Source: an uncultured Bacteroidales bacterium (lineage in GTDB: Bacteria; Bacteroidota; Bacteroidia; Bacteroidales; Paludibacteraceae). From it: DNA of 34,467 nt. The notes beneath the pieces are model-generated. The model worked only from the letters and a program-made list of their open reading frames with translations. It did no database searches and had not been told where the DNA came from. The stretch lies in NCBI GenBank assembly GCA_902792535.1, contig CADAZU010000015.1, forward strand, positions 1-34,467, in the 5' to 3' direction. Below, piece by piece: positions 1 to 34,467 of the stretch. The translations under genes and the position numbers were made by a program. Numbering within the stretch: position 1 is the first letter of the stretch; every line of letters begins with the position of its first letter.

Positions 1-339
1 GCACTCGCCAAACCGGGCAAGAACGGTCAACACTCTTGCGCAAAAATGCTGTTGGGAACGCACCGTATAGCCCCCACAGAGAGTCCGGATTGCAACCGTC
101 TGTACCTGCGTTCGAAGACGATACGTTCCACCCAGCCCTCCACCAAGGAGTTGAAGATCCGCGAGCGTTTCACCGCTGTAGCAGCGATGGTGCGGGCGCG
201 CAAGATCGACCTGAGCAAGATCGTTACCGACCAGGAAGCCTTCCTCGCGCAGAAAGACTCCGCTACCGGTGCCAAGACCATGAAGGCGTACCTCTGGCGC
301 GTCTGCGGGCAGGAGTACGACGCGGAGCACAACGGCTAA
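1..339 (+). CDS. Small hypothetical protein, 5' end outside window
   Basis: The frame is open from base 1 to the TAA at 337-339, so the true start may lie upstream; an ATG at 46 is the first internal candidate. At least 112 residues are visible. The C-terminal half is basic and probably helical, with the run KTMKAYLWRVC near the end and the terminus EYDAEHNG. I do not recognise a named family. The pattern (basic segment, F-x-A-V repeat, a K-x-L/M-x-x-Y turn, final EY) resembles the 102-residue product at 32962-33270, and I infer a weak relationship by eye only. It is followed at once by a rho-independent terminator, so it ends a transcript that started upstream. Confidence 0.5.
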   Translation, partial: ALAKPGKNGQHSCAKMLLGTHRIAPTESPDCNRLYLRSKTIRSTQPSTKELKIRERFTAVAAMVRARKIDLSKIVTDQEAFLAQKDSATGAKTMKAYLWRVCGQEYDAEHNG

Positions 340-360
340 AAGCAGGGGGTTGCCCGCGAC

Positions 361-390
361 AAAAAGCGTCCGTATGGGCGCTTTTTTTTT
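361..390 (+). terminator. Rho-independent terminator
   Basis: An AAAGCG-t-CC / GG-g-CGCTTT stem with a four-base loop is followed by a run of T. It lies 21 bases after the first gene and separates it from the polysaccharide cluster. Confidence 0.8.
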
Positions 391-427
391 GCTTATGTAC
401 GATAAATCTCCGATTTTTCGTTTTTTA

Positions 428-459
428 TTTGCGTATATGCAAAAAAAACATTACCTTTG
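428..459 (+). promoter_or_regulatory. Bacteroidetes-type promoter of the polysaccharide cluster
   Basis: TTTG at 428-431 and TACCTTTG at 452-459 are separated by 20 bases, which fits the Bacteroidetes -33/-7 consensus. The -33 box is one half of a dyad, TTTGC-N6-GCAAA (428-443), so a regulator could cover it. The predicted start near 466 leaves a leader of about 40 bases that contains an imperfect palindrome at about 472-491. Confidence 0.75.
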
Positions 460-507
460 CAGGCTGAAATGTGTATGTGCGTATGCATATACAAAAAACT
501 ATAAAGA

Positions 508-2031
508 GTGGCAGTAACGACAGGGACATATAGAGCAATGCCTCCACGTATAGCAGGAGGGACACTGCAGAGGGTGGGAGCCGCGAGAGGGCAGGGCGGA
601 TTTCCGAAATGGTTCTCGCGATATGCAATAGGGGGGTACCTATTGGCTTTGGCTGTGGTGACGATGATGTATGCTTCTCATAGCCTTCCGTGGTATTATA
701 TGCTATCGGGGATAGTGAGTGTGCTTGCGCTTTTTCTATATGGTAGCAAAGTTGTAAAAGATACGGCAATAGATCGTATACGCAAGACCATAAACTATGA
801 AAAACGTATCTTCTTAATTGCCATTGTACCGCGAGTCATATGGGTACTACTTATCTATACCATCTTCATGAAATATTATGGAAATGCCTTTGGATTTGAA
901 AATGGTGACGCTCCTTACTATAATGATCTGGGAGCATATGTTTCCGGTCTTATATCAGAAGGTGATTTCCATTTTTATGATCGGATTGCCAAATTTTCAG
1001 GTAATGATGATATATCCGACATGGGATACGGAATCTATGTGGGATTTGTATATTGGCTGACGGATAATAGCATTATTGCAGTACGATTGCTAAAATGCGT
1101 ATGGTCATCTGTTACTGTGGTGCTGCTATATCGTCTGACAAAACGAAACTTTGGCGAACAGACGGCGCGTGTTGCCGCTATGTTCTGTGCTCTATGGCCG
1201 AATTTTTGGTATTATTGCGGAACACATTTGAAAGAAACGGAAATGGTGTTCCTTGCTGTCCTGTTCATAGAGCAAGCAGATCAAATGCTTCGTTCGCAAC
1301 AGTTTACGGCATGGAAAGTGGTCCCCATATTGCTTATAGGAGGTGCTATTTTTACATTTCGAACTCCTCTGGGATTGGTAGCTCTTCTCTCGCTTGTTTT
1401 TTCCGCCACAATGTCATCGAATAAAGTAGTGTCCTGGAGTAAGCGAATTGTAGTAGGATTCGTTGCCGTGGCGCTCATCGGGATTGTTGCCGGAAATAGA
1501 ATAGAAGAAAAATCTCGCGAATTGCTAAATACTGTAGAGTCGCATGAGCAAGAAGGAAATATGGAATGGAGATCAAGGCGGGAAAACGGAAATGCGTTTG
1601 CGAAATATGCAGGTTCTACTGTATTTGCTCCTATGATTTTGACCATTCCATTTCCTACGATGGTTCGCCCATTCGAGGGGCAAGATGTACAACAATTATT
1701 AAATGGAGGAAACTTTATTAAGAATATTTTATCCGGTTTCACGTTATTGGCAATTATCATGTTATTATTGTCGGGCAGATGGAGGGAACATTTGTTACCC
1801 TTATCATTTATAGCGGGGTATTTGATTGTATTAGTATTCTCGTCTTTTGCTCAATCAGAACGGTTCCATCAGCCAGCAATGCCATTTGAATTCATGTTTG
1901 CGGCATACGGATTGAGTATCGCATTGTCCCGCAAAAGATACAAGCGATGGTATATGTATTGGTGTGCGCTGATGTTTGTAGCAGCGGTGGCATGGAACTG
2001 GTTTAAATTGGCAGGGCGAGGATTAGCATAA
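508..2031 (+). CDS. Polytopic membrane glycosyltransferase (GT-C/PMT-like)
   Basis: A protein of up to 507 residues with about ten hydrophobic segments, starting at residues ~38-60 and ~65-85. An acidic first-loop motif (ENGDAPYYNDL) and a further GNDD motif resemble GT-C fold glycosyltransferases that use lipid-linked sugars, such as PMT_2/ArnT-type enzymes. An O-unit polymerase is the alternative. It acts in the inner membrane and would transfer or polymerise sugars on the periplasmic side. The frame opens with GTG at 508; an ATG at 538 (MPPRIAGG) is an equally reasonable start because no ribosome site decides it. It is the first gene of the cluster, 48 bases behind the -7 box, and is followed 14 bases later by a GT4 glycosyltransferase. 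The broad class is secure; the exact substrate is not. Confidence 0.7.
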   Translation: MAVTTGTYRAMPPRIAGGTLQRVGAARGQGGFPKWFSRYAIGGYLLALAVVTMMYASHSLPWYYMLSGIVSVLALFLYGSKVVKDTAIDRIRKTINYEKRIFLIAIVPRVIWVLLIYTIFMKYYGNAFGFENGDAPYYNDLGAYVSGLISEGDFHFYDRIAKFSGNDDISDMGYGIYVGFVYWLTDNSIIAVRLLKCVWSSVTVVLLYRLTKRNFGEQTARVAAMFCALWPNFWYYCGTHLKETEMVFLAVLFIEQADQMLRSQQFTAWKVVPILLIGGAIFTFRTPLGLVALLSLVFSATMSSNKVVSWSKRIVVGFVAVALIGIVAGNRIEEKSRELLNTVESHEQEGNMEWRSRRENGNAFAKYAGSTVFAPMILTIPFPTMVRPFEGQDVQQLLNGGNFIKNILSGFTLLAIIMLLLSGRWREHLLPLSFIAGYLIVLVFSSFAQSERFHQPAMPFEFMFAAYGLSIALSRKRYKRWYMYWCALMFVAAVAWNWFKLAGRGLA

Positions 2032-2045
2032 TAGAGAATGAGAAA

Positions 2046-2984
2046 ATGAGAGTATTAATAGTAGCTTCATATAATAAGAATCGTTTCGCGCCGTTTATAG
2101 TGGAGCAGGCAGAGAGTGTGCGGCAAGCCGGATGTACGTTAGAGTGGTTCGGCGTGAGAGGAAAGGGAATAACCGGATACATAAAGGAAATCCCTCGACT
2201 GCGAAGAACGATTCAAAAATTTCATCCTGATGTTATTCATGCGCATTATGGGCTGAGTTGTTTGCTCGCAAATCTGACTACGAGACGAGTGCCGATTGTA
2301 AGCACGTATCATGGGAGTGATATTAATTTATCACGAGTACGCCCATTTTCAAAGATCGCAATGTGGTTGAGTGCCTGGAATATATTCGTGAGCAAACGGA
2401 ATATGGAGTTAGCCGGAGTAAGAGAAGGGGGAAAGTATTCACTAATTCCTTGTGGAGTAGAACTGAGCGATGACCAGTTACAAACGAAAGAAGAGGCAAG
2501 AAATGAATTAGGTTGGGGAAAAGATGAGAAGAAAGTGCTGTTTGCCGGGGCGTTTGATAATGCGGTGAAAGATCCAGAGCTTGCAAAGCAGGCGATAAGA
2601 GAATTGAGAAATGAAGGTGTGGTAGCGGAATTAGTGGAGCTTAAAGGCTACTCGCGCAGTGAGGTAAATAGACTAATGTGTGCAGCCGATTGTTTGTTAA
2701 TGACGAGTAAAACAGAAGGTTCGCCACAGGTAATCAAGGAAGCAATGGCATGCGGTTGCCCTATTGTTAGCGTAGATGTTGGAGACGTGGCTAAACGGAT
2801 CGAAGGTGTATGGAGTTGTTATGTGGTTAAGGAAAAAAAGCCGCGTGAGTTAGCTAAGAAAATTGCGCTAACAATATCTTTTGTAGGTAAAACCAATGGG
2901 CGTGAGAAAATTATTGAATATGGTTTGACGAATGAACAGGTGGCGAAAAAGATAACCAAGATTTATGAGGGTGTTATTGGGTAA
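2046..2984 (+). CDS. GT4-family glycosyltransferase
   Basis: A 312-residue, GT-B fold retaining glycosyltransferase. The N-terminal Rossmann half contains the HAHYG motif and a STYHGSD motif. The C-terminal half has the donor-binding region with TEGSPQVIKEAMACGCPIV (E...E motif of GT4), where the second glutamate contacts the nucleotide sugar. No signal peptide or membrane span is seen, so it should work at the cytoplasmic face of the inner membrane, adding a sugar to the growing lipid-linked unit. At 312 residues it is somewhat shorter than the usual 350-380. Its 3' end overlaps the next gene by 20 bases, which suggests translational coupling with the FemAB-like protein. Confidence 0.85.
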   Translation: MRVLIVASYNKNRFAPFIVEQAESVRQAGCTLEWFGVRGKGITGYIKEIPRLRRTIQKFHPDVIHAHYGLSCLLANLTTRRVPIVSTYHGSDINLSRVRPFSKIAMWLSAWNIFVSKRNMELAGVREGGKYSLIPCGVELSDDQLQTKEEARNELGWGKDEKKVLFAGAFDNAVKDPELAKQAIRELRNEGVVAELVELKGYSRSEVNRLMCAADCLLMTSKTEGSPQVIKEAMACGCPIVSVDVGDVAKRIEGVWSCYVVKEKKPRELAKKIALTISFVGKTNGREKIIEYGLTNEQVAKKITKIYEGVIG

Positions 2985-4011
2985 AGATATTAATAGAAAA
3001 GAATGGAGTAGGTTGGTACAATCTTCTTCAACAGGAACATGGTTTCAGACGCCGGAGGCGTATGAGTTTTTTGCGTCGATGCCGGAACTGTTTAGACCAT
3101 TTGTGTTTGCTATTATAAGCAAACCGGAATCAGATTCCGGATCAAAGAACAAAGAAACATTGCGAGGAGTCTGTGTGGGATATGTGACGAAAGAGAAGAA
3201 TCCGATTAAACAGTTCTTTACGCGGAGAGCTATTATCATTGGCGGACCGGCGTTGGCGGATGATTGTACTGACGAGGAAGTTATTGCATTGATGAAGGCT
3301 GTGAGAGAAATGTTGCAGTCGCAAGCAATATATGTAGAAACTCGCAATTTTAATGACTATAGCCGATGGAAAGGGGCTTTTGAGGCTGCGGGGTTTGAAT
3401 ATCAGAAACATTTGAATTTTCATGTAGATACCTCGTCTGTAGAGGTAGTAGAGAAAAATATCCACAAGAGTCGAAAGCGTGATATCAAAACTTCATTACG
3501 TGATGGCGCCGTTATTATAGAGAAGCCATCATTAGTACAAGTGCGAGAATTCTATCAAATTTTATCACAACTATATAAAACTCGTGTTAAAACGCCATTA
3601 TTTCCATTTCCTTTTTTTGAAAAACTATGGAATCAACCCTACGCTCATTTTCTATTAGTGGGAAAGAAAAATGAGCAAGATAAAATGTGTATCATAGGAG
3701 GTACAATAAATGTAGGAATGGATATAAAGTGCCTATACGAATGGTTTGCATGTGGAAGAGATGGAGAATGGAGAACAATATTTCCTTCTTCTGTGGCGAC
3801 CTATGCAGGGATTCGCTATGCTGCAGAACACGATATGCCACGGTTCGATATGATGGGAGCCGGAAAACCGGATGAGGCATATGGTGTTCGGGATTTCAAA
3901 GCTCGTTTCGGCGGCAAAGAGGTTGAGTATGGGCGATTCCTATGCATCGCCAAGCCATTTCTATACAGAATAGGAGTATTAGGAGTAAAATTATTAAAAG
4001 CAATAAAATGA
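2965..4011 (+). CDS. FemAB/GNAT-type acyltransferase, copy 1
   Basis: 348 residues with a double GNAT-like (FemAB/FemX, peptidoglycan-bridge type) pattern: N-terminal TGTWFQTPEAYEFF, central HKSRKRDIKTSL, and C-terminal YEWFACG, YDMMGAGKP-like and GVRDFKARFGG motifs. Proteins of this kind transfer an aminoacyl or acyl group, and in polysaccharide loci they probably decorate an amino sugar. The gene is paralogous over its whole length to the one at 9012-10076, including the end motif LYRIGVLGVK. The start at 2965 (MRVLLGKDINRKEW) aligns with the paralogue's MALRVLTYGEINREEW. Its stop overlaps the next start as ATGA. Family placement is good; the substrate is unknown. Confidence 0.8.
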   Translation: MRVLLGKDINRKEWSRLVQSSSTGTWFQTPEAYEFFASMPELFRPFVFAIISKPESDSGSKNKETLRGVCVGYVTKEKNPIKQFFTRRAIIIGGPALADDCTDEEVIALMKAVREMLQSQAIYVETRNFNDYSRWKGAFEAAGFEYQKHLNFHVDTSSVEVVEKNIHKSRKRDIKTSLRDGAVIIEKPSLVQVREFYQILSQLYKTRVKTPLFPFPFFEKLWNQPYAHFLLVGKKNEQDKMCIIGGTINVGMDIKCLYEWFACGRDGEWRTIFPSSVATYAGIRYAAEHDMPRFDMMGAGKPDEAYGVRDFKARFGGKEVEYGRFLCIAKPFLYRIGVLGVKLLKAIK

Positions 4012-5096
4012 GAATTTTAATAGATATTAACCATCCTGCCCATGTGCATTTATTAAGAAATGCATATCATGTATTGAAGGCTAAAGGGCATGAGATAATT
4101 GTGACGGTGAAAGATATCCCGTCTGCACACGCATTGATGGATAGCGAAAGGATACCTTACATCAATATTGGGAGCAAGGATGATTCGTTGGCCAAGAAAG
4201 GTTTTGACCAACTGATGTACGATTGGCGAATATGGAAACTCGTGCGAAAACATAAGATTGAGTTGGGAATCGGGTCTTCAATTAACATCGCGCATGTTAG
4301 CAGGTTGAGTAAGATGAAGAGTATCATTTTGGATGATGATGATGATAATGCAGAGCCATTATTTGTAAAATTTGCTCATCCGTTTGCAGATATGATACTA
4401 ACACCGGATAGTATTAAACGTAAGGCCAAGCAGACAATCAACTATCCCGGAACGCATGAGTTGGCATACTTGCATCCGAAACGTTTTACTCCGGATGCGT
4501 CTATCCTAAAAGAGATCGGAGTAAAAAATGGAGAGAAGTTTTTCATCGTGCGGTTTAATGCGTTTAAGGCACATCATGATGTTGGAGTAAAAGGTCTGTC
4601 AATTGAAGGGAAACGTAGGCTGATAAAGACGCTTTCGCAGTATGGGAAGGTGTTTATCACCACCGAACGGAATATAGATGACGAATTTCTACCATACCAA
4701 CTGAAAGTATCACAAGAGAAAGTACATAGCCTGATGTACTATGCGACGATGTTCATTGGTGATAGTCAGACGATGACATCGGAAGCTGCGATATTGGGTA
4801 CACCTGCAGTGAAGTGTAATAGTTTTGCTGGACGGCTAGCTGTACCAAATGAGTTGGAGGAACGATATGGTTTGTGCTATGCGTTCCTGCCGGAGGATGA
4901 GGAGAAGTTCCATGAAAAAATAGAGGAGTTGCTTACGATGCCGGATCTAAAGATAGAATGGGCGAAACGGAGAGAACAGTTCTTGGCAGATAAAATCGAC
5001 GTTACTGCTTTTTTGACGTGGTTCATAGAGAACTATCCGGAATCGGCGTCCGCTACCCGCTATGCCGATGCAGAGTTTTGGAAACGGTTTAAGTAA
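4008..5096 (+). CDS. DUF354 family protein (UDP-GlcNAc 2-epimerase-like fold)
   Basis: 362 residues from the ATG at 4008, which overlaps the preceding stop (ATGA) and gives the typical DUF354 opening MRILIDINHPAHVHLLRNA. This opening resembles the N-terminus of GT-B-fold epimerases. Further marks are an aspartate run after SIIL (residues ~105-110), GTHELAYLHP, an FNAFKAHHD segment and the late motif FIGDSQTMTSEAAILGTPAV, where UDP-GlcNAc 2-epimerases have their nucleotide-binding region. Members are common in surface polysaccharide loci, but their reaction is not established, so I call no activity. It is the last gene before a 183-base gap and the unrelated ATPase gene. Confidence 0.8.
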   Translation: MRILIDINHPAHVHLLRNAYHVLKAKGHEIIVTVKDIPSAHALMDSERIPYINIGSKDDSLAKKGFDQLMYDWRIWKLVRKHKIELGIGSSINIAHVSRLSKMKSIILDDDDDNAEPLFVKFAHPFADMILTPDSIKRKAKQTINYPGTHELAYLHPKRFTPDASILKEIGVKNGEKFFIVRFNAFKAHHDVGVKGLSIEGKRRLIKTLSQYGKVFITTERNIDDEFLPYQLKVSQEKVHSLMYYATMFIGDSQTMTSEAAILGTPAVKCNSFAGRLAVPNELEERYGLCYAFLPEDEEKFHEKIEELLTMPDLKIEWAKRREQFLADKIDVTAFLTWFIENYPESASATRYADAEFWKRFK

Positions 5097-5194
5097 TATT
5101 TTGGTAATCAAAAAGGCGGAATCTGTGTTGCTATCGAAAAAGTAGACACTTGAGGTGGGAAAAATATCCAAAAATTGCTAAAAACGCAGAAATT

Positions 5195-5273
5195 ATGGAA
5201 AAGTGTAAAAAATATTTGCATAATTCGATGGAAAAGTGTATCTTTGCAGCGTGAAAAATGATGGAAAAGTGTA
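5195..5273 (+). promoter_or_regulatory. Promoter with three direct repeats at 33-base spacing
   Basis: ATGGAAAAGTGTA occurs without change at 5195, 5228 and 5261, exactly 33 bases apart, close to three helical turns. TTTG at 5215-5218 and TATCTTTG at 5239-5246 (20-base gap) form a good promoter inside the array. The repeats therefore fall upstream of, within and just downstream of the core promoter, an arrangement suited to repression or autoregulation of the ATPase gene that starts at 5280. Confidence 0.75.
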
Positions 5274-5279
5274 AAGACT

Positions 5280-6647
5280 ATGTTGTATCGTAAAATTTCG
5301 AGTTATATCGAGGAGTATCTTAAGTCCGAGAATGACAAGATATTGCTGATAGAAGGAGCTAGGCAGATTGGTAAGTCCTTTATCATCCGCGAGGTGGGGA
5401 AGCGGATCTATCCTAACTTCATCGAACTGAATTTCGTAGAAGATGATGAAGGACCACAACTGTTAAAAAACATCCATAGTACAGAAGAATTCTACCTCCG
5501 CCTGAGTGCCATAGCCGGAATACAGTTAGGTAGCTATGCAGATACGTTGATTTTTTTAGATGAGATACAGCATTACCCGCAATATTTGACGCTACTGAAG
5601 TTCTTCCGTGAGGAGCATAAGTTCCGCTTTATTGCCAGTGGTAGTTTGTTAGGAATAGCACTTAAGAAGACAACATCCATACCGGTAGGAAGTCTGATCC
5701 GTAAGAGGATGTATCAGTTGGACTTTGAGGAATGGCTGATAGCTAATGGGTTCGGGGAAGACGCGTTGAAATATCTAAAAGAATGTTATGACAAACGTGC
5801 GAGTTTGTCAGAGGATATGCATCAATACATACTCTCATTGTTTCAACGCTATCTGTTGGTAGGTGGTTTGCCGGATGTGGTGAACGAATATCTTAGTTCG
5901 CATAATATTGCGAAAGTGCGAGAGGTGCAAGAGGCTATTATGGAATTATACAAGGAAGATGCTGCAAAATACGAACAAGAAGCGGAACGTAAGTTACATA
6001 TACGACGCATATACGACATGATTTCATCTCAGATGGAGAATAAGAAAAAGCGTGTAGTGGCTAAGAACATCCAAGATAAAAAAGGTGATCGGTTTGAGAA
6101 TTATACGGAAGAGTTTGAGTACCTCGTTTCTTCCGGCATAGCATTGGCTGTGAATGCAATATCGAATCCTCATTATCCATTATTGGAATCTGTTCATAAG
6201 AATTTGCTTAAGTTATATCACAACGATGTGGGCTTACTAACTGCTAAATTGTTTAAGTATTCAATTAAAGCTATTCTGGAAACAGAAAAGAGTGTAAACT
6301 TAGGTTCTGTTTATGAGTCGGTAGTGGCACAAGAGTTAGCAGCACATGGACATCCGCTATTCTACTATGATAACAAGGCTAAAGGCGAAGTGGATTATAT
6401 CATAGATGATTCGGACAAATGTCGAGTGCTGCCTGTGGAGGTTAAGTCGGGTAAGGATTATCGGGTACATAGTGCGCTGAACACGATGGTGTCTGATCCG
6501 GAATACCGAATAGATGAGGCTGTGGTGTTATCGAATGAACGCGAAGTAATGCTGAAGAAGAAAGTGCTATATATGCCGGTGTATTTCGTGATGTTCATGA
6601 AAGCCATTGATGTGACAGAAATGGATGAGAAAGATTTGATTTTTTGA
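5280..6647 (+). CDS. AAA (AAA_14/DUF4143) ATP-binding protein
   Basis: 455 residues. Walker A is GARQIGKS at 26-33 and Walker B is TLIFLDEIQ at about 89-97, followed by the sensor-like FIASGSLLG. The C-terminal DUF4143 part has a PD-(D/E)xK-like arrangement, GEVDYI then LPVEVKSGKD. This is a widespread Bacteroidetes family of cytosolic ATPases whose role is unknown; some members have been discussed as defence or toxin-antitoxin-like genes. The start at 5280 lies 34 bases behind the -7 box. The gene has its own promoter and interrupts a polysaccharide cluster whose genes otherwise touch or overlap, so it was probably inserted later. No partner gene is visible. Confidence 0.85.
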   Translation: MLYRKISSYIEEYLKSENDKILLIEGARQIGKSFIIREVGKRIYPNFIELNFVEDDEGPQLLKNIHSTEEFYLRLSAIAGIQLGSYADTLIFLDEIQHYPQYLTLLKFFREEHKFRFIASGSLLGIALKKTTSIPVGSLIRKRMYQLDFEEWLIANGFGEDALKYLKECYDKRASLSEDMHQYILSLFQRYLLVGGLPDVVNEYLSSHNIAKVREVQEAIMELYKEDAAKYEQEAERKLHIRRIYDMISSQMENKKKRVVAKNIQDKKGDRFENYTEEFEYLVSSGIALAVNAISNPHYPLLESVHKNLLKLYHNDVGLLTAKLFKYSIKAILETEKSVNLGSVYESVVAQELAAHGHPLFYYDNKAKGEVDYIIDDSDKCRVLPVEVKSGKDYRVHSALNTMVSDPEYRIDEAVVLSNEREVMLKKKVLYMPVYFVMFMKAIDVTEMDEKDLIF

Positions 6648-6663
6648 AACAGGAATCATGATT

Positions 6664-6790
6664 CATGTAGATAATTGCCGAACGATTAAGGCTGAGTTAT
6701 GATATAGTCAAACGTGATATGGCGGCTATGAATGGCGTGGTAAAATATGTAGGGGCTTCTAAAAAAGGGGAATGGGTAATCATAAAATGA
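6664..6790 (+). pseudogene. Decayed C-terminal winged-helix fragment
   Basis: Two short frames read like the end of a winged-helix domain. HVDNCRTIKAEL is followed by a stop, and about one codon later in another frame come YDIVKRDMAAM and GVVKYVGASKKGEWVIIK, then TGA at 6788-6790. The final pattern (G-V-[IV]-x-Y-V-G-x-x-K-x-G-x-W-x-[IV]) is common at the C-terminus of RecG-like or AlbA_2-type ATP-binding proteins in this phylum. No start or full domain remains. It is probably debris from the event that placed the ATPase gene here. Confidence 0.45.
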
Positions 6791-6872
6791 AGCTGAAACC
6801 AATATCCCTACGGTTGTAGCCAACTGCATGATTGGTCTTAGATTTTAGATTTTTTATTTTATTGAATTATAT

Positions 6873-7856
6873 ATGAGTAAATTGAATTTTGCATTAATCG
6901 GCGCGGCAGGATATATAGCGCCGCGACACATTAAAGCGATTGCAGACACAGGCAACAACCTGTTGGTGGCGTATGACAAGTTTGATTCGGTGGGTCGCCT
7001 GGACAGCTCCTTCCCGGATTGTTCGTTCTTTACCGAGAATGAACAGTTCGACCGTTTCTGCTCCAAACAGATGCGGACGGAGAACCCCTTGAACTGGATC
7101 TCTATTTGCACGCCGAACTACACCCACGATGCTTTCATCCGCTACGGACTGCGACTGGGTTGCGACGTGATCTGCGAGAAACCGCTGGTCCTGAATCCGT
7201 ATAACATTGACAACTTGGTTCAGCTGGAGTCCGAGACGGGACATAAGGCCTATACGATCCTGCAGCTGCGCTTGCACGACAAGATCCGTGCGTTGAAAGA
7301 GAAAGTGGAGCAGGGACCGAAAGACAAGATCTACGACGTGGATCTGACTTATATCACCTCCCGCGGCAAATGGTATTACTCTTCGTGGAAAGGCGATGTA
7401 CACAAGAGCGGCGGTATTGCTACCAACATCGGCGTGCATTTCTACGACATGCTGCAATGGGTGTTCGGTCCGGTGAAGAAGAATATTGTGCATGTGATGA
7501 GTTTCGACCGCGTGGCAGGATACCTGGAGCTGGAGAAAGCGCGCGTGCGTTATTTCCTCAGCATCAATGCCGAGTGCTTGCCGGCTAACGCTGTACAAGG
7601 TGAGAAACGGACATATCGTACCTTGAGCATCGACGGAGAAGAGTTTGAGTTCAGCGCAGGGTTTACAGAGTTGCACACGGAGAGTTACAAGCAGATTCTG
7701 GCAGGAAACGGTTTCCGTATCAGCGAAGCGAGACCGTGTATCGAGACCGTAGCGGAAATCCGTCATTCCGAACCGATCGGCTTGGTAGGCGACTACCATC
7801 CTTTAGCCAAACTGCCGCTGGCTAAACACCCGTTCGGATGGGACGAGAAGAGATAA
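6873..7856 (+). CDS. Gfo/Idh/MocA oxidoreductase, WlbA/WbpB-like
   Basis: 327 residues. The N-terminal Rossmann fold starts ALIGAAGYIAPRH, the conserved EKPL lies near residue 108, and GGIATNIGVHFYDML carries the family histidine. The closest described proteins by motif are WlbA/WbpB, NAD-dependent 3-dehydrogenases of UDP-GlcNAc(3NA) uronic acid, which start synthesis of 2,3-diacetamido-2,3-dideoxy uronic acids in the cytoplasm. The next gene, one base away, is a WecB/WbpI-type epimerase, which supports that pathway. Compared with the AT-rich cluster around it, this gene uses more GC-ending codons. The WbpE (aminotransferase) and WbpD-type acetyltransferase steps are not visible here and would have to be elsewhere. 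Confidence 0.8.
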   Translation: MSKLNFALIGAAGYIAPRHIKAIADTGNNLLVAYDKFDSVGRLDSSFPDCSFFTENEQFDRFCSKQMRTENPLNWISICTPNYTHDAFIRYGLRLGCDVICEKPLVLNPYNIDNLVQLESETGHKAYTILQLRLHDKIRALKEKVEQGPKDKIYDVDLTYITSRGKWYYSSWKGDVHKSGGIATNIGVHFYDMLQWVFGPVKKNIVHVMSFDRVAGYLELEKARVRYFLSINAECLPANAVQGEKRTYRTLSIDGEEFEFSAGFTELHTESYKQILAGNGFRISEARPCIETVAEIRHSEPIGLVGDYHPLAKLPLAKHPFGWDEKR

Positions 7857-7857
7857 T

Positions 7858-9012
7858 ATGATACGATTACTGACAATAATAGGTGCAAGGCCGCAGATTA
7901 TCAAAGCTGCAGCCATCTCCCGCGCGATACGAAATCAGTTCGCTGGTCAGGTTGAGGAGCATATTTTGCATACCGGGCAACATTACGACGATAACATGTC
8001 GGAAGTGTTTTTCCGTGAATTAGGTATCCCTGAACCTAATTTTAATCTGCATGTCGGGAGCGGAACGCATGGAACGCAAACAGCTCGTATCATAGAAGGA
8101 ATAGAAAAGGTATTGACAGAAGATGCGAAATATGATGGTGTAATCGTATATGGTGATACGAATAGCACCTTAGCGGCGGCAGTAGCAGCCAGCAAGATTC
8201 ATGTACCAGTATTTCATGTAGAAGCCGGGTTGAGGTCCTTTAATATGTCCATGCCGGAGGAGATAAATCGGATCGTATGTGATCAATTGTCAAACATATT
8301 ATTTACCCCTACAGAGACTGGGTTAATGAATCTCAAAGGAGAAGGGTTTGAGGATATTAAGACCAAGGTTCATTTCGCAGACGGCAGAGGGCAAAAAATC
8401 GTGCTATCCGGCGATGTGATGTATGATAACTCCATGTATTTCAGCGCAATGGCGGATGTGAAAAGCGATATAATCGAGCGAATGGGGTTGCGTTATCGGG
8501 AATTTATATTGGCGACCATCCATCGCCCTGCGAATACAGATAATGCCGCTAATCTGCAATCGATATTCACTGCTTTGCTTGATATTGCCGACCGTGAACA
8601 AATAGATGTAGTATTGCCATTACATCCTCGCACGCGTAAGATGCTTCCAATTCAGTTAACAAAAGAGATATTAGACCGTATAGAGGAAAATAAACAATTG
8701 CGGATTATAGAACCTGCGTCGTTCTTCGAAATCATCCGATTGGAGAAGAATGCCCGTGTAGTGATGACCGATAGCGGTGGAGTGCAGAAAGAAGCATTTT
8801 TCTATGGTACGCCTTGCGTTATACTGCGACCGGAAACAGAATGGGTAGAGATCGTAGAAGCCGGAGCAGGTATCATAGCTGATGCCGATCATGAAAGGAT
8901 CATAAAAGCTTATGATACACTAGCAAACAAATCAGTACAGTTCCCGCTGCTCTTTGGGGATGGACACGCAAGCGAAAAGATTATACAAGAAATCATTCAT
9001 TATCTGCAATAG
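7858..9012 (+). CDS. UDP-GlcNAc 2-epimerase family (WecB/WbpI-like)
   Basis: 384 residues with the non-hydrolysing epimerase hallmarks: TIIGARPQIIKAA at the start, HTGQHYD near residue 41, VYGDTNSTLA, HVEAGLRSF, PEEINRI, and late TDSGGVQKEA. The enzyme inverts C2 of UDP-GlcNAc or of the diacetamido uronic acid. The variant FADGRGQK loop and the WlbA-like neighbour make a WbpI-type role (ManNAc3NAcA formation) more likely than plain ManNAc synthesis, but sequence alone does not settle it. Start ATG at 7858 follows the upstream stop by one base, and its TAG overlaps the next GTG start by one base, so the three genes are one translation unit. Confidence 0.88.
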   Translation: MIRLLTIIGARPQIIKAAAISRAIRNQFAGQVEEHILHTGQHYDDNMSEVFFRELGIPEPNFNLHVGSGTHGTQTARIIEGIEKVLTEDAKYDGVIVYGDTNSTLAAAVAASKIHVPVFHVEAGLRSFNMSMPEEINRIVCDQLSNILFTPTETGLMNLKGEGFEDIKTKVHFADGRGQKIVLSGDVMYDNSMYFSAMADVKSDIIERMGLRYREFILATIHRPANTDNAANLQSIFTALLDIADREQIDVVLPLHPRTRKMLPIQLTKEILDRIEENKQLRIIEPASFFEIIRLEKNARVVMTDSGGVQKEAFFYGTPCVILRPETEWVEIVEAGAGIIADADHERIIKAYDTLANKSVQFPLLFGDGHASEKIIQEIIHYLQ

Positions 9013-10076
9013 TGGCATTGCGCGTATTGACATATGGCGAGATAAACAGAGAGGAATGGGAGACTCTGATTAAGGAGAGCAAGACCGGGACCTGGTTTCA
9101 GACGCCAGAAGCGTACGATTTCTTTGCGTCACAGAGGGAGATAATGAGACCTTTCGTCTTGGCAGTCCGCTGGCATCAACCAGACGGCAGCAAACAGTCG
9201 TCAGATGGCAGCAGCCAGCAGACATTACGAGGGGTTTGCTGCGGTTATGTGACGATAGAGAAGAATCCGCTGAAGCAGTACTTTACGAGAAGAGCGATTA
9301 TCATAGGCGGACCTGTGCTTGCCGATGATTGCAGCACGGAAGAGGCGTACGTCTTAATGCAAGCAGTTCGCCGGCATTTGATGACGGACACGTCGAGTGC
9401 CCAGTCTCCAATCTATATAGAGACGCGGAATTTCAATGACTATACGAAATGGAGCGCAGTGTTCGGGCAAGCGGGGTTTATATATCAGCCGCATTTGAAT
9501 TTTCATTTCGATTGCCGTGACAAAGACCTCATGTGGGCCGTACTAAGTGAGACCCGGCGGAGGCAGATACGAAAAACGCTTAAGAATGGCGCTGCAATAG
9601 AAGAAGCGCAGACAGAGCAAGAGCTAACAGACTGGTATCGGATTCTGGCGGATTTGTATCACAGGAAAGTAAAGACACCGCTCTTCCCGCTGTCGTTTTT
9701 TTTAGCGTTCTATCGCCAGAGACGTGGCGTCTATCTTCTGGTCAAGTATGCCGGCAAGGTGATAGGCGGAATCATGTGCCCGGTTTGGGAAGGAAGATGT
9801 ATCTATGAGTGGTTTATATGCGGACTGGACGGGGAATACCATGACCTGTATCCTTCTGTGCTCGCCACTTGGGCGGCAATGGAGTATGCTCATACACACG
9901 GTATTCCGAAATATGATATGATGGGCGCCGGTGTGCCCGGCGTGCCGTACGGCGTTCGGAATTTTAAGGCTGAGTTCGGCGGAGAGTTGGTTGAACACGG
10001 GCGATTTCTGTATATCGCCAAACCGATATTGTACAGGATAGGAGTATTGGGAGTAAGAATGATGAAAAATCAATAA
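9012..10076 (+). CDS. FemAB/GNAT-type acyltransferase, copy 2
   Basis: 354 residues, a full-length paralogue of the gene at 2965-4011 (shared TGTWFQTPEAY, KNPLKQYFTRRAIIIGGP, YIETRNFNDY, YEWFICG, YDMMGAG, LYRIGVLGVRM). It differs by a small glutamine/serine-rich insert near residues 54-70. It starts with GTG overlapping the epimerase stop (TAGTG). Copy 2 is directly coupled to the diamino-sugar genes, so I infer that it acylates an amino group of that sugar or a neighbouring one. The two copies in one locus may decorate two different residues. Cytosolic; no signal peptide. Confidence 0.8.
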   Translation: MALRVLTYGEINREEWETLIKESKTGTWFQTPEAYDFFASQREIMRPFVLAVRWHQPDGSKQSSDGSSQQTLRGVCCGYVTIEKNPLKQYFTRRAIIIGGPVLADDCSTEEAYVLMQAVRRHLMTDTSSAQSPIYIETRNFNDYTKWSAVFGQAGFIYQPHLNFHFDCRDKDLMWAVLSETRRRQIRKTLKNGAAIEEAQTEQELTDWYRILADLYHRKVKTPLFPLSFFLAFYRQRRGVYLLVKYAGKVIGGIMCPVWEGRCIYEWFICGLDGEYHDLYPSVLATWAAMEYAHTHGIPKYDMMGAGVPGVPYGVRNFKAEFGGELVEHGRFLYIAKPILYRIGVLGVRMMKNQ

Positions 10077-10091
10077 TCAATAATCAATAAT
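10068..10091. repeat. 7-base tandem repeat (AATCAAT)x3
   Basis: Three perfect AATCAAT units plus AAT span the stop codon of the FemAB copy 2 gene. Slippage by one unit would alter the last residues only. The similar AATCATTAATCAAT occurs again after 10666, downstream of the next gene. Confidence 0.8.
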
Positions 10092-10102
10092 ATAGATAGA
10101 GT

Positions 10103-10675
10103 ATGGATAAGAAATTTGTAGTTACTATCGGGCGGGAATTCGGGACCGGAGGACGGAAAATAGCCGTAGAGTTAGCCCAAATACTGGGCGTAGAACTATA
10201 TGACAAAGGTTTGCTGCGTCAGTTGGAAGATCGATATAACCTCACGCAAGAGGAGATAGACAAGATCAAGGCGACCAAGAAGAGTTGGTGGTTCGAGCCG
10301 ATCTCGCAGGATTTATACAACGATGAGGAGTTTATCGTTCGGTCGCTGGCTGAGAAAGAGTCGTGCGTCATACTTGGGCGTACGGGTTTCCATATCTTCC
10401 GGGATAATCCCTATGCCTTCAAAGTGTTTCTGATAGCAGACAAAGCATTTCGTCGTGATAAAGTAGCACGGCGGCTGAATATCAACGAAGGTAGTGCGGA
10501 TCTGCTGATCAACAAAGTAGATGATGCGCGGGAGACATTCACGCATACTTTCAGCGGCAAGAGCCGTTATGATGCGCGGAACTATGATCTGGTGCTGAAT
10601 GTAGCCGGATTAGAGCCGAAACAGATTGCGGAGTTTATCGCCGAGTGCGTGAAGGAGAGAATGAGTAATCATTAA
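10103..10675 (+). CDS. Cytidylate-kinase-like family protein
   Basis: 190 residues with the P-loop variant GREFGTGGRKIA (residues 8-19), the YDKGLLRQL segment and an ILGRTG motif, as in the cytidylate kinase-like (AAA, PF13189 type) family. These are relatives of CMP kinase and are longer or shorter than housekeeping Cmk. The true substrate is not known. Its place between an acyltransferase and the initiating sugar transferase, with small gaps on both sides, suggests nucleotide or sugar-nucleotide supply for the locus, but it could be a passenger. The start ATG at 10103 places the P-loop where the family has it. Confidence 0.75.
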   Translation: MDKKFVVTIGREFGTGGRKIAVELAQILGVELYDKGLLRQLEDRYNLTQEEIDKIKATKKSWWFEPISQDLYNDEEFIVRSLAEKESCVILGRTGFHIFRDNPYAFKVFLIADKAFRRDKVARRLNINEGSADLLINKVDDARETFTHTFSGKSRYDARNYDLVLNVAGLEPKQIAEFIAECVKERMSNH

Positions 10676-10685
10676 TCAATAAAAC

Positions 10686-12200
10686 ATGATACGCGAAGGT
10701 TGGAGAACGAGGGTTGCGGCAGACCTGCTGGTGTGGGTTATGGCGGCGGCGCTATGTATGCTATGGCGATGGGTAGCCAATAAGAGCGAGATCGCGCATT
10801 ATTGGGCACTATTCGGTGTCTTGGCGGCGCTATGGATCATCGTGGGATTTGCCGTGCAACTGTACCGCTCGTACAAAGAGGCATGGTTCTGGCAGGCGAT
10901 GCTGTCGCTGGTTGCTGATGCAGGGATATTGATCGGTCTATGCTGGTGGATATTGCCGCAGATGCCTTATAACTTGTCACCGAAGGTAGCGATGTGGACA
11001 ATCATGCTGGTCGGAGCGCTGGAGACGGTTGTGGTGCTGATGGAGCATTACTGGAAATACGCGACCAACATGACTGTGCCGGCGATGCAGATCGAGCAGC
11101 GCGAGAATGCCCATGTGGGGCGGACGGACGAGAAACGCGGTGCGCAATCGATGGAGTCGGTTCACCAGTCGGTGCTCTCCGTTACGACCGAAGAGGATTA
11201 CCAGATGTTGCTGGAGAAAGCCAAATTAGACAGCCGTCAGACCAAAGCAGTGTGTGACCGCAACCGGTTTGCTTTCCTGCAGATACCGGATTACCAATAC
11301 CGTACGATCGTCGATCTGACGCTGCTGAATGACGCCAAAGGTATCAACCGGCGGTTCTGTATCGTGAACCAGAAACTGCCGGACGAAGGGCGATATGTAT
11401 GTTGCTATCGTCCGCAGGAGTATATCAAAGGAAAGATCTTAGCCAAGTATCCGGCGGGTATCAATTGGATCGTATATAGTTTCTATTTCTTCCGAAAGAG
11501 GGTGCTGCCGCGGCTGATGCTGACAAGCCGGCTGTATTACGACGTGACGAAAGGCCGCAAACGGATGCTGAGTAAGACGGAGGTATTGGGGCGGCTGTAT
11601 TATTGCGGATTCGAGGTCGATGAGATCGTACCGATGGGACATATCGAGTATGTGTTTGCGCACCGTAAGTCCCAGCCGTATCCGCAGGAGCAATTCAAGG
11701 TCTATGGCCCGCTGATCAAATTGGCGCGCGTATGCAAGAACAAGGAGATCCGTTATTTCTACAAGATGCGCACGATGCACCCTTACGCCGAGTATATCCA
11801 GAAATATGTCTTTGACGCCCGCGGAGGCATGGATATAGCCGACAAGAGCAATGACGACTGGCGGATCACCACTTGGGGCAAATTCATGCGGAAGTACTGG
11901 TTGGACGAGCTACCGATGCTGCTCAATTGGTTTAAAGGCGATGTGAAGTTAGTGGGTGTTCGCCCGCTGAGTCGGACGATGTTTGATAATTATCCGGAGT
12001 GGCTGCAGAACAAACGCACGAAATGCAAGCCGGGGTTGATACCGCCTTTCTATATCGATCACCCGGATACATTCGAGGAGTTATTTGCGAGCGAGGACAA
12101 GTATCTGACGGAATATCTGGAGCACCCCGTGCGGACCGATATCAAGTATTTTTTCCTGACGATGCGGTCGATCGTAACGCGAAAGACACATAGTGCGTGA
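10686..12200 (+). CDS. Initiating sugar transferase (polyprenyl-phosphate type)
   Basis: 504 residues. Residues ~8-125 hold four or five membrane segments. A middle soluble stretch (about 165-335) has no motif I recognise. The C-terminal catalytic part has YKMRTMHPYAEY, TTWGKFMRKYWLDELPMLLNW and KGDVKLVGVRPLSR, the bacterial sugar transferase (PF02397) signature. Such enzymes load the first sugar phosphate on undecaprenyl phosphate at the inner face of the membrane. The usual KRxFD opening of the catalytic domain is missing, as in a known Bacteroidetes subgroup with a replaced middle domain. Its stop overlaps the next ATG (TGATG). Confidence 0.82.
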   Translation: MIREGWRTRVAADLLVWVMAAALCMLWRWVANKSEIAHYWALFGVLAALWIIVGFAVQLYRSYKEAWFWQAMLSLVADAGILIGLCWWILPQMPYNLSPKVAMWTIMLVGALETVVVLMEHYWKYATNMTVPAMQIEQRENAHVGRTDEKRGAQSMESVHQSVLSVTTEEDYQMLLEKAKLDSRQTKAVCDRNRFAFLQIPDYQYRTIVDLTLLNDAKGINRRFCIVNQKLPDEGRYVCCYRPQEYIKGKILAKYPAGINWIVYSFYFFRKRVLPRLMLTSRLYYDVTKGRKRMLSKTEVLGRLYYCGFEVDEIVPMGHIEYVFAHRKSQPYPQEQFKVYGPLIKLARVCKNKEIRYFYKMRTMHPYAEYIQKYVFDARGGMDIADKSNDDWRITTWGKFMRKYWLDELPMLLNWFKGDVKLVGVRPLSRTMFDNYPEWLQNKRTKCKPGLIPPFYIDHPDTFEELFASEDKYLTEYLEHPVRTDIKYFFLTMRSIVTRKTHSA

Positions 12201-12874
12201 TGGAAGGACGAAGGATGAAGGAGTATTTAGGGAAATTATCGAGTGAGGAGCGGTGGAATACTATCACTCATCTGGTGCCGCTGATGGCGACGGTAGGAAT
12301 AGCTGTGCCGATGATGAGGCTGGCGATACGGAGTCAGCAAGCTGCGCCGGCGTATCAGGTATTAGGAACCGCTCTGTTTCTGGTCGGTATGCTGGTGATG
12401 TTCGGTTCGTCCACGGCGTATCATGCAGTAGTAGAGCCGGCAACGAAAGCCCGGCTGCGGATATTCGACCATATTGCTATCTATGCGATGATAGCCGGTT
12501 CGTACTCGTTGATCTGTCTTTCCGTCGTAGGCGGTTGGATGGGGTGGACGCTGTTTATCTTCCTATGGTCATGCGTGATCGCCGGCACAATCGGTAAGAT
12601 CATTGCGCTCGGCAAATATCCCAAGCTGTCTCTGGCGCTCTATCTGAGCATGGGGTGGGTGGCGCTGCTGATTCTGGTGCCGATGTGGAAAGGCATGCCG
12701 CACAGCGCGTTCTGGTGGATCATAGGCGAAGGAGTATTCTATACAATCGGTTCGTATTTCTTCAATAAAGACGAAGAACACGACTACTATCATGCAATAT
12801 GGCATGTGTTCATCGTGCTCGGTGCTGCTTCTCATACAATCGCTACTTGGATTGTATTAAGCGTAGGAATGTAA
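12200..12874 (+). CDS. Hemolysin III / PAQR family membrane protein
   Basis: 224 residues from ATG 12200 (GTG at 12197 and ATG 12215 are possible). Seven hydrophobic segments and the family's metal-binding marks are present: SSTAYHAV, FDHIAIY and the C-terminal HAIWHVFIVLGAASH. PAQR proteins of the TrhA/YqfA type are inner-membrane proteins linked to membrane lipid homeostasis; haemolysis was the original assay, not an assured role. It overlaps the sugar transferase stop, so it is co-transcribed with the polysaccharide genes. Its 3' end overlaps the convergent ccsBA gene by 18 bases, leaving no room for a classical terminator between them. Confidence 0.85.
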   Translation: MEGRRMKEYLGKLSSEERWNTITHLVPLMATVGIAVPMMRLAIRSQQAAPAYQVLGTALFLVGMLVMFGSSTAYHAVVEPATKARLRIFDHIAIYAMIAGSYSLICLSVVGGWMGWTLFIFLWSCVIAGTIGKIIALGKYPKLSLALYLSMGWVALLILVPMWKGMPHSAFWWIIGEGVFYTIGSYFFNKDEEHDYYHAIWHVFIVLGAASHTIATWIVLSVGM

Positions 12875-13906
12875 GCCTCCCAACAGACGGTTCACTCCGA
12901 AATAGGTGAAAAGGACAAAGAGGAAGGCTACAATACTGAAAATATGGTAAGCGATCTCAGATTGCCGTCTGCTCATAGCGGACGGCTTTTTTATCAAGGG
13001 CCAATGCAGCAGGCAGGCATAGATGATCATCGTGATCAGTGCCCAGGTCTCTTTCGGATCCCAGCCCCAGTACCGTCCCCAAGAGAGGTTCGCCCACACG
13101 GCGCCGATGAAGATTCCGGCGGTGAGGCAGAAGATAGCAGGGTAGAGGAGGACTTGAGAGAGCGTCATGAGCATCTCGCGTTTCTGCGCCATGCACAGCC
13201 CTAATATGCCGTTTATCATTATGATGGCGAAAAGGGTGTACGCCAGCATGATCACCGACACATGGATTCCCAAGAGCGGCGTTTGGAGCACCGGCTGCAA
13301 GGGCGGTTTGGGTGTCACGACCTTGGTCATCACCAGCGCCAGAATAGCGATGAGGGCGATGAAGGCAGCCGAGTAGATACCGCTTCGCTGACCAAAGACC
13401 GACTGCTTCAGTTTCGCGCGGAAGATCGTGTTCCGCTGGAAGAAGAACGCAATCATGGAGATCAGCAGGAGGGCATAGCCGGTATAGGTGATTCCAATGC
13501 CCCACGGGTCGTAGTTATAGGTAAGCACCACACCCATCAGGTCGCTGTCGTAATCGGACTGGCAGAAGCGGAAGCCGTTGTATTTGAGCGGTTTATTCAT
13601 CCGGATCGTTCCTTCGTCCACAGAAGAGAGTGAAACCCCACCCGACCTCCCCTCAGGGGAGGAGGAACGATCAAGCAGGCGCAGTTCGGTGATGTAATCC
13701 ACCGGCGTCTCGCCATCCTCGGCATAGACGACCTGAAAATCCCAAAGGAAGAGGGATACTGAATGCGTGTTAACAGTGAGCGTTTCGGCTTTGTCGGCGC
13801 GAATATGGATCTCGCCCTGCACGCCGAAGAAATGCGTCACACAAGCCCCCGCGATAATAATCGCGAGGGCGAGGTGCAACAGCATAGTAACGGGTTTAGA
13901 TCGCAT
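12857..13906 (-). CDS. Cytochrome c biogenesis protein, ResB/CcsA (CcsBA-like)
   Basis: 349 residues from the ATG at 13906 (MRSKPVTMLLHLALAI), which overlaps the upstream stop by 11 bases. Earlier in-frame ATGs at 13927 and 13999 lie deeper in the upstream gene. An N-terminal ResB-like part (one TM, then a periplasmic beta domain) is followed by a CcsA part with about six TMs and the tryptophan-rich heme motif SWGRYWGWDPKETWAL, plus conserved histidines (GIHVSV, LLHWPL). Such proteins export heme and attach it to CxxCH. That fits the di-heme protein encoded just upstream. The ResB part is much shorter than in standalone ResB. A palindrome-derived insert lies in the periplasmic domain (13646-13662). 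Confidence 0.82.
   Translation of the reverse strand: MRSKPVTMLLHLALAIIIAGACVTHFFGVQGEIHIRADKAETLTVNTHSVSLFLWDFQVVYAEDGETPVDYITELRLLDRSSSPEGRSGGVSLSSVDEGTIRMNKPLKYNGFRFCQSDYDSDLMGVVLTYNYDPWGIGITYTGYALLLISMIAFFFQRNTIFRAKLKQSVFGQRSGIYSAAFIALIAILALVMTKVVTPKPPLQPVLQTPLLGIHVSVIMLAYTLFAIIMINGILGLCMAQKREMLMTLSQVLLYPAIFCLTAGIFIGAVWANLSWGRYWGWDPKETWALITMIIYACLLHWPLIKKPSAMSRRQSEIAYHIFSIVAFLFVLFTYFGVNRLLGGLHSYA
13646..13662. repeat. GC-rich palindrome inside ccsBA
   Basis: CCTCCCCTCAGGGGAGG is a perfect 7-base stem with a 3-base centre. It is translated in frame as part of SSSPEGRSGG in a periplasmic loop. It resembles the REP-like intergenic palindromes of this phylum and the GC-rich hairpin at 31995. 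Confidence 0.6.
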
Positions 13907-15533
13907 TGATGAAAGCAACGATTGCATCGCGGTCAGATTTTTCGAGTTTATAGAACTCCTGGGTAGGATAGTACGCATCGGATTCGGTGCTATAACCATG
14001 CCACATGATCGCTTCGATCACGTTGCGCGCACGGGTGTCGTGCATACGTGCGTCGTAGGCATCACCGGTCGCTTTGCGGTGGAGTCCGCGTCCCCAGAGC
14101 GGGGTGGTGCGGCACCAGCCGGTACGGATGTCATTCTCCATGTGCAGTTTATGCTGTACCATATCGGTGTACGGCCATATCTTCTGGTTCGGGTAGTGCG
14201 GCATTTTCGCCGTAACGGGGAAGTTGTTCGGGTCACGCACCTCGTCCGAGCCGGTGGTCCAAGTAGGACGGTGGCAGTAATCGCAACCGATCTGGGTGAA
14301 GAGCTCTTTACCGCGGAGGACCTGTTTGTCGGTCACGTTACGAGCAGCAGGAACCGCCAGACCGCGATGCCAAACCATGACTTGGGTGAACTCATCATCG
14401 CTCATCTCTGCCGGCAGGGTCTTGCTGGTCAGGAACTCTTTGATGTTCGCTTCCATATCGTCCGTGCGCCACTCCGGGTGCTCGTTATTCGGGTCAATCT
14501 CAGCGATGTACTCTGCAAAACCCTCCTGCACCTCTTTGTCTTTGGCGGCATACTCCGCATAGATCGTACCGTTGAGGTCGAGGTAGTGGTACTTGCGGTC
14601 GGAACGGGTCACGTTGGTGATATTCCAGATGGCGTTCGCACCGGCAGCGTCCATGATCGGTCCGCGGGTGAGGGCGTATGTGAAACGCTTCGGTCCCCAT
14701 TGCGGGTCGTTCTTGTAATAACCGGTGGTCTGGAAACTACCGTCCCAGAAAGCAGGGTTGAGACCGTTCTTGAGCTTTCCGTCAGCCGCCTCTTTGGCGT
14801 ACTGGTCAATGATGTCCTGGTCGGGAATAGCGTCCAGCAGACCGGTTCCATAGACACCGATGGTGTTCTCCAGCAGCACTTGGTAACCTTGGCTCTCCAG
14901 CAGCCCGTCCGGGTCGCGGTAACCTTGGTTATAGACATAGACCGCGGTGTTCGGCATCGTTACCTCCGGGTAGCGCAGTTCGTATGTCTCGCCATCCGCA
15001 AACTTGTTGCCGTGCTCGTCCGTTGCAGTCTTCCACGTAACGGTGATCTGGTCCGGGTCGAGCGGAGCTTTAAACGGTTTGGCACCAAAGAGTTGCGGCA
15101 TACCGGCTAACCAAGGCACGTATGCCTGGGTAGCAGGATTGATAACCACGAGCAGGGTTCCGTTTCCTTGGTTCGCAGCATCATACGTGCCGGCAGGAAC
15201 GGATGTACCGTGCGAATAATTGGGGTGGCAATGCTGGCAGGACGCACGCACATAGACCGGTCCCAGACCATGCTGGCGACCGCTGGCGTTGGTCACGAAA
15301 TCTTTCTCCGCGATATTATCGCCTTGCGCAAACATTGTTCCCAGTCCGGCTTCGTCGGTAGCCGGTGTTGACTGGCGGAACGCCATGGACGAGGTGTTGG
15401 TTGTGGTTCCCTGTTTACCGCCGGTGTAGTACCACTCCGGCATATCGGTCTCGGGCGTGTTGCTGCCTCCGCCCGGGTTACAACCCACCAGCGCGACAGC
15501 TGCCAGAGCCATGATTAGAAATTCTTTTCGCAT
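13896..15533 (-). CDS. Di-heme oxidoreductase lipoprotein (DUF1111/COG3488)
   Basis: 545 residues from ATG 15533 (an upstream ATG at 15578 lies in AT-rich spacer). The lipoprotein signal MRKEFLIMALAAVALVGC puts the lipidated cysteine at 18. Two heme-binding motifs, CQHCH (99-103) and CDYCH (417-421), and the YLDLNGTIYAEY region match the di-heme 'putative thiol oxidoreductase' family, related to MauG/CcpA-type peroxidases. The protein should be anchored in the periplasm, loaded with heme by the downstream CcsBA. It is normally paired with imelysin, as here (61 bases between them). The biochemical reaction is not established; an iron-related redox role is inferred from the operon. Confidence 0.85.
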   Translation of the reverse strand: MRKEFLIMALAAVALVGCNPGGGSNTPETDMPEWYYTGGKQGTTTNTSSMAFRQSTPATDEAGLGTMFAQGDNIAEKDFVTNASGRQHGLGPVYVRASCQHCHPNYSHGTSVPAGTYDAANQGNGTLLVVINPATQAYVPWLAGMPQLFGAKPFKAPLDPDQITVTWKTATDEHGNKFADGETYELRYPEVTMPNTAVYVYNQGYRDPDGLLESQGYQVLLENTIGVYGTGLLDAIPDQDIIDQYAKEAADGKLKNGLNPAFWDGSFQTTGYYKNDPQWGPKRFTYALTRGPIMDAAGANAIWNITNVTRSDRKYHYLDLNGTIYAEYAAKDKEVQEGFAEYIAEIDPNNEHPEWRTDDMEANIKEFLTSKTLPAEMSDDEFTQVMVWHRGLAVPAARNVTDKQVLRGKELFTQIGCDYCHRPTWTTGSDEVRDPNNFPVTAKMPHYPNQKIWPYTDMVQHKLHMENDIRTGWCRTTPLWGRGLHRKATGDAYDARMHDTRARNVIEAIMWHGYSTESDAYYPTQEFYKLEKSDRDAIVAFINAI

Positions 15534-15594
15534 ATCAGTTAATTTACAATTTAACAATTTACAATATACAATTTGCAAAGCGTCTGTGCGGCTT

Positions 15595-16755
15595 TTATTT
15601 TGCCAAGAGGGCGAGTACTTCGTTTTTCAGCACTTCTTCTATCGCTTTCACTTTCTCGATTGCTGCGCCCACTTTAGCGTCAGTCGGGTTATGCTCGAAA
15701 TCTTCGATTGCCTCGATGGCTGTGATTGCCTCCTCAATGGCTTTGCGCACTTTGGCGTCGAGTTCTGCATCCTCGCGATAGACATAATTGGAGATCGCGT
15801 AGTCACCAGCCTGCGCGCCGCAGTAAGCGTGCTGGATGGAACGGATGTTGTCTGCAAAGTCGATGGTCGAGGTGCAGCTGTACGGGCTCTCCAAGTAGTC
15901 CGGATCCACAGCGGTGTAAGGGTTACCCATCTTCAGGTCCGCTACTTCGCTGGCGATGTCTGCAGCACCGGCAATAATCTCTTCTGCTGCGTCCTGGAAG
16001 CTGACATAGATCGAACCGGCTTTGCCCGCATTGATCATCTGTTTGCCGTAGTTATCCTCGAAGACATCTACTCCGCCTTCCTCCAAAATAGCCATTTTCG
16101 TCTCGCTGACCGAACCCGCCCAGCAGTATTCGAGCAGAATAGCCTGTTGGAGCAAGTCCTCTACGATACCATGCAGATAGACCGCTTCCGCGTGCGTGAG
16201 GTTGGTAGCATGGGGCTTGCCGGTACCGATAGCACGACCGCCTTGCTCAACCGACTCAAAGAGCAGGAACTCAGCCGCGTGGAAGCCCTTGAGGGCATAA
16301 CCGAGCTTATCGCCGACGTATGTACCTCCCTCTTCTTCGATAGCTGCCATACGTGCGGGGTCGTTCAGCAGGGCGTTCATGGCGTTGAAATCGAGCGGCC
16401 ATGAGTCGATATGCGGATCGATGTTGTGCGCAGCAGCGGGTCCGTAGAGGAACGCCTCTGATTGCTCCCAGTATTTACGCATAGCGCGCCAAGCTTCTCC
16501 GGCTTTCTGCATAGCCTCGGTGTAGTCTTGCTCCCCCTCAACACTAGTCAGGATGTCGTCGCAATGCTTCCGCAGGTTAATACCTTCGTCCGCCATGTGG
16601 CTGTAAGTCGCAATGACGGTGTTGTTCACATACGGCGCCATCGCACGCTCAAGCGCCTCCTCTTTGTCCGATTTAACCTCGGTCTTCTGGTTGTTGCATG
16701 CCACCATTCCCATGACGCATGCGGCACATAGTGCCCATTTGAAAATCTTTTTCAT
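15595..16755 (-). CDS. Imelysin family iron-regulated lipoprotein
   Basis: 386 residues, with signal and lipobox ending VMGMVAC. The imelysin marks are present: SWPLD and the GFHAAEFLLFE segment (GxHxxE motif, putative iron ligand), with helical halves as in EfeO/IrpA M75-like proteins. These are periplasmic or surface lipoproteins of iron uptake whose metal chemistry is still debated. In Bacteroidetes the pair imelysin plus DUF1111 lipoprotein is recurrent, and both are here with a porin upstream. The start at 16755 gives a normal signal peptide. The 61 bases after it contain only AT-rich AATTTACAATTT repeats. Confidence 0.87.
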   Translation of the reverse strand: MKKIFKWALCAACVMGMVACNNQKTEVKSDKEEALERAMAPYVNNTVIATYSHMADEGINLRKHCDDILTSVEGEQDYTEAMQKAGEAWRAMRKYWEQSEAFLYGPAAAHNIDPHIDSWPLDFNAMNALLNDPARMAAIEEEGGTYVGDKLGYALKGFHAAEFLLFESVEQGGRAIGTGKPHATNLTHAEAVYLHGIVEDLLQQAILLEYCWAGSVSETKMAILEEGGVDVFEDNYGKQMINAGKAGSIYVSFQDAAEEIIAGAADIASEVADLKMGNPYTAVDPDYLESPYSCTSTIDFADNIRSIQHAYCGAQAGDYAISNYVYREDAELDAKVRKAIEEAITAIEAIEDFEHNPTDAKVGAAIEKVKAIEEVLKNEVLALLAK

Positions 16756-16848
16756 AATACGTTAATTTGTTGTTAATATGTTTGTATTTTTGTTTTCCAG
16801 TCCTATTGATGTTCCGGCGATGTCATACTAACTGACACGTAAAAGGAG

Positions 16849-18315
16849 TTATTTGTCCCCGGTTTGATAGAAGCCGGCATAGACGATGCCGACAGCTATC
16901 TGGGGTTCGTCGTTGTATAGTTTCCCGCGCGTGCCGTCTGCGCGTATTCCTTGTTTCAGAATGCCGTACGAGAACTCCGCTTTCACGCCGATTTGCTTGA
17001 TGGGGAAATAGTTGATTCCGACCGCCGCGCGATGGCGTCCGCACCAAGGGTACATATCTGTCGGTTGCCCGTCGTAGCGGAACATAGAATCGTAGTAATC
17101 GTAGCGCGCAAAGAGGTAGAATTTCTGGTTTTTCTCTTGCAATTTGCGGTTTAGCGAGAAGAAGTCATATCCGGCTTCAATACCTGCTGCGAGCGCATCG
17201 GAAGCCACCCATTGTTTGGAGGAAACCGAACCTTTGCGCATGGCGATATTGTATTGGGTGATAGCCGCTGCGTCGGAGAGATGTCCGTAGGTGAAACTGC
17301 CGCGGACGATCACGCCGAAGTCATTGTAGGCGAAATCGAATGCGCCGATGGAGACTGTTCCTTTCACGTCCTTGTAGGCACTCGCGTCCAACTCCACATT
17401 GGATTTGGAGAGCGTGTTGCGAAACGAGTTGCCGCAGTAGCCGCTTAAACTCAACCTTAACCCCTTAACACCGGTATAATCCACGCGCGCCGCTCCGGCA
17501 AACACGTTCGCTAATTTGAATTCATAGGGACTTCCGGCACCGGGTTTGATCCAGTTCTTGCGGTTGAAGCGGTCGCTGTCCAGACCCGGGAGGAACATCG
17601 CCTGATAGTGCCATCCGTTGGCTGTTGAGCCCATGAAGGTGAGCGCCACCTCATGCCAAGTGGAAGGAATGATGGTGAAATCGCCTTCGTTACGATAAAC
17701 GCCGAAATACTCTGTCGATTCATGGTGTGCGTTCAGTCCTCCAACGGGAATGACCTGCATACCTGCGCGGATGATGGCATAGCGGTTGAAGGCTTTCTGG
17801 AGCCAGAACTGCTCGAGTGCCACTTCTCCTCCGCGCTCGATCTCGCTTTCGTACTCGCCGCCTTCCTCTTCCTCAATCTCGATGGCGCTCTCTGTTCCGC
17901 CATGCTCAAACTCGATCTCCGTGCCGACGGACCAGCCTTTGCCGAAATCATACCCCATATAAATGACCACGTGCGGGAGATCGAACTCGCCGTAGTGGTC
18001 GCCGGCAAAACGCTGCGGGTTCTGGCCGTAACGGAGGTAGTTGTTGGAGAAGAAACAATGTTTGGCGGTCACTTCACCATAGCCGCCGATGACAAACCGC
18101 CCGCGTGTGCGTTCTTTTTGAGGCTTTGCCTCATCCCTCACTATTTGTTGGGATTCGGCGGAATCGGAGTTTTGAACGGCAGTTTGCTGTTCGAGGCGCT
18201 CCACTCGCTGAATCAGGGACTGCAGCTCGGCCGCGCTGACCTTGATACTATCCTCTGCTTGTGCTCCTAATACGCACAAAATGAACGAGATAAATAGAAT
18301 TGCTTGCTTTTTCAT
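16849..18315 (-). CDS. Outer-membrane porin (OprO/P-like)
   Basis: 488 residues. The signal peptide is MKKQAILFISFILCVLGAQA, followed by a short coiled coil (SAAELQSLIQRVERLEQQ), then FVIGGYGEVTAKH and a beta-strand-rich body ending with an aromatic-rich strand (GIVYAGFYQTGDK). This is the layout of trimeric outer-membrane porins of the phosphate-selective type in Bacteroidetes. An acidic run (EIEEEEGGEYESEIE, about residues 145-160) could bind cations. It is the first gene of the - strand operon, behind a clear promoter, so it probably lets the substrate of the imelysin system, possibly iron, cross the outer membrane. The substrate is inferred from context only. Confidence 0.75.
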   Translation of the reverse strand: MKKQAILFISFILCVLGAQAEDSIKVSAAELQSLIQRVERLEQQTAVQNSDSAESQQIVRDEAKPQKERTRGRFVIGGYGEVTAKHCFFSNNYLRYGQNPQRFAGDHYGEFDLPHVVIYMGYDFGKGWSVGTEIEFEHGGTESAIEIEEEEGGEYESEIERGGEVALEQFWLQKAFNRYAIIRAGMQVIPVGGLNAHHESTEYFGVYRNEGDFTIIPSTWHEVALTFMGSTANGWHYQAMFLPGLDSDRFNRKNWIKPGAGSPYEFKLANVFAGAARVDYTGVKGLRLSLSGYCGNSFRNTLSKSNVELDASAYKDVKGTVSIGAFDFAYNDFGVIVRGSFTYGHLSDAAAITQYNIAMRKGSVSSKQWVASDALAAGIEAGYDFFSLNRKLQEKNQKFYLFARYDYYDSMFRYDGQPTDMYPWCGRHRAAVGINYFPIKQIGVKAEFSYGILKQGIRADGTRGKLYNDEPQIAVGIVYAGFYQTGDK

Positions 18316-18358
18316 ACACTTAATTCAAAACTCAAAACATGAAACTTTTTTCGCAATA

Positions 18359-18389
18359 CAAAGGTACTCTTTTTTTGGCATTTACCAAA
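18359..18389 (-). promoter_or_regulatory. Promoter of the porin-imelysin operon
   Basis: Read on the - strand, TTTG (18389-18386) and TACCTTTG (18366-18359) are separated by 19 bases, the optimal spacing. It is divergent from the promoter at 18421-18451. No Fur-type box is obvious in the shared 157-base region. Confidence 0.75.
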
Positions 18390-18414
18390 TCCCAATTTGT
18401 GGGGATTTTGAAAC

Positions 18415-18451
18415 ATTTGCTTGTGCAAATGAGAAAAAAAGAGTAATTTTG
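18415..18451 (+). promoter_or_regulatory. Promoter with dyad, upstream of the RIC-like gene
   Basis: TAATTTTG at 18444-18451 has TTG at 18421-18423, 20 bases upstream. The -33 region is inside a perfect dyad, ATTTGC-TTGT-GCAAAT (18415-18430), an operator candidate. The gene starts at 18473. Confidence 0.6.
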
Positions 18452-18472
18452 CACTCGATTTCGGAGAAGAAA

Positions 18473-19069
18473 ATGTATAAAGCGAGTGATAAAATATGCG
18501 ACTTAATGGCGCGTGAAGAAGACGCGATCCAGATCATCAGTCGTTTCGGATTGGAGATGGGAGTAGGGGAGCAGACGATCGATGAAGCCTGCATGGCACA
18601 CGGGGTGCACACTCCTACATTTTTGGCGGTAGTTAATTATAAGGTGTTCCAGCAACGCGCAGTACCGGCTGACATTGATCTGCAGACTCTCCAATGCTAT
18701 CTGCATAACGCACATACTTATTTCCTCGATTTCCGGCTGCCGCGACTGCGCAGAACGCTGATAGAAGCGATTATTCCGGTCGATCCGAGCACCAAGATAC
18801 CGATGCTGATACTCCGTTGCTACGACGAGTTTGTGGAGGAGATCCGCACGCATATCGAGCACGAGAACGAAGGTCTGTACGACGAGCACGAGCACGACGA
18901 CCAGCGGATAACCGACAAACTGACCGAGATCAAGAATCTGATCATCAAATATTATCCCGGCGGTTCGGCTCAGTACGAACTCATTTCTGTCATGTCCGAT
19001 CTATGGCATACGGAGCAGGATTTTGCAGACCATTGCGCGATAGAGGATGATATTCTCGCCCGGCGCTGA
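18473..19069 (+). CDS. RIC/ScdA-like DUF542-hemerythrin domain protein
   Basis: 198 residues from ATG 18473. Residues 1-55 (KICDLMAREEDAIQIISRFGLEMGVGEQTIDEACMAHG pattern) are the DUF542 domain. The remainder has spaced histidine and glutamate ligands of a hemerythrin-like di-iron helix bundle (NAHTYFLDFRLP, HIEHENEGLYDEHEHDD, LWHTEQDFADHCAIEDD). Known members (YtfE/ScdA) repair iron-sulfur clusters after nitric oxide or peroxide damage in the cytoplasm. Here an HTH gene follows 2 bases after the stop in another frame, so the two are probably a sensor/regulator pair. In ScdA the DUF542 cysteine lies in a DFCC-type motif, whereas here a single cysteine (EACMAHG) is seen. Confidence 0.78.
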   Translation: MYKASDKICDLMAREEDAIQIISRFGLEMGVGEQTIDEACMAHGVHTPTFLAVVNYKVFQQRAVPADIDLQTLQCYLHNAHTYFLDFRLPRLRRTLIEAIIPVDPSTKIPMLILRCYDEFVEEIRTHIEHENEGLYDEHEHDDQRITDKLTEIKNLIIKYYPGGSAQYELISVMSDLWHTEQDFADHCAIEDDILARR

Positions 19070-19071
19070 AG

Positions 19072-19335
19072 TTGCATAAGACGACCTCCAACAAGCTCCG
19101 GCAACTGGCGTCCAATGCCACCGGAGAAGCACTCTCAGACCGCGAAAGGGATGTGCTGATACAAGTGGTTAAGGGACTGAGTAACAAAGAGATAGCCGAT
19201 GTGCTATGTATCTCCATGCACACGGTTGTGTCCCACCGCAAGCATATCACCCGCAAGCTGAATATCCATTCTACCGCAGGTCTGACGATCTACGCTATCG
19301 TCAACAAGTTGATCGATCTCGATTCCCTGGAATAA
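19072..19335 (+). CDS. LuxR-type HTH transcriptional regulator, stand-alone
   Basis: 87 residues with a complete GerE/LuxR DNA-binding domain: LSDRERDVLIQVVKGLSNKEIADVL, then SMHTVVSHRKHI and KLNIHSTAGLTIYA. There is no receiver domain. The only plausible start is TTG at 19072, two bases after the TGA of the RIC-like gene and shifted relative to its frame; the frame is closed by a stop at 19048-19050. Translation must therefore depend on reinitiation, or on a frameshift joining the two products. I infer that the di-iron protein supplies the sensing part. The following gene has its own promoter at 19356. Confidence 0.78.
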   Translation: MHKTTSNKLRQLASNATGEALSDRERDVLIQVVKGLSNKEIADVLCISMHTVVSHRKHITRKLNIHSTAGLTIYAIVNKLIDLDSLE

Positions 19336-19355
19336 TAATAAAATCGGACATTTTA

Positions 19356-19387
19356 TTTGTATATGTGCGAAAAAAGCAGTATCTTTG
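19356..19387 (+). promoter_or_regulatory. Promoter of the PLP decarboxylase gene
   Basis: TTTG at 19356-19359 and TATCTTTG at 19380-19387 have 20 bases between them. The predicted transcript starts about 33 bases before the ATG at 19427. Confidence 0.75.
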
Positions 19388-19426
19388 CGGCTGAAAAGAA
19401 GAAAACAACACTTATACAAATCCAAT

Positions 19427-20650
19427 ATGCGAAAAAAAATCACATTATTTGCGGCGATTTTTATAGCCTCAATCTGTCTGGCACAGAGTTCCGGATTTCA
19501 GAAACTGGATGAATGGACCAAGGTCTGGCAGGAAGGCCAGAAGACCTATATCGGCTATCCCGGTAACCAGAAATCAGAACTGCATGATTTCTATGTGTGG
19601 TATCTCTCAACCGGTATGGATGTGATCAATCTGAATAACGCCGGTGACCCCATGACCGATGATCCCTGGCGGATGTCTTCCCATGCATTCGAGCGCGAGG
19701 TCATAGAGTTCTTTGCGCCCCTGTACGGATTCTCCAGGGACAGCGTATGGGGGATTGTAACCCATAGCGGCACGGATGGCAACAACCATGGTATCTATTT
19801 TGGCGCCAATTACCTATTCAACAAGACAGGAAAGAAGCCTGTAGTGTATGTGTCCGATGAGGCGCACTACTCCAACATGCGTCTATGCGATCTGCAAAAC
19901 CTCGATGTGAAACTCGTCAAAAGCGATGCCATGGGACGTATGATCCCCGAAGAATTAGAGAAAGCGCTGGATACATCCCGTCCGGCACTCATGATATTTG
20001 CCATGGGCTCCACTTTTAAAGGGGCGATAGATGACCAGGAAGCGCTGAATGCTGTGCTGGACAAACATCCGGAGATGCCTGTGTTCCGGCATGTGGACGC
20101 TGCCCTTTTCGGCGGGTATCTGCCATTTACGAAATACAAAGAGATGGTCAGCCACCAGAAGATGCGTTTTGACGCAATCGCCATCAGCGGACATAAGTTC
20201 TTCGGCATCGATTCGCCTTCAGGGCTTTTCTTCTGTACCCGTGAGGTGTATGACCATCAGCAGAATTTCAATGTGACTTATCTGAACAGCAACATGAAAA
20301 TGATCAACTGCTCGCGCGACGCCTTACAACCGCTTAAGTTCTGGTGGCTGATACAGAAAGTGGGGTATGACCGGTGGTCGGAACAGGCGAACCGGATGAT
20401 GGAATGCACGGCGTATCTTAAGCAGCAGCTGGAGAAAATCGGCTGGCCGTGCTGGTGCAACGAATACAGCAACACCGTCTTTTTCAAACGTCCCTCGCCG
20501 GAGATTTGCGATGAGTACATGCTGGCATTGGGCTACGATGATCGTTTCGGAGGCGAGCTGGCGCACGTGGTGGTCATGCAGCATGTGACCAAGGAGATGA
20601 TTGACCAGCTCATCCAAGCCCTGGTCAATCAATCCCTCAAAGCCGAATAG
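19427..20650 (+). CDS. Histidine-decarboxylase-like PLP enzyme with signal peptide
   Basis: 407 residues from ATG 19427. The N-terminus MRKKITLFAAIFIASICLAQ is a classical signal peptide. Next is a group II decarboxylase body: YIGYPGNQ, EREVIEFFAPLYGF, WGIVTHSGTDGNNHG, DEAHYS (H147 stacks on PLP), HVDAALFGGY (D224) and AISGHKFFG (K257, Schiff base). The layout matches bacterial PLP-dependent histidine decarboxylases of the Morganella type (about 378 residues) plus the extra leader. It would make histamine or another amine, presumably in the periplasm. An exported enzyme of this group is unusual because PLP must be loaded before or after export. The substrate is inferred from motif resemblance. 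Confidence 0.78.
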   Translation: MRKKITLFAAIFIASICLAQSSGFQKLDEWTKVWQEGQKTYIGYPGNQKSELHDFYVWYLSTGMDVINLNNAGDPMTDDPWRMSSHAFEREVIEFFAPLYGFSRDSVWGIVTHSGTDGNNHGIYFGANYLFNKTGKKPVVYVSDEAHYSNMRLCDLQNLDVKLVKSDAMGRMIPEELEKALDTSRPALMIFAMGSTFKGAIDDQEALNAVLDKHPEMPVFRHVDAALFGGYLPFTKYKEMVSHQKMRFDAIAISGHKFFGIDSPSGLFFCTREVYDHQQNFNVTYLNSNMKMINCSRDALQPLKFWWLIQKVGYDRWSEQANRMMECTAYLKQQLEKIGWPCWCNEYSNTVFFKRPSPEICDEYMLALGYDDRFGGELAHVVVMQHVTKEMIDQLIQALVNQSLKAE

Positions 20651-20669
20651 AATAACCAATGAAAGGTTT

Positions 20670-20783
20670 ATGAGTGCTTATGATTTATTAGATAGCACTG
20701 TTGGTTCCGCTATATTGTGGGGATTCCGCTTCTACTGGATTCCAACAATAATATATTTAATATTTCATCTAGCGACATTCTGA
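20670..20783 (+). CDS. Possible 37-residue membrane peptide
   Basis: A short frame 19 bases after the decarboxylase stop encodes one hydrophobic helix (FYWIPTIIYLIFHLATF). I recognise no family and see no promoter of its own. It may be a small co-transcribed membrane peptide or a chance frame. Confidence 0.25.
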   Translation: MSAYDLLDSTVGSAILWGFRFYWIPTIIYLIFHLATF

Positions 20784-20820
20784 AATTTACGTTATTTTAA
20801 TAATTATGAACCAATACGAG

Positions 20821-20855
20821 AGAACGCGCGTACACATGTACACGCGTTCTTTTTG
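20821..20855. terminator. Terminator at the left edge of the island
   Basis: AGAACGCG pairs with CGCGTTCT, with an inner GTACA/TGTAC extension, followed by T5 on the + strand. It ends the decarboxylase transcript and, in the opposite sense, follows the nqrF tail at 20874, as terminators also follow the other two nqrF ends. Confidence 0.75.
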
Positions 20856-20873
20856 TAATTATCAGATAAAAGA

Positions 20874-20945
20874 TTATCCTCCGAAGTTATCGAAGCGGAT
20901 GTCTGCGTCATCGACGCCCAATGAGTGGAGTAGGTCAAGGACGGT
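20874..20945 (-). pseudogene. Displaced nqrF 3' tail (copy A)
   Basis: On the - strand this reads TVLDLLHSLGVDDADIRFDNFGG and a TAA stop, about 90% identical in DNA to the end of the intact nqrF at 33760. Nearly all differences are synonymous. The copy stops exactly before the codons for MAK, at the shared ACGGT, where it is joined to an inverted tail. It looks like the former 3' end of the host nqrF. Confidence 0.85.
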
Positions 20946-21066
20946 ATTGGATCTCCTGCACTCCCTCGGAGTGGACGATGCCGATATTCGTTTTATAATT
21001 TTGATAAAAAACGTGAGGTTTACCGAACTCCTTATTTAAGGCGGTTAACCGCCAAAGTTTCGGGCC
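20941..21066 (+). repeat. Left arm of island inverted repeat
   Basis: Bases 20941-20994 are the exact reverse complement of 33417-33470 (54 bases). After a 55-base replaced stretch, CGCCAAAGTTTCGGGCC (21050-21066) is the exact reverse complement of 33382-33398. The sense is that of an nqrF tail reading rightward (VLDLLHSLGVDDADIRF), with its stop lost. Confidence 0.9.
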
Positions 21067-21070
21067 AAAT

Positions 21071-21110
21071 AAAAAAAGCCGTGAACGAAGTGCAATAATC
21101 GTTCGTACGG
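21071..21110 (-). terminator. Orphan - strand terminator
   Basis: Reading leftward, CCGT-AC-GAACGA pairs with TCGTTC-ACGG around a ten-base loop, followed by seven T (the A-run at 21071-21077). No - strand gene lies to its right; the first gene there is on the + strand at 21371. The next 190 bases hold no gene that I can see. Confidence 0.55.
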
Positions 21111-21306
21111 AGTAAGATAAGAACACCTAATTGAAAGAAAGAATCGAAAAGAAAAATTTGTCTCTCAACTTTAGGCAACTCGCATGTGTGCGCACAATAA
21201 AAATTAAGGTGTCGAAGTATGAAAATTAGCAGAAAAAGAGGGAAAATGTAATAATCGTTCGCCAGATAAGAAGAAAAATGTATTTTTTTGATATTTTTCT
21301 TCGCTC

Positions 21307-21342
21307 ACTCCCATGTTTTGGGAGTTTGATGTAGTAATTTTG
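21307..21342 (+). promoter_or_regulatory. Operator plus -7 box, left copy
   Basis: The palindrome ACTCCCATGTTTTGGGAGT (21307-21325, 7-base arms, 5-base centre) precedes TAATTTTG (21335-21342). The same palindrome with the same 28-base offset to TAATTTTG occurs at 29717-29752. The usual -33 TTTG is not at its normal place; the palindrome occupies that area, which suggests regulator-dependent initiation or direct repression. Confidence 0.7.
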
Positions 21343-21370
21343 CAGCGAATTTGAAAAACAAGGTTATTTA

Positions 21371-21478
21371 ATGTCAAAAATTAGTACGATTATGGAAAAG
21401 AGTGTAAAGAGTTTGGTAATGGATACAATCGGCATTATAGGAATGTTTTTAGTGGCGGCAGTGCTATTATGTGTTTAA
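21371..21478 (+). CDS. 35-residue single-helix membrane peptide
   Basis: The frame starts 28 bases behind the -7 box of the operator promoter and is the first reading frame on that transcript. The product is polar and basic at first (MSKISTIMEKSVKSLV), then hydrophobic (TIGIIGMFLVAAVLLCV), like a small inner-membrane peptide. I recognise no family. Toxin-like or signalling functions are possible but unproven. Two more tiny frames follow (21521, 16 residues rich in W and M, and 21680). Confidence 0.45.
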   Translation: MSKISTIMEKSVKSLVMDTIGIIGMFLVAAVLLCV

Positions 21479-21622
21479 TTTTAATATAGATGGATATGAA
21501 ATCTGTTGGGGTTTGACGAGGATGTGGATGATGTGCATGATATGGAAATTTATATGGAAGATTATTAAATAAATATACTTGTGTTTCTGCTTTTGCAAGT
21601 GTTTTTGGAATGAAAATATATA

Positions 21623-21653
21623 GCACCCGTCGGCTCGTGAGAGTCGGCGGTGC
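21623..21653 (+). other. Stable hairpin in the leader between small peptides
   Basis: GCACC(c)GTCGGCTC pairs with GAGTCGGCGGTGC around GTGA, allowing one bulge and two wobble pairs. No T-run follows, so it is not a simple terminator. It lies 27 bases before the 30-residue peptide frame and may control its translation. Confidence 0.45.
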
Positions 21654-21679
21654 ACAAAACCCATTAAATGGAAGTGATT

Positions 21680-21772
21680 ATGGAAGAACTAATTGGAATA
21701 TTGGTTGGTTTGCTGGAGGCAGGTTTAGCGTTGTGGTTCTTAATAGACCTAATATCAAACACTTGTTTTTAG
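21680..21772 (+). CDS. Possible 30-residue hydrophobic peptide
   Basis: MEELIGILVGLLEAGLALWF begins a 30-residue frame that is almost entirely a membrane helix with two glutamates, ending just before the methyltransferase promoter. Length and composition resemble small membrane-active peptides (type I toxins, holin-like). There is no homology call, and chance cannot be excluded. Confidence 0.35.
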   Translation: MEELIGILVGLLEAGLALWFLIDLISNTCF

Positions 21773-21787
21773 CCAGATTTTCCGACA

Positions 21788-21832
21788 ATATGCAATTAAA
21801 TTTGCATATGTCAGAAAAAAGTTGTAACTTTG
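21788..21832 (+). promoter_or_regulatory. Promoter with operator dyad for the restriction-helicase operon
   Basis: TTTG (21801-21804) and TAACTTTG (21825-21832) are separated by 20 bases. The dyad ATATGCAA-N6-TTGCATAT (21788-21809) covers the -33 box, as expected for a repressor or controller site. The start near 21839 leaves a 70-base leader before the methyltransferase ATG. Confidence 0.75.
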
Positions 21833-21908
21833 CACCTGAAATTGGTATATTATGCTTCAAGCCATATTACAACATACAAAAGATTTTATTTATTTTATTA
21901 TTTAGGAT

Positions 21909-22922
21909 ATGTATGTAGACTACATCAACAGTAATCTCAAACCTAACATCACAGAAGCTGCCGTAGTCCTTGATTTATTTGCAGGTTGCGGGGGATTGTC
22001 TTTAGGTTTCGAAGCTGCAGGATTCAAAACTATCGGTTATGAGATGGTAGAATCAGCTGTGGAAACATATAATAAGAATCTGAAAGGGCATTGTGAACAA
22101 ACAATGCTTTCAGTCGGTTATGATTACCCACATGCCGACATTGTTATTGGCGGTCCTCCCTGCCAACCTTTCAGCGTCCGTGGGAAGCAAATGGGAATGA
22201 AAGATGCACGAGACGGTTTTCCGATTTTCATAGATGCCATCGCTCGCTTACAACCCAAAGTATTTTTGTGTGAAAATGTGCGCAATTTAATGTACTCTCA
22301 CAAATGGTATCTGGATCTCATTGTGGACGAGCTACGTAAATTAGGCTATATAGTGGAATTTAAATGTGTAAATGCCGTCAACTATGGGGTGCCACAAAAC
22401 AGAGAGCGCATCATCATAGTAGGGCATCGTTCAAAATTTACTTTCCCAAAAATGTCACAAAAAAAGGTAACTGTTGGTGATGCCATCGGCGACACAATGA
22501 ACCAAGTGATAGAAGGCTGTCATTTCCTTACACCGCAACAAGATGCATACATTGCTGAATATGAGCGCAAGTCTGATTGTATCAATCCTCGTGACTTGTA
22601 TGCAGACCGTCCGGCGCGTACAATAACATGTCGTAACCTTGCCGGGGCAACAAGCGACATGCAACGTGTTAAACTTCCAGATGGCAGGCGCCGCCGAATC
22701 GTCCAACGAGAAGCGGCACGGCTGCAAAGTTTTCCTGACTGGTTCGAGTTTTGCGGAAACGAAACTCAACAATTTACTCAAATTGGCAATGCCGTACCAC
22801 CATTGTTAGCTTATCAATTGGCATTGGCTGTAAAAGAGACTTTCCACAAAGAGGAACGAAGTCTGGACGAGTTGCACCAAATCAACCAAATATTTCAACC
22901 TTTATTTGCTGAATTCGCATAA
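21909..22922 (+). CDS. DNA (cytosine-5-)-methyltransferase
   Basis: 337 residues with the ordered C5 motifs: I, VLDLFAGCGGLSLGFEAAGF (20-39); IV, GGPPCQPFSVRG with catalytic C85; VI, CENVRNL (121-127); VIII, NYGVPQNRERIII; X, QIGNAVPPLLAYQL near the C-terminus. The target-recognition region lies at about 180-275. It adds a methyl group to C5 of cytosine in a specific duplex site and protects host DNA. The next gene, 11 bases on, is a BsuBI/PstI-type endonuclease, so CTGCAG or a related site is the likely target; that is inference. It is the first gene of the five-gene operon and sits behind an operator-bearing promoter. Confidence 0.9.
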   Translation: MYVDYINSNLKPNITEAAVVLDLFAGCGGLSLGFEAAGFKTIGYEMVESAVETYNKNLKGHCEQTMLSVGYDYPHADIVIGGPPCQPFSVRGKQMGMKDARDGFPIFIDAIARLQPKVFLCENVRNLMYSHKWYLDLIVDELRKLGYIVEFKCVNAVNYGVPQNRERIIIVGHRSKFTFPKMSQKKVTVGDAIGDTMNQVIEGCHFLTPQQDAYIAEYERKSDCINPRDLYADRPARTITCRNLAGATSDMQRVKLPDGRRRRIVQREAARLQSFPDWFEFCGNETQQFTQIGNAVPPLLAYQLALAVKETFHKEERSLDELHQINQIFQPLFAEFA

Positions 22923-22933
22923 AAGAAATATCT

Positions 22934-23908
22934 ATGAATAAACCAAAGCGTATAGCAACACTTATCAACAATATGTTGAAGGTCTTGGATGTTATCGGGA
23001 TTCCAATGGATACAATCGGTGAGCGCACAAAAATCCGTATAGCCGAAGCGGTATTGGCGGTAGCGGACATCAAGAAAGCATTTTCCGAAGCAAAATCGGT
23101 GGCGGACAATCATTTCCTGACCACGCGCCAAATCATTGACTTTGAGAATAAGTATCTGGCAGAAAAGGCATCACCAGGTTCTTATGATGATATACGTCGC
23201 CATCATTTGATTCTATTAATAAAAGCGGGGTACATAATGAATTCATCAGCAGTAGAAACACAATCTACAAACAATCCGACAAGGGGCTATGCTCTTACAG
23301 TTGAATTCGCTGAATTACTACATTCTTTTGGAACTACGGAATGGGAAAATAGTCTCGCTCTATTTAAGCAGAAGAATGAGGAACTAAAAGAAATCCTACA
23401 GCGTAAACGTGAGTTGGAGAAGATACCTGTCACACTTCCCGATGGAGTGGAAATCCGTCTTTCGGCAGGTGAGCATAACCAGTTACAAAAGGACATTGTT
23501 GAGAAATTCCTACCTCGTTTTGGATTTGGTGCTGAAGTGTTATATATCGGAGATACGACTGATAAATTCCTTGTGCGAAATGACGATAAACTAAATGCAC
23601 TTCATTTCTTCACATTAGAGCATGAAGAATTGCCGGATGTAGTTGCGTATAGTGAGAGTAAGAATCTTCTATTTATGATTGAAGCAGTGCATAGTTATGG
23701 ACAGATGAGTGAGATTCGTGTGGATAAATTGAAAGAGAAACTGCACGACTGCACAGCAAATCTGATCTTTGTTTCTGCTTTTGAGAACAAAGCCATTTTT
23801 CGTAAATTCTCTACTGACATTGCATGGGAGTCGGAAGTATGGTTGGCAGATTCTCCAGATCACATGATACATTTTAACGGATACAAGTTTCTGGAAATAC
23901 ATCAATAA
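22934..23908 (+). CDS. BsuBI/PstI-type restriction endonuclease
   Basis: 324 residues. An N-terminal helical/winged-helix region (1-160) is followed by the BsuBI/PstI nuclease domain: GEHNQLQKDIVEKFLPRF (179-196), EVLYIGDTTDKF, LPDVVAYSESKNLLFMIEAVHSYG (233-256, with D235 and E250 as likely metal ligands) and a lysine-rich following helix. Described enzymes of this family cut CTGCAG. They usually pair with an N6-adenine methyltransferase, but here the partner is a C5 enzyme; CTGCAG systems with C5 methylation are known. Length fits the family. Immediately after its stop, a diverged second copy of its last codons is present (23913-23966). Confidence 0.85.
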   Translation: MNKPKRIATLINNMLKVLDVIGIPMDTIGERTKIRIAEAVLAVADIKKAFSEAKSVADNHFLTTRQIIDFENKYLAEKASPGSYDDIRRHHLILLIKAGYIMNSSAVETQSTNNPTRGYALTVEFAELLHSFGTTEWENSLALFKQKNEELKEILQRKRELEKIPVTLPDGVEIRLSAGEHNQLQKDIVEKFLPRFGFGAEVLYIGDTTDKFLVRNDDKLNALHFFTLEHEELPDVVAYSESKNLLFMIEAVHSYGQMSEIRVDKLKEKLHDCTANLIFVSAFENKAIFRKFSTDIAWESEVWLADSPDHMIHFNGYKFLEIHQ

Positions 23909-23912
23909 TCCT

Positions 23913-23966
23913 TTGCCCGATCACATGATTCACCTGAATGGTGATAAATTCCTTGGTCCGAGATAA
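23913..23966 (+). pseudogene. Relic of a second endonuclease 3' end
   Basis: The bases after the endonuclease stop translate as LPDHMIHLNGDKFLGPR and a stop, matching SPDHMIHFNGYKFLEIHQ at the end of the intact gene but only about 65% alike in DNA. It is therefore a different allele's tail, left in place directly upstream of the helicase gene. Confidence 0.8.
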
Positions 23967-23982
23967 AATTCAAAATGCCTAT

Positions 23983-26900
23983 ATGGCGCAATTTAACGTT
24001 GGAGATAGTGTAATATATGTACGATCGCAACAAGAAGCAGTCGTAACACAAGTGTTGCCCATACAAGGTGGTATGCAAATATACCAGATTTTTGTTAATG
24101 GGCAATACACTATGTGTCCCGAGCAACAATTAATGCCGCAAGTGAACATCTCCGATGAATTCGAGCGTTGTAAATTAGGTTTATTTGGAACCAATGAACA
24201 GTTTGTATTAACCAACACCACTTTCAAGATTAGCAATCAGAGCACCAACTCTATTGCTACGATGATGGCATCCAAAACAGACTTCAAGCCTTACCAATAT
24301 ATTCCCCTGCTCAAATTTCTGTATTCCGGCAACAAAAGATTGCTAGTAGCAGATGAAGTTGGTCTTGGTAAGACCATCGAAGCCGGGCATATTATGCTTG
24401 AGCTCAAGGCACGTCATGAATTGCGGAATGCCTTGGTCATCTGTCCCAACTCGCTACTCGAAAAATGGCACGATGAGTTATTAGAACGCTTTGATTTGAA
24501 TTTCAAGGTATATGGCGAAGGGATGAGTCGTGAGTTTCTGCAAGATATTAAGCAGCAGCGCGATTCATTATATGCCATCGTCAATTACGAAAAATTGCGT
24601 GGCGTGAACTTGGTGAAGTATATGGAGCAGAACCATATCGTATTTGATTTCCTTCTCTGTGATGAAGCACACAAGTTGAGAAATCACACTACAGCCACGC
24701 ACCAAGGAGTCAAACACCTGATTCGGAATGCTCGTGCCGGTGTCTTTCTGACTGCCACTCCTATCATGAACGATGAGGACAACTTATTCTGGTTGCTTAA
24801 CCTTTTGGACGAACAGAGTTATGACAATCCATCCTTATTCCGAAATGCTTTAAAAGAGAATGTGCCGTTTGTGAAAGCACTGTCTCTTTTAGGAGACATG
24901 GATCAGCCCTTGAAAGAAATTATTTCCGAACTTGATCAAAGCGAAATCGTTTCTACATATTCTGTCGGTGATAACGTATATGAAAAGACTATCACCATCC
25001 ACGATAAGTTCGCTTCTGTTCCCATCTATCAACGTGTTGTAGAGGAAAGTCAAAAAGAAGATAGTTTGGAAAAACGCATTCAGATGCAATCCGACATATC
25101 ATCACTTAACGTGATAAACGGCATCTTTACCCGAAATCGCAAAAGGGATGTGATGTACGAATCACCTCAAGCGCAACGACAAGCCACGCCTTGTTACATA
25201 CCATTTACGGACGAGGAGAGAAAAGAATACGAAGAAGAGTTAGCCGATTACAGAAACACCTACACCTATATTGGAACAGATGGCGAAATGCATTGGATAG
25301 AAGGGCGTCTCTTGGGCTATATGACGTTGGAAAGGCAGTTGGCCAGTTCACTATACGCTTATACCCGTGGTCCGGAGAACGCGCTCTTATACCCAGATGC
25401 CAAGTTTGATGCTCTGATGAGAGTATATAACGAAGTAGTATGTACTCACAAAAAGAAACTGATTGTATTTGCCGTATTCAATCATACCATTGATTATTTA
25501 ACGGCGCGATTTGCGCAACAAGGCGTTTCAGCGATCGTTATCAACGGTGCATTGAACCGTTTGGAGCGCAAAGAGAATCTCGAACGTTTCCGTGACGACC
25601 TAGAAAATAAAGTATTGATAGCCAGTGAGGTTGGTAGCGAGGGTTTGGATATGCAATTTTGCGATGCGCTTGTCAATTATGATTTACCATGGAACCCAAT
25701 GGTAGTAGAACAGCGTATCGGACGTATTGACCGTATTGGTCAAAAATCCCCAGTTATCAACATCTACAATATGGTGATGCAAGATACCATCCACGAAAAA
25801 ATCTATTATCGTCTTCTGGATCGTATCAATATATTCACCTCATGCATCGGCGACTTGGAAGCCATCTTAGACTCCGATACTGCAGAAGGAAAGACACTTC
25901 AAGATGCTCTTGATGACTTGGAGCGTCAATTTTACCGTTTAGACCTTACTGATGAAGAAAAAGAAAGACAGGCACAAGAGCTACAACTTGCACTAATTCG
26001 AGAGAAGAACCATTTGGCAGAGATTGAGGAAAAATTCCAAGACACTTTGACAAATGACATATACTTCAGGAACGAAATTAGTTCGATGGTGCGTAACTAT
26101 CGGTATATTACGAGCAAGGAACTTATCAACTATATCCAAAGTATTGTAATTAACCATCTGACAACTTGTACATTTCAACAGAAGTCAGAATACATTTACA
26201 CCCTGTCAGTACCCAAGAGCCAAACCTCTGCTTTAACAAGTTTCTTAACGGCTAATCGCCCTGCCAACATAGACCATCCAAAGGAATATGATGCCTTCAT
26301 CAATTCAATTCGTGGAGAGATAGATATTGACATGACGTTTGACAGGGAGTATGCAAAAGCACATACTGCGGCACTCTATATTGATCCATTCCATCCTTTA
26401 GTACTGGCATGTATGAATTATTTCTCTGCCAATTCACTCAAAGACAACACGTTCCAATTCACGTTGTCTAAGGATGATTTCAAAGACTTGAAACAGATAG
26501 AAGCGGGTGAATATTTTTTAGGCATATATCGTATAGGTGTAGAGAAGCACATCTATGGTGCAATACAACGCGTGGAGAACGAGATACCTTTGCTATATAG
26601 CGTGGATAGAGATTGTCTTATTTCCGGAAAAGAAGAAGCATTACGATTCATGGGACAAGCGCAGCAGAACGCACAACTTTGCCCAGCCGGTGTGGTGTGT
26701 GCATCGGGTGTCGTAGATAAACTGCGTCAAGTATTCACATTAGAAATAGACAGCATATCCGACAGAACTATAAAGGACGCATCCCTGCATCTTGAATCAT
26801 CCAAGCAAATGGAGATTAACCGTATAGAGGAATACTATTCAAACCGTATCAGGCAACAGGAACAAGTTGTTGAAGAACTCAGATGGTTGAAATACTATGA

Positions 26901-27069
26901 TGATGAAGATTCAAAGAGACGATATAGAACATTGCCGATGCAGGAAAAGAATTTAGCAGATTTGAAAGTAGAACGAGAAGAAGCCATTCAAAAAATTAGC
27001 GATGGGCATGTTCAACTTTCCATGCCCGCAACTCTGATTTCGCTTAACCACGTCATTGTAAAACCATGA
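23983..27069 (+). CDS. SNF2-family DNA helicase/translocase (RapA/DrmD-like)
   Basis: 1028 residues from ATG 23983; the ATG at 23938 lies inside the endonuclease relic and is unlikely. Residues 1-55 form a small beta-rich, Tudor/KOW-like module (VGDSVIYV). A Q-like motif (101-113) leads into the ATPase core: LLVADEVGLGKTIEAG (K130), CDEAHKLRN (226-234), LTATPIMN (256-263), and in the second RecA fold SEVGSEGLDMQF and EQRIGRIDRIGQ. The C-terminus is coiled coil (about 915-1000). It should translocate on duplex DNA and remodel bound proteins. DISARM DrmD and RapA have this plan. Its stop overlaps the Hsp70-like ATG (ATGA), indicating equimolar expression and probably a complex. Confidence 0.85.
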   Translation: MAQFNVGDSVIYVRSQQEAVVTQVLPIQGGMQIYQIFVNGQYTMCPEQQLMPQVNISDEFERCKLGLFGTNEQFVLTNTTFKISNQSTNSIATMMASKTDFKPYQYIPLLKFLYSGNKRLLVADEVGLGKTIEAGHIMLELKARHELRNALVICPNSLLEKWHDELLERFDLNFKVYGEGMSREFLQDIKQQRDSLYAIVNYEKLRGVNLVKYMEQNHIVFDFLLCDEAHKLRNHTTATHQGVKHLIRNARAGVFLTATPIMNDEDNLFWLLNLLDEQSYDNPSLFRNALKENVPFVKALSLLGDMDQPLKEIISELDQSEIVSTYSVGDNVYEKTITIHDKFASVPIYQRVVEESQKEDSLEKRIQMQSDISSLNVINGIFTRNRKRDVMYESPQAQRQATPCYIPFTDEERKEYEEELADYRNTYTYIGTDGEMHWIEGRLLGYMTLERQLASSLYAYTRGPENALLYPDAKFDALMRVYNEVVCTHKKKLIVFAVFNHTIDYLTARFAQQGVSAIVINGALNRLERKENLERFRDDLENKVLIASEVGSEGLDMQFCDALVNYDLPWNPMVVEQRIGRIDRIGQKSPVINIYNMVMQDTIHEKIYYRLLDRINIFTSCIGDLEAILDSDTAEGKTLQDALDDLERQFYRLDLTDEEKERQAQELQLALIREKNHLAEIEEKFQDTLTNDIYFRNEISSMVRNYRYITSKELINYIQSIVINHLTTCTFQQKSEYIYTLSVPKSQTSALTSFLTANRPANIDHPKEYDAFINSIRGEIDIDMTFDREYAKAHTAALYIDPFHPLVLACMNYFSANSLKDNTFQFTLSKDDFKDLKQIEAGEYFLGIYRIGVEKHIYGAIQRVENEIPLLYSVDRDCLISGKEEALRFMGQAQQNAQLCPAGVVCASGVVDKLRQVFTLEIDSISDRTIKDASLHLESSKQMEINRIEEYYSNRIRQQEQVVEELRWLKYYDDEDSKRRYRTLPMQEKNLADLKVEREEAIQKISDGHVQLSMPATLISLNHVIVKP

Positions 27070-28745
27070 GCAAATATATCGTAGGATTAGATTTTGGAAC
27101 TCATCAATCGAAAATCTGCATAGAGAATTCATCAAATCGAATGCAATTGACTTATGAGTTTCTTGAGTTTCCAGGAGCCCCCAGAGGAAAAGAGAAAACA
27201 CTTTTCCCTTCTGTTGTACAAATCAACAGAGATGGTACGGTAAGTTATGGCTTCGTTAATCCTGCAAATGCTATGGTTATAGCTAAAGAAGGAAGCGTAC
27301 CTCCTCCAGAAAAAGAAGTTGTGCCCGAACCAGACTATCAATCTCTCCCCTCTGAACCACGTTATGACTCTCTTCCGCCCCAACCAGAGTCAAAGTACAA
27401 GGGGTATTTCGCCATATTAGCAAAATTACTTCCCGAGTCAGAAGAAATAAAGAAATGGAGACAGACTTGTAGTTCTATTGAACGAGCAAATGAGAACAAA
27501 CGGATGGCATGGATGAATAGAACACATGATGTGAAGGTTCAGAACGAGAGAGTCAAAGAAGAATGGCAGCGAAAAGTCAAAGAGGTAGAGAGAAAACATA
27601 TCGCGGCCATGAAAGCATGGCGCGATGATTTGAACCGAAGTACGCAAATGCGTTTCCGTTACTTCAAGCAAGCGACATTCTTCTATCGTGATATATGGAC
27701 TAATGATTTCATCAGTCCGGAGGAGGCTTCTATTTGGTATCTCGCTTACATTCGTTTTTTACTGAATCAAAAACTAGGCAAAGATTATATTGTACGAATG
27801 GGTGTTCCATGTAGTTATGAAGACATAGCAGAGTTTAGACAACGTGCTTACAACTTATGGATGAGTGCCGGAAAATTGGTGGATCATTATCTAGACCTCA
27901 ATGCTTTTCTCAAAGCGGATTACAAAGACTTACGACTATATGGAAAATATGAGCAGTATGCAATAGATCCCACGCAACCGTTCGATGTTAGAACAGAGGC
28001 ACAAGCCAGTTTGTTTGCGGCTGTTTCAAATAGACGTATACGTACCAAAATCAATATTCTTTTTGATATAGGTGGCGGAACCACAGATATAGCTGTATTC
28101 CATATCACTCCTGCACCCGAAGAGCAATTGAAGATATTAGAAACTATATCTGTCCCTATGGGACTAAACTATATTTTCGAAGCATACCAGAAGGAGCACC
28201 CAAATCAGTCATTAGAACAAATACAGTCACGTTTTACTACGCACATCACATCTCATCCTAATGGAGGAGATTTCAAGGAGCAAGTTCAAGGCTATCTAAA
28301 ACAGATAGGGAGTGCTTCGGATAATCTTGCACTTGCAATTATGAAGTCATTACAGACAGATCCATGGATGAGGCAACGCAGTCGCATTATTGAGGCGTTG
28401 AAAGATAATCCAAGCGTTTTCTGTGGTGGAGGCTCTTTGTATGATTGCTTACAAAATGTCATCACTAAGTTGCCAGGAATTACTGGAATAAAAGGCGACT
28501 GCGCTCCTATATTTACCGATAAAAGAGTTGTTAACCAAGGATTGCAGGGAATAAGAAATGTACAGAACAAAGACATATCTGCTGATTCTTACCAAATCTT
28601 GGCTGCTGCCTATGGATTATCATTATCCGATAACTGGTATGAGGTTCCATCTGAAAATATCTTGAATACATTCAAGGCTTCACCGGATGCCCCACCTATT
28701 CCCAAGACGAATATTCAAGAACGTAATGACGAAGCAATAAAATAA
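27066..28745 (+). CDS. Hsp70-like actin-fold ATPase lacking a substrate-binding domain
   Basis: 559 residues. Phosphate-1 motif YIVGLDFGTHQSKICIE (4-20), phosphate-2 motif ILFDIGGGTTDIAVF (331-345) and adenosine motif VFCGGGSLYDCL (451-462) identify an Hsp70/actin ATPase. Between them are a proline-rich repeat (about 80-110, EP-x-Y-x-SLP units) and a long charged coiled coil (about 125-200) not present in DnaK. After residue ~540 only a short tail follows, so the peptide-binding and lid domains are absent. It is therefore not a general chaperone. Overlap with the helicase gene suggests it binds or gates that motor. The WYL gene follows 5 bases on. Confidence 0.85.
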   Translation: MSKYIVGLDFGTHQSKICIENSSNRMQLTYEFLEFPGAPRGKEKTLFPSVVQINRDGTVSYGFVNPANAMVIAKEGSVPPPEKEVVPEPDYQSLPSEPRYDSLPPQPESKYKGYFAILAKLLPESEEIKKWRQTCSSIERANENKRMAWMNRTHDVKVQNERVKEEWQRKVKEVERKHIAAMKAWRDDLNRSTQMRFRYFKQATFFYRDIWTNDFISPEEASIWYLAYIRFLLNQKLGKDYIVRMGVPCSYEDIAEFRQRAYNLWMSAGKLVDHYLDLNAFLKADYKDLRLYGKYEQYAIDPTQPFDVRTEAQASLFAAVSNRRIRTKINILFDIGGGTTDIAVFHITPAPEEQLKILETISVPMGLNYIFEAYQKEHPNQSLEQIQSRFTTHITSHPNGGDFKEQVQGYLKQIGSASDNLALAIMKSLQTDPWMRQRSRIIEALKDNPSVFCGGGSLYDCLQNVITKLPGITGIKGDCAPIFTDKRVVNQGLQGIRNVQNKDISADSYQILAAAYGLSLSDNWYEVPSENILNTFKASPDAPPIPKTNIQERNDEAIK

Positions 28746-28750
28746 AGATA

Positions 28751-29659
28751 ATGTCCGTAGTACAATATAAGAAATATTTCTGGCTGGTAGATACCATCCG
28801 CAGTGCGGGGAAGATCACCAAAGAGCAGATAGACAGGAAGTGGTCGAACTCGCGGTATAATGATAGCCACGAGACCACTATCCCGGATACGTCGTTTTAC
28901 AGAATACGCCGCGACATTGAGGAACTCTTCGATATAGAGATCCTCTGCGACCGTGCCACAGGGCAATACTACATCGACGATACAGATCTTAACTCACGCA
29001 CCAAACAATGGCTTCTCTCGCAGTTTGCCGTCAGTCAGTCGCTCGATGCCAGCCGTGAGTTGCGCGACAGCATCATCTACGAGTCCATTCCCGAAGGAAC
29101 GCAGTATCTCACGACGATCGTCACCGCCATCAGCGAGAGTAGGAACCTCCTTTGTACGCACCAGCGGTTTGACACGGACACACCGCATGTCTTTTACCTC
29201 TCGCCGCTGTGCCTCAAAGTGTTCAAGCAGCGGTGGTACGTGTTGGGCATCTGTACAGAACTCGACGGGACGATTGACCCAAAGAGTCCGAAGATGTACT
29301 CGCTTGACCGCATTGTCAGTCTTGAATTGTTGGAAAAGACATTCAAACGTCCGAAGAACTTCAACGCACGCGAGTATTTCGCTCCGTTCTATGGTGTGTT
29401 CTGCGGTAATGATCTGAAGCCCGAACTTGTCCGTGTTCGAATGGCGTCTGAGAAAGATGCCAAATATCTGCGGTCGCTTCCGCTGCATCACTCGCAGAGC
29501 GAACCCGAACCCTGTATTTTCGAATGGCATGTAGCGCCGACCTTCGATTTCATCCAGCAACTCCGCACCTACGGCTCAAATATCGAAGTCCTTGCGCCGC
29601 AGTCGCTTCGGGAAAAGTTTGCCGATGAGGCGAGGGAACTTTCCAAGTTGTATTTGTGA
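28751..29659 (+). CDS. WYL-domain transcriptional regulator
   Basis: 302 residues: an N-terminal winged helix (about 5-75, ending YRIRRDIEELFDIEI), a central WYL domain (about 120-215, with HVFYLSPLCLKVFKQRWYVLGI and YSLDRIVSLELL) and a C-terminal WCX extension. WYL proteins sense nucleic acids or nucleotides and repress many defence loci (BrxR, CapW types). Here it is the last gene of the operon, 5 bases after the Hsp70-like gene, rather than first. Codon use is clearly more GC-rich than in that gene, so it may have joined separately. Candidate sites are the palindromes at 21307 and 29717 or the dyad at 21788. Confidence 0.88.
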   Translation: MSVVQYKKYFWLVDTIRSAGKITKEQIDRKWSNSRYNDSHETTIPDTSFYRIRRDIEELFDIEILCDRATGQYYIDDTDLNSRTKQWLLSQFAVSQSLDASRELRDSIIYESIPEGTQYLTTIVTAISESRNLLCTHQRFDTDTPHVFYLSPLCLKVFKQRWYVLGICTELDGTIDPKSPKMYSLDRIVSLELLEKTFKRPKNFNAREYFAPFYGVFCGNDLKPELVRVRMASEKDAKYLRSLPLHHSQSEPEPCIFEWHVAPTFDFIQQLRTYGSNIEVLAPQSLREKFADEARELSKLYL

Positions 29660-29684
29660 TATTTGATGTATAATGTTTAGAGAT

Positions 29685-29712
29685 AAAAGTGCATTTCGGT
29701 GCACTTTTTTTT
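29685..29712 (+). terminator. Terminator of the defence operon
   Basis: AAAGTGCA pairs with TGCACTTT around a short loop, then T-run (to 29712). It lies 26 bases after the WYL stop and directly before the second operator copy. Confidence 0.85.
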
Positions 29713-29716
29713 GTTC

Positions 29717-29752
29717 ACTCCCATGTTTTGGGAGTTTTTTGTTGTAATTTTG
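29717..29752 (+). promoter_or_regulatory. Operator plus -7 box, right copy
   Basis: The palindrome ACTCCCATGTTTTGGGAGT (29717-29735) and TAATTTTG (29745-29752) have spacing identical to the left copy at 21307-21342; the flanking bases (TC before, TT after) also agree. It drives the small-gene module that begins at 29835. Confidence 0.7.
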
Positions 29753-29834
29753 TCGGCGAAAAAGGGAATAGCCTATCATTGGCATAAAACAACAAGGCAA
29801 TTAAAGTATGATGTAGCGAAAAAGAGACATATAT

Positions 29835-30785
29835 ATGTACGGCGAACACAACCCATATGCTACGCTATCGCGGCGGCAGGTTGCGCTCTTTGAGCGTAAC
29901 CCTGTTTGTGCGTTGTGTTATCGTATCTGTATGGATATGTATGAGGAATATGGCGGGATAAACTTTGATCTCCTTGACAGTATCCGCACGGCAGATGATT
30001 TATGCGGGCAGATAATTCAAAACGCATGGTCGTTGGATGGTGTCGAGCATTACTTCGATGTGGTCAATAACCGTCTCGGGCACTCAAAACCTGCTATAGC
30101 TTGCACCTTTGCCACCGTTTGCGTCACACTCACATGTATGGATAACTTGCCGGAGCCGGTTTATCAATTGGCGCATGACATGCGCGGGCTGATAATAGGA
30201 GATGGGAACGATCTTTATGATTCATTGAGGCAATCCGCTTATCGGCAAGACATAGTGATTGACGCTACGGCATATGGAGAGCCACCGCCAGAGCCGGCAT
30301 TAGTTCAAGAGAACGTAGAACTCCGTATGCGTGTGGAACAATTAGAACAAGAAGTAAAATACTATAAAACACAAATGGAAATGAAAAAGCAAGAACCCCA
30401 ACAAAAACCGAACATCACTATTGAGAATCACGGTAAGTTAACCTTTATCGCGGAGCAAAACAATGATGTCCACGACAACCACGGCTGCAATATCTACCTC
30501 ACGCCGCAAGAGGAGGAAATGAGTGAAGGAGTGAAAGACTTAACGAGTGAAAGCGTGAGCGAGGCAGGGCTGGCGGCAGAGCAGATTTTAGGCATTCCGC
30601 ATGAAGGCAAATATACCGAAGTGCGCCAATACATCGAGGAGCGTTGCCGGTTTGACGAGGAGTTCAAGCAATTCGTGGCGAATAGCACACGCGTTGCACT
30701 CTGCCAACGTCTCAGCAAGGAGTTCGGATGGACGGTGGATCATTATGCCCTCGGCAGAAACATCAACCGAAAACGCAAGCGATAA
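29835..30785 (+). CDS. Unrecognised protein with coiled coil, island module
   Basis: 316 residues, no family recognised. Residues 1-130 are cysteine-containing and helical (NPVCALCYRICMDMYEEYGG). A coiled coil runs at about 155-185 (ENVELRMRVEQLEQEV). A linker with NITIENHGKLTFIAEQ looks like a short beta strand repeat. The C-terminal 70 residues (YTEVRQYIEERCRFDEEF to NINRKRKR) look like a basic winged-helix or DNA-binding end. It is cytosolic. It stands first behind the right operator promoter. The layout suggests a DNA-binding accessory protein, but I give no function. Confidence 0.6.
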   Translation: MYGEHNPYATLSRRQVALFERNPVCALCYRICMDMYEEYGGINFDLLDSIRTADDLCGQIIQNAWSLDGVEHYFDVVNNRLGHSKPAIACTFATVCVTLTCMDNLPEPVYQLAHDMRGLIIGDGNDLYDSLRQSAYRQDIVIDATAYGEPPPEPALVQENVELRMRVEQLEQEVKYYKTQMEMKKQEPQQKPNITIENHGKLTFIAEQNNDVHDNHGCNIYLTPQEEEMSEGVKDLTSESVSEAGLAAEQILGIPHEGKYTEVRQYIEERCRFDEEFKQFVANSTRVALCQRLSKEFGWTVDHYALGRNINRKRKR

Positions 30786-30834
30786 TTTGGAGACGAAGAG
30801 GTCACAAGTGGTCGCGTTTGTGGTCATATCGACC

Positions 30835-30865
30835 TTTAAAGGGGTCACTTAAAGCAGTACTTTTG
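30835..30865 (+). promoter_or_regulatory. Weak promoter candidate before the HNH gene
   Basis: TACTTTTG at 30858-30865 fits the -7 box; a weak TTTA at 30835 sits 19 bases upstream. The start would be 60 bases before the ATG at 30931. The gap 30786-30930 also has several GGTC-containing short repeats. Confidence 0.4.
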
Positions 30866-30930
30866 CACCGCCTTTCGGAATAAGCCAACCCTCGCATTGA
30901 GGAGCACTTTATTCTCCGACTGGCGGTGTT

Positions 30931-31500
30931 ATGGTATCTAAATATCGTTCAAACATCCATCCCAAGCGCGATGTGCTACCGGATGGAACAGAAGTTCGCC
31001 TTGTACCTATTGAGCGAACGAACAATCATCCTTTGTATGCGTCTAAGGACGGACGCGTGTTCTCGCTGCATGGGAAGTCCTATTATCCCTTGCGGCCAAC
31101 AGTAACCAATTATCCATGCAACAGAGCCAATGGACGGCGCAAACAGAAGTATCTGAAGATGACTAAGACGTATGGTTATATCCTCGTGCATACGGCTATA
31201 GCTTTGGCGTGGATAGGCGACAAGCCAGCCGTTTTAGAAGTAATCGTTCGAGCGAAAGCGAGACAAGAACCTGAGCAAGCAAGCCATGCGGAGTGCTATG
31301 TCGTGGATCACCTAAACGGCATCACCACCGACAATCGTGCGGAGAACCTGCAATGGGTGACGCGTCAAGAGAATGAGAAACGCGCAAAACTGCTGCGAGT
31401 ATTGCGGTCTATCGGACGCGACCCACGGAAGATGAGCCGTGACGAACTCATCCAAATTTTCAACAAGTATGAATTTGTAACCCCCAAAAACATCGATTAA
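30931..31500 (+). CDS. HNH endonuclease-like protein
   Basis: 189 residues. The C-terminal half has CYVVDHLNGITTDNRAENLQWV, the HNH pattern with catalytic-type histidine and two asparagines, as in phage and homing HNH proteins with NUMOD-like N-terminal parts (HPLYASKDGRVFSLHGK resembles NUMOD4). The family usually nicks or cuts DNA. A mobile-element or anti-competitor role fits the island, but the protein may bind RNA or DNA without cutting. It is followed by the next gene after 2 bases, in one operon. Confidence 0.72.
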   Translation: MVSKYRSNIHPKRDVLPDGTEVRLVPIERTNNHPLYASKDGRVFSLHGKSYYPLRPTVTNYPCNRANGRRKQKYLKMTKTYGYILVHTAIALAWIGDKPAVLEVIVRAKARQEPEQASHAECYVVDHLNGITTDNRAENLQWVTRQENEKRAKLLRVLRSIGRDPRKMSRDELIQIFNKYEFVTPKNID

Positions 31501-31502
31501 TC

Positions 31503-31949
31503 ATGAAAGCAATAGAAATGAATCAAGCCCTTAAGGAGGCAATCAAGACAACAGAAGTATTAGGTGCCAGCGCATTGGAAGAGACACGTGCTTTGCGGCA
31601 GTTGATAGCGTCAGCTAACGCTCGTATCGAAGAGCTGGAAACAGCGGCGGTAGAGGACGCAAAAGTGTGCGCTATCGAGCAGAACGGCGAGGACAAAGGG
31701 AAATTCCTCTTTGACGGTCACCACTTTGAATTGCGCAAGGCAGAGACAAACGATTTCGTAGGTAAGCCGCAGAAATACACGATGGCTGAAGGCGTAGCAT
31801 ACCGGCAGAAGATTGCAGAGCAGCAAGTGCTGAAAGCGAAGTCATCTGCCATCACCAAGGCGCTGAAAGCGATTAAGGATGCGTTCCCGACGACGCACCC
31901 GAACATCGAGCCGGATAGCGTGGAATACACGGTGGTTTGTGTGGACTAA
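31503..31949 (+). CDS. Small unrecognised protein, HNH-linked
   Basis: 148 residues, mostly helical and charged, with an N-terminal coiled coil (about 5-48, EETRALRQLIASANARIEEL) and a lysine/alanine-rich helix (about 100-128). No membrane segment or signal is seen. The start is 2 bases after the HNH stop, so it is translationally coupled to it. I do not recognise a family; it may be a partner or inhibitor of the HNH protein, which is inference from spacing only. Confidence 0.55.
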   Translation: MKAIEMNQALKEAIKTTEVLGASALEETRALRQLIASANARIEELETAAVEDAKVCAIEQNGEDKGKFLFDGHHFELRKAETNDFVGKPQKYTMAEGVAYRQKIAEQQVLKAKSSAITKALKAIKDAFPTTHPNIEPDSVEYTVVCVD

Positions 31950-31994
31950 AAGAAAGCGAATAAGAAAAAGTAAGCAAAAAGAATTACAAAGAAA

Positions 31995-32040
31995 AATCTT
32001 CCCCCTCCTCTACACACGTTGTAGGGGACTGGGGGAGATT
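31995..32040. repeat. GC-rich interrupted palindrome
   Basis: AATCTtCCCCC pairs with GGGGGAGATT, with an inner CTACA/TGTAG stem. It fills half of the 103-base gap between two small genes. It resembles the CCTCCCC/GGGGAGG palindrome inside ccsBA and may be a REP-like element of this genome. Confidence 0.55.
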
Positions 32041-32052
32041 ATTAAGAAAATT

Positions 32053-32403
32053 ATGAAACGAGATTCTTTTGAAGTTATTTGGGAGTTTCTAGCACCTGAC
32101 GAGCAGCAGTTTGGCAACCGGAAAGAGGCTTGCCGGCGGTTGTGGAGTGGTTTGTCAGTTCCCAAGCAGCGGCAGATCTATGCGACCTTTGTTTGGCAGA
32201 GGGAGCAGAAGATAGCCATAGACGAAAATCCTTATTTTGCCATCAGTCATTGCCAGCCCAAGCCGTTCAACTACAACGGTGCGAATGTATCCCTGCCGAA
32301 CGATACGAAGCTGTTTATAGCCAAGTACGGAGAACATTACGGGGTGTATTCAAAGTTGGATACGGAGGCTTTTGAGATGGTGGATAAAAGACCTTTTAAT
32401 TAA
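32053..32403 (+). CDS. Small unrecognised protein (116 residues)
   Basis: From ATG 32053 the product begins MKRDSFEVIWEFLAPDEQQF and is helical in its first half (KEACRRLWSGLSVPKQRQIY), then forms short strands (NGANVSLPNDTKLFI). The first half has the look of a small DNA-binding or adaptor helix bundle. No family is recognised. The upstream in-frame extension to 31879 runs through the palindrome and the end of the preceding gene, so it is not taken as coding. The next gene starts 9 bases on. Confidence 0.5.
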   Translation: MKRDSFEVIWEFLAPDEQQFGNRKEACRRLWSGLSVPKQRQIYATFVWQREQKIAIDENPYFAISHCQPKPFNYNGANVSLPNDTKLFIAKYGEHYGVYSKLDTEAFEMVDKRPFN

Positions 32404-32412
32404 ATTTCAGCT

Positions 32413-32700
32413 ATGGATTATCCTTTATATGACGTACCCTACTTGGTACGTGACCCGAATGAGTACCGGATGTCGGAGAAACGGCATCAGTTAGAAGTGC
32501 GGAACCAGGCGGTAGTGGATGAGTACTTTGTGGCGCGAGACAAGGGTGCTTCGGCGCATGAGGCGCGAGAGGTCGTGGCGCAGAAGCACAAGATAACACC
32601 CGAAAGAGTTTATTGCATCGTCAAATGGTTCTTCAATCAGGCGAGAAAACGGCGAAAATATGATTTTTTGCAAAAATTTGCGTCTTTGGAGGAACACTAA
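32413..32700 (+). CDS. Small unrecognised basic protein (95 residues)
   Basis: A 95-residue, charged, helical protein with a predicted HTH-like stretch (EAREVVAQKHKITPERVYCIVKWF, residues ~52-75) and a basic tail NQARKRRKYDF. It could be a small DNA-binding protein of the island. It lies in the same run as the gene before (9-base gap). Recognition is by shape only. Confidence 0.5.
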   Translation: MDYPLYDVPYLVRDPNEYRMSEKRHQLEVRNQAVVDEYFVARDKGASAHEAREVVAQKHKITPERVYCIVKWFFNQARKRRKYDFLQKFASLEEH

Positions 32701-32714
32701 AGTTACTCTGATAT

Positions 32715-32755
32715 TAATTTTGCAGCGGATTTTGAGAAAAGATCCGCTGTTTTTG
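32715..32755 (+). terminator. -7-like box merged with a terminator hairpin
   Basis: CAGCGGAT (32723-32730) pairs with ATCCGCTG (32742-32749), followed by T5; it terminates the small-gene run. Directly before it is TAATTTTG (32715-32722), the same -7 box and following GCAGCG as at 21335, so a promoter may fire into the hairpin. Confidence 0.6.
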
Positions 32756-32814
32756 ATGTCGCTATCGTCCCGTATGTCTCTCGTAAGCCGCTCGTGTTTT
32801 TGCAAGGCGAAAAA

Positions 32815-32936
32815 CCGGAATAGGATTCCGGGCTAATAGACGAAGAAAAGCCCGCATACAATGCGGGGAAAGAAACATACATTATTAACCAGATCGCCCA
32901 TGTATGGTCGATACGAAAGTAGCGGACATATGGGCG
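32815..32936 (+). ncRNA. Candidate structured RNA: three consecutive hairpins
   Basis: Perfect seven-base stems occur at 32815-32831 (CCGGAAT/ATTCCGG, loop AGG), at 32851-32867 (CCCGCAT/ATGCGGG, loop ACA) and around 32895-32936 (CGCCCAT/ATGGGCG, 28-base interior). The region has no good reading frame, is not followed by T-runs, and ends 25 bases before the next gene. It could be a leader or regulatory RNA of 32962-33270, or a small RNA. No known class was recognised. Confidence 0.4.
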
Positions 32937-32961
32937 GATACAAAAAACCTAAACTTTAACT

Positions 32962-33270
32962 ATGAGTAAAATCAATTTGGAAGCGCCGTTTACGGCTTTT
33001 CGAGGCAAGATCTGCAAGCACTCGAAAATCATCTTTGCCCAACGCGGGCAGACCCAGTACACCTCGCAGATTTGCAACCCGCGAACCAAAGCGTACAGCG
33101 AGGAGGAGATAGCCCGTCAGGGTAAGTTCAAACAGGCGGTGGTCAATGCTAATGCCGCTTTAGCGGACAGCACGCAGAAAGCAACGTACGAGGCAGAGTA
33201 CAAGGCTCAGAGCAAGTACAAGAGCCTGAGGGGGTATGTGATTGCAAAGGAGTATGAGAAACTCGCTTGA
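32962..33270 (+). CDS. Small unrecognised protein at the island's right end
   Basis: 102 residues, basic, starting MSKINLEAPFTAFRGKICKH and ending GYVIAKEYEKLA; the second half is helical (KFKQAVVNANAALADSTQK). No domain is recognised. The C-terminal half resembles the partial product at the window start (1-339), so both may belong to one Bacteroidales small-protein family. It is the last gene before the nqrF tail. A GCGCT/AGCGC hairpin lies just after it at 33286-33298. Confidence 0.55.
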   Translation: MSKINLEAPFTAFRGKICKHSKIIFAQRGQTQYTSQICNPRTKAYSEEEIARQGKFKQAVVNANAALADSTQKATYEAEYKAQSKYKSLRGYVIAKEYEKLA

Positions 33271-33344
33271 TTTGCCCTAAGTAATGCGCTAAAAGCGCGT
33301 TAATAAAACCGGAACGCAAGCCGGAGCAAAGCGAAACCATATAA

Positions 33345-33372
33345 AAACACGCACGTATACGCGTGCGTGTTT
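33345..33372 (-). terminator. Terminator linked to nqrF tail copy B
   Basis: AAACACGCACG pairs with CGTGCGTGTTT (11-base stem). On the - strand T5 follows. It sits 27 bases past the stop of the nqrF tail at 33399, where a real nqrF terminator would be. Confidence 0.75.
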
Positions 33373-33381
33373 CTATTAAAA

Positions 33382-33470
33382 GGCCCGAAACTTTGGCGTT
33401 AGCCACCAAAATTATCAAAACGAATATCGGCATCGTCCACTCCGAGGGAGTGCAGGAGATCCAATACCGT
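33382..33470 (-). repeat. Right arm of island inverted repeat
   Basis: 33417-33470 (54 bases) and 33382-33398 (17 bases) are exact reverse complements of 20941-20994 and 21050-21066. The arm coincides with most of the nqrF tail copy B and its 3' flank. The two arms enclose about 12.3 kb. Confidence 0.9.
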
Positions 33471-33494
33471 TTTTGCCATCATAGGAGGACCGCG
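33399..33494 (-). pseudogene. Foreign nqrF 3' tail (copy B)
   Basis: On the - strand it encodes GPPMMAKTVLDLLHSLGVDD and on to ADIRFDNFGG and a TAA, the same protein as the intact gene end but with many synonymous changes (about 70% identity in DNA) left of base 33472. From 33472 to 33493 it is identical to the intact gene. It looks like an nqrF end carried in by a mobile element from another species. Confidence 0.88.
33472..33493. repeat. 22-base direct repeat (att-like), copy 1
   Basis: Begins TTTGCCATCATAGG and is identical to 33833-33854 within nqrF. Homology between the two nqrF ends switches from diverged to perfect at this point, and ends at 33493. The repeat copies are 361 bases apart. 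Confidence 0.8.
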
Positions 33495-33566
33495 GCGCTT
33501 GCGCTAAGGCTCAGTACGATTCGCGACCACGTCGCTCATATGAACTTTCGCCTTACGCTACGCTTT

Positions 33567-33590
33567 CCCCACAAATTAAAATTTGCGGGG
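33567..33590. repeat. 24-base palindrome in the interval between nqrF ends
   Basis: CCCC-A-CAAATT faces AATTTG-C-GGGG with a single mismatch. The surrounding 33494-33710 shows no supported gene; short GC-rich words (CGCTTGCGCT, TTACGCTACGCTTT) suggest an old scar or intergenic repeat. Confidence 0.6.
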
Positions 33591-33710
33591 ACCCCGTTAA
33601 AAGGCTACCTCTGCGCTCTCTCCCATGAGAAGCCCATCCACGGTCTGCTCCACTCGAACGTAAACAACAGCAGCCATCCTAAGCATACGGGGACGAGTAG
33701 GGTAAATAAA

Positions 33711-33740
33711 AATAGAGGAACTCATGGGAGCCCCTCTATT
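33711..33740 (-). terminator. Terminator of nqrF
   Basis: AATAGAGG pairs with CCTCTATT; on the - strand T5 follows. It lies 20 bases beyond the nqrF stop. Confidence 0.75.
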
Positions 33741-33759
33741 CTTATTTAGATCCTTCGGA

Positions 33760-34467
33760 TCATCCTCCGAAGTTATCGAAGCGGATGTCGGCATCATCGA
33801 CGCCCAGCGAGTGGAGCAGGTCGAGGACGGTCTTTGCCATCATAGGAGGACCGCAGAGGTAGTACTCGACATCCTCGGGAGCGTCATGCTGCTTGAGGTA
33901 AGTGTCGCCCATGACCGGAGCGATGAAGCCCGGGGTGTACTTGATACCCAGTTGGTCTGCCTTCGGGTCCGGACGGTCCAGCGCCAAGTGGAAATGGAAG
34001 TTCGGGAACTCCTTCTCCAGCGCGAGGAAATCGTCGAGGAAGAAGACTTCGTCGATAGCACGTGCGCCGTAGAAATAGTGCATCTCACGGTCACGGCAGT
34101 TGCGGGTCTTCAACATGTGCATGATCTGCGCACGCAGCGGCGCCATACCGGCTCCACCACCAACCCAGATCATCTCCTTCTTACTGTCATAAACAGGACG
34201 GAACTCACCGTAAGGACCGCTCATGCGCACCTTGTCGCCCGGTTTGAGCGAGAAGATATACGTGGAAGCGATACCGCAAGGAACGTCCATGAACTCCGGT
34301 CCGTTGGGGCACTGATCCTTCGGTTTGAAGGGCGGGGTGGCGATACGGACGGTGAGGGTGATGATGTCTCCCTCGTCGGGGTAGTTAGCCATCGAATAAG
34401 CACGAACGGTAGCCTGGGTGTTCTTCTGTTTGAGTTTGAAGAGCCCGAACTTCTGCCAAGCCGGCAG
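33760..34467 (-). CDS. nqrF: Na+-translocating NADH:quinone reductase subunit F, 3' part
   Basis: 235 C-terminal residues are visible; the start lies beyond the window. Motifs in order: FAD-binding RAYSMANYP, a second FAD contact region with GIASTYIFSL and SGPYGEFR, the NAD(H)-binding WVGGGAGMAPLRAQI, FYGARAIDEVFFLDDF, LCGPPMMAKTV, and the terminus DIRFDNFGG. NqrF takes electrons from NADH through FAD to a 2Fe-2S centre (which is in the missing part) and feeds the sodium pump in the inner membrane. The gene is intact to its stop; the last 24 codons exist in two more partial copies in the window, marking it as an integration target. Confidence 0.93.
   Translation of the reverse strand: MPAWQKFGLFKLKQKNTQATVRAYSMANYPDEGDIITLTVRIATPPFKPKDQCPNGPEFMDVPCGIASTYIFSLKPGDKVRMSGPYGEFRPVYDSKKEMIWVGGGAGMAPLRAQIMHMLKTRNCRDREMHYFYGARAIDEVFFLDDFLALEKEFPNFHFHLALDRPDPKADQLGIKYTPGFIAPVMGDTYLKQHDAPEDVEYYLCGPPMMAKTVLDLLHSLGVDDADIRFDNFGG
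33833..33854. repeat. 22-base direct repeat (att-like), copy 2
   Basis: Lies inside nqrF at the GPPMMAK codons and matches 33472-33493 exactly. The adjacent base order GGTCTTTGC resembles the TTTGC-containing cores described for CTnDOT-type integrases. Confidence 0.8.

Follow-up and report, generated by a model that had tools for sequence, protein, structure and literature searches.

The locus considered here, from an uncultured Bacteroidales bacterium of the Paludibacteraceae (GCA_902792535.1, contig CADAZU010000015.1, positions 1-34,467 of the forward strand; this whole stretch of 34,467 nucleotides is termed the window), raises the question of whether five consecutive genes constitute a single defence system, as a first-pass annotation had proposed, or whether a smaller unit is embedded among them. 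The positions and identities given there for the five plus-strand genes (21909..29659) were confirmed: a C5 methyltransferase, a BsuBI/PstI-type nuclease, a RapA/DrmD-type SNF2 ATPase, an Hsp70-NBD-like ATPase and a WYL regulator (Table 1). The interpretation eventually reached, put forward as an evenly balanced proposition, is that two of the genes make up a mobile defence module, with a DNA translocase under the control of an Hsp70-type nucleotide switch.

Composition of the operon

Table 1. Features of the operon and its borders, in window coordinates.
Feature	Coordinates	Strand	Basis or remark
Promoter TTG-N20-TAACTTTG with overlapping palindrome ATATGCAA-N6-TTGCATAT (candidate operator)	21788..21832	+	
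C5-cytosine DNA methyltransferase; adjacent cassette, outside the conserved module	21909..22922	+	PF00145, 1.8e-63
BsuBI/PstI-type II restriction endonuclease; adjacent cassette	22934..23908	+	PF06616, PF17728
Remnant of another BsuBI/PstI-type endonuclease gene (its final 18 codons plus stop), within the gap that precedes SNF2	23910..23966	+	Translation; alignment with L069 and L070 tails; direct repeat D4
SNF2 ATPase, RapA/DrmD/BrxHII type; core gene 1 of the module	23983..27069	+	Open frame from 23938; likely start 23983
Core gene 2 of the module: Hsp70-NBD-like (ASKHA) ATPase that lacks a substrate-binding domain and carries a helical insert	27066..28745	+	
Single 66-residue helix of the insert, codons 126-191; subclade feature	27441..27638	+	Model secondary structure
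WYL-WCX transcription regulator; last operon gene, not conserved beside the pair	28751..29659	+	PF13280, PF25583
Intrinsic-terminator-like hairpin at the operon end	29685..29708	+	Site count in region close to shuffle mean

The five genes share a strand, are separated by short gaps, and lie between a single promoter and a single terminator; the candidate operator palindrome is by itself weak, being equalled in 143 of 1000 shuffles. Base composition was considered as a sign of transfer and set aside: the G+C content of the operon (0.37-0.42) is lower than that of the 9-21 kb region (0.47-0.56), yet resembles that of the window at 1.5-7.5 kb (0.41-0.44).

The endonuclease is 39% identical to its ten best plasmid matches, nine of which are annotated as BsuBI/PstI family, and together with the adjoining methylase it constitutes a type II restriction-modification (R-M) system of that type; the methylase is of the C5 type in the window, whereas both homologous loci inspected carry an Eco57I-type enzyme. 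When 21 loci were compared, only the SNF2 and Hsp70-like genes were found to recur throughout, which does not uphold the view of all five genes as one system. Outside the window, a C5 methylase homologue lies near the pair in L062 only, WYL homologues in L065 and L080 only, and besides the pair no gene cluster covers more than 3 of the 21 loci. Methylase and nuclease amount to a conventional type II pair lying next to the module.

These observations bear on the alternative that all of the parts form one ATP-dependent R-M system, in which the C5 methylase protects, the PstI-type protein cuts, the SNF2 protein translocates and the Hsp70-like protein serves as an assembly factor. The shared strand, short gaps and common promoter and terminator favour such an arrangement, as does the composition of CglI and NgoAVII (a C5 methylase, an endonuclease and an SF2 ATPase, according to the accessible text of PMC4267653), and the remnant before the SNF2 gene (whose alignment score was reached by 0 of 2000 shuffles) suggests that a nuclease of the PstI type stood there earlier. 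Membership of the CglI type was nevertheless rejected for the window, and this alternative is considered improbable.

The SNF2 and Hsp70-like pair

The first member of the pair displays the full-length RapA architecture, and structure comparison placed the motors of INO80, SRCAP and SWR1 among the closest structures. Across 24 SNF2 proteins motor motif I is intact in all, and motif II reads DEAH in all except that of L037 (DEVQ). The second member is predicted to contain a nucleotide-binding domain of the Hsp70 fold; no substrate-binding domain follows it in the structure model, in which that domain and the insert use up all 559 residues (residues 534-559 having a pLDDT below 50). All 23 Hsp70-like proteins scanned retain the phosphate-1 motif (DFGT) and contain GGG, and the phosphate-2 search pattern was matched in 20 of them; because it went unmatched in L043, L044 and L045, ATP hydrolysis may have been lost in that branch. 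Comparison with the genome's own DnaK by hhalign was weak (probability 38, 82 columns), and the YFK lysine is therefore regarded as no more than resembling DnaK Lys70. While the Hsp70-like protein may reasonably be proposed as a dedicated regulator of the motor, the coiled-coil insert to which attention had been drawn is neither a defining feature of the family nor a general basis of such regulation, being present in 6 and absent in 11 of the 17 proteins aligned.

That the two genes belong together was established from both directions. Among the matches listed for the Hsp70-like query, a search that is no census (at least 588 stretches and at least 18 loci), an SNF2 gene lies directly upstream in 15 of 18 loci; the other three (L061, L063 and L064) are weak matches without SNF2 and were excluded from the pair set. 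The same arrangement occurs in the single locus from the viral collection. Starting from SNF2 (E<=1e-60; samples of 395 and 200 genomes), an Hsp70-like gene comes next in all five distinct genome loci, the window included, and in G716 it is split into two pieces. The intergenic distance ranges from -14 to +15 across 21 loci, with the 4-base overlap of the window in six. It had been allowed that the two genes might prove to be rarely adjacent elsewhere; the counts instead identify them as a conserved unit. Their identity matrices correlate at r = 0.95 (0 of 2000 permutations), a value that reflects shared ancestry in part; the two proteins diverge in step and are inherited jointly. The adjacency could correspond to co-regulation instead of a complex.

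Plasmids also carry the pair. Out of 463 plasmid records recovered with SNF2, 40 were listed and 16 inspected, of which six have an Hsp70-like partner (one being a near copy), four a GHKL partner and six neither; this search used a limit of 1e-10, which yielded E values down to 9e-88, and blanks returned twice at 1e-50 were not used as evidence. Duplicates were counted once (L047 is the G297 record, and L081 the L054 record), and L074, a near copy of L042, was left uncounted. The Hsp70-like proteins of the plasmid branch (L041-L045) are approximately 18-20% identical to that of the window (as measured for L041, L042 and L045) and were tied to it through intermediates, by blastp single linkage at 1e-6 and by profile. 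With the window protein as query, no match was found among plasmids and phages at E 0.01; at E 10, the best 15 of 997 plasmid matches and 7 phage matches were partial matches to other proteins, with L041-L045 absent from those best 15. When the genome and viral collections were scanned with single proteins, no match was obtained.

In a quick tree of 33 SNF2 proteins (from which L043 and L081 are left out), a branch with full SH-aLRT support sets 27 proteins apart, and all 27 have a chaperone-type ATPase as neighbour: an Hsp70-like protein in 23, and a GHKL protein of Hsp90/Tiamat-like type in four (L038-L040 and L072). None of the six proteins on the other side has an Hsp70-like neighbour within the stretch scanned. 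Long branches meet in this tree (L082; L038-L040/L072 with L039), and it does not fix how the two Hsp70-like groups and the GHKL group branch relative to one another. In the same tree the clade of the window lies apart from an annotated DrmD and from an SNF2 gene beside BREX-5 genes.

This last observation argues against a second alternative, under which the pair would be a variant of DISARM or BREX whose DrmD/BrxHII helicase lost its usual partners, gained the Hsp70-like protein and still acts as an accessory helicase for an adjoining methylation-based system. The PADLOC DrmD model PDLC02623, which has no given cut-off, matches the SNF2 clade of the window and is the best model for the window protein (373 bits; 720 and 790 bits for L042 and L045), the pair of L037 stands directly upstream of brxABC, and methylase genes lie near the pair in the window and in five further loci (L049, L051, L059, L062 and L080), all of which speak in its favour. 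Set against it are the NCBIfam DrmD model (NF038317), which reaches 303.1 bits relative to a cut-off of 610, the lack of any methylase among the searched neighbours in L050, L052, L057 and L060, and the distribution of the MZB domain (PF09369, DUF1998), which we take to mark DrmB: the window genome (82.65% complete) lacks it, as do 16 of the 20 further carriers searched, and in the other four it occurs, anywhere in the genome, in frames of 679-2052 residues. The score and the missing domain led to the rejection of DISARM membership, and BREX membership was rejected on finding no PglZ, BrxC or PglX among 16 window proteins scanned with Pfam; one PglZ domain occurs elsewhere in the genome, in a 538-residue frame on contig C47. 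The earlier remark that signature parts of DISARM are missing stood, and extends to BREX, for the surroundings of the pair in the window (PADLOC, five genes; Pfam, 16 proteins, ten flanking ORFs among them). This second alternative is judged doubtful, with a somewhat better claim than a single R-M system.

Distribution, surroundings and a proposed mechanism

At E<=1e-60 SNF2 matches occurred in 3 of 395 genomes of the phylum and 3 of 200 of the family, and in 0 of 20 same-genus genomes listed; a class-level search recovered the protein family in 1 of 295 genomes, the window's own. Recognised defence genes lie near the pair in 11 of 24 loci, roughly half, a raw count that has no matched control and is a lower bound, the neighbours having been searched in part (50 proteins). 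These comprise the type II R-M genes of the window, type I HsdM (L059), a type IIG enzyme (L080), a type III-like Res and methylase with an HNH protein (L049), a ResIII-Eco57I protein (L051), BREX brxABC identified by Pfam (L037), McrBC-like genes (L062), an adjoining mad8-like gene with PP2C (L056), Hachiman with an endonuclease (L045), HNH and DpdF-like genes (L033) and a NucC-like nuclease (L058). In L037, pglX-, pglZ- and brxL-like frames, named by eye, follow brxABC. No defence gene was found among the searched neighbours in L050, L052, L057 and L060 (the first, second and last being near contig ends), and this points to an ability of the pair to exist by itself.

A third alternative, that of a housekeeping RapA-like module whose SNF2 protein recycles stalled RNA polymerase with the assistance of the Hsp70-like protein, would attribute the defence neighbours to the chance of island insertion. 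The full-length RapA architecture and the metabolic or envelope genes around several loci are compatible with it; the very patchy spread and plasmid carriage are the opposite of what it predicts, and of the three alternatives it is thought the least probable.

Under the preferred reading of a defence module, for whose pair we infer an anti-phage role, the RapA-type ATPase would travel on double-stranded DNA, most likely in a complex with the Hsp70-type subunit, whose ATP/ADP state would gate the motor, either in its loading onto invading DNA or in its release from it. On foreign DNA the motor might then strip or block phage transcription or replication complexes, or pass the DNA on to a nuclease encoded nearby. 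Neither protein has a recognised nuclease domain or any other recognised killing domain, and an effector step is therefore missing from the proposed module. In the window genome, the module has been joined on a genomic island to a type II R-M pair that is independent of it, and both stand under one promoter together with the WYL regulator.

SNF2 ATPases are a recurring component of DISARM, BREX, Zorya and related systems, and to our knowledge their regulation in defence is mostly not known; a minimal pair, free of other subunits, would offer a direct route to how the activation of a bacterial SNF2 motor is confined to foreign DNA. Gating of SNF2 by an Hsp70-type switch, if it holds, would put the Hsp70 fold to a new use, and if the exchange with an Hsp90/Tiamat-type partner also holds, two chaperone folds would be linked to one immune function. 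The pair would also account for stray 'DrmD' calls in defence annotations that lack a surrounding DISARM.

Relationship to known systems

The first-pass annotation knew of no system with this gene set, and scans with PADLOC, NCBIfam and Pfam turned up no named system that includes the pair, nor any component-for-component match. PADLOC's PDC-M61B was rejected as a name for the Hsp70-like protein: it scored only 23.1 bits in the window, and none of 7 homologues gave a PADLOC match at 1e-5. That model matches in 202 of 395 genomes, mostly across short stretches, in what are presumably other ASKHA proteins. As regards MADS, a mad8-like gene adjoins the pair in L056; no mad model appeared among the best 25 of 52 PADLOC matches of the window SNF2, or for its partner. 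Nor was the pair described in the accessible portions of the literature searched, a scope outside which subscription papers and most preprints fell (PMC12839542, PMC12458937, PMC10853773, PMC11090510, PMC3710099, PMC2292703, PMC7641849, PMC7159879, PMC4267653).

DrmD of DISARM, BrxHII of BREX and RapA share with the window protein an SNF2 core and RapA-type architecture, and furnish its best profile matches; the window clade differs in its separate position in the quick tree and in its Hsp70- or Hsp90-type neighbour. In prokaryotic MORC and paraMORC systems, restriction operons combine a GHKL ATPase gene with an SF2 helicase in mobile contexts (Iyer 2008, PMC2292703, as accessible), and the related SNF2 branch of L038-L040 and L072 has a GHKL neighbour as well, whereas the window partner has the unrelated Hsp70/actin fold, and 'Hsp70' occurs 0 times in the accessible main text of that source. 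Hsp70-like domains occur in CoCoNuT/McrB systems (PMC11090510), and Hsp70 without a peptide-binding domain in GAP1-N2 conflict systems (PMC7159879). As far as the accessible text of these two sources goes, both place Hsp70-like proteins, some of them without that domain, in defence loci; unlike the window protein, these are tied to McrB/McrC or to GTPases, and the CoCoNuT units have both NBD and SBD. SWI2/SNF2 ATPases are named as neighbours in CoCoNuT figure legends, and the SNF2-Hsp70 pair is not described in the accessible part of that source (PMC11090510).

Tiamat is approached through the related SNF2 branch, where the GHKL partner in L038 matches PADLOC TmtA (171 bits); the partner in the window, being Hsp70-like, differs from it and matches no TmtA model, PDC-M61B being its sole PADLOC match. 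The eukaryotic comparison is with INO80, SWR1 and SRCAP, remodellers that bind actin/ARP: these likewise combine an SNF2 motor with an actin-superfamily nucleotide-binding partner, an analogy only, as the window partner is closest to the Hsp70 NBD. Taken at its broadest, and more tentatively than the two-gene module itself, the pair may represent an undescribed two-gene defence class, in which an SNF2 translocase stands under a chaperone-type ATPase switch, unrelated Hsp70-type and Hsp90/GHKL-type folds are swapped into the same slot, and the whole forms a prokaryotic parallel of SNF2 remodellers with actin-fold subunits.

The SNF2 and Hsp70-like pair as a conserved unit

Searches begun with the Hsp70-like protein confirmed at least 18 loci across 84,980 species genomes, with an SNF2 gene immediately upstream in 15 of the 18 listed; the single locus from the viral collection displayed the same arrangement, and the three loci without SNF2 were weak matches (E 5e-6 to 7e-5). 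The SNF2 protein, at E<=1e-60, gave three matches in 395 genomes of the phylum and three in 200 of the family (the window being present in both sets), and an Hsp70-like gene lay beside SNF2 in all five distinct loci, two of which (genome records G297 and G688) had also been recovered from the Hsp70-like side (as L047 and L054). Searches from opposite sides agree: the two genes constitute a conserved unit, and the adjacency elsewhere that the first-pass annotation had proposed to tabulate is borne out. SNF2 preceded the Hsp70-like gene in all paired loci of both searches; the sole reversal among 24 loci was found in a plasmid-branch locus (L044:6440-11907).

Comparison of 21 loci left SNF2 and Hsp70-like as the only gene clusters common to all, the next largest comprising three genes over two or three loci, and the divergences of the two proteins were strongly correlated (r 0.95, or 0.94 leaving out the three plasmid loci). 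Of the single five-gene defence operon originally proposed, the pairing was therefore retained, while the methylase, the nuclease and the WYL gene fell away. The same comparison poorly fits both a CglI-like four-part restriction system, which is quite improbable, and a housekeeping RapA module, which is more improbable still. The reading preferred here, which we consider about an even prospect, is that SNF2 would act as a DNA translocase gated by the Hsp70-like protein as a nucleotide switch. The main reasons for it are the strictness of the pairing and the retention of ATPase motifs in the two proteins; the phosphate-2 pattern was unmatched in 3 of 23 Hsp70-like proteins.

Individual loci depart from the common form. 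At L080:9852-11468 (genome record G716) the Hsp70-like gene is split into frames of 382 and 142 aa, next to an SNF2 gene that is intact and to a type IIG restriction gene, and at L049:3404-6040 the Hsp70-like protein (878 aa) carries a long C-terminal extension resembling, by eye, an AAA/ABC-type ATPase, as a fusion.

The operon and its surroundings in the window

The window makes up contig C15 of its genome (2.37 Mb, 82.65% complete). The five genes lie on one strand as first described, with gaps of 11, 74, -4 and 5 given an SNF2 start at 23983, and Pfam matched their claimed domain identities. A Bacteroidota-type promoter and a terminator-like hairpin were also present, while the supposed operator, a palindrome overlapping the promoter, was by itself within chance (143 of 1000 shuffles).

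Features of the operon region and its flanks
Feature	Position	Strand	Remarks
nqrF-like 3'-end copies	20872-20948 and 33758-33834		90% identical; operon stretch between
Third nqrF-like 3'-end copy	33397-33473
Inverted 59-base match	20936-20994 vs 33417-33475		97%
48-base repeat	21295-21342 and 29705-29752		88% identical; either end of operon region; hairpin ACTCCCATGTTTTGGGAGT and TAATTTTG motif
Bacteroidota-type promoter	TTG at 21802, TAACTTTG at 21825
C5 methylase with BsuBI/PstI-type nuclease	21909-23908
Remnant of other BsuBI/PstI-type nuclease C-terminus	23910-23966	+	gap before SNF2; encodes PLPDHMIHLNGDKFLGPR-stop
Terminator-like hairpin	29685-29708
Series of small genes past operon	29835-33270
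Phage-type HNH endonuclease	30931-31500

The methylase and nuclease look like a separate cassette. In both homologous plasmid loci opened (L069 and L070), an Eco57I-type methylase stands in place of the C5 enzyme. The remnant carries the usual tail of BsuBI/PstI-type enzymes and is closer to the tails of these two plasmid homologues (scores of 91 against L070 and 86 against L069) than to that of the intact nuclease in the window (62), with none of 2000 shuffles reaching the score in any of the three comparisons. The tail is thus evidence of nuclease gene exchange or partial duplication: a gene of this type either occupied the place ahead of SNF2 at an earlier time and was replaced, or was duplicated in part.

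Copies of the nqrF-like 3' end (a name given by eye from the gene's Pfam domains) bracket a stretch of approximately 12.8 kb containing the operon, and sequences in two further genomes of the genus match the third copy at 96-98% identity. No integrase was recognised among the genes scanned, and the five small genes scanned besides the HNH endonuclease had no PHROGs match at E 0.01. The module was probably acquired, since no SNF2 match occurred among 20 listed genomes of the genus. Across the loci, the window included, recognised defence genes of many kinds lay nearby in at least 11 of 24 (a raw count, with neighbours searched in part), and the neighbours searched in four loci included none; these surroundings fit a stand-alone module accumulating in defence islands. 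From surroundings, mobility and relatives, we infer a defence role. At L056:709-6822, a protein of 1807 aa whose end is mad8-like and a PP2C phosphatase lie directly upstream of the pair, possibly as a MADS-type hybrid.

Partners of the SNF2 clade and relation to known systems

In a tree of 33 SNF2 proteins (a quick method, with warnings on long branches), a branch with full SH-aLRT support set 27 apart from an annotated DrmD, an SNF2 beside BREX-5 genes and DUF1156-linked SNF2s. The PADLOC DrmD model PDLC02623 nevertheless matches members of the clade at 720 and 790 bits, which keeps in play the unlikely alternative that the pair's SNF2 is a reduced DISARM/BREX helicase in accessory use.

Within the clade, partners comprised the 22 Hsp70-like proteins already known, that of L044 (encoded upstream) and four GHKL (Hsp90/sacsin-type) proteins encoded directly downstream of SNF2 (L038, L039, L040 and L072), so that the neighbour slot is held by either of two unrelated chaperone-type ATPases. 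No Hsp70-like gene was found near the six SNF2s outside the clade in the stretch examined. L043, a further plasmid locus absent from the tree, does have an Hsp70-like gene. Plasmid-branch Hsp70-like proteins share about 18-20% identity with that of the window, to which they are linked through intermediates and a profile rather than by direct match.

The GHKL partner of L038 carries PF25794, has homologues in the other three loci (that of L039 being annotated as HSP90 family) and matches TmtA of the Tiamat system. A 2008 study (PMC2292703) described GHKL ATPases encoded next to SF2 helicases in restriction operons, and the accessible portions of the literature searched contain no description of an Hsp70-type counterpart. 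What is new here is the strict combination; the kinds of protein themselves were already known.
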